A stretch of 64,000 nucleotides of DNA from Streptomyces sp. RerS4. GTDB lineage: Bacteria > Actinomycetota > Actinomycetes > Streptomycetales > Streptomycetaceae. This document shows, in pieces, positions 1 to 64,000 of this stretch (its first letter is position 1; each line of letters starts with the position of its first letter). The stretch covers positions 1,862,001-1,926,000 of the forward strand of contig NZ_CP097322.1 of the NCBI RefSeq assembly GCF_023515955.1. The letters run 5' to 3'. The notes below the pieces were generated by a model. That model ran no database searches. It was given only the letters and a program-made list of their open reading frames with translations, and was not told the origin of the DNA. The position numbers were made by a program, and so were the translations under genes.

Positions 1-618
1 CAGCAGGGCGCCGCCGAAGAAGCCGAGGTACGCCCCGAGCGGTTCCTTCGGAAGGGTGAACAGCAAGGTGGACGCGGCGCCGACGACGGGCGCCACGGCG
101 TCGGCGAAGAGCATCGCGAGGGCCCGGCGGCGGGCGTTCCCGTACAGGCTGGTGAGCGTGTACGTGTTGAACCCGTCGGCGAAGTCGTGGGTGATGACGG
201 CCAGCGCCACGGCCACGCCCATGCCGCCGCCGACCTGGAAGGCGGCGCCCAGCGCCACCCCGTCGGCGACGCTGTGGCCGACCATCGCGGCGGCCGCGGT
301 GAGCCCGACCTGCGGGACCCGCGCGCCGTTCTCCCCGCCGTGCGCGGCCTGGCGTACGGCCAGGACGCGTTCCACGACGTGGGCGGCCAGGAAGCCGGCG
401 ACGAAGAGCAGCAGGGCGAGCGGTACGCCGAGGATCTCGCGGCCCGCGGCGTGCATGGCCTCGGGCAGCAGGTCGAGGCCGACGACGCCGAGCATCAGCC
501 CGCCGGCCAGGCCGAGCACGAGGTGGCGGCGGTCGGTGACGCGTTGCGCCGTCCAGCCGCCCGCCAGCGTCATGAGGAACGCGCCCAGAGCCACGATGAC
601 CGCCATGTGCCCCTGCAT
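1..618 (-). CDS. ZIP-family metal transporter (3' end cut by window edge)
   Basis: Inner-membrane divalent metal transporter of the ZIP/ZupT family. The 206 visible residues run from a start at 618 off the left edge, so the C-terminus is missing. Hydrophobic segments lie near residues 5-20, 33-51, 66-83, 105-128 and 132-150. The two metal-site helices are visible: HSVADG (His115, Asp119) and HDFADGF (His144, Asp148), matching the H-x3-E/D pattern of ZIP helices 4 and 5. An in-frame ATG at 606 is an alternative start. It is divergent from the cobalamin gene at 708. Metal specificity (Zn, Fe or Mn) cannot be read from the sequence; a link to cobalt for cobalamin is only positional. Confidence 0.85.
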   Translation of the reverse strand, partial: MQGHMAVIVALGAFLMTLAGGWTAQRVTDRRHLVLGLAGGLMLGVVGLDLLPEAMHAAGREILGVPLALLLFVAGFLAAHVVERVLAVRQAAHGGENGARVPQVGLTAAAAMVGHSVADGVALGAAFQVGGGMGVAVALAVITHDFADGFNTYTLTSLYGNARRRALAMLFADAVAPVVGAASTLLFTLPKEPLGAYLGFFGGALL

Positions 619-707
619 ACAGACTGGCGGGCGGGCGCGCACTTCCGCGCGCGGGTGGCGGACGCCACCGTGTTGACGAGACGGATGACCCTGGAGGGAG
701 GCCCCGG

Positions 708-2129
708 GTGGGCGAGCACGTGACCCGGTTGGTGGTCGGGGTGGGCGGTCGGGCGGGCGTTTCCGTCGCGGAGGTCTGCGCGCTGGTCGAGGAGACCCTG
801 CGGGGTGCCGGGCTGAGCGCCGAGGCGGTGACGGCGCTGGCGACCGTGGCGGCGAAGACCCGGGAGCCGGGTCTCGCGGGTGCGGCGAAACGATTCGGCG
901 TGCCGTTGGTGGGCTATCCCGCCGAGGAGTTGGCCGGCATCCGGGTCCCGCACCCCTCGGGGGTCGTCCGGGACGCGGCCGGGACCGCCTCGGTGGCGGA
1001 GGCCGCGGCGCTGGCGGGCGGCGGGGAACTCCTCGTACCCAAGCGGCGTTCGGTGGCGGCGACCTGCGCCGTGGCTTCGGCGCCCGAGCACGACCTGCGC
1101 CACCACGGGGACGCGGAGGTGGTGGACGCGGGCGGCGCGCTCGTGGACCTCGCGGTGAACGTACGGTCGAACACGCCGCCGGAGTGGCTGCGGCAGCGGA
1201 TCGCGGACTGCCTCGGGGACCTCGCCGCGTACCCGGACGGCCGGGCGGCGCGGGCGGCGGTGGCGGCCCGGCACGGGCTGCCGGTCGAGCGGGTGCTGTT
1301 GACGGCGGGGGCGGCGGAGGCGTTCGTGCTGATCGCGCGGGCCCTGGGCGCCGTACGGCCGGTCGTGGTGCATCCGCAGTTCACCGAGCCGGAGGCGGCC
1401 CTGCGCGACGCGGGCCACCGGGTGGAACGGGTGCTGTTGCGCGCCGAGGACGGCTTCCGGCTGGACCCGGCGGCGGTGCCGCACGACGCGGACCTGGTGG
1501 TGGTCGGCAACCCGACGAACCCGACGTCCGTGCTGCACCCGGCGACGACCCTGACCGCGCTGGCCCGGCCCGGCCGGATCCTGGTGGTGGACGAGGCCTT
1601 CATGGACGCCGTCCCCGGGGAGCGGGAGGCCCTGGCCGGGCGCCTGGACGTGCCGGGGCTCGTGGTGTTGCGGAGCCTGACCAAGACCTGGGGGCTGGCG
1701 GGGCTGCGGATCGGCTACGTCCTGGCCGAGCCGGAGGTGATCGCGAAGCTGGCGGCGGCGCAGCCGCTGTGGCCCGTGTCGACGCCGGCCCTGATCGCGG
1801 CGGAGGCGTGCGTGTCGCCGCGGGCGCTGGCCGAGGCGGAGGAGGCGGCGCGGCGCATCGAGGTGGACCGGGAGCACCTGTTGGCCGGGCTCGCGGAGTT
1901 CGAGGAGATCACGGCCGTCGGGGCGGCGCGGGGGCCGTTCGTCCTGATCCGCGTCGAGGGCGCGGCGGAGATCCGGACCCGGCTGCGGGCGCTGGGCTTC
2001 GCGGTGCGGCGCGGGGACACCTTCCCGGGGCTCGACGCGTCGTGGCTGCGCCTGGCGGTCCGCGACCGGGCGACGACCGGCCGTCTGCTCCAGGCCCTGG
2101 ACCACGCGCTGGCCCTGACCGCCCGCTGA
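708..2129 (+). CDS. cobC: CobE/CbiG-like domain fused to CobC-type PLP enzyme (cobalamin biosynthesis)
   Basis: Two-domain protein of 473 residues. Residues 1-115 resemble the C-terminal CbiG/CobE domain (VGVGGRAGVSVAEV near the start, then a KTREPGL stretch). Residues about 125-473 are a fold-type I aminotransferase of the HisC/CobC kind, with NPTNPTS around 266 and SLTKTWGLAGLR carrying the Schiff-base Lys326. CobC-type enzymes supply the aminopropanol-phosphate linker of cobalamin by decarboxylating threonine phosphate. CobE/CbiG acts in corrin ring contraction. The GTG start at 708 follows a strong ribosome site GGAGGGAG at 693-700. The fusion is known in actinomycetes; no other cob gene is visible in this window. 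Confidence 0.85.
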   Translation: MGEHVTRLVVGVGGRAGVSVAEVCALVEETLRGAGLSAEAVTALATVAAKTREPGLAGAAKRFGVPLVGYPAEELAGIRVPHPSGVVRDAAGTASVAEAAALAGGGELLVPKRRSVAATCAVASAPEHDLRHHGDAEVVDAGGALVDLAVNVRSNTPPEWLRQRIADCLGDLAAYPDGRAARAAVAARHGLPVERVLLTAGAAEAFVLIARALGAVRPVVVHPQFTEPEAALRDAGHRVERVLLRAEDGFRLDPAAVPHDADLVVVGNPTNPTSVLHPATTLTALARPGRILVVDEAFMDAVPGEREALAGRLDVPGLVVLRSLTKTWGLAGLRIGYVLAEPEVIAKLAAAQPLWPVSTPALIAAEACVSPRALAEAEEAARRIEVDREHLLAGLAEFEEITAVGAARGPFVLIRVEGAAEIRTRLRALGFAVRRGDTFPGLDASWLRLAVRDRATTGRLLQALDHALALTAR

Positions 2130-2167
2130 GGGAAGGGGGCCGGGCGGGCCGGGCGGGCCCGGGTGTC

Positions 2168-2440
2168 GCGGAACGCGGAGCGTCCGGCGCGTGCCCGACG
2201 CCGGCGGGTGCCCGGACGACGCGGCCGGGGACGGGAAACGTCCAGTGCGGCCCGACGCCGGCGGGTGCCCCGGCGACGCCCCCGACGCCGGACACCGCGG
2301 AACGCGGAGCGTCCGGCGCGGGCCGACGCCGGCGGGTACCCGTACGGCACGGCCGACGACGGGCGCCCCGGGACGGGGAGCGTTCGGTGGGGCCCGACGT
2401 CGGCGGGTGTCCCGGCGACGGGCCGGCGGGCGGGTCGCCC
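2168..2440. repeat. Four degenerate GC-rich repeats in A-B-A-B order
   Basis: The 406-base gap between cobC and the CapA-like gene is filled with about 50-base units. Each contains the core CGACGCCGGCGGGT (first base at 2196, 2253 and 2324, and CGACGTCGGCGGGT at 2395), so spacings are 57, 71 and 71. Units 1 and 3 carry GGAACGCGGAGCGTCCGG upstream of the core. Units 2 and 4 instead carry a CGGGA...ACGT/GCGTTC variant. All frames are open only because of the base composition, and I see no convincing gene here. Confidence 0.75.
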
Positions 2441-2535
2441 GTACGGGCCGTTTCGTTGCGCGGGCGGCCGTCGCGCACGCCTACGATGACGCCACCGGCC
2501 GCGCGACGCGGCGCGACGAGGAGGGGCGGGACGGC

Positions 2536-3753
2536 ATGAAGGCAGCGGCGCGCATAGGCATGGCCCTGGCGGGGGTGGCGGTGGTGGGCGGCGCGGTGTT
2601 CGTCGCGCCCCGGCTGCTGGACGGCGCGGCCGGGCCCTCGGCGCAGCAGCGGCTCGGGGCCGAACCGGGCACCTCGCCGGGCGCGTCCGACGGCAAGGGG
2701 TCCCCCTTCACCCTCGTGGCGACGGGCGACATCATCCCGTACCCGTCGATCGTCCAGCGCGCGGCGACCGACGCGGGGCGGGCCGGGGAGTACGACTTCC
2801 GGAAGATACTCGCCGGGGTCAAACCCCTGGTGTCCGCCGCTGACCTGGCGATATGCCATCACGAGATACCGTACGGGAAGCCGGGCGGCCCCTACACCGG
2901 CTATCCCACCTTCAAGGCCCCGCACCAGCTGGCCGACGCCCTGAAGGACGCCGGCTACGACAGCTGCTCCACCGCTTCGAACCACACCCTGGACGACGGC
3001 TACGACGGCCTCGTCCGCACCCTGGACCACCTCGACCGGGCCGGCATCCGGCACGTCGGGTCGGCCCGCAACGCCGACGAGGCCAAGGCCCCGGCGCTGC
3101 TGACGGCCGGCGGCGCGAAGGTGGCCCAGCTGTCGTACACGTACGGCACGAACGGCATCCCGCTCCCCCAGGGCAAGCCGTGGGCCGTCAACCTCATCGA
3201 CGCGGACCGGATCATCGCCGACGCCCGCGCCGCCCGCGCCGCGGGCGCCCACGTGGTGGTGCTCAGCATCCACTGGGGCTCCGAGTGGCAGACGGCCCCC
3301 GACCAGCAGCAACGTGATCTGTCGCAGGCGTTGACCGCCTCCCGGGGCATGGACGGACTGCCCGACATCGACCTCGTCATCGGCACCCACAACCACGTGC
3401 CGCAACCGTACGAGAAGATCAACGGCACGTGGGTGGTGTTCGGGATGGGCGATCAGGTGGCCAGCTTCGTACCGGCCGACAAGCTCCGCGGAAACCAGTC
3501 CTCGATCCCCCGCTTCACCTTCGCCCCGTCGGCCTCGCACGCGGGCCGCTGGGAGGTGGTGAAGGCCGAATACCTCACGCAGTACTCGGACATGGGGCCG
3601 CCCTTCCGCGTCGTCTGCGCCTCCTGCGCCGAGGGCGACGCCTCCCTGCCGGCGGCCAAGCGCACCGAATACGGCCGGATCGACAAGGAGGTCTCCGCCG
3701 CCGTGACGTCACGCGGCGCGGCCGCGTCGGGCCTGGAGCGCGCGACGCGCTGA
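2536..3753 (+). CDS. CapA-family secreted/membrane-anchored metallophosphatase-like protein
   Basis: 405 residues. An N-terminal hydrophobic segment (about 8-25) acts as signal or anchor, followed by a Ser/Gly/Pro spacer. Residues 58-385 form a CapA (PGA_cap, YwtB-like) calcineurin-type fold. Metal-ligand motifs visible are TGDIIPYP (Asp65), ASNHTLDDG (Asn149-His150), LSIHWGSEW and IGTHNHVPQP. Bacillus relatives take part in anchoring or making poly-gamma-glutamate capsule. In Streptomyces the substrate is unknown and no capB/capC partner is present. The ATG at 2536 is chosen because the signal segment starts there; a longer in-frame extension upstream lies in the repeat region. It converges with the LAETG-anchored gene. 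Confidence 0.85.
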   Translation: MKAAARIGMALAGVAVVGGAVFVAPRLLDGAAGPSAQQRLGAEPGTSPGASDGKGSPFTLVATGDIIPYPSIVQRAATDAGRAGEYDFRKILAGVKPLVSAADLAICHHEIPYGKPGGPYTGYPTFKAPHQLADALKDAGYDSCSTASNHTLDDGYDGLVRTLDHLDRAGIRHVGSARNADEAKAPALLTAGGAKVAQLSYTYGTNGIPLPQGKPWAVNLIDADRIIADARAARAAGAHVVVLSIHWGSEWQTAPDQQQRDLSQALTASRGMDGLPDIDLVIGTHNHVPQPYEKINGTWVVFGMGDQVASFVPADKLRGNQSSIPRFTFAPSASHAGRWEVVKAEYLTQYSDMGPPFRVVCASCAEGDASLPAAKRTEYGRIDKEVSAAVTSRGAAASGLERATR

Positions 3754-3759
3754 CTCGAC

Positions 3760-3779
3760 GCCGGGCCGTCAGGCCCGGC
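3760..3779. terminator. Bidirectional hairpin between convergent genes
   Basis: GCCGGGCC (3760-3767), loop GTCA, GGCCCGGC (3772-3779). It lies between the stop of the CapA-like gene and the last codon and stop of the LAETG gene, so it can serve both. There is no U-tract, which is usual in Streptomyces. Confidence 0.6.
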
Positions 3780-4710
3780 CGCGGCGGGTCACCACGAGGG
3801 CGGCCGCGCCGATGCCGAGGAGGAGCAGCGCGCCGCCGGTGACGTACGGGGTGACCGAACCGGCGCCGGTCTCGGCGAGGTTGGCCTGGGTGACGGAGGT
3901 GCCGGAGCCGCCCGAGGTGACCGCGCCGGTCTGCGGCTTGACGTCGGGCTTGGCGTCGGGCTTGGCGTCCGGCTTCGCGGAGGGGCTCGGCGCGGGGCCC
4001 TTCGGGGACGCGCAGTGCGCTTCCGCGAGGACGATCTCGCCGTCCACCTGGGCCACGTTCAGGTTCAGCGGGTTGACGGAGACCTTGAGCCGCAGCGCGG
4101 CCGCGGCGGCCGTGGTGGAGGTGGTCTCCGTGGCGGACAGCTCCAGGCTGACCAGTCCGACGCCCGGGACCTCGACCTTGCTGGGGCCGCCCGCCGTGAG
4201 GGTGACCTTCTTGCCGAGGGCCGTGACGGTGCCGAGGACGTTCGAGGTGGCCACCGGCTTCTTCCCGGCCTCGCAGACGGCCTTGGAGGTGACCTTCTCC
4301 ACCTCGATGAGCGAGAGGCTCGGCAGGCCCGGCACGTGCACCTTGGCGTGGGCGAGGTTGGCCTCGGCCTCGGCGCGGTTCTTGTCGGCGGTGGCCTTGG
4401 AGGTGGCGACGTCCGCCTTCAGCACGCTGACCGGTCGGCCCTGTTCGGCGCCGTCGAGGGTGACGGTCAGGGCCGTCTTCTCGGCCGCGCCGGGGGCGCT
4501 GACTTCATTGAGGGTGGCCTTCAGCGGCAGGTGGACGGACTTGTTGAGCAGGCCGACGTCCAGACCGGTCCGCAGGACGACGGCTCCGGACCTGCCCTCG
4601 CCCGTGGCCCCGCCGCCGCCCGTGGCGAGGGCGGGCGGGGCGGTGAGCAGGGCGACCGCCCCCGTGGCGAGGAGCGCGGCCGCGGGCAGGCGGAAGGTGT
4701 TGCTGTTCAA
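3769..4710 (-). CDS. SCO1860-family LAETG-anchored surface protein
   Basis: Secreted, sortase-anchored protein of 313 residues if it starts at the TTG at 4710. A signal peptide (residues 1-28, ending PALA) is followed by a beta-rich ectodomain with a few cysteines, a charged KPDAKPDAKPDV repeat spacer, the sortase signal LAETG, a hydrophobic stretch and an RRGRA tail. LAETG is the pentapeptide used by class E sortases in Streptomyces. The start is uncertain: a GTG at 4803 would add 31 residues ahead of the signal peptide, so 4710 is preferred on signal-peptide architecture. Function is unknown; family membership rests on my recognition of the named family. Confidence 0.8.
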   Translation of the reverse strand: MNSNTFRLPAAALLATGAVALLTAPPALATGGGGATGEGRSGAVVLRTGLDVGLLNKSVHLPLKATLNEVSAPGAAEKTALTVTLDGAEQGRPVSVLKADVATSKATADKNRAEAEANLAHAKVHVPGLPSLSLIEVEKVTSKAVCEAGKKPVATSNVLGTVTALGKKVTLTAGGPSKVEVPGVGLVSLELSATETTSTTAAAAALRLKVSVNPLNLNVAQVDGEIVLAEAHCASPKGPAPSPSAKPDAKPDAKPDVKPQTGAVTSGGSGTSVTQANLAETGAGSVTPYVTGGALLLLGIGAAALVVTRRGRA

Positions 4711-5026
4711 GGTGGTGGAACCCCCGGAGAGATGGGCGCCGTCGCGCCGCCAATGGGGGACATCGCGCGCGCCGACGGCTTCGACGCTCGAAGTTTTACG
4801 CACTGTGGGTGAACGGGCGGGAACCTACGGTTAGTTCACCCCAAAGGGTGGTTTCCACGCGTGTATTCGATTTTTGACGCCCCACGCGCCCCGTGCGTTC
4901 CCCGAGCACCTCTCCAACGACCGTTTCAGGCCATTACAACGACGGACGGGACGCCGACGTCACGCCCCGTCAACTCGACGCCCGCCGGCCGTACTCGACA
5001 CCTACGGCCACCCTGCTCGGCGACCG
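4711..5026. other. Intergenic region upstream of the LAETG gene
   Basis: About 316 bases with no credible gene. It holds the presumed promoter of the LAETG-anchored gene and an inverted pair GGGTGAAC/GTTCACCC (4807-4841). The rest, up to the amidohydrolase stop at 5027, is featureless GC-rich sequence with one AT-richer patch (TTCGATTTTTGAC) near 4865-4877. Confidence 0.5.
4807..4841. promoter_or_regulatory. Candidate operator: 8-bp inverted repeat
   Basis: GGGTGAAC at 4807-4814 and GTTCACCC at 4834-4841 are perfect inverted copies, 19 bases apart, about 100-130 bases upstream of the preferred TTG start of the LAETG gene. The half-site resembles the GTTCACC element of Streptomyces PHO boxes, but those are direct repeats 11 bases apart, so a PhoP site is not claimed. 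Confidence 0.4.
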
Positions 5027-6121
5027 CTACGCCCGCACCGCCCCGTTCACGACCACCCGCTCCGGCCGCGCCAGGGCCCGTACGTCGGCCCGTGGGTCCT
5101 CCGCGTACACCACGAGGTCGGCCGGCGCTCCCTCCACCAGGCCGGGCCGGCCCAGCCAGGAGCGGGCGCCCCAGGTCGTCGCCGAGAGCGCGTCCAGCGG
5201 CGGGATCCCGGCCTTCACCAGCTCGGCCACCTCGGCCGCGACGAGCCCGTGCGGCAGGGAACCGCCCGCGTCCGTGCCGACGTAGACGCCGATCCCCGCG
5301 TCCCAGGCGGACCGTACGGTGTCGTAGCGCCGCTCGTGCAGCCTGCGCATGTGCGCCGACCAGCGGGGGAACTTCGTCTCGCCGCCGGCCGCCAGCTTCG
5401 GGAACGTCGCGATGTTGACGAGGGTCGGGACGATCGCCACCCCGCGCTCCGCGAAGAGCGGGATGGTGTCCTCGGTGAGACCCGTGGCGTGCTCGATGCA
5501 GTCGATGCCCGCCTCGACCAGGTCCCGGAGCGAGTCCTCGGCGAAGCAGTGCGCCGTGACGCGGGCCCCGAGGCGGTGGGCCTCGGCGATGGCGGCCTCC
5601 ACCTCGGCGCGCGGCCAGCAGGCGGTCAGGTCGCCCGCGTCCCGGTCGATCCAGTCGCCGACGAGCTTGACCCAGCCGTCGCCGCGCCGGGCCTCCCGGG
5701 CCACGTACGCCACCAGTTCGTCGGGCTCGATCTCGTGCGCGTAGTTGCGGATGTAGCGGCGGGTGCGGGCGATGTGCCGGCCCGCGCGGATGATCTTCGG
5801 GAGGTCCTCGCGCCCGTCGATCCAGCGGGTGTCGGACGGCGATCCGGCGTCGCGGATCAGCAGCGTGCCGGCGTCGCGGTCGGCGAGGGCCTGCTGTTCG
5901 GCGGTCGCGGCGTCGACCGGCCCGTGCGCGTCCAGGCCCACGTGGCAGTGGGCGTCGACCAGGCCGGGCAGGACCCAGCCGGTGACCGTGGTGACCTCGC
6001 GGGCGGCGGTCGGCCGCTCGTAGGAGATCCGGCCACCGACGACCCAGAGTTCGTCGCGCGCCTCGTGGGGCCCGACGAGCACTCGTCCCTTCACATGGAG
6101 CACACCGTTGTGATCACTCAT
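5027..6121 (-). CDS. Amidohydrolase (imidazolonepropionase-like, metal-dependent)
   Basis: 364 residues, amidohydrolase superfamily with a binuclear-type site: DAHCH (His58, His60), VKLVGD with Lys152 as the likely carboxylated bridging lysine, TAHC His191, EHATG His211 and GTDAGG Asp284. An N-terminal beta-sandwich (1-50) and C-terminal return (LARPERVVVNGAVRA) complete the usual composite domain. The hydrolysed substrate is unknown. The gene is divergent from a PLP enzyme with 62 bases between the starts, suggesting a shared control region. No signal peptide, so cytoplasmic. Confidence 0.85.
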   Translation of the reverse strand: MSDHNGVLHVKGRVLVGPHEARDELWVVGGRISYERPTAAREVTTVTGWVLPGLVDAHCHVGLDAHGPVDAATAEQQALADRDAGTLLIRDAGSPSDTRWIDGREDLPKIIRAGRHIARTRRYIRNYAHEIEPDELVAYVAREARRGDGWVKLVGDWIDRDAGDLTACWPRAEVEAAIAEAHRLGARVTAHCFAEDSLRDLVEAGIDCIEHATGLTEDTIPLFAERGVAIVPTLVNIATFPKLAAGGETKFPRWSAHMRRLHERRYDTVRSAWDAGIGVYVGTDAGGSLPHGLVAAEVAELVKAGIPPLDALSATTWGARSWLGRPGLVEGAPADLVVYAEDPRADVRALARPERVVVNGAVRA

Positions 6122-6183
6122 ATCGGCACCCTACGCGCGCGCCGGATACGCTCACCCGGAGACCCTACGAGGAGAGCACCGCC

Positions 6184-7254
6184 GTGACCCACCCCCTGCT
6201 GGACCTTCCGCCGCTCGACGCCGAGCGTTTCGCCTCGATCGAGCGGGGCGTCGCCGAACTCCTGGGCACCCGGCAGGACGTGGTGATCACCCAGGGCGAG
6301 GCGCTGCTGCCGCTGGAGGGCTGCATCCGCTCGGGCGCGCGCCCCGGTTCGGTGGCGCTGAACATCGTGACCGGCCCATACGGGACCACCTTCGGCAATT
6401 GGCTGCGCGACGCCGGGGCCGACGTGGTGGACCTGGCGGTCCCCTTCGACACGGCGGTGAGCGGTGAGCGGGTGGCGCGCGCCCTGGCCGAACGCCCGGA
6501 GATCGACTTCGTGTCGCTGGTGCACGCCGAGGCCGCCACCGGCAACACGAACCCGGTCGCGGAGATCGGCGAGGCCGTACGGGCCCACGGGGCGCTGTTC
6601 ATGCTGGACGCGGTGGCCTCCGTCGGCGCCGAGCCGCTGCTGCCGGACGCCTGGGGCGTGGACCTGTGCGTGATCGGCGCGCAGAAGGCGATGGGCGGCC
6701 CGGCGGGCGTCTCGGCGGTGTCGGTCTCGGAGCGCGCGTGGGAGCGGTTCGCCGCGAACCCGGCGGCGCCGCGCCGCTCCTACCTGTCCCTGTTGGACTG
6801 GAAGGAGCGGTGGATCGACGGCGGGCGCAAGGCGCTGCTGCACGCGCCGGCGCAGCTGGAGATGCTGGCGCTGGAGGCGTGCCTGGAGGGCATCGCGCGG
6901 GAGGGTCTGGAGAACGTCCTGGGCCGGCACGCGGTCGCCGCCCGCGCCACGCGGGCGGGCGCGGCGGCGCTCGGTGTCGCGCCGTGGGTCGCCGACCCGG
7001 CGCAGGCGGCGCCGGTGGCGACCACGCTGCGGGTCGCGGACGCCTCCACGGTGGTGGCGAAGGCGCTGGCGGCGCGGCCCTCCGCCGCCCTGGCGGCGGG
7101 CGGCGGGGCGCTGGCCGGGGAGATGGTCCGGGTCAACCACTACGGCTCGGCGGCCGCGCCCGAGGCGGTCGAGGACGCGCTGCGCGCCCTCGCCTCGGCC
7201 CTGGGCGCCGACCCGGCCCCGGCCCTCGCGGCGGCGTCGGCGGCCTGGCGGTAG
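6184..7254 (+). CDS. Class V PLP-dependent aminotransferase-like enzyme
   Basis: 356 residues of fold-type I, closest in look to alanine-glyoxylate/serine-glyoxylate aminotransferases. Motifs: the AEAATGNTNPV active-site loop around 115-125, LDAVASVG with Asp142 contacting the PLP pyridine, and IGAQKAMGGPAG with Schiff-base Lys168. It is somewhat shorter than typical AGTs, and the GTG start follows GAGGAG at 6170-6175. It is divergently paired with the amidohydrolase, which suggests degradation of an amino-acid-derived compound, but this is inference. Confidence 0.82.
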   Translation: MTHPLLDLPPLDAERFASIERGVAELLGTRQDVVITQGEALLPLEGCIRSGARPGSVALNIVTGPYGTTFGNWLRDAGADVVDLAVPFDTAVSGERVARALAERPEIDFVSLVHAEAATGNTNPVAEIGEAVRAHGALFMLDAVASVGAEPLLPDAWGVDLCVIGAQKAMGGPAGVSAVSVSERAWERFAANPAAPRRSYLSLLDWKERWIDGGRKALLHAPAQLEMLALEACLEGIAREGLENVLGRHAVAARATRAGAAALGVAPWVADPAQAAPVATTLRVADASTVVAKALAARPSAALAAGGGALAGEMVRVNHYGSAAAPEAVEDALRALASALGADPAPALAAASAAWR

Positions 7255-7306
7255 GAGGCGGCGGGCGCGGGTCGGCGTACCAGGGACCACACGGGCAGCG
7301 CGGGGG

Positions 7307-7386
7307 CGCGTCGGCGCGTCGGCGCGTCGGCGCGTTGGCGCGTTGGCGCGTTGGCGCGTTGGCGCGTTGGCGCGTTGGCGCGTTGG
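7307..7386. repeat. Ten-unit 8-bp tandem array
   Basis: Three copies of CGCGTCGG (7307-7330) followed by seven perfect copies of CGCGTTGG (7331-7386). The array lies between two convergent PLP enzyme genes and ends 4 bases before the stop codon of the minus-strand gene (7391-7393). It is in the 3' untranslated region of both transcripts and codes for nothing I would accept. Perfect units suggest recent slippage expansion. Confidence 0.95.
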
Positions 7387-7390
7387 CGCT

Positions 7391-8449
7391 TCAGTCCGAG
7401 AGGACGTCCAGCAGGCGGTCCACGTCCGCCTCCGTGTTGTACAGGTGGAACGAGGCCCGCAGGGCGCCCGCGCGGGCGGCGGTGGCCACTCCGGCGGCCA
7501 GCAGCTCCGCCTGGCGGTGCGCGAGGCCGGGGACGGAGACGATGGGGGCCGTGCCCGGTACGGGTTCGTGGCCGAGGCGGGCGAGACCGGCCCGGTAGCG
7601 GGCGGCCAGGGCGCTGTCGTGGGCGTGGACGGCGTCGATGCCGATCCGCTCCAGCAGCGCCAGGGACGGTTCGGCGGCGTGGTAGGCGAGGAAGGCCGGG
7701 GACTCGTCGAAGCGGCGGGCGCCGGGGGCCAGTTCGGGCATGGGGCCGTAGGTGGACTCCCAGATCGACGCGCCGGCCACCCAGCCGGCGTGCAGCGGGG
7801 TCAGTGTCGCCTCCGCCTCCTGCGAGACGGTCAGGTACGAGGCCCCGCGCCCGCCGAGCAGCCACTTGTACCCGGCCGTGACGGTGTAGTCGTAGGGCGT
7901 GGCGTCGAAGGGCAGCCAGCCCGCCGCCTGGGTGGCGTCCACGAGCATCCGGGCGCCGTGGGCGGTGGTCGCCGCGCGGACGGCGGCGAGGTCGGCCTCG
8001 CGTCCGTCGGCGGACTGTACGGCGCTCAGCGAGACCAGCGCGGTGTCCGGGCCGACGGCCTCCGCGATGGTCTCCAGCGGGGCGAAGCGGACCTTGAGGT
8101 CGCCGCGCACCACGAAGGGGTTCATGACGGAGGCGAAGTCGCCCTCGGGGACGAGGACTTCGGCGCCGGGCGGCAGCGCCGCCGCGACCAGGCCGACGTG
8201 GGTGGCCACGGTCGAGCCGACGGCGACCCGGGACGGGTCGACGCCGACCAGCCGGGCGAAGGAGTCCCGTACCCGGTTCACGCGGTCGAAGTCCCCGAAT
8301 CCGGCGGCGATCCCGGCCCCCGCCGCCTCGGCCAGCGCGCGTACCTCGGCGACGGCGGCGCGCGGCAGGACGCCGCAGGTGGCGGTGTTCAGGTAGGTGG
8401 TCGAATGCGCGAACTCGGCACGGGACACGTCGGACAGCGAGAGATCCAT
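7391..8449 (-). CDS. Class V aminotransferase / kynureninase-like PLP enzyme
   Basis: 352 residues, class V fold. YLNTATCGVLP (19-29) is the substrate-binding entry, LVDATQAAGWLP holds Asp171, and TAGYKWLLGGRG has the PLP Lys195. The C-terminal small domain ends with LHYNTE-type residues (FHLYNTEADVDRLL). Relatives include kynureninases, selenocysteine lyases and the EgtE C-S lyase; the exact reaction cannot be assigned. It converges on the other class V gene across the 8-bp array, and the DsbA-like gene follows upstream in the same orientation. Confidence 0.82.
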   Translation of the reverse strand: MDLSLSDVSRAEFAHSTTYLNTATCGVLPRAAVAEVRALAEAAGAGIAAGFGDFDRVNRVRDSFARLVGVDPSRVAVGSTVATHVGLVAAALPPGAEVLVPEGDFASVMNPFVVRGDLKVRFAPLETIAEAVGPDTALVSLSAVQSADGREADLAAVRAATTAHGARMLVDATQAAGWLPFDATPYDYTVTAGYKWLLGGRGASYLTVSQEAEATLTPLHAGWVAGASIWESTYGPMPELAPGARRFDESPAFLAYHAAEPSLALLERIGIDAVHAHDSALAARYRAGLARLGHEPVPGTAPIVSVPGLAHRQAELLAAGVATAARAGALRASFHLYNTEADVDRLLDVLSD

Positions 8450-8519
8450 GGCCTCAACTCTGGGCCACGAACGTCTCCCCGTCCATTGTCAATTCTCCTG
8501 TCGCCGCCCCAAGGAAGCC

Positions 8520-9230
8520 TTATGGAGCGGTGGGGACGGCGCAGGCGCCGTCGGGGGTGCAGGCGTCGGCCGCCGGGGCCGGCTCGGGGACCTCGCGGCC
8601 GGCCCAGGCCTGTTCCAGGGCCTGCGTGAACACCTCGGCCGGCTGGCCTCCGGAGATTCCGTAGCGGCGGTCGAGGACGAAGAACGGGACGGCGTTGGCG
8701 CCGAGTTCGGCCGCCTCGCGCTCGTCGGCGCGGACCTCGTCGGCGTAGGCGGAGTCATCGGCGAGGACCGTACGGACCTCGGTCTCCTCCAGGCCGGCCT
8801 CGACGGCGAGCGTCACCAGCACCTCGGGGTCGAAGACGGAGCGCTCCTCGGCGAAGTTGGCGCGGAAGACGAGGTCGAGCAGTTCCTCCTGGCGGCCCCG
8901 GGCGGCGGCGAGGTGCAGCAGGCGGTGGATGTCGAAGGTGTTGCCGTGGTCGCGTCCCTCGATCCGGTACTCCAGGCCGTCGGCGCGCGCGGCGGCGGCC
9001 ACGTGCTCCTCCATGCCGCGCGCCTCGTCGAGGGTGCGGCCGTACTTCTTGGCGAGCATGTCGACGACGGGTGCGGTGACGCCCTTGGGGCCGTGCGGGT
9101 CGAGCTCGAAGGAACGGAAGACGACCTCGATCTCGTCACGGTGCGCGAAATCGGCCAGCCCCTTGGTGAAACGGGCCTTGCCGATGTAGCACCACGGGCA
9201 GGCGATGTCGCTCCAGATCTCGACGCGCAT
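8520..9230 (-). CDS. FrnE-like DsbA-family oxidoreductase
   Basis: 236 residues of the DsbA/FrnE group, cytoplasmic with no signal peptide. The thioredoxin-fold start MRVEIWSDIACPWCYIG carries the CPWC redox pair at residues 11-14. A helical insert (about 50-140) and a C-terminal YGISGGQPAEVF cis-Pro-region motif follow. Relatives act as disulfide isomerases or glutathione S-transferase-like enzymes, and FrnE was named from a polyketide cluster. The ATG at 9230 is chosen because AGAAGGAAC precedes it and because upstream in-frame residues do not fit the fold. Upstream lies an imperfect inverted repeat. Confidence 0.88.
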   Translation of the reverse strand: MRVEIWSDIACPWCYIGKARFTKGLADFAHRDEIEVVFRSFELDPHGPKGVTAPVVDMLAKKYGRTLDEARGMEEHVAAAARADGLEYRIEGRDHGNTFDIHRLLHLAAARGRQEELLDLVFRANFAEERSVFDPEVLVTLAVEAGLEETEVRTVLADDSAYADEVRADEREAAELGANAVPFFVLDRRYGISGGQPAEVFTQALEQAWAGREVPEPAPAADACTPDGACAVPTAP

Positions 9231-9264
9231 GTTCCTTCTTCTCTCCGGTTCGCGGACTGAACGA

Positions 9265-9290
9265 TTGAAAGCGTACGGTTTTCGCTTCAA
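9265..9290. promoter_or_regulatory. Candidate operator upstream of the FrnE-like gene
   Basis: TTGAAAGCG (9265-9273) and CGCTTCAA (9283-9290) form an inverted repeat with a one-base bulge, 35-60 bases upstream of the FrnE-like ATG. The region is locally AT-rich against the genome, as expected of a promoter. The regulator is unknown. Confidence 0.35.
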
Positions 9291-9344
9291 CCATCCGTCC
9301 CAACCACCCGCCGGTGCGTCCCATTCCCGTCCCGTTCCCGGACG

Positions 9345-9839
9345 TCAGGGGGTGGGTGTGCGCTCCGCCACCCGGAGCCACAGGGTGAGGTGGGAGCCGG
9401 AGGGGGTGGTGTCCGGGTCGGGGCGCCAGCCGTGGGAGGCGTAGAAGGCCTGGGCGCGGAGGTTGTGCTCGTAGACCTCCAGGCGGACGCGGTCGACGCC
9501 CGCACGGCGCCAGGCGTCGAGGCACGCGGCGTGCAGGGCGGCGCCGGTGCCCTGGCGCCAGTGGTCGGGGTCGACGTGGAGCTGGGTGAGGGTGGTCAGG
9601 CCGTCGGCGGTGAGGAAGGCCGCCACGCCCGTGACCCGGCCGTCCCGCTCGGCGCAGAACACCGCGCCCTCGCTCGCGTCCCGGGCCACGGCCCGGGACC
9701 AGCCCTCGCGGTAGCGGGCGATCTCCACCGAGCCCGCGTGGGCGCCCTCGGCGAGGTGGCCCCGGTAGTAGGTGGCACGGGCGCGGGCGTGGAGGGCGGC
9801 GATGGCGTCGAGGTCGGAAGGCAGCGCGGTCCTGATCAT
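9345..9839 (-). CDS. GNAT-family N-acetyltransferase
   Basis: 164 residues covering one GNAT domain. Beta strands with RVTGVAAFLTA (about 70-80), the acetyl-CoA loop LHVDPDHWRQGTGAALH (Q/R-x-x-G-x-G/A form, 91-107) and the C-terminal VYEHNLRAQAFYASHGWRPD are canonical. The substrate is unknown. It lies downstream of the penicillin-binding protein gene on the same strand, but a strong hairpin at 9850-9883 separates them. Confidence 0.85.
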   Translation of the reverse strand: MIRTALPSDLDAIAALHARARATYYRGHLAEGAHAGSVEIARYREGWSRAVARDASEGAVFCAERDGRVTGVAAFLTADGLTTLTQLHVDPDHWRQGTGAALHAACLDAWRRAGVDRVRLEVYEHNLRAQAFYASHGWRPDPDTTPSGSHLTLWLRVAERTPTP

Positions 9840-9849
9840 GAGAAGGGGA

Positions 9850-9883
9850 ACGCGCCGGAAACCCTGTTCGGTTCCCGGCGCGT
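9850..9883 (-). terminator. Hairpin terminator after the PBP gene
   Basis: ACGCGCCGG (9850-9858) pairs with CCGGCGCGT (9875-9883), and the inner bases AAACC/GGTTC extend the stem around a CTGTTC loop. It is 21 bases beyond the PBP stop and just before the GNAT start on the minus strand. Confidence 0.7.
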
Positions 9884-9903
9884 CGGCCTCGCGGCAGCTG
9901 TGG

Positions 9904-11352
9904 CTACTTCTTCAGCCACGCCGCCATCATCTTCTGGGCGATCGGCGCGGCCAGCTTGCCGCCGCCGATCTCGGAGCGGTCGGTGTCCGAGTTCTCGATC
10001 ATCACGGCCACGGCGATCTGCTTGCCACCGGCCTTGGCGTACGAGGTGAACCAGGCGAGCGGCGGGATGTTGTTGTCCACGCCGCGCTGGGCGGTGCCCG
10101 TCTTGCCGCCCACCTCGGCGCCCGGCACCTGGGCGGGCTTGCCGCCGCCCTCGGTGGCGACCGTGCGCATGGCGTCCTGGAGCATCGAGGCGGTCTTCGC
10201 GTCCATGACCTGCTGCGACTTCGGGTCCTTGAAGCTCTCCAGCACGTTCCCGTCGGCGTCGGTCACCTCGGAGACCATGTGCGGGGCGACCAGCTTGCCG
10301 CCGTTCTCGATGGCGGCGGTCACCATGGCCATCTGGAGCGGGGTCGCCTGGACGTCGAACTGGCCGATACCGGTCTGCGCGACCTGGTCGACGGACAGCT
10401 TCTTCGACGGGTACTTGCTGGGCGGGTTGGTGCGGACCGGGGTGTCGATCTGCGTGTTGAAGCCGAGCTTCTCGGCCATCGCCCGCATCTTGTCCTGGCC
10501 CAGCTTGGAGGCCAGTTCCGCGAAGACGTTGTTGCAGGACAGCTTGAGGGCGGTGCGGGCCGAGACGTTGTTGCAGGCCGCGTCGCCCGCCTCGCTGGGC
10601 AGCTTCGTGCGGGTGCCGGGGATCGTGTACGGGGCCGCGATGCCGGTCTGCGCGTCGATGCTGGTGACGAGGCCGTTCTCGATGGCCGCCGCCAGGGTGA
10701 CCAGCTTGAACGTGGAGCCGGGTGCCTGCGGCTTGCGCAGCGCCACGTTCTCCATGGCCTTGCCCTTGTCGGCCGACAGTTCCTGCCAGGCGGCGGCGTC
10801 GTTGGCGCCGGCGATGCGGCCCGGGTCGTAGGAGGGGTTGTTGACGACGCCGAGGATCGCGCCGGTCGCCGGGTCGATGGCCACGGCCGCGCCCTGCTTG
10901 CCGTCGAGGGCGTCGTAGGCGGCCTTCTGTACGTCCTTGTCGATGGTGGTCAGCACGTTGCCCGGGTCGGCGCGCTTGTTGGTGAGGGTGTCCATGATCG
11001 TCTTCAGCCGGCTGTCGGAGCCGTTGAGGATGTTCTTGTAGACGCCCTCCAGCATGCTCGTGCCGTAGGCCTGGGAGCTGTAGCCGGTGATCGGCGCGTA
11101 GAGGGGGCCGTCGACGTAGGTCCGCTTGTACCCGAAGTCCTTGCCGCCCGTCTTCGTGGAACCGGTGATCGCCTCCCCGCCCACGATGATGTTCCCCAAC
11201 GGGTTCTCGTACTGCCCGATGAGGTTGCGCCGGTTGTTCTTGTCGTCTGCGAGGGCCTGGCCTTGATATGCCTGCACCCAGGTCACCCGCACCATGAGGG
11301 CCAGCACCAGAAGCAGACAGAAGACCGACGCACGCCTGATCGTCTTGTTCAT
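9904..11352 (-). CDS. Class B penicillin-binding protein (PbpA/FtsI-like transpeptidase)
   Basis: Peptidoglycan D,D-transpeptidase of 482 residues with one N-terminal membrane anchor (residues 8-28) and an extracytoplasmic body. The three catalytic boxes are intact: STFK (Ser213, Lys216), SCN (Ser272, Asn274) and KTGT (Lys417). The N-terminal dimerisation/pedestal part (30-150) is short, as in the PbpA group rather than the cell-division FtsI. Cysteines at 260 and 273 could form a disulfide next to the SxN loop. The ATG at 11352 precedes the anchor MNKTIRRAS; the open frame upstream overlaps the response regulator and is not coding. It likely acts in lateral or sporulation wall synthesis. Confidence 0.92.
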   Translation of the reverse strand: MNKTIRRASVFCLLLVLALMVRVTWVQAYQGQALADDKNNRRNLIGQYENPLGNIIVGGEAITGSTKTGGKDFGYKRTYVDGPLYAPITGYSSQAYGTSMLEGVYKNILNGSDSRLKTIMDTLTNKRADPGNVLTTIDKDVQKAAYDALDGKQGAAVAIDPATGAILGVVNNPSYDPGRIAGANDAAAWQELSADKGKAMENVALRKPQAPGSTFKLVTLAAAIENGLVTSIDAQTGIAAPYTIPGTRTKLPSEAGDAACNNVSARTALKLSCNNVFAELASKLGQDKMRAMAEKLGFNTQIDTPVRTNPPSKYPSKKLSVDQVAQTGIGQFDVQATPLQMAMVTAAIENGGKLVAPHMVSEVTDADGNVLESFKDPKSQQVMDAKTASMLQDAMRTVATEGGGKPAQVPGAEVGGKTGTAQRGVDNNIPPLAWFTSYAKAGGKQIAVAVMIENSDTDRSEIGGGKLAAPIAQKMMAAWLKK

Positions 11353-11414
11353 CCCCCAGAAGGACGCGTCAGCGACCCCGGACGTTCCGCTCTGCCCCGA
11401 TTGTGTCCGGCTTC

Positions 11415-12080
11415 TCAGCTTTTCTTCAGGATGAAGCCTCCCTCGTAGGCGGCGATGACGGCCTGGGTGCGGTCCCGTGAGCCCGTCTTGGCGAGGACGC
11501 CCGCCACGTGCGTCTTGATCGTCTGCGGGCCGACGCCGAGGCGCTCGCCGATCTCCTGGTTGGTGAGCCCGTTGGCCATGAGGCGCAGGACCTCCGCCTC
11601 GCGCTCGGTGAGCCGGCCGGCCCAAGGCGGGGCGGCCGGCCGCGTGGCCGCCGCGTGGGCGGCGGCCAGGGAGCGGACGGCCGCCGGGAAGAGCAGCGAG
11701 TCGCCCCGGGCGACGAGCCGGATCGCGCCGATCAGCTCGTCGGGGTCGGCCCGCTTGAGGAGGAACCCGCAGGCGCCGGCGCGCAGCGCGTCGTAGACGT
11801 AGGCGTCGTTCTCGAAGGTGGTGACGACGACGATCCGCGGCGGGTCGGCCATGGACCTCAGGATCTGCTCGGTGGCCCGGATGCCGTCGATCTCGGGCAT
11901 CCGGACGTCCATCAGGACGACGTCGGGGGCGAGGGCGCGGACGACCGAGACGGCCTCGGCGCCGGAGGCGGCCTCGCCGACGACCTCCAGATCGGCTTCG
12001 GCGTCGAGGATGACCCGCAGGGCGGTGCGGACCATCCGCTCGTCGTCGGCGACGACCACGCGCAGCGGCGGCCGGCTCAT
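11415..12080 (-). CDS. LuxR/NarL-type response regulator
   Basis: 221 residues. The receiver domain (1-120) has acidic Asp12/Asp13, phospho-acceptor Asp58 in VVLMDVRMPEIDG and Lys109. The C-terminal LuxR helix-turn-helix (about 155-215) contains LTEREAEVLRLMANGLTNQE. Its ATG overlaps the kinase stop by four bases (ATGA, 12077-12080), so the pair is translationally coupled. It ends 62 bases before the PBP start, so the PBP may be in the same transcript or a target, though this is inference. Confidence 0.92.
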   Translation of the reverse strand: MSRPPLRVVVADDERMVRTALRVILDAEADLEVVGEAASGAEAVSVVRALAPDVVLMDVRMPEIDGIRATEQILRSMADPPRIVVVTTFENDAYVYDALRAGACGFLLKRADPDELIGAIRLVARGDSLLFPAAVRSLAAAHAAATRPAAPPWAGRLTEREAEVLRLMANGLTNQEIGERLGVGPQTIKTHVAGVLAKTGSRDRTQAVIAAYEGGFILKKS

Positions 12081-13462
12081 CGGACACCCCCGTCCGCGAC
12101 AACGCCGGTGCCGCCGGTGTGGCCGGTGCTGCCGCTGTGGCCGGTGTGGCCCAGCGGCAGGACGGCGCGCAGCCGCCAGCCCCCTTCGTACGGCCCGGCC
12201 TCGATCCGGCCGCCGAGCAGGGCGGCCCGCTCGGCGGCGCCCTTCAGGCCGCGGCCACCGGTGCTGCGCTCCGCCCGCCCGTCGGGGCCGGGGCGGGAGG
12301 GCGCGGGCGGATTGGTCAACAGGATCTCCAGTTCTCGCTGTCCGTCGGTGGTGTGCAGCCGGATGTCCAGGGCGACCGGGCCGGCGCCGTGGCGCAGGGC
12401 GTTGCTCAGGCCCTCCTGGACGATGCGGTACGCCTCGCGGGAGGTGATCGCCGGGAGCTGTGACCAGTCCCCGAGTCGCCCCGGGTCCTGCCGGCAGGTG
12501 ACGAGGGTGCCGCCTGCCCGGGTGCGGGCCAGGAGGCCGTCGAGGTCGGCGGCCAGGGTCGGAGCGGGTGCGGTGTCGGCGCGGTTCGGGTCGCCGTCAC
12601 GCAGCAGGCCTAGCACGGCGTCCAGTTCGCCCACGGTGCGCCGGGTGGTGTCCTGGATCGCGGTGAGCGCCTCGCGGACGAACTCCGGGTCGCTGTCGAG
12701 CACCCGCCGGGCAGCCGCCGCCTGGAGGGTGACGGCGCTCAGCGCGTGCCCGACGGCGTCGTGCAACTCCCGCGCCAGCCGGTTGCGCACGGCCAGCTCG
12801 GCGGCCCGTTCCTCGGCGGCCGCGAGCCGGTCCGCCGCCGTCGGCCCGAGGAGTACGGGGGCCAGCCGGGCCAGTAGCATTCCGACCGCGCCGCAGCACA
12901 GGGCCAGCGCGACCAGCAGGCCCGCCCCGAGCATCGGGGCGACGACGGGCGCGGCCTCGGTGCTGAACCACCCGAAGCCGTACCGGGTCTCGCGCAGGGA
13001 GGGCACCAACGGCAGGGCGATCAACACGACCGCCATGGGCGGTATGGCGAGGCTCACCCCGCTGATCAGCGCCCCGACCCCCAGGTGGAGGGTCCACCAG
13101 GCCGAGGCGCGCCACCGGGCGGCCCACGAGCGGGCCGGCCCCTCGGCCAGCCGGTCCCCCGGCACCCCGCACAGGGGCCGCACCGCGGCCACCGACAGCG
13201 GCCTGACCAACCCGAACAGTCCGGTGACAGCCACCAGCGGCAGGGCCGCCGCATAGGCGACGAGGGTCAGCGGCAGGGAGTTCAGGACATCGGATCGGGT
13301 CGCCAGGGTGACGAAGACCTGACTGAGGAGGATGTAGGGCATCATCAGGGCCCCGCCGAGGACCAGGTGCACCCACCGCAGCCGGGCCTGTGCCCGGAAC
13401 CAGGCCCGGGACCGGGCCCGGGGTGGTCGGAGGGTGTGAAGCAGCCGGCCGCCCCCGCTCAT
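12077..13462 (-). CDS. NarL-partner sensor histidine kinase (HisKA_3)
   Basis: 461 residues. Six or so membrane segments occupy residues 35-205 (for example 37-53, 62-85, 125-153, 172-203). The HisKA_3 dimerisation helix follows with phospho-acceptor His234 in LARELHDAVGHALS, then an ATPase domain with N-box EGLSNALRHG and G-box GGRGLKGAAERAALLGG. The C-terminus ends in a Gly/Thr/His-rich tail (GHTGHSGSTGHTGGTG). No extracellular sensor domain is seen, so it probably senses within the membrane. It starts 12 bases after the membrane protein gene, forming a three-gene unit with the regulator. Confidence 0.9.
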   Translation of the reverse strand: MSGGGRLLHTLRPPRARSRAWFRAQARLRWVHLVLGGALMMPYILLSQVFVTLATRSDVLNSLPLTLVAYAAALPLVAVTGLFGLVRPLSVAAVRPLCGVPGDRLAEGPARSWAARWRASAWWTLHLGVGALISGVSLAIPPMAVVLIALPLVPSLRETRYGFGWFSTEAAPVVAPMLGAGLLVALALCCGAVGMLLARLAPVLLGPTAADRLAAAEERAAELAVRNRLARELHDAVGHALSAVTLQAAAARRVLDSDPEFVREALTAIQDTTRRTVGELDAVLGLLRDGDPNRADTAPAPTLAADLDGLLARTRAGGTLVTCRQDPGRLGDWSQLPAITSREAYRIVQEGLSNALRHGAGPVALDIRLHTTDGQRELEILLTNPPAPSRPGPDGRAERSTGGRGLKGAAERAALLGGRIEAGPYEGGWRLRAVLPLGHTGHSGSTGHTGGTGVVADGGVR

Positions 13463-13474
13463 GTCCCGCGCTCC

Positions 13475-14518
13475 TCAGCCCGTGTGACGGGAGCGCAGGG
13501 ACCGTATGAGGACGGTCGACGCGAGCAATCCCGTGATCGTCTGCCCAGCGTAGGTCAGGAACATCGCCGCGGTGACCTGCTCACCGGTACCCCCGTCCGG
13601 CGCGAGGACGGCCAGCATCAGCCAGGCGCCCCAGTTCAGTGCGGCGGCGGCGCAGATCCACGTGAGGGCCAGCGGCCGGCGGGCCGGCAGTCGGCCGCCC
13701 CGGGCCAACACCACCGCACCGACGGCGGCTCCGAGCACGCACAGCGCGTGCGTGGCCGACACCACGCCCGTCTCCGCCGAGTACACCGCTCCCCTCCCCG
13801 CGGGCAGCCCGGCGCCGCCCCCGAAGGCCCAGTACAGGTGTATCGCGCCCACCACCGCGCCCGTCACGGCCGCGACTCCCGCCACCACCCCCGTGGGAGA
13901 CGGGAGCCGCCGGCCGAGCGCGCCCTGCCAGACGCCGCCCCAACGCTGTCGCGCGTAGGGGACGAACAGCCCTGCCAGGGCGAGACCTTGGACGATGAAG
14001 CCGCCGTACACGACGCCGTAGACCCACGGGTCGAGGAAGGGCTCCTGGGCGGCCCGCGCCGCCTCTCCCGCGCCCATTCCGAGGGCTCTCACGAGGAGTT
14101 GGGCCGGGAAGGCGACAGTGATCGGGGTGAGCAGTCCGGTGGCCACGAAGACCGGGAACGTGAGCAGCGGGGCCGGCACCCGCAGGCCCCAGGGGCGGGT
14201 CAGCACCAGCACGAGCAGGATCACGCAGGCATCCATCGCCAGCGTCACCGAGTTGGCCACGACGAAGAACGCTCCGGGCTCCAGCAGCACGCTGCCCGCC
14301 GGTATCCCGAGGTCGCTCCCGGCCAGCCAGGCCGCCTTGAGCGCCAGGTACGGCAGGGTGGCGGCCATGGCGGCGGCTCGCAGGACCCGCCGCCCCCTGC
14401 CGATCCGGGGAGCGGAGAGGGCCCTCGGGCGGGAGGCCGTGGTCGTCGTGCCGTAGGTGGGTCCGGTCGGGCCGGCGGAGTCCGTCAGGCCCTTCGAGGA
14501 GTCGCGTCGTGTGGTCAT
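13475..14518 (-). CDS. Polytopic membrane protein of unknown function
   Basis: 347 residues with a Ser/Thr-rich cytoplasmic N-terminus (1-45) and about eight hydrophobic segments (roughly 50-65, 80-103, 115-135, 165-185, 205-225, 243-265, 280-300, 310-335). I do not recognise the family. It lies 12 bases upstream of the histidine kinase on the same strand, so it is likely co-transcribed and may be an accessory sensor or a transport component of that system. The ATG at 14518 (MTTRRDSSKG) is preferred to a GTG upstream because it follows GTGGGGAC. Confidence 0.75.
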   Translation of the reverse strand: MTTRRDSSKGLTDSAGPTGPTYGTTTTASRPRALSAPRIGRGRRVLRAAAMAATLPYLALKAAWLAGSDLGIPAGSVLLEPGAFFVVANSVTLAMDACVILLVLVLTRPWGLRVPAPLLTFPVFVATGLLTPITVAFPAQLLVRALGMGAGEAARAAQEPFLDPWVYGVVYGGFIVQGLALAGLFVPYARQRWGGVWQGALGRRLPSPTGVVAGVAAVTGAVVGAIHLYWAFGGGAGLPAGRGAVYSAETGVVSATHALCVLGAAVGAVVLARGGRLPARRPLALTWICAAAALNWGAWLMLAVLAPDGGTGEQVTAAMFLTYAGQTITGLLASTVLIRSLRSRHTG

Positions 14519-14572
14519 GTCCCCACGGTCCCGTGTCCGGCTCCGCGCCACCTCCCCCACGAAGGTGAACCG

Positions 14573-14592
14573 CCTCCCCCACGCGGGGGAGG
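14573..14592 (-). terminator. Hairpin after the IclR gene
   Basis: CCTCCCCC (14573-14580), loop ACGC, GGGGGAGG (14585-14592). It is downstream of the IclR-type gene stop (14634, minus strand) and upstream of the membrane-protein gene. Confidence 0.6.
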
Positions 14593-14633
14593 AACCCCGA
14601 CCCCGAGGAGGATCAGCGGCCCGCCCTCGGAGC

Positions 14634-15476
14634 TCACATCCTGCGCGTCACCACCGACAGCCGGTCGCGCGCCTCGAACAGCGCCGCCTTGATGGCCCGT
14701 TCGTGCTCCGGCGTCAGCCGCGCCACCGGCACCGAGCAGCTCACCGCGTCCCGCGCCGGCGTGCGGTAGGGGATGGCCACCCCGAAGCAGCGCAGCCCGA
14801 GCGTGTTCTCCTCCCGGTCCACGGCGTACCCCTGCTCCCGCACCAGCGCGAGTTCCTCCACCAACCGCTCCCGGTCGGTGATCGTGTGCTCCGTGACCGC
14901 CTCCAGCCGCTTCGGCAACAGCCCGCGCACCTCCTCGTCGGTGTGCGTGGCCAGCAACGCCTTGCCGAGCGCGGTGGAGTGGACCGGCAGCCGCCGCCCG
15001 ACGCGGGTGAAGGGGCGCAGGTAGTGCCGGGAGGGTCGGGTGGCGAGGTAGACGACGCTCGTCCCGTCCAGCCGGGCCAGGTGGATGGTCTCGGTGGTGT
15101 CGTCGGAGAGCCGGTCCAGGGTGGGTCGGGCGGCGGCGACGACCTCGTCCCCGTCGATGTACGAGCTGCCGACCAGCAGGGCCCGTACGCCGATGCCGTA
15201 CCGCGTGCCGGTGGCGTCCGTCTCCACCCACCCCAGGTTCACCAGGGTCCGCAGGAGCATGTACAGGCTCGACTTGGGCAGGGAGAGGTCGCTCTGGATG
15301 TCGGCGAGGCTGTGCAGACCGGGCCGCGCCGCGAAGTGTTCCAGCAGCAGGACCGTGCGCACCGCCGACTTCACCGGCGCGGCCGTCAGCGGCCCGCCGC
15401 TCTCCGCGCCGCTCTCCGCGCCGGCCTCTCCACCGGCCCCGGGGACGTCAGGGCCCCCGGCCTGGACTGTGGTCAT
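14634..15476 (-). CDS. IclR-family transcriptional regulator
   Basis: 280 residues. A Gly/Ala/Glu-rich N-terminal tail (1-33) precedes an IclR winged helix (about 35-95, with LADIQSDLSLPKSSLYMLLRTL) and an effector-binding GAF-like domain (100-275) with the family signature GKALLATHTDEE. It is divergent from the aldehyde dehydrogenase, and a perfect palindrome lies in the 136-base gap, so it most likely controls that gene and itself. The ATG at 15476 follows GGGGAAG. The inducer is probably a substrate or intermediate of the dehydrogenase pathway. Confidence 0.88.
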   Translation of the reverse strand: MTTVQAGGPDVPGAGGEAGAESGAESGGPLTAAPVKSAVRTVLLLEHFAARPGLHSLADIQSDLSLPKSSLYMLLRTLVNLGWVETDATGTRYGIGVRALLVGSSYIDGDEVVAAARPTLDRLSDDTTETIHLARLDGTSVVYLATRPSRHYLRPFTRVGRRLPVHSTALGKALLATHTDEEVRGLLPKRLEAVTEHTITDRERLVEELALVREQGYAVDREENTLGLRCFGVAIPYRTPARDAVSCSVPVARLTPEHERAIKAALFEARDRLSVVTRRM

Positions 15477-15576
15477 ACGACTGCTTCCCCTCTGGTCGGC
15501 CGTATCGCCTCTTGTCACGCGGTGGACGCGGAAATAAAGTCCGCAGCAGCAGTGATCATTCATCCACCGGAACGGC

Positions 15577-15592
15577 GTTCAGAATACTGAAC
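15577..15592. promoter_or_regulatory. Candidate IclR operator
   Basis: GTTCAG-AATA-CTGAAC, a perfect 6-bp inverted repeat with a 4-base spacer, placed 20 bases before the aldehyde dehydrogenase ATG and about 100 bases from the IclR start. Its size and place fit an IclR-type operator. It would overlap the start-proximal part of the dehydrogenase leader, implying repression. Confidence 0.6.
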
Positions 15593-15612
15593 GATCCAGG
15601 AGGTAGCGGGCC

Positions 15613-17145
15613 ATGACAACGACCCCAGTCTGGAGTGTGGACCCCCGCACCGGGAAGCAGCGCGAACAGGTTGCGGCGGAGGCCACACACCGGGAGGTGG
15701 ACCTGGCTGTACGCGCCGCCCACGCCGCCCGTACGGCGCTCGCCCCGGCCGCCGTCCGTGCCGCGTTCCTGCGGACCGCCGCCGACCTGCTCGACGGGGC
15801 CGCCGCCCGGATCGTGGAGAGCGCGGACGCCGAGACCGCGCTCGGCCCCGGCCGGCTGACCGGGGAACTCGCCCGCACGACCGGCCAGCTGCGCGCCTTC
15901 GCCGGGGCCGTCGAGGAGGGCGCGTACCTCGACATCCGCATCGACCGCGCCGACCCCTCCCTCAGCCCGCCCCGCCCCGAACTGCGCCGCTACAAGGTGC
16001 CGCTCGGCGTGGTCGCCGTCTACGCCGCCTCCAACTTCCCCCTGGCCTTCTCCGTGCCCGGCGGCGACACCGCCAGCGCCCTCGCGGCGGGCTGCCCGGT
16101 GGTCGTCAAGGCCCACCCCGACCACCCGGCCACCTCCGAGCTGTGCGCCGCGCTGCTGCGCAGGGCCGCCGAGGAGAGCGGGCTGCCGGCCGACGTGGTG
16201 TCGGTGGTGCACGGTTTCGACGCCGGGCTGGAGCTGATCCGCCACCCGCTCGTCACCGCCGCCGGGTTCACCGGTTCCATCCGGGGCGGCCGCGCCCTGT
16301 TCGACGCCGCCGCCGCCCGACCCGTACCGATCCCCTTCCACGGGGAGCTGGGCTCCCTCAACCCCGTCGTGGTCACTCCGGCGGCGGCGGCCGAGCGCGC
16401 CGAGGAGATCGGATCCGGGCTCGCGGGCTCGGTCACCCTGGGCGTCGGCCAGTTCTGCGTCAAGCCGGGCCTGGTCCTGGTCCCGGCCGGCCCGGACGGG
16501 GACGGCCTCGTGACCGCCCTGGTCAAGGGCCTGGCCGACGTGGAACCGGGCGTCCTCCTCGACCACCGCATGCGGGACGCGTACGTCGCGGGGACCCGCG
16601 AGCGCGCCGCGCTGCCCGGCGTGAGCACCCCCGTCGCCCCCGGCGCGCAGGGGGAGCACTCGGTCGGGGCGGGCTTCCTGACCGTCGAGGCCGCGCGCCT
16701 GCTGGAGGGGGGCCCGTACGAGGTGCTCCTGGAGGAGTGCTTCGGCCCCGTCACCGTCGTGGTCCGCTACGCCGACCAGGGCGAGGCGGCCGCGGTGCTG
16801 GGCCGGCTCGGCGGGAACCTGAGCGCCACCCTCCAGCTGTCGGCCGCCGAGACCGAGGGCGCCCCGGGACCGGCCGCCGAGCTGATCGGGCTGGTCACGG
16901 CGCTGGCGGGACGGATCGTGGTCAACGGCTGGCCGACCGGCGTGGCCGTGGCCCCGGCCCAGCACCACGGCGGGCCCTACCCGGCGGCCACCTCCCATTC
17001 GACGTCGGTCGGCGGCACCGCGATCGAGCGCTGGCTGCGCCCGGTGGCCTATCAGTCGGTCCCCGACGCCCTGCTCCCGCCGGAACTGCGCGAGGCCAAC
17101 CCGCTGGGCCTGCCCCGCCGCGTGACGGGCCCGGCGTCCGGCTGA
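15613..17145 (+). CDS. NADP-type aldehyde dehydrogenase (ketoglutarate-semialdehyde dehydrogenase-like)
   Basis: 510 residues of the ALDH superfamily, the long subgroup that includes alpha-ketoglutaric semialdehyde dehydrogenases. Catalytic features: NFPLAFS with Asn141, VVVKAHP with Lys166, GSIRGG in the cofactor loop, HGELGSLNPV with Glu245 and GQFCVKPG with nucleophile Cys282. The start ATG follows AGGAGGTAG at 15598-15606, a near-perfect ribosome site. Members act late in pentose, hydroxyproline or glucarate breakdown; which sugar or acid applies here is unknown, as no other pathway gene is adjacent. Confidence 0.88.
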   Translation: MTTTPVWSVDPRTGKQREQVAAEATHREVDLAVRAAHAARTALAPAAVRAAFLRTAADLLDGAAARIVESADAETALGPGRLTGELARTTGQLRAFAGAVEEGAYLDIRIDRADPSLSPPRPELRRYKVPLGVVAVYAASNFPLAFSVPGGDTASALAAGCPVVVKAHPDHPATSELCAALLRRAAEESGLPADVVSVVHGFDAGLELIRHPLVTAAGFTGSIRGGRALFDAAAARPVPIPFHGELGSLNPVVVTPAAAAERAEEIGSGLAGSVTLGVGQFCVKPGLVLVPAGPDGDGLVTALVKGLADVEPGVLLDHRMRDAYVAGTRERAALPGVSTPVAPGAQGEHSVGAGFLTVEAARLLEGGPYEVLLEECFGPVTVVVRYADQGEAAAVLGRLGGNLSATLQLSAAETEGAPGPAAELIGLVTALAGRIVVNGWPTGVAVAPAQHHGGPYPAATSHSTSVGGTAIERWLRPVAYQSVPDALLPPELREANPLGLPRRVTGPASG

Positions 17146-17187
17146 CCGGCCTGGTGATCAGTCCGCCCGCTACGACGTAATCGCGTT

Positions 17188-17214
17188 GCCTGCCCCGTGC
17201 CCGGCGGGGCAGGC
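17188..17214 (+). terminator. Hairpin after the aldehyde dehydrogenase, in front of a small gene
   Basis: GCCTGCCCCG (17188-17197) and CGGGGCAGGC (17205-17214) with a 7-base loop. It could end the dehydrogenase transcript. It also finishes 8 bases before the ATG at 17223, so its 3' arm contains the only purine-rich stretch (GGGGCAGG) that could serve as that gene's ribosome site. Confidence 0.6.
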
Positions 17215-17222
17215 TGCGCCTC

Positions 17223-17444
17223 ATGCCGAGACCACACGGGTTCACGTACGAGGTACGCAGCGACCAGACCGTCGTCATCACGCACCGGGGCCGTGCGGCG
17301 GGCACCCTGCGCGGGGGCCGGGCCGCCACGTTCCTGGCGGAGGTGGAGGCGGGTGACGCGCAGCTCGTGATGGCCCGCTGGACCGGCGCCTACAAGTTCG
17401 GCAACGAGCGGGTGGCCCGCAACCATCCGCGCAACCGGCGCTGA
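17223..17444 (+). CDS. Small hypothetical protein, 73 aa
   Basis: Basic protein with a beta-rich start (FTYEVRSDQTVVITHRGRAAGTLRG), an acidic middle (FLAEVEAGD) and a C-terminal WTGAYKFGNERVARNHPRNRR. It looks like a compact single domain; I recognise the pattern as a conserved Streptomyces hypothetical but know no function. No signal peptide or membrane segment. Its likely ribosome site is inside the hairpin just upstream. Confidence 0.7.
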   Translation: MPRPHGFTYEVRSDQTVVITHRGRAAGTLRGGRAATFLAEVEAGDAQLVMARWTGAYKFGNERVARNHPRNRR

Positions 17445-17549
17445 GCCGTCCCGCGCGAACCGCCTGCCGGAGCCTCCCGCGCGACCCTCCCCGAGAATCT
17501 TTCGGCGAGGGTAAGGGAACGGCAAAGCGGGTCCGGTCGTTCTCGGTGC

Positions 17550-18743
17550 ATGACCGCTATGACCCCTGGTTCCAACCTGCCGCTCAACACCGTCCGTGTG
17601 ACGGTAGAGGTGGCCGCCCCGGTGCGGCTCGACGTCTCGGGCCTGCTCCTGACGGCCGACGGCAAGGTGCGTTCCGACGCCGACTTCATCTTCTACAACC
17701 AGCCGTCCGGCCCGGGTGTCACCTACCGGTCCGGTGGTGGATCGGCGCCCGACGCGATCACCGTCGACACCGCCGCGCTGCCGCCCGGCATCGAGCGCAT
17801 CGTGGTCACGGCCAGCCCCGACGCCGCCGGGCAGAGCTTCCAGGGCGTCGAGCCCACCGCCACCGTGCGGGACGCGGTCGGCGGCTCGGTGATCGCCACG
17901 TTCACCCCGCCCCGGCTCGGCACCGAGACGGCGCTCGTCGTCGTCGAGATCTACCAGCGCGGCGGCGCGTGGAAGGTCCGCGCGGTCGGCCAGGGGTACG
18001 CCAACGGGCTCGCCGGCATCGCCACCGACTTCGGCGTCTCCGTGGAGGAGGAACCGCCCGCGGCGGCTCCGGCAAGCATCCCGGCCGCTCCCGTGAGCAC
18101 CCCGGCGGCGCCCCCCGCGCCCCCCATGCCCCCGGCCGCCCCGCCCGCCGCGCCCCTCGGCGCGGGGAAGATCAACCTGGACAAGGGCCGCGTCAACCTC
18201 CAGAAGAACCAGACGGTCTCCCTGGTCAAGGGCGGCCGCCCGCTGCTCTCGCAGGTCAAGATGGGCCTCGGCTGGGAGCCCGCCTTCCGCGGCCGCGCCA
18301 TCGACCTCGACGCCTCCGTCATCGCCTACGGCCCCCAGCGCAACCACATCGACAGCTGCTACTTCAACAAACTGTCCATCCTGAACGGCTCCATCAAGCA
18401 CTCCGGCGACAACCTGACGGGCGAGGGCGCCGGGGACGACGAAGTGATCGTCGTGGACCTCGGCCGGCTGCCCGCCGAGGCCACGGGCCTGGTCTTCACG
18501 GTGAACTCCTTCTCCGGCCAGAAGTTCACCGAGGTCGCCAAGGCCTACTGCCGGCTCATCGACGCGGCCAGCGGCGAGGAGCTGGTCCGCTTCGACCTCA
18601 CGAGCGCCGAGCCGCAGACCGGCGTCATGATGGCGAAGCTGATCAAGCAGTTCTCCGGCGAGTGGGAGATGACGGCGATGGGCGAGTTTGTGAAGTCGCG
18701 CACAGTGCGCGGCATGGTCAAGCCCGCTTCGCAGGCACTCTGA
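17550..18743 (+). CDS. Two-domain TerD-family protein
   Basis: 397 residues. The first TerD domain (about 15-160) carries SDADFIFYNQPSGPG. A Pro/Ala-rich linker (about 168-205) joins a second TerD domain (206-390) starting KINLDKGRVNLQK and containing MGLGWEPAFRG and the VNSFSGQKFTEV strand. TerD domains bind calcium and belong to the tellurite/chemical-stress Ter complex of the cytoplasm and inner membrane face. No other ter gene is in the window. Starts at 17550 and 17559 are both possible and neither has a strong ribosome site. Upstream sequence includes GAGGGTAAGGGAA. Confidence 0.88.
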   Translation: MTAMTPGSNLPLNTVRVTVEVAAPVRLDVSGLLLTADGKVRSDADFIFYNQPSGPGVTYRSGGGSAPDAITVDTAALPPGIERIVVTASPDAAGQSFQGVEPTATVRDAVGGSVIATFTPPRLGTETALVVVEIYQRGGAWKVRAVGQGYANGLAGIATDFGVSVEEEPPAAAPASIPAAPVSTPAAPPAPPMPPAAPPAAPLGAGKINLDKGRVNLQKNQTVSLVKGGRPLLSQVKMGLGWEPAFRGRAIDLDASVIAYGPQRNHIDSCYFNKLSILNGSIKHSGDNLTGEGAGDDEVIVVDLGRLPAEATGLVFTVNSFSGQKFTEVAKAYCRLIDAASGEELVRFDLTSAEPQTGVMMAKLIKQFSGEWEMTAMGEFVKSRTVRGMVKPASQAL

Positions 18744-18847
18744 GCAGGTGGGCGGGCACATGCCGGCGCCGGCGCGTCCGTATCGGGTGACGGATGCCAC
18801 CCGTAATCCGGGGGTGGCTGTCAGTGCCCGCCCTTAGCCTGGAAACC

Positions 18848-19024
18848 ATGCAGAACACACTCCGACCCGCGGGTCCCGCTCGCCCGTCCGCCGCAGAGGC
18901 GAACGAGGCGATCCGGCACCTGGTCGAGACCGGTGTGGACGGCGAGTGGCCCTCGCAGGCGTACGAGTTCCTGCTGGAGGAGTGGACCGCGGCCTCCCGA
19001 GCGGAGTTCGCCGCGGCCCAGTAG
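18848..19024 (+). CDS. Small hypothetical protein, 58 aa
   Basis: Acidic and Ala-rich, helical in appearance: SAAEANEAIRHLVE, then TGVDGEWPSQAYEFLLEEWTAA. Strong codon bias and the tryptophan/tyrosine pattern argue for a real gene. A TAGCCT box (18835-18840) lies 8 bases before the ATG, consistent with a short or absent leader. Function unknown. It lies between the TerD gene and the convergent PhoX gene. Confidence 0.65.
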   Translation: MQNTLRPAGPARPSAAEANEAIRHLVETGVDGEWPSQAYEFLLEEWTAASRAEFAAAQ

Positions 19025-19102
19025 GCCTCCTGGACCGACAGCCCTTCCCGGACCGACAGCCCTCCTGGGCCGGTGGCCTCCCGGCCCGGTGGGCCCGCCG
19101 GC

Positions 19103-20560
19103 TCAGCGGCCGCGCCGCCAGGGGCCGGTGATGGCCAGCATGATGCCCGGCTCCTGGAGGTTGGCGTACAGGGTGCGCCCGTCGGGGGAGAAGCAGACGC
19201 CGGTGAACTCGGCGTACTCGGGCTCTTCCTCGGTGCCGATGTTCAGCTCGTTACGGGCCAGCGGGTAGACCCTGCCCGACGCGGTGGCCCCGAACAGGTG
19301 CTGGACGCCCTCGCCGTCCTCGGCGATGACGAGGCCCCCGTACGGCGAGACCGTGATGTTGTCGGGGCCGTCGTAGCCGCCGTCCTTCGACGGGTCGGCG
19401 TTCACCCCGATCAGCACGACGAGCCGGACCGTGCGCCGCTTGGGGTCGTAGAACCACACCTGGCCGTCGTGCGCGGCGCCCGGACTCTCGGAGCGCGCGT
19501 AGGAGGAGACGAAGTAGGCGCCGCCATCGCCCCACCACATGCCCTCCAGCTTGCGCCCCCGGGTCACGGCGCCGGCCGCGAACTGCTTGCGCACGGGCAA
19601 CGTGCGGGCGTCGCGGTCCGTGACCTCCACCCAGTCGACCCCGTAGACGGTGCCGATCTTCGTCGCGCGCGAGAGGTCGTCGACGAACCGGCCCGCGCTG
19701 TCGAAGCACTTCGCGGCGGCGAGCACCCCCGCGTCGGCGGCGAGGCCGCGCAGCCGGGCGCGCCCGTGGCGGAAGCCCTGGGGCGGGGTCCAGCGGTACA
19801 GCAGCCCGTTGGGACCGGACGCGTCCTCCGTGAGGTAGGCGTGACCGTGGTGCGGGTCGATGACGACGGCCTCGTGGGCGTAGCGCCCGAACGCCTTGAT
19901 GGGCTTCGGGTCGCGGTTGGCCCGGCGGTCGTGGGGGTCGACCTCGAAGACGTAGCCGTGGTCCTTGGTCATGCCGTTCTTGCCGGCGAGGTCCTCGGTC
20001 TCCTCGCAGGTCAGCCAGGTGCCCCACGGGGTCGAGCCGCCCGCGCAGTTGGTCGACGTACCGGCGATGCCCACCCATTCGGCGACCTCGCCGCCGCGCC
20101 GGACCTCGACGACCGTGCAACCGCCGGAGGCGGCCGGGTCGTAGACGAGGCCCTCGGTGAGCGGGACCGGGTGCTTCCAGCCGGAGCGCGGCCCCTTCAG
20201 CTCGTGGTTGTTGACGAGGAGGGTGACGCCGCGGTGGCCCTCGAAGGCGGCGGTGCCGTCGTGGTGGGAGGGGGTGCTCTCGCCGCTGTCGAGGGTGGTG
20301 ACGCCGCTGTGGGTGATCACGCGGTACGAGAACCCGGCGGGCAGCGCGAGCAGTCCGGCCGGATCCGCGATCAGCGGACCGTAGCCGGGGCCGTGGGGGC
20401 GGCGTTCGGCGGAGGCGGCGTCCGGGCCGTCCACGGCGGGGACGTCATCGGCCGCCAGGGCGCCGGGGGCGGTGGCGAGCGCGCCGACCGTCCCGGTGAG
20501 CGCGACTCCCGCACCGGCGATGACGGTGCGGGAGGTGAAGTCTCTGCGACTGAGGGGCAT
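19103..20560 (-). CDS. PhoX-family (DUF839) secreted phosphatase-like protein
   Basis: 485 residues with a Tat signal peptide: SRRDFTSR at 4-11, a hydrophobic stretch and an ALA-A cleavage region near residue 35. The mature part is a PhoX/DUF839 beta-propeller-type domain (60-480) with acidic and histidine-rich loops (VNNHELKGP, LTCEETEDLAG, YAHEAVVIDPHHGHAYLTED). PhoX enzymes are Tat-exported calcium/iron alkaline phosphatases induced by phosphate starvation. The ATG at 20560 has AGGAG at a good distance. The long open frame continuing upstream to about 21.8 kb is antisense-register noise over the neighbouring gene. Confidence 0.88.
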   Translation of the reverse strand: MPLSRRDFTSRTVIAGAGVALTGTVGALATAPGALAADDVPAVDGPDAASAERRPHGPGYGPLIADPAGLLALPAGFSYRVITHSGVTTLDSGESTPSHHDGTAAFEGHRGVTLLVNNHELKGPRSGWKHPVPLTEGLVYDPAASGGCTVVEVRRGGEVAEWVGIAGTSTNCAGGSTPWGTWLTCEETEDLAGKNGMTKDHGYVFEVDPHDRRANRDPKPIKAFGRYAHEAVVIDPHHGHAYLTEDASGPNGLLYRWTPPQGFRHGRARLRGLAADAGVLAAAKCFDSAGRFVDDLSRATKIGTVYGVDWVEVTDRDARTLPVRKQFAAGAVTRGRKLEGMWWGDGGAYFVSSYARSESPGAAHDGQVWFYDPKRRTVRLVVLIGVNADPSKDGGYDGPDNITVSPYGGLVIAEDGEGVQHLFGATASGRVYPLARNELNIGTEEEPEYAEFTGVCFSPDGRTLYANLQEPGIMLAITGPWRRGR

Positions 20561-20611
20561 CGGGTCTCCTGGAGTGGGGAGGGGTGCGCCTGACATGCGG
20601 TCGTCGGCGCA

Positions 20612-20648
20612 CACGCTACTCCTGACCCGGAAGGGCACCCGGAAGGGC
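20612..20648 (-). promoter_or_regulatory. Candidate phoX promoter with a duplicated 12-mer
   Basis: On the minus strand GCCCTTCCGGGT occurs twice in tandem (20637-20648 and 20625-20636), followed by TAGCGT (20612-20617), a plausible -10 box. The repeat sits where an activator would bind across the -35 region. The period of 12 and the sequence do not match the 11-base GTTCAYC PHO box closely. Confidence 0.35.
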
Positions 20649-20706
20649 ATGTGACCGGGTGGCCCGCAAGCCCCGGTCCCGGCCCTTCCCGGCCGTGCCC
20701 CCTCCG

Positions 20707-22197
20707 TCAGGGCCGCCGGGAGCGTGCCTTGAAGGCCGCCTTGCGCGCCTCCTTCGAGGCCTTCTTGTCCGGGTGCAGCCGTCCCATGGCCTCCAGCACG
20801 TACGCCGTCGCGGGGTGCTCGACCCGCCAGACCTTCTCGAAGAACCCGGTGTGGTTCTCCGTCAGCCCGCGCATCAGCAGCGGCAGTTCCTCGGTGTCCC
20901 CGTCCGCCGCGAGCTGCGCCGCGAGCGTGTCCACCGTCAGCCAGAACACCATCTCCCCGTCCGGCACCGGTACGTCGCCCACCCCGTGCTCCGCCAGCCA
21001 CACCCGGGCGAGCCCGCCGAGTTCCGGGTCGTCCAGGACCGCGCGCACCGCCGGCTCGGCCTCCCGCCCGGCGGGGGCCAGGGCCTGCTGGCAGCGCAGC
21101 CGGCGCAGCGGGGCGCCCTCGTCGTCGCCCCGGGCGGCGGCCAGCAGTTCGGTCACGGCGGCCGGCAGCTCCCGGCCGGCGAGCCACTGCTCGATCTCGG
21201 CCTGCGCCGCGCGCTCGGGGTAGGCGGAGACGGCGTCGAGGAGGGTGTCGGCGCCCTTGTCGGCCAGTTCCCCGATGGCGGGGGCCTCGACGCCGGCCTC
21301 CAGCATCCGGGCGCGTACGCCGTACAGGCCGAGCGGGGTCAGGCGGACCATCCCGTACCGGGACACGTCCTCGTCCTCCGCGCCGGCGCGGTCGGCGGCG
21401 GCGAACTCCTCGTCGTCCGCCTCGGCCATCAGCTCCTCGTCCACGGGCTGGTACTCGACCAGGCCGATGGGCTCCAGCTGCCGGAACTGGTCGTCGAGGC
21501 GCATCATCGCGTCGGAGACCTGTTCCAGGACGGCGTCGGTGGGGTCGCCCATGTCGTCGGGGACGATCATCGAGGCGGCGAGCACCGGCAGCGGTACGGG
21601 CCCCTCGCCCGCGCCGCCCTCGGAGACGGTGAGCAGGTAGAGGTTGGCGAGGACGCCGTCGAGGAAGTCGGCCTCGCGCTGCGGGTTCCAGTCGAGCCGG
21701 TCGAAGTCGATCTCGCCGCCCGCGTCGAGCGCGTCCACGAGGTCGTCCAGGTCGGGTACGGCGGCGTCCGCGAGGACGGTGTCCAGGGCGGCGAGCCACA
21801 GGTCGAGCACGTCGCCGGGGGCCCCGCCGGCCACCAGCGCGAGGTCCTCGCCGGGGGTGGCGGTGCCGTACTCGGGCTCCTCGCCCTCGGCGCCGTCGCC
21901 GGCGTCCTCCTCGGGTTCGGTCACGTCGACCAGGCCGGTGTCCACGGCGACCCGCCAGGCCTGACTCGCGTACACCGGGCTGTCCTCGTCCCGCTCGTCG
22001 AGGTCGAGGACGGTGACGGCCCCGGCGAGCTGGTCGGCGACGAGTTCACCGCCGACGTCGACGCGGGTGTCGGGTCCGGCCCAGCGGGCGAGGCGTACGG
22101 CGCGGGCGAACAGCGGGGCGACGAGGGCGTCGCGGGCCAGCTCCGCATCGGAGTGCAGCCGTACCGGCGGCAGCGTGGGGCGCGGCTCTGCGGACAT
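20707..22197 (-). CDS. Hypothetical acidic cytoplasmic protein, 496 aa
   Basis: Rich in Asp, Glu, Ala and Leu, no signal peptide or membrane segment. Leu-rich helical stretches (140-200, 310-420) look like an alpha-helical repeat fold; a basic tail PDKKASKEARKAAFKARSRRP ends it. I do not recognise a catalytic motif. Start ATG 22197 follows GAGGAGAACC. It appears in Streptomyces genomes as a conserved hypothetical, but I cannot assign a role. The upstream region carries short GC-rich repeats. Confidence 0.75.
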   Translation of the reverse strand: MSAEPRPTLPPVRLHSDAELARDALVAPLFARAVRLARWAGPDTRVDVGGELVADQLAGAVTVLDLDERDEDSPVYASQAWRVAVDTGLVDVTEPEEDAGDGAEGEEPEYGTATPGEDLALVAGGAPGDVLDLWLAALDTVLADAAVPDLDDLVDALDAGGEIDFDRLDWNPQREADFLDGVLANLYLLTVSEGGAGEGPVPLPVLAASMIVPDDMGDPTDAVLEQVSDAMMRLDDQFRQLEPIGLVEYQPVDEELMAEADDEEFAAADRAGAEDEDVSRYGMVRLTPLGLYGVRARMLEAGVEAPAIGELADKGADTLLDAVSAYPERAAQAEIEQWLAGRELPAAVTELLAAARGDDEGAPLRRLRCQQALAPAGREAEPAVRAVLDDPELGGLARVWLAEHGVGDVPVPDGEMVFWLTVDTLAAQLAADGDTEELPLLMRGLTENHTGFFEKVWRVEHPATAYVLEAMGRLHPDKKASKEARKAAFKARSRRP

Positions 22198-22567
22198 GGG
22201 GTGGTTCTCCTCGGACGGAACGCCTGGGCGGCGGAACGGTACGGCGGTGAAGCGGTCTTGAACGGTACGGCGATGGAAACGGTACGGCGGTGAAGCGGTG
22301 CGGCGGTGAAGCGGTGCGGAACGGTGCGCGCCCCGGGGTGACGGCGATCGAGTGACGGCGATCGAGTGGTCAGGCCGGGTGCGGCCACCCAGCGTAGACG
22401 CATTTCGGGCAGGGCCGGCGGGTCATCTCCGTTGGTTCATCCCACAGTCGGCTCCCGTATTCCCTGGAGGCCTTGACAACGTCGCTGCTCACCCAGGAAA
22501 TTGACGCGCGTAGACATACCGAGCCCTCAGGCTCGCCCCCCTCCTCCACACACCGGAGTCCCCGCCC
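22198..22567. other. Divergent intergenic region with repeats
   Basis: 370 bases between the 496-aa hypothetical gene and the nuclease gene. The left half is repetitive (22234-22365). The right half holds the nuclease promoter region, with TTGACA at 22473-22478 and an AT-richer block CAGGAAATTGACGCGCGTAGACAT (22494-22517) containing TAGACA as a possible -10. No gene seen. Confidence 0.5.
22234..22365. repeat. Cluster of short direct repeats
   Basis: Three copies of GGCGGTGAAGCGGT and several of GAACGGTACGGC or AACGGTGCG fill 22234-22328. An exact 14-bp tandem pair GTGACGGCGATCGA follows at 22338-22351 and 22352-22365. On the minus strand the units read CCGCTTCACCGCC. They lie in the leader/promoter side of the 496-aa gene. 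Confidence 0.7.
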
Positions 22568-24409
22568 ATGCGCTCTTCGCATCCCCGTTCCGCCGCCGTC
22601 GCGGCCCTCGTCGCCACCGCGCTGGCCACCGGCCTGCTCGCGGGTTCCGCCGGCGCGGCCGAAGGCGTCGTGTCCGCCGATCCGATACGCATCCACGACA
22701 TTCAGGGCACCACCCGGATATCCCCCTTCAACGGCAAGCAGGTCGCCGACGTCGAGGGCATCGTCACCGGCGTGCGCACCTACGGCTCGCGCGGCTTCTG
22801 GATCCAGGACCCGGACGCCGACGACAACGCCGCCACCAGCGAGGGCGTGTTCGTCTTCACCGGCTCTGTCCCGACCGTCGCCGTCGGCGACGCCGTGAAG
22901 GTCTCCGGCACGGTCGGCGAGTACGTCCCCGGCGGGGTCAAGTCCGGCAACCAGTCCGTCACCCAGATCTCCAAGCCCACCGTGACCGTGGTCTCCTCCG
23001 GCAACGCGCTGCCCGAGGCCACCGCCGTGAACGAGTACACCGTCCCGGCCGCGTACGCCCCGGCGGGCGACCCGGCGGCCGAGGGCAGCATCAACGGCCT
23101 GACCCTGGAGCCCTCCCGCTACGCCCTGGACTACTACGAGTCCCTGGAGGGCATGAACGTCAAGATCGGCACCTCCCGCGTGGTCGGCGCCACCGACCCG
23201 TACTCGGAGCTGTGGGTCACGGTCAAGGGCTGGGAGAACGCCGCGAAGCGCGGCGGCACCGTCTACGGTTCCTACGAGTCCCAGAACACCGGCCGGCTCC
23301 AGATCCAGCAGCTCGCCCCGACCGCGCAGCAGCCCTTCCCCGTCGCCAACGTCGGCGACAAGCTGACCGGTACCACCGAAGGCCCGCTGGACTTCAACCA
23401 GTTCGGCGGCTACACGCTGGTGGCGCGCACCCTGGGCACGGTCAAGGCGGGCACCCTCGCCCCCGAGAAGACGAAGGCGCAGGCGGCGCACGAGCTCGCG
23501 GTGGCCACGTACAACGTCGAGAACCTCGACCCGACGGACCCGCAGGAGAAGTTCGACAACCTGGCCAAGGCCGTCGTCGAGAACCTCGCCTCCCCCGACA
23601 TCCTCGCCCTGGAGGAGATCCAGGACGACAACGGCGCCAAGAACGACGGCACCGTCTCGGCCGAGCAGACGCTGACCAAGTTCACGGCGGCGATCGCGGC
23701 GGCGGGCGGCCCGGCCTACCAGTGGCGCACGATCAACCCCGAGGACAAGAAGGACGGTGGCGAGCCCGGCGGCAACATCCGTCAGGTCTTCCTCTTCAAC
23801 CCGGCGCGCGTCTCCTTCACCGAGCGGGCCCCGGGTGACGCGAATACGGCGACCGGTGTCGTCAAGGAGCAGGGCAAGGCCGCGCTGACCCACTCCCCCG
23901 GCCGGATCGACCCGGCGAACCCGGCGTGGGTCGACAGCCGCAAGCCGCTCGCGGGCGAGTTCGTCTTCCGCGGCAAGACGGTCTTCGTGATCGCCAACCA
24001 CTTCGGTTCCAAGGGCGGCGACGAGGGCCTGACCTCGCACCACCAGCCGCCGGTCCGCTCCTCGGAGGCCAAGCGGCTGCTCCAGGCGCAGGCGGTGAAC
24101 GGTTTCGTCAAGGACATCCTGGCGGTCGAGAAGAACGCGAACGTCCTGGTCCTCGGCGACATCAACGACTTCGAGTTCTCGGCGACGACGGACGCGCTGG
24201 CGGCCGACGGCGCCCTGTACCCGGCGATCAAGTCGCTGCCGAAGGCGGAACGTTACTCCTACGTCTTCCAGGGCAACGCGCAGGTGCTGGACCAGATCCT
24301 GACGAGCCCGGCGATCAAGAACTTCACGTACGACAGCGTCCACATCAACGCGGAGTTCGCGGCGCAGAACAGCGACCACGACCCGCAGGTGCTGCGCTTC
24401 CGCCCGTAG
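22568..24409 (+). CDS. Secreted ExeM/NucH-type endonuclease
   Basis: 613 residues. Signal peptide 1-28 (ALATGLLAGSAGAA). Residues about 35-290 form an OB-fold-like nucleic-acid-binding part (VEGIVTGVRTYGSRGFWIQDP). Residues 310-613 are an endonuclease/exonuclease/phosphatase domain with the expected residues: YNVENLDP, LALEEIQDDNG, NHFGSKGGDEG, LGDINDFEFS and the terminal NSDHDPQVLRF. This gives an extracellular DNase likely used to scavenge phosphate and nucleosides. It is separated from the PhoX-type gene by one gene, so phosphate control is possible but not shown. Confidence 0.9.
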   Translation: MRSSHPRSAAVAALVATALATGLLAGSAGAAEGVVSADPIRIHDIQGTTRISPFNGKQVADVEGIVTGVRTYGSRGFWIQDPDADDNAATSEGVFVFTGSVPTVAVGDAVKVSGTVGEYVPGGVKSGNQSVTQISKPTVTVVSSGNALPEATAVNEYTVPAAYAPAGDPAAEGSINGLTLEPSRYALDYYESLEGMNVKIGTSRVVGATDPYSELWVTVKGWENAAKRGGTVYGSYESQNTGRLQIQQLAPTAQQPFPVANVGDKLTGTTEGPLDFNQFGGYTLVARTLGTVKAGTLAPEKTKAQAAHELAVATYNVENLDPTDPQEKFDNLAKAVVENLASPDILALEEIQDDNGAKNDGTVSAEQTLTKFTAAIAAAGGPAYQWRTINPEDKKDGGEPGGNIRQVFLFNPARVSFTERAPGDANTATGVVKEQGKAALTHSPGRIDPANPAWVDSRKPLAGEFVFRGKTVFVIANHFGSKGGDEGLTSHHQPPVRSSEAKRLLQAQAVNGFVKDILAVEKNANVLVLGDINDFEFSATTDALAADGALYPAIKSLPKAERYSYVFQGNAQVLDQILTSPAIKNFTYDSVHINAEFAAQNSDHDPQVLRFRP

Positions 24410-24420
24410 TCCCCCAAGCC

Positions 24421-24458
24421 CCAGGGGGCCCGCCCGCCGTCCCGGACGGGCCCCCTGG
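24421..24458 (+). terminator. Hairpin terminator after the nuclease gene
   Basis: CCAGGGGGCCCG (24421-24432) and CGGGCCCCCTGG (24447-24458), a perfect 12-bp stem with a 14-base loop, starting 11 bases after the nuclease stop. Confidence 0.75.
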
Positions 24459-24471
24459 CACACTCCGCGCC

Positions 24472-24930
24472 ATGATGCTGCGCACCGCCACCCGCCGGGA
24501 CCTGCCCGCCGTCCTCGCCCTGCTCGCCGACGAGGAACGGGTCGTGGACCCGGCATCGGTCGTTCCCGGCCCCCGGCACGAGCGGGCCTTCGCCGCCATC
24601 GAGGCGGACCCGCGCAACGAGATGCTGGTCCTCACGTCGGACTCCGGCGCCGACGCGGCCCTGATTCTGGGCTGCGTCCAGCTCACGTACATCCCGGGCC
24701 TGGGCCAGGAGGGCCGGGAACGGGTGCTGGTGGAGGCGGTACGCGTCCGCGCGGACCGGCGCGGCGAGGGGCTGGGGGCCCGGCTGATGGAGCTGGTGGT
24801 GGACCGGGCCCGCGCCCGTGACTGCGGCCTCGTCCAACTGACCAGCAACAAGCGTCGCACCGCCGCGCACCGCTTCTACGAGCGCCTCGGTTTCACGCGC
24901 AGCCACGAGGGCTTCAAGCTGCGCCTGTGA
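24472..24930 (+). CDS. GNAT-family N-acetyltransferase
   Basis: 152 residues. Acetyl-CoA loop VRVRADRRGEGLGARLMELV (R-x-x-G-x-G/A) and the following QLTSNKRRTAAHRFYERLGF match standard GNAT. The start MMLRTATRRDLPAVLAL gives the typical first strand and helix. ATG 24472 and 24475 are both possible. Substrate unknown. A strong hairpin separates it from the nuclease gene upstream. Confidence 0.85.
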   Translation: MMLRTATRRDLPAVLALLADEERVVDPASVVPGPRHERAFAAIEADPRNEMLVLTSDSGADAALILGCVQLTYIPGLGQEGRERVLVEAVRVRADRRGEGLGARLMELVVDRARARDCGLVQLTSNKRRTAAHRFYERLGFTRSHEGFKLRL

Positions 24931-25096
24931 GCGCGGTCGGGGAGCCGCGAGGCCGAGGTGGGGGACTTTTGGCCCTGGCGTGACCCTGGACACATCCGTG
25001 CCGAATTCGTCCGGTTCTGGTGTTGAGTGTCTGCACGCCCGATCCCTCGCTTTGTCCCGTACCGGCCCGTTCCGCTCGCCCTCCCGGGAGGACCGC

Positions 25097-25351
25097 GTGT
25101 TCCCCTCCATTTCCCTCGCCCAGGAAATCGGCCTCGTCGTCCTGTGCGCGGCCGCGCTCGTCTCGGTCGTCGGCCTCGGCCACATGCTGTGGGACAGCCG
25201 CTTCCACCACCCGGAGCCGGGCGCCTACGAGGGCATGCCGGTCATCCCGACCCAGCGCACGGCGGCGGCGCACCCGATGGAGTCGGTCGAGCTGACGGAG
25301 GCGGAACGGGAGGCCTTCGCGGGCCTGATCCGCTCGATCCCCCTGCGCTGA
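25097..25351 (+). CDS. Small membrane-anchored hypothetical protein, 84 aa
   Basis: One N-terminal membrane segment (IGLVVLCAAALVSVVGLGHML, about residues 11-31) is followed by a polar tail with PGAYEGMPVIPTQRTAAAHPMESVELTEAERE. GTG start at 25097 follows GGGAGGACC. No known domain; it looks like a small single-pass inner-membrane protein. A longer reading from 24980 lacks a ribosome site. Confidence 0.7.
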   Translation: MFPSISLAQEIGLVVLCAAALVSVVGLGHMLWDSRFHHPEPGAYEGMPVIPTQRTAAAHPMESVELTEAEREAFAGLIRSIPLR

Positions 25352-25410
25352 CGCCACCCCGGCATCCGCGCACGCACGCGAGAGCACACACGCGAAAGCG
25401 CGTACGCGAA

Positions 25411-25443
25411 CGCCCCCCAACCCGTCGTCCGGGGTGGGGGGCG
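25411..25443 (-). terminator. Hairpin terminator after dapD
   Basis: CGCCCCCCAACCC (25411-25423) pairs with GGGGTGGGGGGCG (25431-25443) with one non-canonical pair, 24 bases beyond the dapD stop. It can also terminate the convergent small gene. Confidence 0.7.
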
Positions 25444-25466
25444 TCGCGCGTACCGGCCCGTGCGGG

Positions 25467-26447
25467 TCAGTTGTGGCTGTGCAGGACCTCGTTCAGGCCG
25501 CCCCAGTTCGCCTTGTACGGGCGGGCCTCGACGGTGCCGGTGACCGAGTTGCGGCGGAAGAGGATGTTGTCGGCGCCGGACAGTTCCAGCGCCTTGACGA
25601 TCTGACCGTCCGGCAGGGTGACCCGGGTGCCCGCGGTGACGTAGAGGCCGGCCTCGACGACGCACTCGTCGCCCAGCGCGATGCCCACGCCCGCCTCGGC
25701 GCCGACGAGGGTGCGCTCGCCGATCGAGATGATCTGCTTGCCGCCGCCCGAGAGGGTGCCCATCGTGGAGGCGCCGCCGCCGATGTCGGAGCCGTCGCCG
25801 ACGACGACGCCGGCCGAGATGCGGCCCTCGACCATGGAGGTGCCGAGGGTGCCGGCGTTGAAGTTGACGAAGCCCTCGTGCATGACGGTGGTGCCCTCGG
25901 CGAGGTGCGCGCCGAGGCGGACGCGGTCGGCGTCGGCGATGCGCACGCCCTTGGGGGCGACGTAGTCGGTCATGCGCGGGAACTTGTCGATCGAGGTGAC
26001 CTGGAGGTGCAGGCCCTCGGCGCGGGCGTTCAGGCGGACGGTCTCGACCTGGTCGACGGCGACCGGGCCCAGGGAGGTCCAGGCGACGTTGGCGAGGAGG
26101 CCGAAGACGCCGTCCAGGTTCTGGCCGTGCGGCTTGACCAGGCGGTGGCTCAGCAGGTGCAGGCGCAGGTACGCGTCGTGCGCGTCGAGCGGCTTGTCGT
26201 CCAGCGAGGCGATGACGGTGCGGACGGCTACGACCTCGACGCCGCGGACCGCGTCCGAGCGGATGGCCTTGGCGGCGCCGGCGCCGAGGAGCTCCACGGC
26301 CCGCTCGGCCGTGAGGCGCTCGGTGCCGGCCGGGCCGGGCTCGGAGACCAGCTCGGGGGCGGGGAACCAGGTGTCGAGGACGGTGCCGTCGGGGGTGATG
26401 GTGGCAAGTCCGGCGGCGACGGCGCCGGTGGTACGCGTAGCAGTCAT
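25467..26447 (-). CDS. dapD: Tetrahydrodipicolinate N-succinyltransferase
   Basis: 326 residues of the actinobacterial DapD type. It converts 2,3,4,5-tetrahydropyridine-2,6-dicarboxylate and succinyl-CoA to N-succinyl-2-amino-6-ketopimelate, the branch step of the succinylase route to meso-diaminopimelate and lysine. Residues about 170-290 form the left-handed beta-helix of hexapeptide repeats ([42 protein letters not shown]). The N-terminal half is the longer domain specific to this subgroup. It starts 9 bases after the MFS gene stop on the same strand, so it may be read through from that gene as well as from its own promoter. Confidence 0.93.
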
Positions 26448-26456
26448 GCCCGAAAC

Positions 26457-27722
26457 CTAACCGGCGACGGCCCGTGGTCGCGAACCGGTCTCATGTGCCG
26501 GTCCCGCCGGCTTTCGCTCCGCCGTACGGGACTCCCGCCGCGACAGGGCCAGGACGACGCCCCCCGCGCCCGCCGCGAGCAGCGCGCACAACGGCCACAG
26601 CAGGCCCGGCGCGGCCGCGTACAGCGCTCCGCCCAGGGGCGGGCCGAGGACGACCCCGCTGACGGAGACCCCGGCATAGAGGCTCTGGAAGCGCCCGACG
26701 GCGTGCTCGGGGGCCTGGTCCGCCACGTAGGCGGTGGCGGTGGTCTTGTACAGGATCTCGCCGAGACTCAGGAGCACCATCATCGCGACGGCGGTGGCGA
26801 CCCCCGCACCCGCGATCAGCGCCGCGTACCCGGCTCCGACCAGCACCAGCCCGCTCCCGATCACCGCCAGCGGGGGCCTGGCGCGCAGGGCGACGGCGGC
26901 GGGCAGCTCCAGCAGCAGGATCACGGCGCCGTTGAGGGCGATGACCAGGCCGAAGGCGCGTACGTCGAGCCCGTGGTCGGCGAGGAAGACCGGGAAGACG
27001 GAGTACTGCTGGCGGTAGACCACGTCCACGACGAGGATCGCGGCGAGCAGCACCGGTACGGCGGGCCGCGCGCGCAGCGCCGCGAGGAGCCCGCCGCCCC
27101 CACCTGGTTCCTCGTCCCCGCCGGCGGCCCGGCGGGCGGCGCCGCGGGCGGGGACGACGCGGGCGGTCCAGAAGGCGAAGAAGAGGGTGCCGACCCCGTC
27201 GGCGACGAAGAGCCAGTCGTACGAGAGCCCGGCGGCGACCAGCGCCCCGAGCGGCGGCCCGAGGGTGAAGCCACCGTTGGACACGCACCGCACGACGGCG
27301 AAGGCCTGCCGGCGCGCGCCCTCGGGGACGGTGACCGCCACCAGCGCGGAGTTCGCGGCGCGCACCACCCCGGACGCGTACTGGGCCAGCGGCAGGGCCG
27401 CGTAGAGCAGCGGCGTCGGCAGCAGCGGGAAGCTCGTCAGGGTCAGTCCGCCGAGCGCCGAGGCGGCGAGCAGGACGCGGCGGTGGCCGAACCGGTCCCC
27501 GTACCAGCCGCCCGTGAAGTTGCCCGCGACCAGGCCGATGCCGCCGATGCCGGTGACCACGCCCGCCTGCGCGGCGCCGAGGCCGCGCGGGCCGGTCAGG
27601 TAGAGGAAGACGAAGACGAAGGTGAAGCTGACGACGGCGTTGACGAAAACCCCCGCGGCCAGCAGCCACACGACCCTCGGTATGTCCTTGAACCCCTGCA
27701 TGTCCTTGAACCCTTGCCGCAC
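26457..27722 (-). CDS. MFS efflux transporter
   Basis: About 421 residues with twelve predicted membrane helices. MFS-type features include GGWYGDRFGHRRVLL (the loop 2-3 motif GxxxDRFGRR) and DHA-family features. Putative multidrug/proton antiporter. The start is uncertain: GTG 27722 (preferred, GGGGGA at a good distance) or ATG 27701. An 18-base duplication makes the N-terminus read RQGFKDMQGFKD, so both start sites lie on copies of the same sequence. It is divergent from the HxlR-peroxiredoxin fusion across two palindromes, which makes it the probable target of that regulator. dapD follows after 9 bases. Confidence 0.85.
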   Translation of the reverse strand: MRQGFKDMQGFKDIPRVVWLLAAGVFVNAVVSFTFVFVFLYLTGPRGLGAAQAGVVTGIGGIGLVAGNFTGGWYGDRFGHRRVLLAASALGGLTLTSFPLLPTPLLYAALPLAQYASGVVRAANSALVAVTVPEGARRQAFAVVRCVSNGGFTLGPPLGALVAAGLSYDWLFVADGVGTLFFAFWTARVVPARGAARRAAGGDEEPGGGGGLLAALRARPAVPVLLAAILVVDVVYRQQYSVFPVFLADHGLDVRAFGLVIALNGAVILLLELPAAVALRARPPLAVIGSGLVLVGAGYAALIAGAGVATAVAMMVLLSLGEILYKTTATAYVADQAPEHAVGRFQSLYAGVSVSGVVLGPPLGGALYAAAPGLLWPLCALLAAGAGGVVLALSRRESRTAERKPAGPAHETGSRPRAVAG

Positions 27723-27751
27723 ACCCGTGTCCCCCGCGTCCTTCGCAGTGA

Positions 27752-27766
27752 GTTCCCTTTGGGAAC
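27752..27766. promoter_or_regulatory. Palindrome 1 between MFS and HxlR-peroxiredoxin genes
   Basis: GTTCCC-TTT-GGGAAC, a perfect 6-bp inverted repeat with a 3-base centre, 30 bases upstream of the MFS GTG and 48 upstream of the regulator ATG. Candidate operator for the HxlR domain. Confidence 0.6.
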
Positions 27767-27772
27767 GGACTA

Positions 27773-27785
27773 TGTCAGCATGACA
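27773..27785. promoter_or_regulatory. Palindrome 2 between MFS and HxlR-peroxiredoxin genes
   Basis: TGTCA-GCA-TGACA, a perfect 5-bp inverted repeat whose centre is 20 bases from that of palindrome 1, two helical turns on the same DNA face. It lies just upstream of the regulator ribosome site AAAGGAG (27802-27808). Confidence 0.55.
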
Positions 27786-27813
27786 GCCTGGGGTCAACGG
27801 ACAAAGGAGTGCC

Positions 27814-28689
27814 ATGGCCCAGCGCAACCGACTCGGCGAGGCGGACTGCTCCATCGCCCAGGCCCTCGACGTCGTGGGCGACTGGTGGACGCTGCTGATC
27901 GTGCGCGACACCGCGCGCGGCCTGTCCCGCTTCGACGAGCTCCAGCGCGAACTCGGCGTGTCCCGCAAGGTGCTCGCCGAGCGGCTGAAACTGCTGGTCG
28001 AGGCCGGGGTGCTGACGCGCGAGCCGTACCAGGAGCGTCCGGTGCGGCACGCCTACCGGCTGACCCCGCGCGGGCGGGGGCTGCTGCCGGTCCTGGTGGC
28101 CCTCCAGGACTGGGGTGACACCTGGGTCCTGGGAGACGGAGAGATGACGGCGACGACGGACGAGTCCTCGAAGGAGGCGGTACGGGTCCACGCGCTGCGC
28201 GGCGCCCGACTGCCCGAGCTGCTCCTGCCGGACCGTTTCGGCGAACTGCGCGACCCGGTGGCGGACACGCCGTTCACCGTCCTGTACTGCTTCCCGGGCG
28301 CGTACGCACGGGCAGCGTCCTACCCGCCCGGCTGGGCGGAGATCCCCGGCGCGCGGGGCTGTACGTTCGAGTCGTGCACCTACCGCGACCAGCTCGCGGA
28401 GTTCACCGCGGCCGGCGCCACCGTGCACGGGATCTCCACCCAGCGCCCGGACGAGCAGCGGGAGTTCGCGGAGAAGGAGGGGCTGCGCTTCCCGTTGCTG
28501 TCGGACGCGGGACTGGACCTGGTGACGGCGCTGCGGCTGCCGACGTTCCGCGCGGCCGGGGTGAGCCGGCTCAAGCGGTTGACGCTGGTCGTGGACCGGG
28601 AGCGGACGGTGCGCGAGGTGCTCTACCCGATCCGGGACGTCGAGGCGAGCGTGACGGCGGCCCTGGCGGCGGTGCGGGCCGCGCACTGA
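27814..28689 (+). CDS. HxlR-type repressor fused to a BCP/PrxQ-like peroxiredoxin
   Basis: 291 residues. Residues 1-108 are an HxlR winged helix (CSIAQALDVVGDWWTLLIVRD, SRKVLAERLKLL, RPVRHAYRLTPRG) with the family's N-terminal cysteine, Cys12. Residues 122-291 are a thioredoxin-fold redoxin: VLYCFPGAY, IPGARGCTFESCTYRD with Cys183 and Cys188 in the exact C-T-x-x-x-C arrangement of BCP-type peroxiredoxins, and HGISTQRPDEQREFAEKEGLRFPLLSD. ATG follows AAAGGAG. The design suggests a regulator that reads peroxide or thiol stress through its own peroxidase domain and controls the divergent MFS pump; this is inference. HxlR members YodB and HypR are known thiol sensors. Confidence 0.88.
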   Translation: MAQRNRLGEADCSIAQALDVVGDWWTLLIVRDTARGLSRFDELQRELGVSRKVLAERLKLLVEAGVLTREPYQERPVRHAYRLTPRGRGLLPVLVALQDWGDTWVLGDGEMTATTDESSKEAVRVHALRGARLPELLLPDRFGELRDPVADTPFTVLYCFPGAYARAASYPPGWAEIPGARGCTFESCTYRDQLAEFTAAGATVHGISTQRPDEQREFAEKEGLRFPLLSDAGLDLVTALRLPTFRAAGVSRLKRLTLVVDRERTVREVLYPIRDVEASVTAALAAVRAAH

Positions 28690-28691
28690 GC

Positions 28692-28722
28692 CCGGTCGGG
28701 CCGGCCCGTCAGGCCCGACCGG
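28692..28722. terminator. Bidirectional hairpin
   Basis: CCGGTCGGGCC (28692-28702) and GGCCCGACCGG (28712-28722), perfect 11-bp stem with a 9-base loop, between the convergent HxlR-peroxiredoxin and TetR genes. Confidence 0.75.
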
Positions 28723-28728
28723 CCCCGG

Positions 28729-29265
28729 TCAGGCGTTCGCGAGCACCCGCCCCAGGACCTCCCGCGCGTACGCCTCCTCGTACGGGGCGTCCGTGAGCAG
28801 CACCTGAAGGCTGATCCCGTCCATCACGGCCACCAGCGCCCGCGCCGTCACAGGGTCGGCGTACGGCTCCAGGAGCTTCGCCACCGCCTCGTGCCACCGG
28901 GCCGCGACCGGCCGCAGCGCGGGCCGTCGCAGGGCGGCGAGGTAGAGCTCGTACTCCAGCTCGGCCCGGCCCCGGTCCGCCGTCAGCATCTCCCGCAGCA
29001 GCCGCGCGAGGGCGCCGGCGAGGTCTTCTCCGGCGTGGAGCACGAGCGGCGGGGCGTAGGCCTCGCTCGCCTGGTTCAGGGCGGCGACGAGGAGTTCGTC
29101 GAGGGTCGTGAAGTGGTAGGTGGTCGAGCCCAGCGGCACGTCCGCCTCCGCCGCCACGCTGCGGTGGCTCAGCCCGGCGATGCCCCGCGCGGCGACCACG
29201 CGCATCGCCGCGTCGATGATCCGCTGCCGGCGGTCGGGGTCGTAGCGGCGCGCGCCGGGGGCCAT
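28729..29265 (-). CDS. TetR-family regulator linked to an SMR pump
   Basis: 178 residues. N-terminal TetR helix-turn-helix: RQRIIDAAMRVVAARGIAGLSHRSVAAEADVPLGSTTYHF (about 13-52). The C-terminal ligand domain is all helical (LLREMLTADRGRAELEYELYLAAL). Its ATG overlaps the SMR stop codon by one base (TGATG), so the two are translationally coupled in an SMR-tetR operon. It probably autorepresses by binding the palindrome over the SMR start. Confidence 0.88.
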   Translation of the reverse strand: MAPGARRYDPDRRQRIIDAAMRVVAARGIAGLSHRSVAAEADVPLGSTTYHFTTLDELLVAALNQASEAYAPPLVLHAGEDLAGALARLLREMLTADRGRAELEYELYLAALRRPALRPVAARWHEAVAKLLEPYADPVTARALVAVMDGISLQVLLTDAPYEEAYAREVLGRVLANA

Positions 29266-29588
29266 CAGTGGGTCGCCCCGCCCAGGTTGAGCAGGACCAC
29301 ACCGGCGATGACCAGCGCGATTCCGGCGATCTTCGCGGCGGTGGCGGCCTCGCCCAGGAAGACCATGCCGATCGCGGCGATGGCCGCGGTCCCGACGCCG
29401 GCCCAGATCGCGTATGCCGTGCCCACCGACATCGACTTCAGCGTCTGGGCGAGCAGCGTGAAGGCGATGGCGTAGCCGAGCAGCGTCCCCAGCGAGGGCC
29501 ACAGCCTGGTGAAGCCGTCGCTGTACTTCATGGCGGTGGTTCCGGCGACCTCGGCGGCGATGGCCGCGGCAAGCAGTACGTAGGGCAT
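29265..29588 (-). CDS. Small multidrug resistance (SMR/EmrE-type) transporter
   Basis: 107 residues with four transmembrane helices. Essential Glu13 lies in helix 1 (AAEVAGTTAMK, equivalent to EmrE Glu14). The family stretches AYAIWAGVGTAAIAAIG and LVIAGVVLLNLGG are present. It functions as a dimer exchanging protons for cationic drugs or guanidinium. The start ATG at 29588 (MPYVLL) lies inside the left arm of a 42-bp palindrome. An upstream GTG/ATG at 29606 would extend through the palindrome and is less likely. Confidence 0.9.
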   Translation of the reverse strand: MPYVLLAAAIAAEVAGTTAMKYSDGFTRLWPSLGTLLGYAIAFTLLAQTLKSMSVGTAYAIWAGVGTAAIAAIGMVFLGEAATAAKIAGIALVIAGVVLLNLGGATH

Positions 29589-29625
29589 GCGTACAACTGT
29601 ACACATGCCCTACGTACACCTGTAC
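29576..29625. promoter_or_regulatory. 42-bp near-perfect palindrome with nested TetR-type sites
   Basis: Outer 14-base arms at 29576-29589 and 29604-29617 (GTACGTAGGGCATG and its exact complement) flank a 14-base centre. The centre itself contains GTACA-AC-TGTAC (29591-29602). A second copy, GTACA-CC-TGTAC, follows at 29614-29625, 23 bases away. The left arm includes the SMR start codon and the right arm is its mirror image on the other strand. The GTACAnnTGTAC pair is the probable operator for the TetR protein. Confidence 0.75.
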
Positions 29626-29780
29626 GCATCGAGCCGCCCGCACGACGCCGCCCTTCCGGATCCCGGCCGTGTGCGGCGCCCGGACGTGCGGGGTCGCCGC
29701 CTCGGTCGGAGCGCCCGCGCTCGGGGCCCGCGTACGTCCTGCGGCTCGGGCTGGGTCCGCCGGCCTCGGGAAGGCCGCCG

Positions 29781-31187
29781 TCAGCGCAGGGTGAACCAGG
29801 CGGAGCGGGACTTCTTCCACTCCGGGTGCGCCAGGTCCTTGGCCTCGACGCCGTCGCCGTACAGGTCCGAGGCCCCGTTGTCGGTGATGAGCTGGACCCG
29901 GGCGCCACGCCCGCGCAGGTCGGGCACGGCCACGATGGACTCCCAGGCTCCGGGGTCGGTGGTCGGCAGGTCGGCGCGCTTGCGCGGCGCGTGACCGGGG
30001 ACGCCGTCCCACTGGTAGAGGGCATAGGGGTCGGAGTCGTCGTCGGCGGCGCAGGAACCGGCCAGGATCAGGTAATGGTTCCGGGCGTTCTTCTTGATGT
30101 CGCGGACCGCGAGCCCGCCGAGGTCCATCTCGATCGGCTCGCCGAAGACGGGCTCCTCGCCGGCCGCGAGCACCTCGTCGAGGTTGGTGACGGGGACGAG
30201 CAGCGCCTTGCCGCCGGGCACGGCCGGCGCGAGCGGGGCGCGGAAGCCGACGTAGGCGGTGGTGGTGGAGCCGGGCGCGAACTCCAAACCCTCCACGTCG
30301 AACCCGTCGACGCGCCGGGGCACCTGGCCGGCGGCGGTGCCCGCGGCGAAGCCGTAGCGGTCGCCGTGCGCGGTGTCCCAGGCGATGAGGTCCTCGCGCA
30401 GACCCTGGTGGGCGGCGCCGAAGGTGATCTCCGTGGCGGCACCCGAGCCGGTCACACGGGTGGTGAGGACGGTGTCGCGATCCGCCTTGTACGTGCCGTC
30501 CTTGTCGTTGCCGAGCGAGCCCGTCCAGTAGATGGTGTCGCCGACGCGGGTGGCGGCCTCGATGTCGGCTTCCTTCCCGCTGCCGAGCGCGGGGCCGAGG
30601 TCCCAGGTCCTGACGGGTCCGCCCGAGCGGGAACGGTCGTACAGGCGCAGCACGTGGGACTCGTCGTCGGCCACCAGCGCGTGGCCGCCGCCGACGTCGA
30701 CCGCCGCCGAGGCGTCGGAGGAGCCGGTCAGGTAGCGGGTGCCGAGGGAGTCGGCGACGCGCGCCGAGGCGGCGTAGGACAGGGTGGTCGTGGCGGTCTC
30801 GCCGCCGCGTCCGGTGACCTCGACGGTCAGGTCGGTGTAGCCGCGCCCGCGCGCCCGTACCGACAGCTCGCGGTCGCCGTCGGGCGTGCGCGTCTGCCGT
30901 ACGTCGGCCACGTCCGCCACGGCCGGGTCGCTGGAGGCGACGACCCGCAGGCGCAGGAAGCCGTCCGGGACGCCGGCCTGCGTCACGTCCGCGGTGACGG
31001 TCGGGTCGTCGACGGCGCCGACCGCGCCGCCGAGCCGGACGGCGGACAGGGTGATCGTCGGGGTGGCGTAGCCACTCCCGTCGTCTGCGGGGGCGTCGTC
31101 TGCGGGGGCGGCGCGTGCGGGGGCGGTCAGCCCCACGACGAGCAGGGCCGCGAACAGGGCCGCGAACGCAGGGAGGGCCCCCGGCAC
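29781..31187 (-). CDS. Secreted protein, beta-propeller type (DUF3616-like)
   Basis: About 468 residues from GTG 31187. Signal peptide ALPAFAALFAALLVVGLTAPARA, then an Ig-like N-terminal part (45-160, VTADVTQAGVPDGFLRLRVVAS) and a propeller-like part (170-468) with SDASAAVDVGGGHALVADDE, KEADIEAATRVGDTIYWTGSLG and DVEGLEFAPGS, which I assign to the DUF3616-like group with moderate confidence. Function unknown. The start is not settled: GTG 31256 adds 23 basic residues but overlaps the SufT-like gene, while GTG 31187 lies within a terminator stem. It is downstream of the suf operon on the same strand. Confidence 0.7.
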   Translation of the reverse strand: MPGALPAFAALFAALLVVGLTAPARAAPADDAPADDGSGYATPTITLSAVRLGGAVGAVDDPTVTADVTQAGVPDGFLRLRVVASSDPAVADVADVRQTRTPDGDRELSVRARGRGYTDLTVEVTGRGGETATTTLSYAASARVADSLGTRYLTGSSDASAAVDVGGGHALVADDESHVLRLYDRSRSGGPVRTWDLGPALGSGKEADIEAATRVGDTIYWTGSLGNDKDGTYKADRDTVLTTRVTGSGAATEITFGAAHQGLREDLIAWDTAHGDRYGFAAGTAAGQVPRRVDGFDVEGLEFAPGSTTTAYVGFRAPLAPAVPGGKALLVPVTNLDEVLAAGEEPVFGEPIEMDLGGLAVRDIKKNARNHYLILAGSCAADDDSDPYALYQWDGVPGHAPRKRADLPTTDPGAWESIVAVPDLRGRGARVQLITDNGASDLYGDGVEAKDLAHPEWKKSRSAWFTLR

Positions 31188-31206
31188 GACCGTGCCGGGG
31201 GCCCTC
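31173..31206 (-). terminator. Strong hairpin ending the suf operon
   Basis: GAGGGCCCCCGGCACG (31173-31188) and CGTGCCGGGGGCCCTC (31191-31206), a perfect 16-bp stem, 16 bases after the stop of the last suf gene. It also covers the likely start of the downstream secreted-protein gene. Confidence 0.85.
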
Positions 31207-31221
31207 TCCTTGACGTTTCCG

Positions 31222-31566
31222 TCAGACGTTGAAGCCGAGCGCGCGCAGCTGCTCACGGCCGTCGTCCGTGATCTTGTCCGGGCCCCACGGCGGCATCCAG
31301 ACCCAGTTGATCCGAAGCTCGTTGACGATGCCCTCCGTCGCCGACTTCGCCTGGTCCTCGATGACGTCCGTCAGCGGGCAGGCCGCCGACGTCAGGGTCA
31401 TGTCGAGGGTGGCGATGTTCGCGTCGTCGATGTGGATGCCGTAGATCAGGCCCAGGTTCACGACGTCGATGCCCAGCTCGGGGTCGACCACGTCGTAGAG
31501 GGCCTCGCGGACCTCTTCCTCGGTGGCCGGCTTGATCGACGCCTCGGGCGTCGCGTTCTCGGTCAT
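31222..31566 (-). CDS. sufT: SufT/MIP18-family Fe-S assembly factor
   Basis: 114 residues, one DUF59/MIP18 domain. DVVDPELGIDVVNLGLIYGI (about 26-45) is the family core, and SAACPLTDVIEDQ holds the conserved reactive cysteine. These proteins help mature Fe-S proteins in the cytoplasm. ATG overlaps the sufU stop (ATGA, 31563-31566), so it is the last gene of the suf operon. A terminator follows. Confidence 0.9.
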   Translation of the reverse strand: MTENATPEASIKPATEEEVREALYDVVDPELGIDVVNLGLIYGIHIDDANIATLDMTLTSAACPLTDVIEDQAKSATEGIVNELRINWVWMPPWGPDKITDDGREQLRALGFNV

Positions 31567-32024
31567 GCCGTCTTCCTCTCCGCGTCGCCCAGTGCCTGGG
31601 CGGTCGCGTCCTTCCACGCCATCCAACTCAGCAGAGCACACTTCACGCGCGCCGGATACTTGGAGACACCGGCGAACGCGACCGCGTCCTCCAGCACCTC
31701 CTCCATGGCCTCATCGGGCTCTATCTTGCCCTTGGACTGCATCAGCTCCAGGAAGACCGCCTGGATCCTGCGCGCCTCGGCCAGCTCCTTGCCGACGAGC
31801 AGCTCGTTCAGCACGGAGGCGCTGGCCTGGCTGATGGAGCAGCCCTGGCCCTCGTAGGAGACGTCGGTGAGCGTCTCCCCGTCGTACTTCACGCGCAGCG
31901 TGATCTCGTCGCCGCACGTCGGATTGACGTGGTGCACCTCGGCGTCACCCTCGCGCAGGCCACGCCCGTGCGGGTGCTTGTAGTGGTCCAGGATCAGCTC
32001 CTGGTACATCGAATCCAGCTTCAC
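31563..32024 (-). CDS. sufU: SufU zinc-dependent sulfur-transfer protein
   Basis: 153 residues. Ligand set of SufU-type IscU homologues: Cys37 and Asp39 (NPTCGDEI), Cys62 (EGQGCSISQASAS) and Cys129 (VKCALLSW), plus the 18-residue insertion typical of SufU rather than IscU. It takes persulfide from SufS and passes it to the SufBCD scaffold. It follows sufS by 13 bases and overlaps the sufT start. Confidence 0.92.
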   Translation of the reverse strand: MKLDSMYQELILDHYKHPHGRGLREGDAEVHHVNPTCGDEITLRVKYDGETLTDVSYEGQGCSISQASASVLNELLVGKELAEARRIQAVFLELMQSKGKIEPDEAMEEVLEDAVAFAGVSKYPARVKCALLSWMAWKDATAQALGDAERKTA

Positions 32025-32037
32025 AGCGTCCCCGTCG

Positions 32038-33294
32038 TCAGCCGAAGAAGTTCCGTACGTGCTCCAGCCCGTCGATCAGCGCGTCGACCTCGGCGGGAGA
32101 GGAGTACAAGTAGAAAGACGCTCGCGTGGTCGCGGGAATTCCGTAGCGCAGGCAGACCGGGCGCGCGCAGTGGTGTCCCACGCGGACGGCGATGCCCTGC
32201 TCGTCCAGGACCTGGCCGACGTCGTGCGGGTGGATGTCACCCAGGGTGAAGGAGATCGCCGCGCCGCGGTCCTCGGCCGTGGTCGGGCCGATGATCCGCA
32301 GGTCGGGGACCTCGCGCAGCCGCTGGACGGCGTACTCGGTGATCGCGTGCTCGTGGGCGGCGATCTTGTCCATGCCGATCGCGGTCAGGTAGTCCACGGC
32401 CGCGCCGAGGCCGACGGCCTGGGCGATCGGGGGCGTACCCGCCTCGAACTTGTGGGGCGCCGGGGCGTACGTCGAGGCGTGCATCGACACGGTCTCGATC
32501 ATCTCGCCGCCGCCGAGGAACGGGGGCAGGTCCTCCAGGAGCTCCTGGCGGCCCCAGAGCACGCCGATGCCGGTCGGGCCGCACATCTTGTGGCCGGTGA
32601 AGGCCACGAAGTCGGCGCCGAGCGCCTGCACGTCGAGCGGCATGTGCGGAGCGGCCTGCGAGGCGTCGATCAGCACCAGCGCGCCGACCTCCTGCGCACG
32701 CCGGACGATGGCCTCGACCGGGTTGATCGTGCCCATGATGTTGGAGACCAGCGTGAAGGAGACGATCTTCGTCTTCTCCGTGATGACCTCTTCGATCGTG
32801 GACAGGTCGAGCCGGCCGTCGTCGGTGAGGCCGAACCACTTCAGCTTCGCGCCGGTGCGCTGCGAGAGCAGCTGCCACGGGACGATGTTGGAGTGGTGCT
32901 CCATCTCCGTGATGGCGATCTCGGTCTCGCGGTCGACCCGGTAGGGCTCGTCGGCCCAGCCGAGCATGTTCGCGACCAGGTTGAGCGACTCCGAGGCGTT
33001 CTTGGTGAAGATCACCTCGTCGCGGCTGGGCGCGTTGATGAAGGCGGCGACCTTGTCGCGGGCGCCCTCGTACAGCGCCGTGGCCTCCTCGGCGAGCACG
33101 TGCACGCCGCGGTGGACGTTGGCGTTGTGCCGCTCGTAGTACTCGTTCAGCGCGTCGAGCACCTGGCGCGGCTTCTGCGAGGTCGCCGCGTTGTCCAGGT
33201 AAACGATCTTCTTCCCGTCGTGGACCACCCGATCCAGCAGGGGGAAGTCCTTGCGGATCGCCTCGATGTCGAGGAGGCCAGGCAGCTGTGTCAC
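32038..33294 (-). CDS. sufS: SufS cysteine desulfurase
   Basis: 418 residues, class II cysteine desulfurase. PLP Lys236 in FTGHKMCGPTG, catalytic Cys376 in RVGHHCARPVC, with MEHHSNIVPW as the cofactor-stacking motif. It releases sulfur from cysteine for Fe-S clusters. Its start overlaps the sufC stop by 4 bases, showing tight coupling in the operon. Confidence 0.95.
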   Translation of the reverse strand: MTQLPGLLDIEAIRKDFPLLDRVVHDGKKIVYLDNAATSQKPRQVLDALNEYYERHNANVHRGVHVLAEEATALYEGARDKVAAFINAPSRDEVIFTKNASESLNLVANMLGWADEPYRVDRETEIAITEMEHHSNIVPWQLLSQRTGAKLKWFGLTDDGRLDLSTIEEVITEKTKIVSFTLVSNIMGTINPVEAIVRRAQEVGALVLIDASQAAPHMPLDVQALGADFVAFTGHKMCGPTGIGVLWGRQELLEDLPPFLGGGEMIETVSMHASTYAPAPHKFEAGTPPIAQAVGLGAAVDYLTAIGMDKIAAHEHAITEYAVQRLREVPDLRIIGPTTAEDRGAAISFTLGDIHPHDVGQVLDEQGIAVRVGHHCARPVCLRYGIPATTRASFYLYSSPAEVDALIDGLEHVRNFFG

Positions 33295-34055
33295 GCGGTC
33301 GCGCCACCCTTCACGTACTTGTCGTAGCCCTCGGCCTCCAGCTGGTCGGCCAGCTCGGCGCCGCCGGACTCGGCGATGCGACCGTTGGCGAACACGTGCA
33401 CGAAGTCGGGCTTGATGTAGCGCAGGATGCGCGTGTAGTGGGTGATCAGCAGGGTGCCGACCTCACCGGACTCGCGGACGCGGTTGACGCCCTCGGAGAC
33501 GATGCGCAGCGCGTCGACGTCGAGGCCGGAGTCGGTCTCGTCGAGGATCGCGATCTTCGGCTTGAGGAGCTCCAGCTGGAGGATCTCGTGGCGCTTCTTC
33601 TCGCCGCCGGAGAAGCCCTCGTTGACGTTGCGCTCGGCGAAGGCCGGGTCCATCTGGAGCTGCTCCATGGCGGCCTTGACCTCCTTCACCCAGGTACGCA
33701 GCTTCGGCGCCTCGCCGCGGATGGCGGTGGCCGACGTACGCAGGAAGTTGGAGACCGAGACGCCGGGGACCTCGACCGGGTACTGCATGGCGAGGAAGAC
33801 GCCGGCGCGGGCGCGCTCGTCGACGGACATCTCCAGGACGTCTTCGCCGTCGAGGGTGACGGTGCCACCGGTGATCGTGTACTTCGGGTGACCGGCCAGC
33901 GAGTAGGCCAGCGTGGACTTGCCGGAGCCGTTCGGACCCATGATGGCGTGCGTCTCACCCTGCTTGACGGTGAGGTCGACGCCCTTGAGGATCTCGCGGG
34001 CGCCGTTCTCGGCCTCGACGGAGACGTGCAGGTCGTGGATTTCAAGCGTTGCCAT
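33291..34055 (-). CDS. sufC: SufC ATPase of the Fe-S scaffold
   Basis: 254 residues, ABC-type ATPase that works in the cytosolic SufBC2D complex. Walker A GPNGSGKST (40-48), signature FSGGEKKRHEI, Walker B KIAILDETDSGLD and H-loop LITHYTRIL are all present. Downstream of the Rieske-type gene by 7 bases. Confidence 0.95.
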   Translation of the reverse strand: MATLEIHDLHVSVEAENGAREILKGVDLTVKQGETHAIMGPNGSGKSTLAYSLAGHPKYTITGGTVTLDGEDVLEMSVDERARAGVFLAMQYPVEVPGVSVSNFLRTSATAIRGEAPKLRTWVKEVKAAMEQLQMDPAFAERNVNEGFSGGEKKRHEILQLELLKPKIAILDETDSGLDVDALRIVSEGVNRVRESGEVGTLLITHYTRILRYIKPDFVHVFANGRIAESGGAELADQLEAEGYDKYVKGGATA

Positions 34056-34062
34056 GGATACC

Positions 34063-34380
34063 TCAGGACTCCTGGGTGAGGGAGACGAGCACGTCGTCCC
34101 CTTCGATCTTTACGGGGTATACGGGTACGGGGCGGGTCGCGGGCAGACCGGAGGGCTTGCCGGTGCGCAGGTCGAAGGCCGAACCGTGCAGCCAGCACTC
34201 GATCATGCAGTCCTCGACCTCGCCCTCCGAGAGGGAGACGTTCGCGTGCGAGCAGATGTCGTGGATCGCGAACACCTCCCCCTCGGTGGAGACGATGGAC
34301 ACCGGCGTGCCGTCGAGTTCCACCCGCTTGGGGGTGTTCTCCTCCAGCTCGCTCAGCGCACAGGCCTTGAGGTAGGTCAT
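34063..34380 (-). CDS. Rieske-type [2Fe-2S] ferredoxin within the suf operon
   Basis: 105 residues. The cluster ligands are visible as CSHANVSLSEG and CWLHGSAFDL, the C-x-H and C-x2-H pairs of a Rieske fold related to dioxygenase ferredoxins. In actinobacterial suf operons such a gene normally lies between sufD and sufC. It may supply electrons during cluster assembly, but its role is not established. Its ATG overlaps the sufD stop by one base. Confidence 0.9.
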   Translation of the reverse strand: MTYLKACALSELEENTPKRVELDGTPVSIVSTEGEVFAIHDICSHANVSLSEGEVEDCMIECWLHGSAFDLRTGKPSGLPATRPVPVYPVKIEGDDVLVSLTQES

Positions 34381-35558
34381 CAGACGGACGCCTGCAGCTC
34401 GGTCTCGATCTTCGTGAGCAGCCGCTCCTCGATGTCGTCGACACCGATCTGCTGGACGAGCTCGGCGAAGAAGCCGCGCACGACCAGCCGGCGGGCCTCG
34501 TCGGCCGGGATGCCGCGGGCCTGGAGGTAGAACAGCTGCTCGTCGTCGAAGCGGCCGGTCGCGGAGGCGTGGCCGGCGCCGACGATCTCGCCGGTCTCGA
34601 TCTCCAGGTTCGGCACCGAGTCGACCCGCGCGCCGTCCGTCAGGACGAGGTTGCGGTTCATCTCGTAGGTGTCGGTGCCCTCGGCGGTCTTCTCGATGAG
34701 CACGTCACCGATCCAGACGGCGTGGGCGTCCTGGCCCTGGAGCGCGCCCTTGTAGACCACGTTCGACTTGCAGTGCGGGGCGTCGTGCGTGACGAGGAGA
34801 CGGTGCTCCTGGTGCTGCCCGGCGTCCGTGAAGTACAGGCCGAGCATCTCGGCCTCGCCGCCGGGGCCCGCGTAGCTGACGCGCGGGTGCAGGCGCACCA
34901 GGTCGCCGCCGAAGGTGATGACCACGGACTTGAAGCTCGCGTCGCGGCCGATCAGGGCGTTGTGCTGCGAGGTGTGGACGGCCGTGTCGTCCCAGTCCTG
35001 GACGGACACGAAGGTCACCTTCGCGCCGTCGCCGACGAGGATGTCGACGTTGGCGGCGCGCACGCCGTCACCGGTGTGGTCGATCACGATGATCGCCTCG
35101 GCGAACGGCTTGATGTCGAAGACGGTGTGACCGAAGGTCGTACCGCCCTCGCCGTGCAGCGCGACGCGGATCGGCTCGGCGAGCACGGTCTCCTTGGGCA
35201 CGGTGACGACCGTGGCCTTGGCGAACGAGGAGAAGGCCTGCGCCGCGACCCGGTCGACGGGGGCGCCGGCCTTGCCGATCCGCTCGTCGCCGCGCTCGAC
35301 GGACTCGACCGTGACGCCCTCGGGCGCGTCGATCTGGGCCTTCATCGTGCCGTTCGCGACCGCGGTGCCGTCGTGCAGGCCCTTGAGGCGGGCCAGCGGG
35401 GTGAACCGCCACTCCTCCTCGCGACCGTGCGGAACCGGGAAGTCGGCCACGTCGAAGGACGGGGGCGCGCTCATCCGGGTGGCGACGGTGGACTCGGCGG
35501 CCACCGCGATGGAGCCGGCGGTGGTGGAGCCCGCCGGGATGTTCTGAGCCTCAGCCAT
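34380..35558 (-). CDS. sufD: SufD scaffold protein
   Basis: 392 residues of the SufB/SufD beta-helix family: DGVRAANVDILVGDGAKVTFVSVQ (about 160-185), TFGGDLVRLHPRVSYAGPGGEAEMLG and the C-terminal SATGRFDDEQLFYLQARGIPADEARRL helix pair. It partners SufB and SufC. It lacks the Cys/His-rich acceptor centre of SufB. Gap of 83 bases from sufB contains a weak hairpin. Confidence 0.93.
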   Translation of the reverse strand: MAEAQNIPAGSTTAGSIAVAAESTVATRMSAPPSFDVADFPVPHGREEEWRFTPLARLKGLHDGTAVANGTMKAQIDAPEGVTVESVERGDERIGKAGAPVDRVAAQAFSSFAKATVVTVPKETVLAEPIRVALHGEGGTTFGHTVFDIKPFAEAIIVIDHTGDGVRAANVDILVGDGAKVTFVSVQDWDDTAVHTSQHNALIGRDASFKSVVITFGGDLVRLHPRVSYAGPGGEAEMLGLYFTDAGQHQEHRLLVTHDAPHCKSNVVYKGALQGQDAHAVWIGDVLIEKTAEGTDTYEMNRNLVLTDGARVDSVPNLEIETGEIVGAGHASATGRFDDEQLFYLQARGIPADEARRLVVRGFFAELVQQIGVDDIEERLLTKIETELQASV

Positions 35559-35631
35559 GGCTGTCGTGTTGCTCGCTCTCTGTTTCGATCCTCGGCCCGT
35601 CTGGCGGACCGCGCAGCTAGTGGTGGGAGGG

Positions 35632-35652
35632 CGGTCGGGGACTAACCGACCG
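35632..35652 (-). terminator. Weak hairpin at the sufB-sufD junction
   Basis: CGGTCGG (35632-35638) and CCGACCG (35646-35652), spanning the sufB stop codon. Seven-base stem only; more likely an RNA-processing or attenuation element than a full terminator. Confidence 0.35.
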
Positions 35653-37057
35653 AGCCCTCCATCTGCAGCTCGATCAGCCGGTTGAGCTCCAGCGCGTACT
35701 CCATCGGCAGCTCCTTGGCGATCGGCTCGACGAAGCCGCGCACGATCATCGCCATGGCCTCGAACTCGGTGAGGCCGCGCTGCATCAGGTAGAAGAGCTG
35801 GTCGTCGGAGACCTTGGAGACGGTGGCCTCGTGGCCCATCGTCACGTCGTCCTCGCGGACGTCGACGTAGGGGTAGGTGTCCGAACGGGAGATCGTGTCG
35901 ACCAGGAGCGCGTCACACAGCACGTTGGACTTGGAGCCCGGGGCGCCCTCGCCGATCTCGACCAGACCGCGGTAGGAGGTGCGGCCGCCGCCTCGCGCCA
36001 CCGACTTGGAGACGATGTTCGAGGAGGTGTTCGGCGCCATGTGGACCATCTTGGAGCCGGCGTCCTGGTGCTGGCCCTCGCCCGCGAAGGCGATGGAGAG
36101 GGTCTCGCCCTTGGCGTGCTCGCCCATCAGGTAGACGGCCGGGTACTTCATCGTGACCTTGGAACCGATGTTGCCGTCGATCCACTCCATGGTCGCGCCC
36201 TCGTACGCCACGGCGCGCTTGGTGACCAGGTTGTAGACGTTGTTCGACCAGTTCTGGATGGTCGTGTAGCGGCAGCGGCCGCCCTTCTTCACGATGATCT
36301 CGACCACGGCGCTGTGCAGCGAGTCCGAGGAGTAGATCGGGGCGGTGCAGCCCTCGACGTAGTGGACGTAGGCGTCCTCGTCGACGATGATCAGCGTCCG
36401 CTCGAACTGGCCCATGTTCTCCGTGTTGATGCGGAAGTAGGCCTGGAGCGGGATGTCCACGTGGACACCCTTGGGGACGTAGATGAACGAGCCGCCGGAC
36501 CACACCGCGGTGTTCAGCGACGCGAACTTGTTGTCGCCGACCGGGATGACCGTACCGAAGTACTCCTGGAAGAGCTCCGGGTGCTCCTTCAGCGCGGTGT
36601 CGGTGTCGAGGAAGATGACGCCCTGCTCCTCCAGGTCCTCGCGGATCTGGTGGTAGACGACCTCGGACTCGTACTGGGCCGCGACACCGGCGACGAGGCG
36701 CTGCTTCTCCGCCTCCGGGATGCCGAGCTTGTCGTACGTGTTCTTGATGTCCTCGGGCAGTTCCTCCCAGGAAGCGGCCTGCTTCTCGGTGGAGCGCACG
36801 AAGTACTTGATGTTGTCGAAGTCGATGCCCGAGAGGTCGGAACCCCAGGTCGGCATCGGCTTCTTGCCGAAAAGCTTCAGGCCCTTGAGACGAAGGTTCA
36901 GCATCCACTCCGGCTCGGACTTCTTCGCCGAGATGTCGCGGACGACGTCCTCCGACAGGCCTCGCTTGGCAGCCGAACCGGCCGCGTCGGAGTCGGCCCA
37001 GCCGTACTCGTAGTTGCCCAGACCCTCAAGCTCAGGGTGAGCAGTCTCCGTGGTCAT
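35642..37057 (-). CDS. sufB: SufB scaffold protein
   Basis: 471 residues. Assembly scaffold of the SufBCD complex on which [4Fe-4S] clusters form. Core features are [24 protein letters not shown] (acceptor Cys region), [21 protein letters not shown], and [19 protein letters not shown] near the C-terminus. GGAGGAACC precedes the ATG. Its start overlaps the sufR stop (ATGA, 37054-37057). Confidence 0.95.
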
Positions 37058-37815
37058 GCGGGGTTCCTCCCGGCCGTGCTGGCAGATGCTGACGTGTCGT
37101 TCTGTGTGGTGCCCGCGCCTCGCGGGATGAAGGTGGTGCACACCCCGTCGCCGTGGGCGATCGTGGCGAGGCGCTGCACATGCGTCCCGAGCAGGCGGGA
37201 GAAGACCTCGGTCTCCGCCTCGCAGAGCTGCGGGAACTGCTCGGCGACGTGGGCGACCGGGCAGTGGTGCTGGCAGAGCTGTTCACCGCTGTGCGGACCG
37301 GGAGCGCTCTTCGCCGTAGCAGCGTACCCGTCCGCGGTCAACGCCTTGGCCAGGGCCTCGGTGCGGTCCGCGGGTGCGGCCGCCTCGACGGACTCCCGGT
37401 AGGTCTTCGCCTGCGCCTCCATGCGCGCCCTGGCGAACGCCGCCACGGCCGCCTCTCCCTGCTCGCCCCCGCCGACGGACTCCGCGATCCAGCGCAGGGC
37501 GTCGGCGGCGAGGGTGTCGTAGGACTGGTCGAAGGCGTCGCGGCCGCAGTCGGTCAGCGCGAAGACCTTGGCGGGCCGGCCCCGCGTGCGCGTGCCGTAC
37601 ACGCGCTGCTCACGGGGTGCGACCACGTCGTCGGCGACGAGCGTGTCGAGGTGGCGGCGGACGGCGGCCTGGGTGAGGCCGAGACGCTGTGCGAGGTCGG
37701 CGACGGTGGAGGGACCATGGTCCAGGATCGACCGCGCGACCCGGTTGCGGGTTGACCGCTCCCCGGTCGCGAGCTCCCCGTGCGGGGTCTCGATCATCCG
37801 TTCGCCGTATTTCAC
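37054..37815 (-). CDS. sufR: SufR Fe-S-binding transcriptional regulator
   Basis: 253 residues. Winged helix-turn-helix at 24-90 ([37 protein letters not shown]) and a C-terminal cluster domain with Cys181, Cys185 and Cys198 ([19 protein letters not shown]), plus Cys226. SufR represses suf genes when its cluster is intact. It heads the operon, as in mycobacteria. GTG 37815 is the longest start; ATG 37797 is an alternative. Two palindromes lie in its upstream region. Confidence 0.92.
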
Positions 37816-37855
37816 AACGCCATTGTTGCGTAATTAAGTGAGCGGCGACAAGCCG

Positions 37856-37886
37856 TGATGGACGCCACCCCTGGTGGCCTCCATCA
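37856..37886. promoter_or_regulatory. Candidate SufR operator (31-base palindrome)
   Basis: Fourteen-base arms at 37856-37869 and 37873-37886 (TGATGGACGCCACC against GGTGGCCTCCATCA) match at all but one position, with a 3-base centre. It lies about 41-71 bases upstream of the sufR GTG and would overlap its -35 region, consistent with autorepression by SufR. Confidence 0.5.
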
Positions 37887-37887
37887 C

Positions 37888-37901
37888 TAAGGGTTACCTT
37901 A
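37888..37901. promoter_or_regulatory. Second palindrome upstream of sufR
   Basis: TAAGG-GTTA-CCTTA, perfect 5-bp inverted repeat with a 4-base centre, directly next to the larger palindrome. The AGG/CCT halves recall iron-regulator boxes, but the spacing is too short for a DmdR/IdeR site. Confidence 0.4.
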
Positions 37902-38114
37902 TTTATCGACGGAGAGTTAATCGGATGTCAGCGTTCCGCATTCTTGACGGAAGGCTCGCGGGAACCGATATACGGCCCCCACCAGCGAATCTCCGCCCAT
38001 GACGGCCGTGAGGTCGATAAACGTCGACTTCCGGAAAAGATCACGGGAATCGACTCGACCCGCACTGGGCCATCCAGGACACCGGCCCGAAAAAAGACCC
38101 CCCGCCCCGCTCCG

Positions 38115-38120
38115 TAGACT
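38115..38120 (+). promoter_or_regulatory. Possible -10 box for the ABC exporter genes
   Basis: TAGACT, 8 bases before the ATG at 38129, implying a very short leader. No clear -35 hexamer. Confidence 0.35.
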
Positions 38121-38128
38121 CATCCCCC

Positions 38129-39055
38129 ATGAGCAACGACCCCGCCGTGGAGATCCGCGGACTGGTGAAACGGTACGGATCCAAGACAGCGGTGGACGGT
38201 CTGGACCTCACCGTCCCCGGCAACGCGGTGACCGCCGTCCTCGGTCCCAACGGCGCGGGCAAGACCACCACCGTGGAGACCTGCGAGGGCTACCGCCGCC
38301 CCGACGCCGGCTCCGTCCGCGTCCTCGGCCTCGACCCGACCGCCGACGCCGAGGCCCTGCGCCCGCGCATCGGCGTCATGCTCCAGTCCGGCGGGGTCTA
38401 CTCCGGCGCCCGCGCCGTCGAGATGCTCCGCCACACGGCGAAGCTCTACGCCGACCCCCTGGACGTCGACACCCTGGTGGAACGCCTCGGCCTCGGCAGC
38501 TGCGGCCGCACCCCCTACCGCAGGCTCTCCGGCGGCCAGCAGCAGCGCCTCGCCCTGGCCATGGCCGTCGTCGGCCGCCCCGAACTGGTCTTCCTCGACG
38601 AACCCACCGCCGGCCTCGACCCGCAGGCCCGCCGCGCGACCTGGGACCTCGTACGGGAACTGCGCGCCGACGGGGTCGCCGTCGTCCTCACCACCCACCA
38701 CATGGACGAGGCCGAACAGCTCGCCGACGAGGTCGCCATCGTCGACGCCGGCAAGGTCATCGCCCACGGCAGCCCCGAGCGGCTGTGCCGGGGCGGCGCC
38801 GAGAACACCCTGCGCTTCACCGGCCGGCCCTCCCTCGACCTCGCCTCCCTGCTCAAGGCCCTGCCCGACGGCACCCAGGCCGCCGAGCTCACCCCCGGCG
38901 CCTACCGGCTCACCGGCGACGTCGACCCGCAGATGCTGGCCACCGTCACCTCCTGGTGCGCCCAGCACGGGGTCATGCCGAGCAGCCTCGTGGTGGAGCG
39001 GCACACCCTCGAAGACGTCTTCCTGGAACTGACCGGTAAGGAGCTGCGCGCATGA
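38129..39055 (+). CDS. ABC transporter ATP-binding protein (ABC-2 exporter)
   Basis: 308 residues. Walker A GPNGAGKTT (39-47), Q-loop VMLQSGGVYSG, signature LSGGQQQRLALAMA, Walker B LVFLDEPTAGLDP and H-loop TTHHMDEAEQ. The C-terminal 80 residues form the regulatory extension common in drug/lipid exporters (DrrA-like). It overlaps the permease gene by 4 bases. Substrate unknown. Confidence 0.92.
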   Translation: MSNDPAVEIRGLVKRYGSKTAVDGLDLTVPGNAVTAVLGPNGAGKTTTVETCEGYRRPDAGSVRVLGLDPTADAEALRPRIGVMLQSGGVYSGARAVEMLRHTAKLYADPLDVDTLVERLGLGSCGRTPYRRLSGGQQQRLALAMAVVGRPELVFLDEPTAGLDPQARRATWDLVRELRADGVAVVLTTHHMDEAEQLADEVAIVDAGKVIAHGSPERLCRGGAENTLRFTGRPSLDLASLLKALPDGTQAAELTPGAYRLTGDVDPQMLATVTSWCAQHGVMPSSLVVERHTLEDVFLELTGKELRA

Positions 39056-39834
39056 GCGCCGGTACGTTCACCCCCCGCCCGGGGGCCGCGCCCGTGTCCC
39101 GGATGATCGCCGCGCAGACCGCGCTGGAGACCCGGATGCTGCTGCGCAATGGCGAGCAGCTGCTGCTCACCGTGATCATCCCGGCGCTGCTGCTGACCCT
39201 CTTCTCCACCGTCGACATCATCACCGTGCCCCTTGGGGAGGGCGGCCCGCAGAAGTCCGTGGACTTCCTCGCCCCCGGCGTCCTCGCGCTCGCCGTGATG
39301 TCCACCGCCTTCACCGGCCAGGCCATCGCCACCGGCTTCGACCGCCGCTACGGGATCCTCAAGCGGCTCGGGGCCACCCCGCTGCCGCGCTGGGCCCTGA
39401 TGACCGCCAAGACCCTGTCGGTCCTGGTCACCGAGGTGCTCCAGATCGCCTTGCTGACGGCCATCGCCTTCGCGCTGGGCTGGTCCCCGCAGGGCGATCC
39501 GCTGTCGGTCGCCGCCCTGATCCTGCTCGGCACCGCCGCCTTCTCCGGGCTCGGGCTGCTGATGGCGGGCACGCTCAAGGCCGAGGTGACCCTCGCCGCC
39601 GCCAACCTGGTCTTCCTGCTGCTGCTGGTCGGCGGCGGGGTGATCGTCCCGCTGGAGAAGTTCCCCGGCGCGGTGCAGGCCGTCCTCGGGCTGTTGCCGA
39701 TCTCGGCGCTCTCCAGTGGACTGCGAGAGGTGCTCCAGCACGGCGCGACCCTGCCGTGGACCGATGCCGCGATCCTGGCGCTCTGGGCGGTCCTGGGCCT
39801 CGGCGCCGCCGCGAAGCTCTTCCGGTGGGAGTGA
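39052..39834 (+). CDS. ABC-2 type permease
   Basis: 260 residues with six membrane helices (about 40-57, 75-98, 118-143, 152-175, 182-202 and 232-252) and the EFR-type loop around GFDRRYGILKRLGATPLPRW. ATGA overlap with the ATPase gene shows a two-gene exporter (DrrAB-like). It lies between suf and heme-A genes, but function in either is not implied. Confidence 0.9.
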   Translation: MSAGTFTPRPGAAPVSRMIAAQTALETRMLLRNGEQLLLTVIIPALLLTLFSTVDIITVPLGEGGPQKSVDFLAPGVLALAVMSTAFTGQAIATGFDRRYGILKRLGATPLPRWALMTAKTLSVLVTEVLQIALLTAIAFALGWSPQGDPLSVAALILLGTAAFSGLGLLMAGTLKAEVTLAAANLVFLLLLVGGGVIVPLEKFPGAVQAVLGLLPISALSSGLREVLQHGATLPWTDAAILALWAVLGLGAAAKLFRWE

Positions 39835-39951
39835 ATCCCCTCCGCCGATCGTTGTCCCGGCAGGAGGATGACCACCTCCACCCGACAGGGAACCGTCAGG
39901 GACCCGACAGGGACCACTGAGGACGCACGACCAGGACGCCGGGGGGCGGGC

Positions 39952-41088
39952 ATGGCGCAGCGGGAGGCCGTTCTGCGGCTGGACGAGCAGTGGGCGCGGA
40001 TCCGTTCCGGCGCCGCGCACGCGACGCCCGAGGAGAGCGAGCGGCTCCTCGCGCAGCTGATCGGGGCGCTGCGCGAGCCCGCCCGTACGGACGCGGAGTG
40101 TGCGGCCCGGCTGGGGCTGCGCCTGGGAGACCTCGCCGCCCGCAGATTCGCCGCCGGGGACCGGGCCGGAGCCCTGGCCGCCGTCGAGGAGGGGTTGCGG
40201 CACGCGCGGCAGGCCGCCGGGCACTCCCCCGAGTACGCCCGCTGGTACGCCCGGGGGCTGATCAACCAGGGGGTGTGGCTGGCCTGGCCGCTGAGCGACG
40301 CGGCGCGGCTGCCCCGTCACCCCCTCGGCGACGCCGCCGAGGAGCGCCCGAGCACCGTGGAGCGGGCGGCCGGCGAGCGGGCCCTGGGCCTGACCCGGGC
40401 CGCCGTCGAGGTGTGGGCGGCCCTGGACCAGGGCGATCCGGTCAACCGGCGGGGCCTCGCGCAGGCGAAGGTGTTCCTCGGGGACCGCCTCGCCGAGCTC
40501 GGCTTCGCGGCCGACGCCTTCGCCTGGGCGGTGGACGCGGAGGCCGGGTTCCGCCGGCTGCTGCGCGCTACGCCCGGCCCGGAGGAGGCCCAGGAGGCGG
40601 AAGAGGCGCTGGACCACATAGGCCGCCAGCTGGAGCTGCGGCTGCGCTACCTGTCCTTCGACTCCCTGGCCCGGTTGCGGGCGGACGGGCTGCTCCCCGA
40701 GCGGCTGCTCCCGCAGGCGGTGGTGGCCGCGCGGATCCAGGGCGTGTCCGCGGCGGGGACGGCCGGCCGGCTCGGGCTGGAGGTCGAGCAGGTGTCCACC
40801 ATGCTGGACGTGACGCCCTGGCGGGCGGTGTGGCGCGTCGACGTGCGCGGCGCCGACGGGCTGTGGTCCGTCGAGCCCCACCCCTGGCACGACGCGGCCC
40901 AGGTGCGCGACCGCAGCGCCGAGGAGGTGGCCGCGGAGGTGATCCGTGGCTTCACGGCCTCCCCCCGCCACCCGGGCGACGGCGCCCGTTGGCGGGTCCG
41001 CGTCTGGTGGCACGAGGAGGGCGACCCGGCCGGGGCGCGGTTCTCGCAGGTCATCGAACCGGGCGCGGCCACCGCCACCCCCTCGTGA
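39952..41088 (+). CDS. Hypothetical protein, helical, 378 aa
   Basis: Mostly alpha-helical with Arg/Ala/Leu-rich segments resembling TPR-like pairs (DRAGALAAVEEGLRHARQAAG, ADAFAWAVDAEAGFRRLL). Near 265-285 RIQGVSAAGTAGRLGLEVEQ looks like a helix-turn-helix fragment. The C-terminal WRVDVRGADGLWSVEPHPW and WRVRVWWHEEGD are beta-rich. No family recognised. An ATG at 39868 adds 28 residues but abuts AGGAGG with no spacing. Confidence 0.65.
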   Translation: MAQREAVLRLDEQWARIRSGAAHATPEESERLLAQLIGALREPARTDAECAARLGLRLGDLAARRFAAGDRAGALAAVEEGLRHARQAAGHSPEYARWYARGLINQGVWLAWPLSDAARLPRHPLGDAAEERPSTVERAAGERALGLTRAAVEVWAALDQGDPVNRRGLAQAKVFLGDRLAELGFAADAFAWAVDAEAGFRRLLRATPGPEEAQEAEEALDHIGRQLELRLRYLSFDSLARLRADGLLPERLLPQAVVAARIQGVSAAGTAGRLGLEVEQVSTMLDVTPWRAVWRVDVRGADGLWSVEPHPWHDAAQVRDRSAEEVAAEVIRGFTASPRHPGDGARWRVRVWWHEEGDPAGARFSQVIEPGAATATPS

Positions 41089-41122
41089 AAGTTTGCACAA
41101 GGCTCCGCCTACGATAGGGGCC

Positions 41123-42088
41123 GTGTTGAACCCATTCGCATACCTCGCCGACCGCTGGACCCCGTCACCGCGGACCGTCCGACGGGCGGCCATCGCCGCG
41201 CTCGTGATGAGCGTGCTGATCGTCGTCACCGGCGGCGCGGTGCGGCTGACCGGCTCCGGTCTCGGCTGCGACACCTGGCCCAAGTGCACCGACGACAGCC
41301 TGATCGTGACGCAGGCCCAGGGCTTCCACGGGGCCATCGAGTTCGGCAACCGGATGCTGACCTACGTGCTCTCCGCGGCCGTCGGCGCCTTCATCCTGGC
41401 GGCCCGCTCCGCCAAGCCGTGGCGCCGCTCGCTGACCAGGCTCGGCTGGGTCCAGTTCGCGCTGGTGATGTGCAACGCCGTCCTCGGTGGCATCACCGTC
41501 CTGACGGGGCTCAACCCGTACAGCGTGGCCGGGCACTTCCTGCTCGCCACCGGCCTGATCACCGTCACCACCGTCACCTGGCAGCGCACCCGCGAGGGCG
41601 ACACCGCCCCCCGGCCCCGCGTGCCGGGACCGGTGCGCAAGCTGTCGTGGGCGATGCTCGCCGTCACCTTCGTCCTCATCGCGGCCGGCACCGTCGTGAC
41701 GGGTTCCGGGCCGCACGCCGGCGACCGCAGCGAGATCAAGCGCATGCCGTTCGACTGGGCCACCACCGCCCACGTGCACGCCGTCGCCGCCTGGCTGGTG
41801 TGCGCGCTGGCCGTCGCGATGTGGCTGGTGCTGCGGGTGGTCGACGCCCCCACCGACACCCGGGCGCGCGCCCGTGACCTGCTCATCGTGCTCCTCGCGC
41901 AGGGCGCGATCGGCTACGTCCAGTTCTTCACGCAGCTGCCCGAGCTCCTGGTCGCCGCGCACATGCTGGGCTCCTGCCTGGTGTGGATCTCGGTGCTCCG
42001 CGTGGCCCTGAGCCTGCGCGAGCGTTCGACGGAGCCTCGCGACGACGCCGCGCCGGCCCCGGACGCGGCGCGGCTTTCCACGGTCTGA
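41123..42088 (+). CDS. ctaA: Heme A synthase
   Basis: 321 residues, eight transmembrane helices. It oxidises the methyl group of heme O to the formyl group of heme A. The conserved ligand histidines fall in FHGAIEFGNRMLTY, GHFLLA, AHVHAVAAW and AHMLGSCLV, with the CDTWPKC cysteine pair in the first extracytoplasmic loop. GTG at 41123 follows AGGGG. ctaB lies about 2 kb away on the other strand. Confidence 0.93.
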   Translation: MLNPFAYLADRWTPSPRTVRRAAIAALVMSVLIVVTGGAVRLTGSGLGCDTWPKCTDDSLIVTQAQGFHGAIEFGNRMLTYVLSAAVGAFILAARSAKPWRRSLTRLGWVQFALVMCNAVLGGITVLTGLNPYSVAGHFLLATGLITVTTVTWQRTREGDTAPRPRVPGPVRKLSWAMLAVTFVLIAAGTVVTGSGPHAGDRSEIKRMPFDWATTAHVHAVAAWLVCALAVAMWLVLRVVDAPTDTRARARDLLIVLLAQGAIGYVQFFTQLPELLVAAHMLGSCLVWISVLRVALSLRERSTEPRDDAAPAPDAARLSTV

Positions 42089-42125
42089 CGGCGAGAGGCT
42101 CCGACACCGCCGGGACGGCGGGGCC

Positions 42126-43247
42126 TCAGCTCCGCTCGTCCAGCCGGTAGACGCGCCGGGCGTTGCCCGCCGCGATCATCCCCGCGACGCGGTCCGCGTC
42201 CCGCCACGACCAGGCCCCGTCGGCGACCCAGCCGCCCAGCACCCGCCCCAGCGCCTCACGGAACACCAGGGCTCCGGTCGCGTGCAGTTCGGGCAGGCAT
42301 CGAGCCCCGCTGGAGTACAGCAGCTTCCCGAACGGCGCGAGCTCCAACAGCTCGGCCAGGACCGCGCCGGCCCGCGCCCCCGTCCCCGCCAGGGCGGGCC
42401 CGAGGTCGGCGTGGACGTGCGGGTACGCCGCCGCCAGAGCGGCCGCGTGCCGGTGGTACGGGTACCCGCCCAGCAACACCAGCCGCGCCCCCAACCCGGC
42501 GGTGGCCCGCACGAACCCGGTCAGCGCGTCGGGCCGGGCCCCGCCGGTGTGCAGCTGGAGCGGCAGCCCGGACGAGACGGCGCTCCACAGCAGGTGCCGC
42601 AGGAGTACGGGCTCCCTCAGGGCCCCGCCCCGGGGGCGCCGGGCGAGCCACCGATCGGCCGCGCCCCGCACCTCACCCGGTCCCGGCGGATCGTCGGCGG
42701 CGGCCAACGCGGCCTCGTAGCCGGCCTCGTACCCGGCCTCGACGGCCGTGGCAGGGGCCCCGTAGCCGAAGGCGACGGCCCCGGCGGCGGCGTGGTGGAC
42801 GGCTCCGGCGAGGTTGGCGAGGAAGGCGGCGACGGTGCCGGAGGTGTCGGCGGCCTGTTCGGCGAGCAACTCCAGCCGGACCACCTCGTGGGCCCGCGCC
42901 TGTCCGGCGAGGGCGAGTTCCTTGGGCCCGCCGAGGTCGCCGGGCTCCCCGGTGTCGACGAGGTACTCGCCCACTCCGGAGCCGCGCAGCAACCGCCGGC
43001 CCGTCTCGGCGGCCCCGAGTTCACGCCGCCGGGCCAGGTAGCGGGCGGGCGCGCAGTGCGGTTCCAGGCCGAGCAGGGGCGGGCACCAGCGGCGTACGGC
43101 GAAGCCGGTCTGGGTGTCGAAGAAGGTCGTACCGGCGGCGGGCGGGCCGGCCGAGCGGATCAGCTGGGCCTCGAAGCCGGCGAGGCCCAGCTCCGTACGG
43201 AGCACGCCGTGGCAGTGCTGGTCCACCAGGGGCGGCGTTTCGATCAT
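42126..43247 (-). CDS. Amidohydrolase-family protein (type 2)
   Basis: 373 residues. VDQHCHG holds His11 and His13 of a metal site, QLHTGG (near 234) and DLGPA/KLLYSSGA toward the C-terminus fit amidohydrolase_2 TIM barrels. Relatives occur next to glutamine-synthetase-like genes, but none is here. Substrate unknown. ATG 43247 (MIETPPLVDQHCHG) puts the motif at the usual distance from the start. Confidence 0.85.
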   Translation of the reverse strand: MIETPPLVDQHCHGVLRTELGLAGFEAQLIRSAGPPAAGTTFFDTQTGFAVRRWCPPLLGLEPHCAPARYLARRRELGAAETGRRLLRGSGVGEYLVDTGEPGDLGGPKELALAGQARAHEVVRLELLAEQAADTSGTVAAFLANLAGAVHHAAAGAVAFGYGAPATAVEAGYEAGYEAALAAADDPPGPGEVRGAADRWLARRPRGGALREPVLLRHLLWSAVSSGLPLQLHTGGARPDALTGFVRATAGLGARLVLLGGYPYHRHAAALAAAYPHVHADLGPALAGTGARAGAVLAELLELAPFGKLLYSSGARCLPELHATGALVFREALGRVLGGWVADGAWSWRDADRVAGMIAAGNARRVYRLDERS

Positions 43248-43507
43248 CCGGGCATCCCGTTGCGGACGTGAGGAAGGGGCTTCCACACGTCCTAACGGGT
43301 GAGCGGGGTGCGAGGTGTTGCTCGCGCTGTTGACCGAGTGCTCCCGGCCCCCGAACCCTTGACCGCAGCTCGCACGGGCGAGTGAGCCGAAGGGGCGCGC
43401 CGGGGGAACAGGGCCGCGCGCGCGGAGGAAACCGCGAGGAACGAGCGGTTTTCGAGCACGCACGGACCTGTGAGCCCGGCAAAGGCGCCCCGGAGGCGAA
43501 CCGAGCC

Positions 43508-43867
43508 TCAGACAGTGGGGTTCGCGGGGCCGCCCAGCTGGATGCCCGCCATGCGGGTCCATTCGTAGGGGCCCGTCTTGACCCGGGCGGCGAACTCGCC
43601 GTCGAACTCCTCGTGGAGCGTCAGCCCGGCCTTCTCGGCGGCGAGCCGGCCCACGGCGTAGGTCGGGGCGACGAGGTCGCCCCAGCCTCCGTCGGTGCCG
43701 ACGAGCACGATGCGCGTGCCCGCCTGGCCCATGTGCGCGAGCTGCCCCTCGGCGCCGCCGTGCTGCTTGGCGAACGCGCCGATCTGCCGGGCCAGCCTCG
43801 CGGCCTTGCGGTCCTGCTTCTTGTCTGCGGTGTCAGCGGTGTCTGTGGTCTCCGCGGTCTCTGCCAT
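43508..43867 (-). CDS. Hypothetical protein, 119 aa
   Basis: Acidic Thr/Ala/Asp-rich N-terminus (ETAETTDTADTADKKQ), then a basic helix (RKAARLARQIGAFAKQHGG) and a compact C-terminal part (GTRIVLVGTDGGWGDLVAPTYAVGRLAAEKAGLTLHEEF). I do not recognise a family, though the pattern is of a conserved Streptomyces protein. It lies directly upstream of ctaB's stop on the same strand (24 bases). Confidence 0.7.
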   Translation of the reverse strand: MAETAETTDTADTADKKQDRKAARLARQIGAFAKQHGGAEGQLAHMGQAGTRIVLVGTDGGWGDLVAPTYAVGRLAAEKAGLTLHEEFDGEFAARVKTGPYEWTRMAGIQLGGPANPTV

Positions 43868-43891
43868 ACCTGGCATGCTACCGGCGAGTAA

Positions 43892-44833
43892 TCAGCGGAG
43901 GAAGGGATCCACGGCGACGGCGACGAAGAGGAGCGACACATAGGTGATCGACCAGTGGAACAGTCGCATCTCCTTGAGCTTCGCGCCCGTCACCCCGGCC
44001 TTGGCCCGCGCGTTCAGCGCGTGCGCCTCCCACAGCCACCACCCGCCGGCCACCAGCGCGACCGAGGTGTAGAACCAGCCCGTGTAGCCGAGCGGCGTGA
44101 GCAGCAGCGACACGGCGACCATCACCCAGCTGTAGGCGACGATCTGCCGGGCCACGACCTTGTTGCCCGCCACGACCGGCAGCATCGGCACGCCGACCCG
44201 CGCGTAGTCGTCGGCCACCTTCATCGACAGCGGCCAGTAGTGCGGCGGCGTCCAGAAGAAGATGACGAGGAAGAGGATGACGGCGGCCCAGGAGACCTCG
44301 TTCTTCACCGCCGACCAGCCGATGAGCACCGGCAGGCAGCCGGCGATGCCGCCCCAGACGATGTTCTGCGCGGTGCGGCGCTTCAACAGCATCGTGTAGA
44401 CGACGACATAGAAGAGGAGCGCGCCGAGCGACAGCGCGGCGGACAGCCAGTTGACGAGGAAGCCGAAGAACAGGGTGGAGATCACGCCGAGCGAGATGCC
44501 GAAGACCAGGCACTCGCGCGGGCTCACCATGCCCGTCACCAGCGGCCGCTGCGACGTACGGGCCATCAGCGCGTCGATGTCGCGGTCGATGTACATGTTC
44601 AGCGCGTTCGCACCACCGGCCGACAGGTAGCCGCCGAAGCACGTGGCGAGGACGAGCCACAGCGACGGCACGCCCTGTTCGGCCAGGAACATCACCGGCA
44701 CTGTGGTGATCAGCAGAAGTTCGATGATCCGCGGCTTGGTCAAAGCCACGAAAGCCATGATCCGGGCCCCGAACGGCCGGTGACCGGGGCTCGTCCCGAG
44801 CACCCCCGCTGGACGGGATTCGACGGCCGTCAC
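43892..44833 (-). CDS. ctaB: Protoheme IX farnesyltransferase (heme O synthase)
   Basis: 313 residues, UbiA-family prenyltransferase with about nine membrane helices. It adds a farnesyl group to heme B to give heme O. Active-site aspartates lie in [20 protein letters not shown] (Asn79, Asp83, Asp87) and in the second loop DNDYARVG-like region [13 protein letters not shown] 44833 has AGGGG upstream; a TTG at 44860 is a weaker start. Confidence 0.92.
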
Positions 44834-45154
44834 GCACACCCCTGAGAGAGAATCCAGCAAGCTCCGACAGGGCCCTTCCAGTGGATGAAGGCCCCGTTGA
44901 GGCTTGCGCGTACCACGCCACTGTAGACGTACCTCTTACCTCGCCCCGCGCGGGGGTCGCCTCGTGTTGGGCCGATCGGACCGGACGGTCACAGATGAAA
45001 CCGGACCCGCCCAGATGAACACGAGGCTTCGACCCGGCGACGCACTACCGGCACTCGAATAGCCCCACGCCCTGGCGGGGGTAGGCTCGGAATCGCGCCG
45101 GTGTCACCGTTCGTCACCGGGAAAACAACATGTGGAGAGGAGCCCTGACCAACG
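44834..45154. other. Divergent intergenic region between ctaB and tkt
   Basis: 321 bases with no convincing gene. TAGGCT at 45082-45087 is a possible tkt -10 box, 68 bases before the GTG. GTGGAGAGGAG (45130-45140) is the tkt ribosome-site region. Minus-strand open frame 44989-45324 is noise over tkt. Confidence 0.5.
45082..45087 (+). promoter_or_regulatory. Possible tkt -10 box
   Basis: TAGGCT fits the TAnnnT -10 consensus of the Streptomyces housekeeping sigma factor. No confident -35 hexamer at 16-19 bases. Confidence 0.35.
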
Positions 45155-47251
45155 GTGAGCACCAAGCCGACCACCACAGAGCTCGAGTGGACCGAACTGG
45201 ACCAGCGGGCCGTCGACACCGCCCGTATCCTGGCCGCCGACGCGGTCCAGAAGGTCGGGAACGGCCACCCGGGTACGGCGATGAGCCTGGCCCCCGCCGC
45301 GTACACCCTTTTCCAGAAGGTCATGCGGCACGACCCGGCGGACCCGCAGTGGGTCGGCCGTGACCGTTTCGTGCTCTCCGCAGGGCACTCGTCCCTGACC
45401 CTCTACACGCAGCTCTACCTCGGCGGCTTCGGCCTGGAGCTGGACGACCTCAAGGCGTTCCGCACCTGGGGCTCGAAGACCCCCGGCCACCCGGAGTACG
45501 GCCACACGGCCGGCGTCGAGACCACCACCGGCCCCCTCGGCCAGGGTGTGGCGAACGCGGTGGGCATGGCCATGGCCGCCCGCTACGAGCGCGGCCTGTT
45601 CGACCCGGAGGCCGCCCCGGGCACCTCCCCGTTCGACCACATGGTCTACGCGATCGCGGGCGACGGCTGCCTCCAGGAGGGCATCTCCCACGAGGCGTCC
45701 GCGCTGGCCGGTCACCAGAAGCTCGGCAACCTGGTCCTGCTCTGGGACGACAACCACATCTCCATCGAGGGTGACACGGAGACGGCCGTCTCCGAGGACA
45801 CCATGAAGCGCTACGAGGCGTACGGCTGGCACGTCCAGCGCGTCGAGCAGCAGGAGAACGGCGACCTCGACCCGAAGGCCCTCTACGCGGCCCTCCAGGC
45901 GGCCAAGGCCGAGACCGGCCGGCCGTCCTTCATCGCGGCCCGCTCGATCATCGCCTGGCCGGCCCCGCACGCCCAGGGCACCGAGGCCTCCCACGGTTCG
46001 GCCCTCGGCGACGACGAGGTCGCCGCGACCAAGCGCGTGCTCGGCTTCGACCCGGAGCGGACCTTCGAGGTCTCCGACGAGGTCATCGCGCACACCCGCG
46101 CCCTCGGCGACCGCGGCCGCGACGCCCGCGCCGCCTGGGAGAAGGACTTCTCCGCCTGGCGCACGGCCAACCCGCAGCGCGCCGCCGAGTTCGACCGCAT
46201 CGAGGCCAACGAGCTGCCCGAGGGCTGGGAGGACAAGCTCCCCGTCTTCGAGCCCGGCAAGGGCGTCGCCACCCGCGCCGCGTCCGGCAAGGTGCTGGCG
46301 GCGCTCGGCGCCGTCATCCCGGAGCTGTGGGGCGGCTCGGCCGACCTGGCCGGCTCCAACAACACGACCATCGACAAGAACTCCTCGTTCCTGCCGGTGG
46401 GCAACCCGCTGCCGGAGGCCGACCCGTACGGCCGCACCATCCACTTCGGCATCCGCGAGCACGCCATGGCCGCGGCCATGAACGGCATCGCGCTGCACGG
46501 CCACACCCGCATCTACGGCGGCACCTTCCTGGTGTTCTCCGACTACATGCGCAACGCCGTCCGCCTCTCCGCTCTGATGCACCTGCCGGTGACGTACGTG
46601 TGGACGCACGACTCCATCGGCCTCGGCGAGGACGGCCCGACCCACCAGCCGGTCGAGCACGTCGCCGCGCTGCGCGCCATCCCGGGTCTGAACGTGGTCC
46701 GCCCGGCCGACGCGAACGAGACCGCCGTCGCCTGGCGCGAGATCCTGCGCCGCCACACCAAGGTGTTCGGCAAGGGCGCCCCGCACGGTCTGGCGCTCAC
46801 CCGCCAGGGCGTGCCGACCTACGAGCGCAACGAGGACGCCGCCAAGGGCGGGTACGTGCTCTTCGAGGCCGAGGGCGGCGAGGCGCAGGTCGTGCTCATC
46901 GGCACCGGTTCCGAGGTCCAGCTCGCCGTCGCCGCGCGCGAGGCGCTGCAGGCCGAGGGCGTTCCCGCCCGGGTCGTCTCGATGCCGTCCGTCGAGTGGT
47001 TCGAGGAGCAGGACCAGGAGTACAAGGACAGCGTCCTGCCGCCCTCCGTCAAGGCGCGAGTCGCGGTCGAGGCGGGCATCGGCCTGACCTGGCACCGTTA
47101 CGTCGGCGACGCGGGCCGGATCGTGTCGCTGGAGCACTTCGGCGCTTCCGCCGACGGCGCGGTCCTGTACCGCGAGTTCGGCATCACCGCGGAGGCCGTG
47201 ACCGCGGCGGCCAAGGAATCCCTCGCCGCCGTCGCCGCCGACGCGCGCTGA
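45155..47251 (+). CDS. tkt: Transketolase
   Basis: 698 residues, full length. Thiamine-diphosphate enzyme moving two-carbon units in the pentose phosphate pathway. The cofactor-binding [25 protein letters not shown] motif (about 167-191), catalytic His regions ([29 protein letters not shown]) and the [15 protein letters not shown] pyrimidine-side Glu are present. GTG start at 45155. It heads tkt-tal-zwf-opcA. Confidence 0.96.
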
Positions 47252-47286
47252 CACCGGCTACAAGAACAGTAGGAGATGCAAATCCC

Positions 47287-48405
47287 ATGACAGACGCACT
47301 CAAGCGCCTCTCGGACGAGGGCGTGGCGATCTGGCTGGACGACCTGTCCCGCAAGCGCATCACGTCCGGCAACCTGGCCGAGCTGATCGACCAGCAGCAC
47401 GTCGTCGGTGTCACCACCAACCCCTCGATCTTCCAGAAGGCGATCAGCAGCGGTGACGGTTACGAGCAGCAGCTCGCCGACCTCGCCGCCCGCAAGGTCA
47501 CCGTGGACGAGGCGATCCGGATGATCACCACGGCGGACGTCCGTGACGCCGCCGACATCCTGCGTCCGGTCTACGACTCGACCGACGGCCAGGACGGCCG
47601 CGTGTCGATCGAGGTCGACCCGCGTCTGGCGCACGAGACCGCGGCGACCATCGCCGAGGCCAAGCAGCTCGCGTGGCTGGTGGACCGCCCGAACACGCTC
47701 ATCAAGATCCCGGCGACGAAGGCCGGCCTGCCGGCCATCACCGAGGTCATCGGCAGGGGCATCAGCGTCAACGTCACGCTGATCTTCTCGCTGGAGCGCT
47801 ACCGCGCGGTCATGGACGCCTACCTGGCGGGCCTGGAGAAGGCGAAGGCCGCCGGCCTGGACCTCTCCAAGATCCACTCGGTGGCCTCCTTCTTCGTGTC
47901 CCGCGTGGACAGCGAGATCGACAAGCGTCTGGACACCATCGGTACCGACGAGGCCAAGGCCCTGAAGGGCAAGGCGGCCCTCGCCAACGCCCGTCTGGCC
48001 TACGAGGCTTACGAAGAGGTGTTCGGCGGCGAGCGCTGGGCGGCCCTGGACAAGGCGCAGGCCAACAAGCAGCGTCCGCTGTGGGCCTCGACCGGCGTCA
48101 AGGACCCGGCCTACAAGGACACCCTGTACGTGGTGGACCTGGTCGCCCCCGGCACCGTCAACACGATGCCCGAGGCCACCCTTGAGGCCACCGCCGACCA
48201 CGGCGAGGTCACGGGCGACACCATCCGCGGCACCTACGAGCAGGCGCGCGCCGAGCTCGACGCGGTCGCGAAGCTGGGCATCTCGTACGACGATGTGGTG
48301 CAGCTGCTCGAAGACGAAGGCGTCGAGAAGTTCGAGGCGTCGTGGAACGACCTGCTGAAGTCGACCGAGGCGGAGCTGACGCGCCTCGCCCCCGCGGAGG
48401 ACTGA
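47287..48405 (+). CDS. tal: Transaldolase
   Basis: 372 residues, the longer actinobacterial/cyanobacterial-type transaldolase. Early [17 protein letters not shown] and GVTTNPS loops, [16 protein letters not shown] with the Schiff-base lysine region, and [14 protein letters not shown] are present. Follows tkt by 35 bases; followed by zwf after 5 bases. Confidence 0.95.
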
Positions 48406-48410
48406 GTATT

Positions 48411-49937
48411 TTGTCGGTGAACGGAGCGAACCCGCTTCGTGACGCACAGGACCGGCGGCTCCCGCGCATCGCGGGGCCGTCCGGCCTGGTCATTTTCGGC
48501 GTTACGGGTGACCTGTCGCGCAAGAAGCTGATGCCCGCCGTCTACGACCTCGCCAACCGCGGCCTGCTGCCGCCGGGTTTCTCGCTGATCGGCTTCGCCC
48601 GACGCGAGTGGCAGGACGAGGACTTCGCCAAGGAGGTGCACGACGCGGTCAAGGAACACGCGCGCACCCCCTTCCGTGAGGAGGTCTGGCAGCAGCTGGT
48701 GCAGGGCTGCCGCTTCGTCCAGGGCGATTTCGACGACGACGCGGCCTTCGAGACGCTGAAGTCGACGATCGAGGAACTCGACAAGGCCCAGGGCACGGGC
48801 GGCAACTTCGCCTTCTACCTGTCGGTCCCGCCGAAGTTCTTCCCCAAGGTGGTCCAGCAGCTCAAGGACCACGGTCTGGCCCAGAAGGAGGGCTCCTGGC
48901 GGCGTGCCGTCATCGAGAAGCCCTTCGGTCACGACCTCAAGAGCGCCGAGGAACTCAACAAGGTCGTCCACGAGGTCTTCCCCCGTGACGAGGTCTTCCG
49001 GATCGACCACTACCTCGGCAAGGAGACCGTCCAGAACATCCTGGCGCTCCGCTTCGCCAACACCATGTTCGAGCCGATCTGGAACCGGTCCTACGTGGAC
49101 CACGTACAGATCACCATGGCGGAGGACATCGGCATCGGCGGTCGCGCCGGCTACTACGACGGCATCGGCGCCGCCCGCGACGTCATCCAGAACCACCTGC
49201 TCCAGCTGCTCGCGCTGACGGCGATGGAGGAGCCCGGCTCCTTCCACCCCAAGGCGCTGGTGGCGGAGAAGCTCAAGGTGCTCACCGCCGTCGAGCTCCC
49301 CGAGGACCTGGGCAAGCACACCGTGCGCGGCCAGTACTCGGCGGCCTGGCAGGGCGGCGAGAAGGTCGTCGGGTACCTCGAAGAGGACGGCATCGACCCC
49401 AAGTCGAAGACCGACACCTACGCGGCCATCCGCCTGGAGATCAACAACCGCCGCTGGGCGGGCGTCCCGTTCTACCTGCGCACGGGCAAGCGCCTGGGCC
49501 GTCGGGTGACCGAGATCGCGGTGGTCTTCAAGCGGGCGCCGTACCTGCCGTTCGAGTCGGGCGCGACCGAGGAGCTGGGGCAGAACGCCCTGGTCATCCG
49601 GGTCCAGCCGGACGAGGGCGTGACGGTCCGCTTCGGCTCCAAGGTCCCGGGCACCTCCATGGAGGTCCGGGACGTCACGATGGACTTCGCGTACGGCGAG
49701 TCCTTCACGGAGTCCAGCCCCGAGGCCTACGAGCGGCTCATCCTCGACGTCCTCCTCGGCGACGCGAACCTCTTCCCGCGTCACCAGGAAGTGGAGCTCT
49801 CCTGGAACATCCTCGACCCGATCGAGGAGTACTGGGACAAGCACGGCAAGCCCGCGCAGTACCCGGCGGGCACCTGGGGGCCGGTCGAGGCGGACGAGAT
49901 GCTCGCACGAGACGGACGGAGCTGGCGCCGGCCATGA
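48411..49937 (+). CDS. zwf: Glucose-6-phosphate 1-dehydrogenase
   Basis: 508 residues. NADP-binding GVTGDLSRKKL (30-40) and catalytic RIDHYLGKE with His200 and Lys204. Oxidises glucose 6-phosphate to 6-phosphogluconolactone, producing NADPH. The start is TTG 48411 with GGAGG (48396-48400) overlapping the tal end; GTG at 48417 is an alternative. Its last four bases overlap opcA (ATGA). Confidence 0.95.
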   Translation: MSVNGANPLRDAQDRRLPRIAGPSGLVIFGVTGDLSRKKLMPAVYDLANRGLLPPGFSLIGFARREWQDEDFAKEVHDAVKEHARTPFREEVWQQLVQGCRFVQGDFDDDAAFETLKSTIEELDKAQGTGGNFAFYLSVPPKFFPKVVQQLKDHGLAQKEGSWRRAVIEKPFGHDLKSAEELNKVVHEVFPRDEVFRIDHYLGKETVQNILALRFANTMFEPIWNRSYVDHVQITMAEDIGIGGRAGYYDGIGAARDVIQNHLLQLLALTAMEEPGSFHPKALVAEKLKVLTAVELPEDLGKHTVRGQYSAAWQGGEKVVGYLEEDGIDPKSKTDTYAAIRLEINNRRWAGVPFYLRTGKRLGRRVTEIAVVFKRAPYLPFESGATEELGQNALVIRVQPDEGVTVRFGSKVPGTSMEVRDVTMDFAYGESFTESSPEAYERLILDVLLGDANLFPRHQEVELSWNILDPIEEYWDKHGKPAQYPAGTWGPVEADEMLARDGRSWRRP

Positions 49938-50980
49938 AGATCGACCTCACGGAGACCACCTCCAGCAAGATCAACGCCGCGTTGGTGCAGGCGCGCCGGG
50001 ACATCGGCACGCCGGCCATCGGCATGGTCCTCACGCTGGTGATCGTGACCGACGAGGAGAACGCGTACGACGCGCTCAAATCGGCGAACGACGCGTCCCA
50101 CGAACACCCTTCGCGGATCGTCGTCGTGGTCAAGCGGGTCAGCCGCTCACCGCGCAGCCGCCGCGAGGCCCGACTCGACGCGGAGATCCGCGTCGGGGCG
50201 GATTCCGGCACCGGCGAAACGGTCGTGCTGCGCCTGCACGGCGAACTGGTCGACCACGCCCAGTCGGTGGTTCTCCCGCTCCTGCTGCCCGACGCCCCCG
50301 TGGTCGTCTGGTGGCCGGAGGGCGCCCCCGCGGACCTGGCGGGCGACCCGCTGGGCGCGCTGGGGCAGCGCCGGATCACGGACACGTACTCCCTGGAGCA
50401 CCCGATCGGCGCGCTCGCCGCGCGGGCGGAGGCGTACGCGCCGGGTGACACGGACCTGTCCTGGACGCGGATCACCCCGTGGCGCTCGATGCTGGCGGCC
50501 GCGCTGGACCAGCAGACGGTGTCGGTGGTCTCCGCGACCGTGGAGGGCGAGGCCGAGAACCCGAGCTGCGAGCTGCTGGCCATGTGGCTGGCGGACCGGC
50601 TCGGGGTCCCCGTCGAGCGCACCCTGTCGGGCGGTCCGGGCCTCACGTCGGTCCGACTGTCCACCAAGGACGGGGAGATCGTCCTGGACCGCGCCGACGG
50701 CTCGCTGGCGACGCTGTGCATGCCGGGGCAGCCGGACCGTGCGGTGGCGCTCAAGCGCCGTGACACGGCCGAGTTGCTGGCGGAGGAGCTGCGCCGGCTG
50801 GACCCGGACAACACGTACGAGGCCTCGCTGAAGTTCGGCGTGGCGAAGCTGGCGGCCGAGGCCCCGGCCAAGCCGAAGGTGGACGCCATGGCCTCCCCGG
50901 AGACGGTGACCGGCCCGAAGGCCGACACCCCGGCCCCGAAGCCGCCGACCAAGCCGACGAAGAAGGCTCCGGCCAAGTAG
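49934..50980 (+). CDS. opcA: OpcA, glucose-6-phosphate dehydrogenase assembly protein
   Basis: 348 residues. OpcA activates/assembles Zwf in actinobacteria and cyanobacteria, and always follows zwf. Visible segments: ALVQARRDIGTPAIGMVLTLVIV and LLLPDAPVVVWWPEGAPADLAGDPLG. The last 35 residues form a Lys/Pro/Ala-rich disordered tail (KPPTKPTKKAPAK). ATGA overlap with zwf. Confidence 0.94.
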   Translation: MKIDLTETTSSKINAALVQARRDIGTPAIGMVLTLVIVTDEENAYDALKSANDASHEHPSRIVVVVKRVSRSPRSRREARLDAEIRVGADSGTGETVVLRLHGELVDHAQSVVLPLLLPDAPVVVWWPEGAPADLAGDPLGALGQRRITDTYSLEHPIGALAARAEAYAPGDTDLSWTRITPWRSMLAAALDQQTVSVVSATVEGEAENPSCELLAMWLADRLGVPVERTLSGGPGLTSVRLSTKDGEIVLDRADGSLATLCMPGQPDRAVALKRRDTAELLAEELRRLDPDNTYEASLKFGVAKLAAEAPAKPKVDAMASPETVTGPKADTPAPKPPTKPTKKAPAK

Positions 50981-50989
50981 GCCCAGGCC

Positions 50990-51014
50990 GCTGCGGGGAG
51001 GGGCTCCCCGCAGC
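50990..51014 (+). terminator. Hairpin between opcA and pgl
   Basis: GCTGCGGGGAG (50990-51000), loop GGG, CTCCCCGCAGC (51004-51014), perfect 11-bp stem. It starts 10 bases after the opcA stop and may reduce read-through into pgl. Confidence 0.65.
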
Positions 51015-51053
51015 GGCGCCCACACCCCCGCACTACCGACAAGGCGGCAGCAC

Positions 51054-51842
51054 ATGGGTATGACGACTCCCCAGGTCGTCGTCCACCGGGACAAGGAGCT
51101 GATGGCGCAGGCCGCGGCCGCCCGGCTCATCACGAAGATCGTGGACGCGCAGGCCGCCCGCGGCAGCGCCTCCGTCGTCCTGACCGGCGGTCGCAACGGC
51201 AACGGCCTGCTCGCGGCCCTCGCCGCCGCCCCCGCCCGCGACGCGGTCGACTGGGCGCGGCTCGACCTGTGGTGGGGCGACGAGCGCTACGTCCCCGCCG
51301 ACGACCCCGAGCGCAACCACGTACAGGCCCGCGAGGCCCTCCTCGACTCCGTTCCGGTGGACCCGGCGCGCGTGCACGTGATGCCCGCCTCCGACGGCCC
51401 GCACGGCGCGGACGTGGACGCCGCGGCGGCCGGGTACGCCGCCGAGCTGGCCCGCGCGGCCGGCCCCGAGGACCACGGCCCGGTGCCGCGTTTCGACGTG
51501 CTGATGCTGGGCGTCGGCCCGGACACGCACGTGGCCTCGCTGTTCCCCGAGCACCCGGCCTCGCGGGAGACGGAGCGCACCGTCGTGGGCGTCCACGGCG
51601 CCCCGAAGCCCCCGCCCACCCGGGTCTCGCTCACCCTTCCGGCGATCCGCGCGGCCCGCGAGGTGTGGTTGCTGGCGGCCGGTGAGGACAAGGCCGGCGC
51701 GGTGGCCATCGCACTGGGCGGCGCGGGCGCGGTCCAGGCCCCGGCGGCCGCCGCCTACGGCCGCAGCCGCACGCTGTGGCTGCTGGACCGCGCGGCCGCG
51801 GCCAAGCTGCCGTCCGGGCTGTACCCGCCGGCGTCCTCCTGA
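51054..51842 (+). CDS. pgl: 6-phosphogluconolactonase
   Basis: 262 residues, DevB/Pgl fold related to glucosamine-6-phosphate isomerase. Family motifs WWGDERYVPADDPERNH and DVLMLGVGPDTHVASLFPEHP are present. Hydrolyses the lactone made by Zwf. ATG 51054 with a second in-frame ATG at 51060. Confidence 0.95.
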   Translation: MGMTTPQVVVHRDKELMAQAAAARLITKIVDAQAARGSASVVLTGGRNGNGLLAALAAAPARDAVDWARLDLWWGDERYVPADDPERNHVQAREALLDSVPVDPARVHVMPASDGPHGADVDAAAAGYAAELARAAGPEDHGPVPRFDVLMLGVGPDTHVASLFPEHPASRETERTVVGVHGAPKPPPTRVSLTLPAIRAAREVWLLAAGEDKAGAVAIALGGAGAVQAPAAAAYGRSRTLWLLDRAAAAKLPSGLYPPASS

Positions 51843-51886
51843 TCCGGAGCGGCACGACCCGTAGGCGGGGCGACCCCTACAAACGT

Positions 51887-51924
51887 GAGAGCGCCCCCGC
51901 ACCGACCGGTGCGGGGGCGCTCTC
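51887..51924. terminator. Bidirectional terminator between pgl and pgi
   Basis: GAGAGCGCCCCCGCACCG (51887-51904) and its perfect complement (51907-51924), an 18-bp stem with only AC between arms. It lies 45 bases past the pgl stop and just before the pgi stop. Confidence 0.85.
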
Positions 51925-51932
51925 GTCGTGCG

Positions 51933-53594
51933 TCAGCGGCCGCGCAGTTCGCGGTACGTGGCCACCAGCGCGCGCGTGGACGGGTCCAGGCTCTCGACGT
52001 GCGAGCCCTCCGTCAGCGCCGGCTCCACCCGCTTGGCGAGGACCTTGCCGAGTTCGACGCCCCACTGGTCGAAGGAGTCGATGTTCCACACCGCGCCCTG
52101 GACGAACACCTTGTGCTCGTACAGCGCGATCAGCTGACCCAGTACCGCCGGGGTCAGCTCGGAGGCCAGGATCGTCGTCGTCGGGTGGTTGCCGAGGAAG
52201 GTCTTGTGCGGGATCAGTTCCTCGGCCACGCCCTCCGCCCGGACCTCCTCGGCGGTCTTGCCGAAGGCCAACGCCTGGGTCTGCGCGAAGAAGTTCGCCA
52301 TCAGCAGGTCGTGCTGGGCCTCCAGGGCCGGCGAGAGTTCCGCGACCGGACGGGCGAAGCCGATGAAGTCGGCCGGGATCATCCGGGTGCCCTGGTGGAT
52401 CAGCTGGTAGTAGGCGTGCTGCCCGTTGGTGCCGGGCGTGCCCCACACCACCGGACCGGTCTGCCAGTCCACCGGATTGCCGTCGCGGTCGACGGACTTG
52501 CCGTTGGACTCCATGTCCAGCTGCTGCAAGTAGGCCGTGAAACGCGAGAGGTAGTGGCTGTACGGGAGCACGGCGTGCGACTGCGCGTCGAAGAACGCGC
52601 CGTACCAGACGCCCAACAGGCCCAGCAGCAGCGGGGCGTTGCGCTCGGCCGGCGCCGTGCGGAAGTGCTCGTCCATGGCGCGGAAGCCGCCGAGCAGCTC
52701 GCGGAAGGCGTCCGGGCCGATCGCGATCATCAGGGAGAGGCCGATGGCCGAGTCGAAGGAGTAGCGGCCGCCGACCCAGTCCCAGAACTCGAACATGTTG
52801 GCCGGATCGATGCCGAACTCGGTGACCTTCTCGGCGTTGGTGGACAGGGCCACGAAGTGCCGTGCCACGGCGGCCTGGTCGCCGCCGAGCCCATCGAGCA
52901 GCCACTCGCGCGCCGAGGTGGCGTTGGTGATGGTCTCGATGGTCGTGAACGTCTTGGAGGCGATGATGAACAGCGTCTCCGCCGGGTCCAGTTCCCGTAC
53001 GGCCTCGTGCAGGTCGGCGCCGTCCACGTTGGAGACGAAGCGCAGGGTCAGGCCGCGGTCGGTGAAGGACCGCAGGGCCTCGTACGCCATCGCCGGGCCC
53101 AGGTCGGAGCCGCCGATGCCGATGTTGACCACGTTCTTGACGCGCTTGCCGGTGAACCCGGTCCACTCCCCCGACCTGACCTGGTCCGAGAAGGCCGCCA
53201 TCTTGTCGAGGACCGCGTGCACGCCGGGGACGACGTTCTCGCCGTCCACCTCGACGACCGCGTCGCGCTCGGCGCGCAGGGCGGTGTGCAGGACCGCCCG
53301 GTCCTCGGTCGTGTTGATCTTCTCGCCCCGGAACATGGCGTCGCGCAGGGCGCTCACGCCCGTCGCGGACGCCAACTCGCGCAGCAGCGCGAGGGTCTCG
53401 TCCGTCACGAGGTGCTTCGCATAGTCGATGTACAGGTCCCCGACCCGCAGCGTGTAGCCGGTACCCCTGTCCGGGTCCGACTCGAAAAGCTCCCGCAGAT
53501 GCGTCTGCCCCAGCTCTTCCCGGTGCTTGCCGAGTGCGTGCCACTCCGGCGTCCGGTCGAGCCTCATTCGCTTGTCTGCGTTCATCTCGGACAT
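51933..53594 (-). CDS. pgi: Glucose-6-phosphate isomerase
   Basis: 553 residues of the long PGI family. [24 protein letters not shown] (about 140-165), the signature [13 protein letters not shown] near the C-terminus, and [19 protein letters not shown] with the catalytic His. Interconverts glucose 6-phosphate and fructose 6-phosphate. Start ATG 53594 (MSEMNADKR); a shorter ATG at 53582 is possible. Convergent with pgl. Confidence 0.95.
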
Positions 53595-53669
53595 CAACCC
53601 ACTTCTTCCGTCCTGTTGTGCCCCGCCGGCTCCAACCTAAGGGATCCGAAGGGGGCCAACGCACACAAA

Positions 53670-53712
53670 GGGGCCCGGCCCGCGGGATTCGTACTCCCAC
53701 GGGCCGGGCCCC
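53670..53712 (-). terminator. Hairpin between the RbpA-like gene and pgi
   Basis: GGGGCCCGGCCCG (53670-53682) and CGGGCCGGGCCCC (53700-53712), perfect 13-bp stem, 17-base loop, beyond the stop of the RbpA-like gene on the minus strand. Confidence 0.75.
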
Positions 53713-53750
53713 GAGTCACTCTTGAGTGTGCCCCCGGCCTCGGCCGAGGC

Positions 53751-54086
53751 TCAGATCTCGCCGCGCAGCTTGGCGAGGGCCTCGGCGAGGATCGCCTCGC
53801 CGTCGGCGTCGGTGCGGCGCTCGCGGACGTACGCGAGGTGGGTCTTGTACGGTTCCGTGCGCGGCGGCGCGGGCGGGTTGTCCCGGTCCTGGCCGGCGGG
53901 GAAGCCACAGCGCGGACAGTCCCAGGTGTCGGGGACCTGCGCGTCGCTGGCGAAGCTGGGCTGCGTCTCGTGCCCGTTCGAGCACCAGAAGGAGATGCGC
54001 AGACGGGGCGCGGATTCGCCGCGCTCGGCCTCGCCCATCGGCCCGGCTCCGACTCGACTTCCACGAATCGCGTTGCCACTTGCCAC
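53751..54086 (-). CDS. RbpA-family RNA polymerase-binding protein (paralogue)
   Basis: 111 residues. IRGSRVGAGP start, a zinc-ribbon-like core with WCSNGHETQ and WDCPRCGFP (Cys x3 His ... Cys x2 Cys) and a basic C-terminal TEPYKTHLAYVRERRTDADGE that matches the sigma-binding region of RbpA. It differs from the main Streptomyces RbpA, which has no CxxxH/CxxC set in this form, so it is probably the second family member. RbpA proteins stabilise principal-sigma RNA polymerase. It lies upstream of pgi and downstream of secG on the same strand. Confidence 0.85.
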   Translation of the reverse strand: MASGNAIRGSRVGAGPMGEAERGESAPRLRISFWCSNGHETQPSFASDAQVPDTWDCPRCGFPAGQDRDNPPAPPRTEPYKTHLAYVRERRTDADGEAILAEALAKLRGEI

Positions 54087-54219
54087 GGTCGTAACTCCCT
54101 GCGTGATGGTGCCGCCAAGCGTGAGGGTATACCCGCTGTCGGCGCCCCGGTCCGCCAGAACGCCGGACCTCAGGATAGGGCCGTCACAGGGGCCGGTACC
54201 GCCACATGACCAGAACCGG

Positions 54220-54456
54220 TCAGCTGCTCGCCTTCATGAGCAGACCGAGCGCCACGATGCACGCGAACCACAGCAGACCGACGACGACCGTGATGCGGTC
54301 GAGGTTGCGCTCGGCCACGGAGGAGCCGCCGACCGAGGACTGCATGCCGCCACCGAACATGTCGGACAGGCCGCCGCCCTTGCCCTTGTGCATCAGCACG
54401 AGCAGCATCAGCAGAGCGCTGAAGACGATCAGGGCGATCGAGAACCCCATAACCAC
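54220..54456 (-). CDS. secG: SecG preprotein translocase subunit
   Basis: 78 residues with two membrane helices (residues 5-22 and 55-74) separated by the conserved GKGGGLSDMFGGGMQSSVGGS loop. It assists SecYEG protein export. GTG 54456 with AGGAATC upstream; ATG 54450 also possible. Downstream of tpiA as in many Gram-positive genomes. Confidence 0.94.
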   Translation of the reverse strand: MVMGFSIALIVFSALLMLLVLMHKGKGGGLSDMFGGGMQSSVGGSSVAERNLDRITVVVGLLWFACIVALGLLMKASS

Positions 54457-54500
54457 GGCTGATTCCTACTTTCTGGGCTTACGGATGCTGCTGGGATGGA

Positions 54501-54541
54501 GCGGGGGCCGGTCGCTGCGTGTGCAGCCCCCCGGCCCCCGC
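54501..54541 (-). terminator. Hairpin between tpiA and secG
   Basis: GCGGGGGCCGG (54501-54511) and CCGGCCCCCGC (54531-54541), perfect 11-bp stem. It separates tpiA (ending 54585) from secG (starting 54456) on the minus strand, so the glycolytic and secretion genes are likely separate or partly attenuated. Confidence 0.7.
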
Positions 54542-54584
54542 AAGGGTACGACGGATCCGTCCTACCGCATACTCACCGGTCGCC

Positions 54585-55370
54585 TCACTGGTCGCGGAAG
54601 CGGACGATCTTGACGAACTCCTCCACGTCCAGCGCGGCGCCGCCGACCAGCGCGCCGTCGACGTCCGGCTGCGCCATGATCGCGGCGATGTTGCCGGACT
54701 TCACGGAGCCGCCGTACTGGATGCGGACCTTGTCGGCCAGCTCCTGGGAGTACAGCTCGGCGAGCCGGCCGCGGATCGCCCCGCAGACCTCCTGGGCGTC
54801 CTCGGGGGTGGCGACCTCGCCGGTCCCGATGGCCCAGACGGGCTCGTAGGCGATCACGATGGACTCGGCCTGCTCGGCCGGGAGGTCCTTCAGGCCGCCG
54901 TCGACCTGGTTCAGCGTGTACGCGACCTGCTGCCCGGCCTTGCGGACGTCCAGGCCCTCGCCGACGCACAGGATCGGGGTGATCCCGACCTTGTAGGCGG
55001 CCTTGACCTTGGCGTTGCAGAGCTCGTCGCTCTCGCCGTGGTACTGGCGGCGCTCGCTGTGGCCGACGGCCACGTACGCGCAGCCGAGCTTCGCGAGCAT
55101 CGGGCCGGAGATCTCGCCGGTGTAGGCGCCGGAGTCGTGCGCCGAGAGGTCCTGGGCGCCGTACTTGATCTTCAGCTTGTCGGCCTCGACGAGCGTCTGC
55201 ACCGAGCGCAGGTCCACGAAGGGGACGAGCACCGCGACCTCGACGGCGTCGAAGTCCTTGTCGGCGAGGGAGAAGGCGAGCTTCTGGGTGTGGGCGATGG
55301 CCTCAAGGTGGTTGAGGTTCATCTTCCAGTTGCCCGCCATCAGCGGGGTACGGCCGTTCACAGTGGTCAT
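54585..55370 (-). CDS. tpiA: Triosephosphate isomerase
   Basis: 261 residues, TIM barrel. MAGNWKMNL with active-site Lys16, [12 protein letters not shown] with His, and the signature [13 protein letters not shown] with catalytic Glu are all present. Follows pgk by 6 bases. Confidence 0.96.
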
Positions 55371-55376
55371 AAGGGT

Positions 55377-56588
55377 TCAGCCCTCCAGGGCGGCGAGGCC
55401 GGGGAGCGTCTTGCCTTCGAGGTATTCGAGGCTGGCGCCGCCACCGGTCGAGATGTGGCCGAAGGCATTCTCGTCGAAGCCCAGGATGCGGACGGCGGCG
55501 GCACTGTCGCCACCGCCGACCACGGTGAAGGCGTCGCAGTCGACGAGGGCCCTGGCGATGGCCTTCGTGCCGTTCGCGTAGTCGGGGTGTTCGAAGACGC
55601 CCACGGGACCGTTCCAGAAGACGGTCTCGGCGTCCGCGATCTTCGACGCGTACAGCTCACGCGTCTTGGGGCCGATGTCCAGGCCCTCCTTGTCGGCGGG
55701 GATCTTGTCCGCGTCGACGGTCTCGAAGGTCGCCGGGGCCTTCGTCTTCAGGTCCGGGAAGTCGGCGGAGACCAGCACGTCGACGGGGAGGACCAGCTCG
55801 ACGCCGGTCGCCTCGGCGCGCGCCATGTACTCCGTGACCTTCTCCAGCTGGTCTTCCTGGAGCAGGGAGATGCCGACCTCGTGGCCCTTGGCCTTGAGGA
55901 AGGTGTACGCCATGCCGCCGCCGATGAGGATGCGGTCGGCCTTGCCGAGCAGCTCGTCGATGACGGCGAGCTTGTCGGAGACCTTGGCGCCGCCGAGGAC
56001 GACCGCGTACGGGCGCTTGACGTCGGCGGTGAGCTTCTTCAGGACGCCGACCTCGGTGGCGATGAGGTAACCGGCCGCGTGCGGCAGGCGCGCGGGCAGG
56101 TCGACGACGGAGGCGTGGGCGCGGTGGACGGCGCCGAAGCCGTCGCCGACGTAGAGGTCGGCGAGGGTGGCCAGCTCGTCGGCGAACGCGCCGCGCTCGG
56201 CGGCGTCCTTCGAGGTCTCGCCGGCGTTGAAGCGCAGGTTCTCGATGACGGCGACCTGCCCGTCGGCGAGGGCCGCGACGGTCTCCTTGGCGGAGGCACC
56301 GACGGTGTCGGTGGCGAACGCCACGTCCGCGCCGAGGAGTTCACCGAGCCGCTTGGCGGCGGGCGCCAGCGAGAAGGCCGGGTCCGGGGCGCCCTTGGGG
56401 CGGCCCAGGTGCGAGGCGACGACCACGCGGGCGCCGGCTTCGGCGAGCTTCGCGATGGTCGGCAGGACGGCGCGGATGCGGCCGTCGTCGCTGATCTCAC
56501 CGTTCGCCAGGGGCACGTTGAGGTCGGCGCGGACGAAGACCCGCTTGCCGGCGACGCCCTCGGCGAGCAGTTCGTCGATCGTCTTCAT
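55377..56588 (-). CDS. pgk: Phosphoglycerate kinase
   Basis: 403 residues. [20 protein letters not shown] (N-terminal substrate domain), [12 protein letters not shown] and GGGDSAAAV near the C-terminus with the nucleotide-binding Gly-rich loop. Makes ATP from 1,3-bisphosphoglycerate. Separated from gap by 150 bases that hold a strong hairpin. Confidence 0.96.
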
Positions 56589-56645
56589 GTGTTTCCTACT
56601 CCTTCGGAGACCTTCACCCGGTGGGCGAGGACGGGAGGGCCAGGC

Positions 56646-56696
56646 AAGCCACAGGGCCCGGACGGCGCCTCATCGCGCCGAGCGGACCCTGTGCTT
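56646..56696 (-). terminator. Large hairpin between gap and pgk
   Basis: AAGCCACAGGG (56646-56656) and CCCTGTGCTT (56687-56696) pair with one bulge, and GGCGC/GCGCC (56664-56680) extends the inner stem around CTCATC. No U-tract follows on the minus strand. It may limit read-through from gap to pgk or act as an RNA-stability element. Confidence 0.55.
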
Positions 56697-56738
56697 CACA
56701 TCTCTTGCCTTGCCCTACGTTCTTGAGAGCCGACCGTC

Positions 56739-57809
<1,071 letters not shown>

Positions 57810-57913
57810 TTATGACCCTACCTCTCCGTGAGCTACGGAGTGACATCGACCGGGGCCTGACACTCCCGGAGGCCCTGTACCGGACGGTCCGGCACGGGGC
57901 TTCCGGGACCTGC

Positions 57914-57941
57914 GCCCCCGTCACCCAGGGTGACCGGGGGC
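57914..57941 (-). terminator. Hairpin after the M14 carboxypeptidase gene
   Basis: GCCCCCGTCACC (57914-57925) pairs with GGGTGACCGGGGGC (57928-57941) with one bulge and a short loop, 12 bases past the stop on the minus strand. Confidence 0.65.
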
Positions 57942-57952
57942 AGGGTTGCCGA

Positions 57953-60916
57953 TCAGCGGTTCAGCGACCGGAGCGCCTTACCGACGAGTACGGCGCGGTC
58001 CGCCGCGGCGGGTACGTGCTCCAGGCCGAAGCCGAGGAGGACGGTGTCACGCGTAGTGACCGACGCGTAGGACTTGAACAGTTCACCGGTACGGGACCAC
58101 GCGCCCGGAACATCGGGACTTCCGGCCGGGGCGGGCCCGGCGCTCCAGGCTCCGAGGTCGCTCTCGAAGCCCTCAACGGCCTGGTCGGCGCCGCCCACGG
58201 ACAGCCGCGCCTCGTCGGCGAAGACGCCGCGACCGCCGGTTCCCGGGTCGGTGACGGAGGAGAGGGACACCTCCACGGTCTTGCCCGCGTAGGCGCTCAG
58301 GTCGAAGGAGACCTGCTTCCAGCCGCCGGAGGAACCGGTGAAGCTGTTCCACGCTCCGCTGTCGCCGTGCGCCGTGCAGCCCCCGGAGGCCAGGGTGAGA
58401 TAGCGGCGCAGGAACGGGTGGCCGTTCATGAAGAACCCGGCCTCGCACTCCGTCGGGACTGTGGTGGAGCTCAGTCCGCCCGCGTCCGGAAGTGTGGTCC
58501 AGTCCTCTCCGCCCGCGCTACGGGCCTCCAGGACGGCGTGGTCGTAGCCCTCCTCGGTGTTCCAGTTGAGGGCCATCCTCAGCTGTGGCCGCTCGGCGGC
58601 GGTGACCCGGGTCAGGTCGATCGTGCGTGTGAGCCGCTTCCAGTCGTTGTCCTCGTGCGTCGCCGAGGCCATCCCGGCGCCCGCGTAAGGGGCGTACGGG
58701 TTCACGACCCCGGCGTACTGGCCCGACTGCGCGCTCCTGAACTGCGGAAACCGCTCCGGCGGCAGGGTGTCGGAGGTGACGGTGAAGGCGCCGGGGGCGT
58801 TCAGCGGGTTGCCCGCAGCGTCCCCGAGGCCGCCCCGGGCGCCGCCGAGGGCGCCGGCCCCGGTGAAGCCGGTCGGTCCGCTGACGCTCGCGCGGCCGTA
58901 GGCGCCGAGCCAGTACTGGCTGAAGTCGTTCGTGACGGCCGGGCCGACCTGGGCGTTGCCGCCGGCGAGCTCGCCCGCCTCGATGAGCTTGCCGCCCTCG
59001 TTGAGGAAGTCGCGCAGGGCGAGCTGGGTGGCCCCGCCGGGGGTCTGCGCGCCGGTGTAGTGGACGACCGTGGCGAAGTGGGCGAGGACGCCCAGGTGGT
59101 GCGGGGCGCCCTGGGTGGCGACGTCCCAGACGGCGGCCGACCTGCCGTTGGCGCGCAGCGCGTCGACGTAGCTCTGGGCGTGCGTGGCCTTGGCGCCTTC
59201 CTCGGCGATCACGAGGACGTCCGCGCGGGGCCGCTCGGCCACGGTGTAGGTGAAGTGCTCGCTGGACACCTTCTCGCCCGAGCGGTCCTCGCCGGTGAAC
59301 CAGACCTCGACCTTGTCGCCGGGCTTGGCGCCGTCGACCTTGGCGCGGTACTCGTCGAACCAGTTGTTGTCCTCGCCGCCGTAGACGTCGCCGCCCTTCC
59401 AGGCCCTCAGTTCGTCGTCGTGCGTGCGGCCTCCGTTGATCCGGAAGTTGAGCGTCTTGTCGCGCAGCGCCTTGCGGGCGGTGACGGAGACGGTCTGGTC
59501 CTCACCGCGCGCGACGTAGGAGGTGGTGAAGGGGTCCGGGGTGAAGTCGGCGGCGCTCAGACCGACGGCGGAGGCCGGCCGGTCGGGGTGCGCCGCGCTC
59601 TCGCCGACGGACAGCGCGAAGGGCACGTTCTTGGCGAACTCGCCCTGGATCAGCTTCTCGTCGTCGGGGAAGTTGAAGCCGGAGGCGCAGTCCTCGGGCC
59701 TCCAGCGGTCGTTCGGGTCGAGGGCGGAGGCCGTCTGGCAGGTGGTCATCTCCGGGGTGAACATCATGATGCCGTTGGCGTTGGCCGCGTGTCCGTCGGC
59801 TTCGCCGTTGGTCGTGTACAGCTCGGAGGACAGCTGCGGGTGGTAGCCGGGGACGGCCGGGTTCTCCGGGGTGCCGGCGAGGGCCTTGTAGACGACGTCG
59901 TCGGGGGTCGGGGTGGCGACCTGCCAGCCGACGCCGTAGAGGATCAGTTCGGCCGCGGAGTGGTAGTTGATCGCGTACCGGAACCCGACGCGCTTCTGGA
60001 ACGCGTCGAGGGCGACGGTCTCGGGTTCGGAGGCGGCCTTGGGGCCGCGGTAGGTCTCGCTCGAACGGTTGGGCGAGGAGCCCTCGTTGTCGTAGCCCCA
60101 CTTGTAGGAGAAGTTGCGGTTGAGGTCGACGCCGTCGCCGGTGGTGATCTTCCCGTCGCCGTCGTTGTCGCGGAGGTTCTTGCGCCACAGGCGGGCGTTG
60201 TCGGCGGTGAAGGTGTGGTCGTAGCCGTCGGGGTTGGCCGAGAGGAGGAACCACAGCTCCGTCGAGTCCACCAGCTTGGTGATCCTCGGGTCCTTGCCGT
60301 AGTTGTCGAGGGTGTGGTGCATCAGCCGCCGGGTCATCTCGGGGGTGATCCACTCACGGGCGTGCTGGTTGGACATGTAGAGGACGGACGGCTTGTCGCC
60401 GTCCCCGGTCTTCCCGGCGTTCCGGGTGACCTTGAGGGCGAGGATGTCCTTGCCCCGGACCGTCTTGCCGATGGAGACGACCTTGGTCAGGCCCGGGTTG
60501 TCCTGAGCCGCCTTGAGGATCTCCTCCTGGAGGCCGCCCTTGCCGCTGTAGGGGCGAAAGACCCCGTCGCCGGCGGCCCTGGACCGGGCGAGGCCCTGGT
60601 CGGAGATCTTGCGTTCCGCGAGGGTGACGCCCTGGTCCGCGAGTGCCTTCGCCTGCGCGCCGGTGAGGAACAGTTCGACCTTGGCGGTGCCCTTCTCGGG
60701 CGCCCGCTCGGCGAGTTCGTGGCCGTCCTGGCCGGCGGCGAGGACGAGCGGGACCTGTTCCCGGGTGATGTCGGCGTCGTAGACCCGGAGCTCGTCGGCG
60801 GCGTCGGAGGCCGCACCGGAAGCGGGCTGGGCCTGGGCCGCGACGGGCAGCGCGGCGAGTGTGGTTCCGAAGAGGAGTGCGCTTGCGGCGAGGATCGATC
60901 TCGCGCGGTGCCTCAT
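57953..60916 (-). CDS. Secreted M14-family zinc carboxypeptidase with extra C-terminal domains
   Basis: 987 residues. Signal peptide 1-29 (LFGTTLAALPVAAQA). Propeptide-like region to about 120, then the M14 domain (120-430) with zinc ligands QHAREWITPE (His185, Glu188) and His319 (AINYHSAAEL), substrate Arg267 (DLNRNF) and catalytic Glu389 (FTPEM). A D-x-D-x-DG loop at residues 250-261 resembles an EF-hand calcium loop. Residues 450-987 include a Ig-like/ThuA-like part and a MAM- or immune-inhibitor-A-like tail (AMNWNTEEGYDHAVLEARS, GGWKQVSFDLSAYAG). Extracellular protein degradation. Confidence 0.9.
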   Translation of the reverse strand: MRHRARSILAASALLFGTTLAALPVAAQAQPASGAASDAADELRVYDADITREQVPLVLAAGQDGHELAERAPEKGTAKVELFLTGAQAKALADQGVTLAERKISDQGLARSRAAGDGVFRPYSGKGGLQEEILKAAQDNPGLTKVVSIGKTVRGKDILALKVTRNAGKTGDGDKPSVLYMSNQHAREWITPEMTRRLMHHTLDNYGKDPRITKLVDSTELWFLLSANPDGYDHTFTADNARLWRKNLRDNDGDGKITTGDGVDLNRNFSYKWGYDNEGSSPNRSSETYRGPKAASEPETVALDAFQKRVGFRYAINYHSAAELILYGVGWQVATPTPDDVVYKALAGTPENPAVPGYHPQLSSELYTTNGEADGHAANANGIMMFTPEMTTCQTASALDPNDRWRPEDCASGFNFPDDEKLIQGEFAKNVPFALSVGESAAHPDRPASAVGLSAADFTPDPFTTSYVARGEDQTVSVTARKALRDKTLNFRINGGRTHDDELRAWKGGDVYGGEDNNWFDEYRAKVDGAKPGDKVEVWFTGEDRSGEKVSSEHFTYTVAERPRADVLVIAEEGAKATHAQSYVDALRANGRSAAVWDVATQGAPHHLGVLAHFATVVHYTGAQTPGGATQLALRDFLNEGGKLIEAGELAGGNAQVGPAVTNDFSQYWLGAYGRASVSGPTGFTGAGALGGARGGLGDAAGNPLNAPGAFTVTSDTLPPERFPQFRSAQSGQYAGVVNPYAPYAGAGMASATHEDNDWKRLTRTIDLTRVTAAERPQLRMALNWNTEEGYDHAVLEARSAGGEDWTTLPDAGGLSSTTVPTECEAGFFMNGHPFLRRYLTLASGGCTAHGDSGAWNSFTGSSGGWKQVSFDLSAYAGKTVEVSLSSVTDPGTGGRGVFADEARLSVGGADQAVEGFESDLGAWSAGPAPAGSPDVPGAWSRTGELFKSYASVTTRDTVLLGFGLEHVPAAADRAVLVGKALRSLNR

Positions 60917-60999
60917 GTGCCCCCCTGGGCGTCGTCGGCCACGAAAGCTTCGGACGCCAGGCTCACGAGGGGCCGCCGGCGTGTCAATGGGGCGTGCCG

Positions 61000-61038
61000 C
61001 GAAAGGGACCCGCGCGCCGGTCGCGCGGGCCCCTTTCG
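61000..61038 (-). terminator. Terminator after whiA
   Basis: CGAAAGGGACCCGCGCG (61000-61016), loop CCGGT, CGCGCGGGCCCCTTTCG (61022-61038), one mismatch. It lies 43 bases past the whiA stop on the minus strand. Confidence 0.8.
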
Positions 61039-61080
61039 GACGTACCCCGGCCCCTTGGGGGGTGTCGGCGACCGTGCCGG

Positions 61081-62076
61081 TCAGCCGGCCATGTTGTCGG
61101 CCAGCTCCTCGCTGAGGTCCAGGTTGGACTCCGTGCCCGGGATGCCCAGGTCCTGGGCCCGCTTGTCGGCCATGGCCAGCAGACGGCGGATGCGGCCGGC
61201 GACGGCGTCCTTGGTCAGCGGCGGGTCGGCGAGCGCGCCCAGCTCCTCCAGGGAGGCCTGCTTGTGCTCCATGCGCAGCCGGCCGGCCGCGGCGAGGTGC
61301 TCGGGGACCTCCTCGCCGAGGATCTCCAGGGCGCGCTGGACGCGGGCTCCGGCGGCGACGGCGGCCCGTGCCGAGCGGCGCAGGTTGGCGTCGTCGAAGT
61401 TGGCGAGGCGGTTGGCGGTGGCGCGGACCTCGCGCCGCATCCGCCGCTCCTCCCAGGCCAGTACCGATTCGTGGGCGCCGAGGCGGGTCAGCAGGGCGCC
61501 GATGGCGTCGCCGTCGCGGACCACGACGCGGTCGACGCCGCGCACCTCGCGCGCCTTGGCGGCGATGGAGAGCCTGCGGGCGGCGCCCACCAGGGCCAGG
61601 GCTGCCTCGGGGCCGGGGCAGGTGACCTCCAGGGAGGACGACCGACCCGGCTCGGTGAGGGAGCCGTGGGCCAGGAAGGCACCGCGCCAGGCCGCCTCGG
61701 CGTCACAGGTGGCCCCGGAGACCACCTGCGGGGGAAGTCCCCGGATGGGGCGCCCGCGGCCGTCCACGAGGCCCGTCTGGCGTGCCAGCTGGTCACCGCC
61801 GGCCACGACGCGGACGACGAAGCGGCTGCCGCGGCGCAGGCCGCCGGGCGCCATCACGACGAGGTCCGAAGAATGGCCGAAGATCTCCAGGATGTCCTTG
61901 CGCAGCCGGCGGGCGGCGATCCCCGTGTCCAGCTCGGCCTCGATGACGATGCGGCCGCTCACCAGGTGCAGCCCGCCCGCGAACCGAAGGATCGCCGAGA
62001 CCTCCGCCTTCCTGCAGCAGGTCCGGGTGACGGGGAGGCGGGAGATCTCATCCTTCACCGCGGGCGTCATCGCCAT
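61081..62076 (-). CDS. whiA: WhiA sporulation regulator
   Basis: 331 residues. N-terminal degenerate LAGLIDADG-type fold ([23 protein letters not shown]) and a C-terminal helix-turn-helix ([25 protein letters not shown]). In Streptomyces WhiA with WhiB activates sporulation septation genes such as ftsZ. Its start overlaps the yvcK stop by 10 bases. Confidence 0.95.
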
Positions 62077-63134
62077 GGGCCGATCCTTCCATGCATCCGA
62101 AAAATACGGTCGTACGCGGCGGCCAGCAGCTCCGGATCGTGCTTCGGAGAGCCGTCCTGCCTGGCCACGGGCGCCAGCTCGACCGCCGCACCGAAGCGTT
62201 TCGCGGCTTCGGCGAGGGACTCACGGTCGGGCACGGCGGCCTCGTCGGCCAGCACCACGTCCAGGGCGAGTTTAGGGGCGTGTCGGGCCAAAACCTCCAA
62301 ATGACGCTGCGGAGAGAAGCCCTCTGTTTCGCCGGGCTGCGGGGCCAGGTTCAGCGAGAGGACCCGGCGGGCCTTCGTCACGCTCAGCGCGTCGAGCAGT
62401 TCCGGCACCAGCAGGTGCGGGATGACGGACGAGAACCAGGAGCCGGGCCCGAGCACGACCCAGTCGGCGTCGAGCACGGCGGCGACGGCCTCCGGCACGG
62501 CCGGCGGGTCGCTCGGGACGACCTGGACGGAGAGCACCTCGCCGGGGGTGAGCGCCACGGTGGCCTGTCCCCGGACGGTGTCCACCTCGTCCGGGCGGGC
62601 CGGGTCGTGCCCCTTGACCAGGGCCTGGAGCTCCAGCGGCACCGCCGACATCGGCAGGACCCGGCCGTGCGCGCCGAGGAGCTTTCCGACCAGGTCGAGG
62701 GCCTGGACGGGGTCGCCGAGCTGTTCCCACAGGGCGACGATCAGCAGGTTGCCGACGGCGTGCTCGTGCAGGTCGCCCGCCGACTGGAAGCGGTGCTGGA
62801 TGACGCGGGCCCAGGTCTGGCCCCAGTCGTCGTCCCCGCACAGCGCGGCCAGCGCCTTGCGCAGGTCGCCGGGCGGCAGTACGCCGAGCTCCTCCCGGAG
62901 CCGGCCGCTGGAGCCGCCGTCGTCGGCGACGGTGACCACCGCGGTCAGCTCGCCGGTGATCCGGCGCAGCGCGGTGAGGGAGGCCGACAGGCCCATGCCG
63001 CCGCCGAGGGCGACGACCTTGGGCGCGACCACCTCGGCGGCGGCGCCGCGGCGACCGGCGCGGCCCGCGCCGTCCTCACCCCTGCCGGGGGTCAGACGGC
63101 GCAGGCGGCGCAGCCGCATGGTGCGTCCGGTCAC
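62067..63134 (-). CDS. yvcK: YvcK/CofD-like gluconeogenesis factor
   Basis: 355 residues. Binding loops [36 protein letters not shown] and [16 protein letters not shown] are typical of YvcK. These proteins bind UDP-sugars and affect cell-wall synthesis and carbon metabolism. GTG 63134 overlaps the rapZ stop (GTGA); ATG 63119 is an alternative. The first 35 residues are basic and disordered. Confidence 0.94.
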
Positions 63135-64000
63135 TCGCGCCCCATGTCCCGGTGGACGACGACGGTCTCGACTCCCTCGGAGGCGAGGCGGGCGGCGAGC
63201 TTCTCGGACATGGCCACGCTGCGGTGCTTGCCGCCGGTGCAGCCGACCGCGATGGTCACGTAGCGCTTGCCCTCGCGGCGGTAGCCGGTGGCGATGAGCT
63301 GGAGCAGCTCGGTGTAGCGGTCGAGGAACTCCTTGGCGCCGGGCTGGCTGAAGACGTAGCCCGACACCTCCTCGTTCAGGCCGGTGAAGGGGCGCAGCTC
63401 GGGCACCCAGTGCGGGTTGGGGATGAAGCGGCAGTCGACGACGAGGTCGGCGTCGACGGGCAGGCCGTACTTGTAGCCGAAGGACATGACGGTGGCCCGC
63501 AGCTCGGGCTCCTCGTCGCCGGCGAACTGTGCGTCCATCTTGGCGCGCAGCTCGTGCACGTTGAGGCTGGAGGTGTCGATGACCAGGTCGGCGTCGCCGC
63601 GCAGCTCGCGCAGCAGGTCGCGCTCGGCGGCGATGCCGTCGGTGATGCGGCCGTCGCCCTGGAGGGGGTGCGGGCGGCGGACCGACTCGAAGCGGCGCAC
63701 GAGCGCGTCGTCGGAGGACTCCAGGAAGACGATGCGCCGGTTGACGCCCTTGCTGTCGAGGTCGGCGAGGGATTCGCGCAGGGCGTCGAAGAACTGGCGG
63801 CCTCGGACGTCGACGACGACGGCGATGCGCGCCACGTTGCCCTGCGAGCGGGCACCGAGCTCCACCATGGTGGGGATCAGCGCCGGCGGGAGGTTGTCGA
63901 CGACGAACCAGCCGAGGTCCTCCAGACACTTGGCCGCCGTACTGCGGCCGGCCCCGGACATCCCGGAGATGATCACCAGCTCGGGGATGGCGGCCTCGGC
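63131..64000 (-). CDS. rapZ: RapZ/YvcJ-type nucleotide-binding protein (5' end cut by window edge)
   Basis: 290 residues visible, N-terminus beyond the right edge. Walker A GMSGAGRSTAAK near the visible start, FVVDNLPPALIP, TSSLNVHELRAK and the C-terminal VTIAVGCTGGKHRSV motif are characteristic. In E. coli RapZ controls glmS through small RNAs; in Gram-positives the role is less clear. Heads rapZ-yvcK-whiA here. Confidence 0.93.
   Translation of the reverse strand, partial: AEAAIPELVIISGMSGAGRSTAAKCLEDLGWFVVDNLPPALIPTMVELGARSQGNVARIAVVVDVRGRQFFDALRESLADLDSKGVNRRIVFLESSDDALVRRFESVRRPHPLQGDGRITDGIAAERDLLRELRGDADLVIDTSSLNVHELRAKMDAQFAGDEEPELRATVMSFGYKYGLPVDADLVVDCRFIPNPHWVPELRPFTGLNEEVSGYVFSQPGAKEFLDRYTELLQLIATGYRREGKRYVTIAVGCTGGKHRSVAMSEKLAARLASEGVETVVVHRDMGRE

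Follow-up and report, generated by a model that had tools for sequence, protein, structure and literature searches.

The DUF24 (HxlR) regulator YodB responds to quinones and diamide through its N-terminal Cys6 (PMC8063818), and within the same family HypR acts as an activator and YodB and CatR act as repressors (PMC10458429). YodB, CatR, HypR, and QsrR are single-domain proteins of ~110 aa that combine a winged helix, a reactive N-terminal cysteine, and a palindromic operator, and that control stress-detoxification genes; where a second cysteine is present, it lies inside the HxlR fold. To our knowledge, no DUF24 thiol regulator carries a peroxiredoxin (Prx) domain. A peroxidase can nevertheless pass oxidation to a transcription factor in a two-protein relay, as in yeast Orp1-Yap1. 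Human Prx2-STAT3 is another such relay (PMC7481202).

In the window (the whole 64,000-nucleotide stretch of Streptomyces sp. RerS4 DNA analyzed here), a single ORF with an ATG start, preceded by a ribosome-binding-like AAAGGAG (27803-27809), encodes a protein that resembles these DUF24 regulators in its winged helix, N-terminal cysteine, and palindromic operator but is 291 aa long and continues into an AhpC/TSA domain (Table 1). We read this protein as an autoregulating one-component thiol-oxidant sensor that usually controls a divergent exporter, and we put the probability of this reading at about one-half. The preliminary description had proposed that an HxlR and a redoxin domain are joined in this frame, with cysteines at positions 12, 183, and 188 (CTFESC); the ORF and the Pfam matches agree on the fusion, and all three cysteines are where they had been placed. 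The N-terminal half scores 84 bits against PF01638 (cut-off 20.8), which places it in the HxlR family, and its closest solved relatives are 4gcv and 2f2e (PA1607). The codon of Cys12 (27847-27849) lies just N-terminal of this domain. The C-terminal half matches AhpC-TSA (E 3e-13) and, over residues 183-268, Redoxin (E 8e-7), and a Foldseek search with it returned M. tuberculosis BcpB (5epf) as the best match (E 1.1e-11, TM 0.87 by target length), which identifies a peroxiredoxin fold. The AlphaFold2 model has a pLDDT of 85.5 and a pTM of 0.82, with values below 50 for residues 1-15, the stretch that holds Cys12. We found no description of an HxlR or other helix-turn-helix protein fused to a peroxiredoxin in the open-access literature searched.

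Table 1. Positions of the features discussed in the text (window coordinates unless a locus is named)
Feature	Position	Strand	Details
HxlR-peroxiredoxin fusion gene	27814..28689	+	291 aa; Cys12, Cys183, Cys188, Arg255; compared across 108 fusions
HxlR (DUF24) winged-helix domain, residues 20-105	27871..28128	+	Pfam PF01638 E 6e-24
Peroxiredoxin-fold domain, residues 125-291	28186..28686	+	Pfam AhpC-TSA 181-268, AF2 model, Foldseek
Candidate operator GTGAGTTCCCTTTGGGAACGGAC (first palindrome and flanks)	27748..27770	.	Conserved in 81/81 close and 27/27 further intact fusions
Second palindrome TGTCAGCATGACA	27773..27785	.	Inside promoter sequence; perfect arms in 20/81
Probable -10 (TATGTC) of fusion gene, part of ACTATGnCAGCATG block	27771..27776	+	Conserved block; inferred
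Probable MFS promoter	27769..27797	-	-35 TTGACC (27797-27792), 17-nt spacer, -10 CATAGT (27774-27769)
Divergent MFS exporter-like gene	26457..27722	-	421 aa from GTG 27722; ATG 27701 also possible; Pfam MFS_1 E 6e-42
MerR-Prx reading frames	L127:3434-4393; L173-L181		Continuous frame

A search for this architecture across actinomycetes showed that it is real and widespread. Scanning genome contigs, we found 80 loci, a number beyond chance, with a fusion at 76-92% identity; 79 carry the name Streptomyces and one is labeled 'Actinobacteria bacterium'. Sampling of relatives and of the class yielded further fusions, of ~50-60% identity, in other families (f72, of the same order, and f78, f102, f86, and f7), which brought the collection to 108 fusions from several actinobacterial families. 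Occurrence is patchy: at the thresholds used, the fusion was found in 19 of 61 relatives and in 21 of 395 class members, two of which (L159 and L160) are not intact fusions. Purifying selection acts on both domains (dN/dS ~0.17 for HxlR and ~0.27 for Prx), and in a tree of Prx domains a branch with support of 94 parts all fusions from a form linked to a MerR regulator and from stand-alone relatives, the latter found in other classes of the phylum. In one fusion (L113:3809-4711), seven consecutive Phe stand where the recognition-helix region should be (RFEDLRFFFFFFFLVLAERL), which is either a sequencing error or an odd insertion. At another locus (L159:3005-3544, genome G696), a Prx-only gene without an HxlR domain occupies the same place, divergent from an MFS gene; it keeps both Prx cysteines and has an operator-like sequence upstream, read in frame as QFLFGTDYG. 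Judging from this gene, the Prx domain may be able to act alone.

Two operators had been proposed for the intergenic region, and only the first holds up. GTTCCC-TTT-GGGAAC (27752-27766, center 27759) and TGTCA-GCA-TGACA (center 27779) are both exact palindromes with centers 20 bases apart, as originally described, and each pattern class is expected by chance 0.02-0.03 times per window. When 81 upstream regions (the 80 loci and the window) were aligned on the first palindrome, they yielded GTnAGTTCC-N5-GGAACnnACTATGnCAGCATG, beyond which conservation drops; the consensus of the conserved site is GTnAGTTCC-N5-GGAACnnAC. The arms of the first palindrome have 0-1 mismatch in 74 of the 81 regions, as against 35 for the second. 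The second palindrome spans the conserved ACTATGnCAGCATG block, but its symmetry is rarely perfect even though the sequence is conserved, and we therefore rejected it as a second operator; it is mostly core-promoter sequence. In the 27 further intact fusions, the best upstream site scores 12-16 of 16 (other windows of the same loci average ~9 and reach at most 12), and more than 10 of them have tandem copies. Judged by its conservation, the first palindrome would be the palindromic operator expected of an HxlR/DUF24 regulator. A search of the genome with the 23-mer found no other site with 0-1 mismatch; because the genome holds a single near-perfect site, the protein is likely a local regulator. 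We rejected a genome-wide regulon, as there was no second convincing site and weak matches were about as many as for a control pattern. In a Streptomyces subclade (L124, L125, L126, and L158), tandem operators lie 20-42 bases before the start of the fusion gene, which is divergent from an enolase gene.

The position of the site relative to the promoters bears on how it might act. It precedes the probable -10 element of the fusion gene; in f72 and in L154, TATACT stands at the equivalent place, after the operator and with a GTG start only a few bases further on, which puts the operator ahead of the -10 element of a probably leaderless gene. On the minus strand, TTGACC-N17/18-CATAGT fits an MFS promoter, with the operator just downstream of its probable -10 element. 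Both placements are typical of repression. They argue against the protein being an activator that, like HypR or HxlR in Bacillus, switches the exporter on when oxidized, which we regard as very unlikely despite the precedent of activating DUF24 members such as HypR (PMC10458429) and the fact that a site between -35 and -10 elements could serve activation with a distorted spacer. The MFS -35 box is found in 63 of the 68 loci with an intact MFS gene versus 6 of the 12 without one (Fisher p 0.001, uncorrected for relatedness), and unlike this box, the operator is present in all 80 loci.

Release of an efflux pump had been proposed as the core function of the system, and this claim stands only in part. 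The fusion gene is divergent from the MFS gene, as described, and it usually faces an exporter gene elsewhere, the family of which differs by lineage. An intact MFS gene of the same type (type A) is divergent from the fusion in 68 of the 80 Streptomyces loci and in L156, and it is lost or swapped elsewhere. Other divergent partners are an MFS_3-type gene (f72, L151, L152, L154, and L155), an ABC-2 exporter pair (L121, L122, L150, and L153), an enolase gene (L124-L126 and L158), and a MOSC gene (L157); dapD takes this place, with no pump, in L112, L113, and L161, and in some lineages the fusion is paired with nothing evident. As the divergent partner changes between lineages while the operator stays, the operator follows the fusion. 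The 12 loci that lack an intact MFS gene keep both operator and fusion, which indicates that autoregulation is the constant feature and the target the variable one. Compared in this way, the loci suggest that the controlled function varies among lineages, with export the commonest. The MFS protein of the window has a weak likeness to drug:H+ antiporter models, and a sequence search for solved relatives that might point to the exporter's substrate returned no match. Two further neighbors were seen. In L123, the gene of a PNPOx-type flavoenzyme (1196-1831) follows directly downstream in the same orientation; its first bases overlap the end of the fusion gene, and the two may form an operon. In the window, a TetR-family gene (28729-29265, minus strand) overlaps an SMR/EmrE-type efflux gene (29265-29606, minus strand), forming a second regulator-exporter pair that is beside the fusion in most Streptomyces loci.

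The Prx domain has the fold, the Cp-T-x3-Cr spacing (in the window protein), and the catalytic Arg of the PrxQ/BCP proteins, among them M. tuberculosis BcpB, Xanthomonas PrxQ, and C. glutamicum PrxQ. It differs from them in lacking PxxxT/SxxC, in frequently having lost the resolving cysteine (Cr), and in its attached DNA-binding domain. The PrxQ motif is P-x3-(T/S)-[P/F]-x-Cp (PMC5811025), whereas the window protein reads FPGAYARAASYPPGWAEIPGARGCT: Ala180 occupies position Cp-3, where the canonical catalytic Thr/Ser is expected, and a long segment inserted between Pro161 and Cys183 breaks the motif, leaving Pro161 22 residues N-terminal of Cp. NCBIfam equivalogs for PrxQ and thiol peroxidase give 40 bits, far under their cut-offs of 140-260. 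We therefore rejected a textbook PrxQ identity and claim no PrxQ membership, and of the BCP/PrxQ cysteine pair that had been proposed, the spacing of Cys183 and Cys188 is exact in the window protein but the preceding motif departs and Cys188 is repeatedly lost. Because of Ala180, the peroxidase activity of the domain is uncertain. The stand-alone Prx subfamily (L083-L110; IPGARGCTPQSC) shares the departure (YPxTGRPG..LPxGWDxIPGARGCTPQSC), with Ala at Cp-3 in 28/28; we looked for a solved structure of this subfamily and found none.

Ala180 and the interrupted motif (PMC5811025), together with the recurrent loss of Cys188 and a partner that is usually a drug-exporter-like pump, would fit a Prx fold that has become a noncatalytic module for ligand binding or oligomerization, with the exporter's substrate (e.g., an antibiotic or a metabolite) rather than an oxidant as the inducer. 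We consider this unlikely. Cys183, Thr184, and Arg255, which the alignment marks as the putative catalytic Arg near the C terminus, are unchanged in all 136 fused and stand-alone sequences, and a pure binding domain needs no catalytic cysteine; enolase and MOSC genes are also among the partners.

Within the fusions, the putative peroxidatic Cys183 and the HxlR sensor Cys12 are, like Thr184 and Arg255, present in 108/108. Cys188, the presumed resolving residue at Cp+5, is kept in 83 of the 108; the other 25 have R, S, G, L, or T there, which requires at least four independent changes on the Prx tree. In five fusions (L123, L125, L154, L155, and L158), the entire protein contains just two cysteines, the equivalents of Cys12 and Cys183, a pattern consistent with a one-Cys sensor that pairs with either Cys12 or an external thiol. 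The invariance of Cys12 was rejected as proof of a relay: an N-terminal cysteine is typical of HxlR proteins in general and occurs in 8/9 complete HxlR proteins of this genome.

The generality of this cysteine is also compatible with a bifunctional protein without a relay, in which the HxlR domain would sense electrophiles or quinones through Cys12, like YodB, while the Prx domain would be an enzyme for clearing the peroxide that comes with them, made in proportion through autoregulation. The invariance of the catalytic Cys, Thr184, Pro161, and Arg255 in fused and stand-alone forms and the Prx-only gene of L159 point the same way. Against this, a local regulator that represses its own gene would be ill suited to bulk peroxide removal, repeated loss of the resolving cysteine lowers the likelihood of efficient turnover, and the Prx subfamily is also joined to a second type of regulator, MerR. 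We find a relay-free enzyme rather doubtful.

The reading that we prefer, an autoregulating thiol-oxidant sensor, builds on what comparison of the loci reveals: the fusion, its conserved operator, the invariant residues, and the changing partner. Because relatives in several actinobacterial families retain the switch and both Cys12 and Cys183 despite exchange of the pump, the comparison suggests a self-contained and apparently undescribed oxidation sensor. From here we infer repression, an oxidant as the signal, and a relay from Cys183 to Cys12. The reduced homodimer would bind the operator and repress its own gene and, where present, that of the exporter. A peroxide, an organic hydroperoxide, or another thiol oxidant would attack Cys183. 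Cys188, if the protein has one, could then resolve the oxidized Cys183, as could a low-molecular-weight thiol or, directly, Cys12 in the HxlR half; resolution would distort the dimer and free the DNA, so that Prx oxidation would drive the repressor within the same polypeptide. The proposed logic is that of Orp1-Yap1 and Prx2-STAT3, with sensor and regulator placed in one polypeptide and the relay itself conjectural.

If this is true, the protein would bring the Orp1-Yap1 principle into a single bacterial molecule, in which a repressor reads a peroxidase without a partner protein and the peroxidase part supplies speed and specificity. In bacteria that make antibiotics, it would couple the sensing of oxidants to export. 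The natural two-cysteine versions make direct oxidation of a transcription-factor cysteine by a Prx cysteine testable with two point mutants, and the circuit, with its small size and single site, could be put to use as a peroxide biosensor.

In other Streptomyces, one unbroken reading frame joins a MerR regulator to a Prx of the same subfamily; this combination was found in 12 of 150 Streptomyces genomes (E below 1e-50), and we found no description of it in the open-access literature searched. MerR replaces HxlR in these proteins, which retain both Prx cysteines, and the frame is preceded by a regulator-type promoter of its own with a MerR-like dyad (TTGACCTTGCCC...GGGCAAGGTTTAG). A Met at the MerR-Prx junction could allow internal initiation. 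On the evidence of the Prx tree, the MerR-linked form apparently arose separately from the HxlR fusion, and the joining of two regulator families to this Prx subfamily supports a sensing role for it. The most specific version of our reading, which we hold only tentatively, is a single-polypeptide relay from peroxidase to transcription factor in which a one-Cys peroxiredoxin would be resolved by the sensor cysteine of the HxlR repressor to which it is fused; this Prx subfamily would have been recruited a second time, as the sensor of a MerR protein. In L127, a gene for a Sap/GAP-type membrane protein adjoins the MerR-Prx gene.
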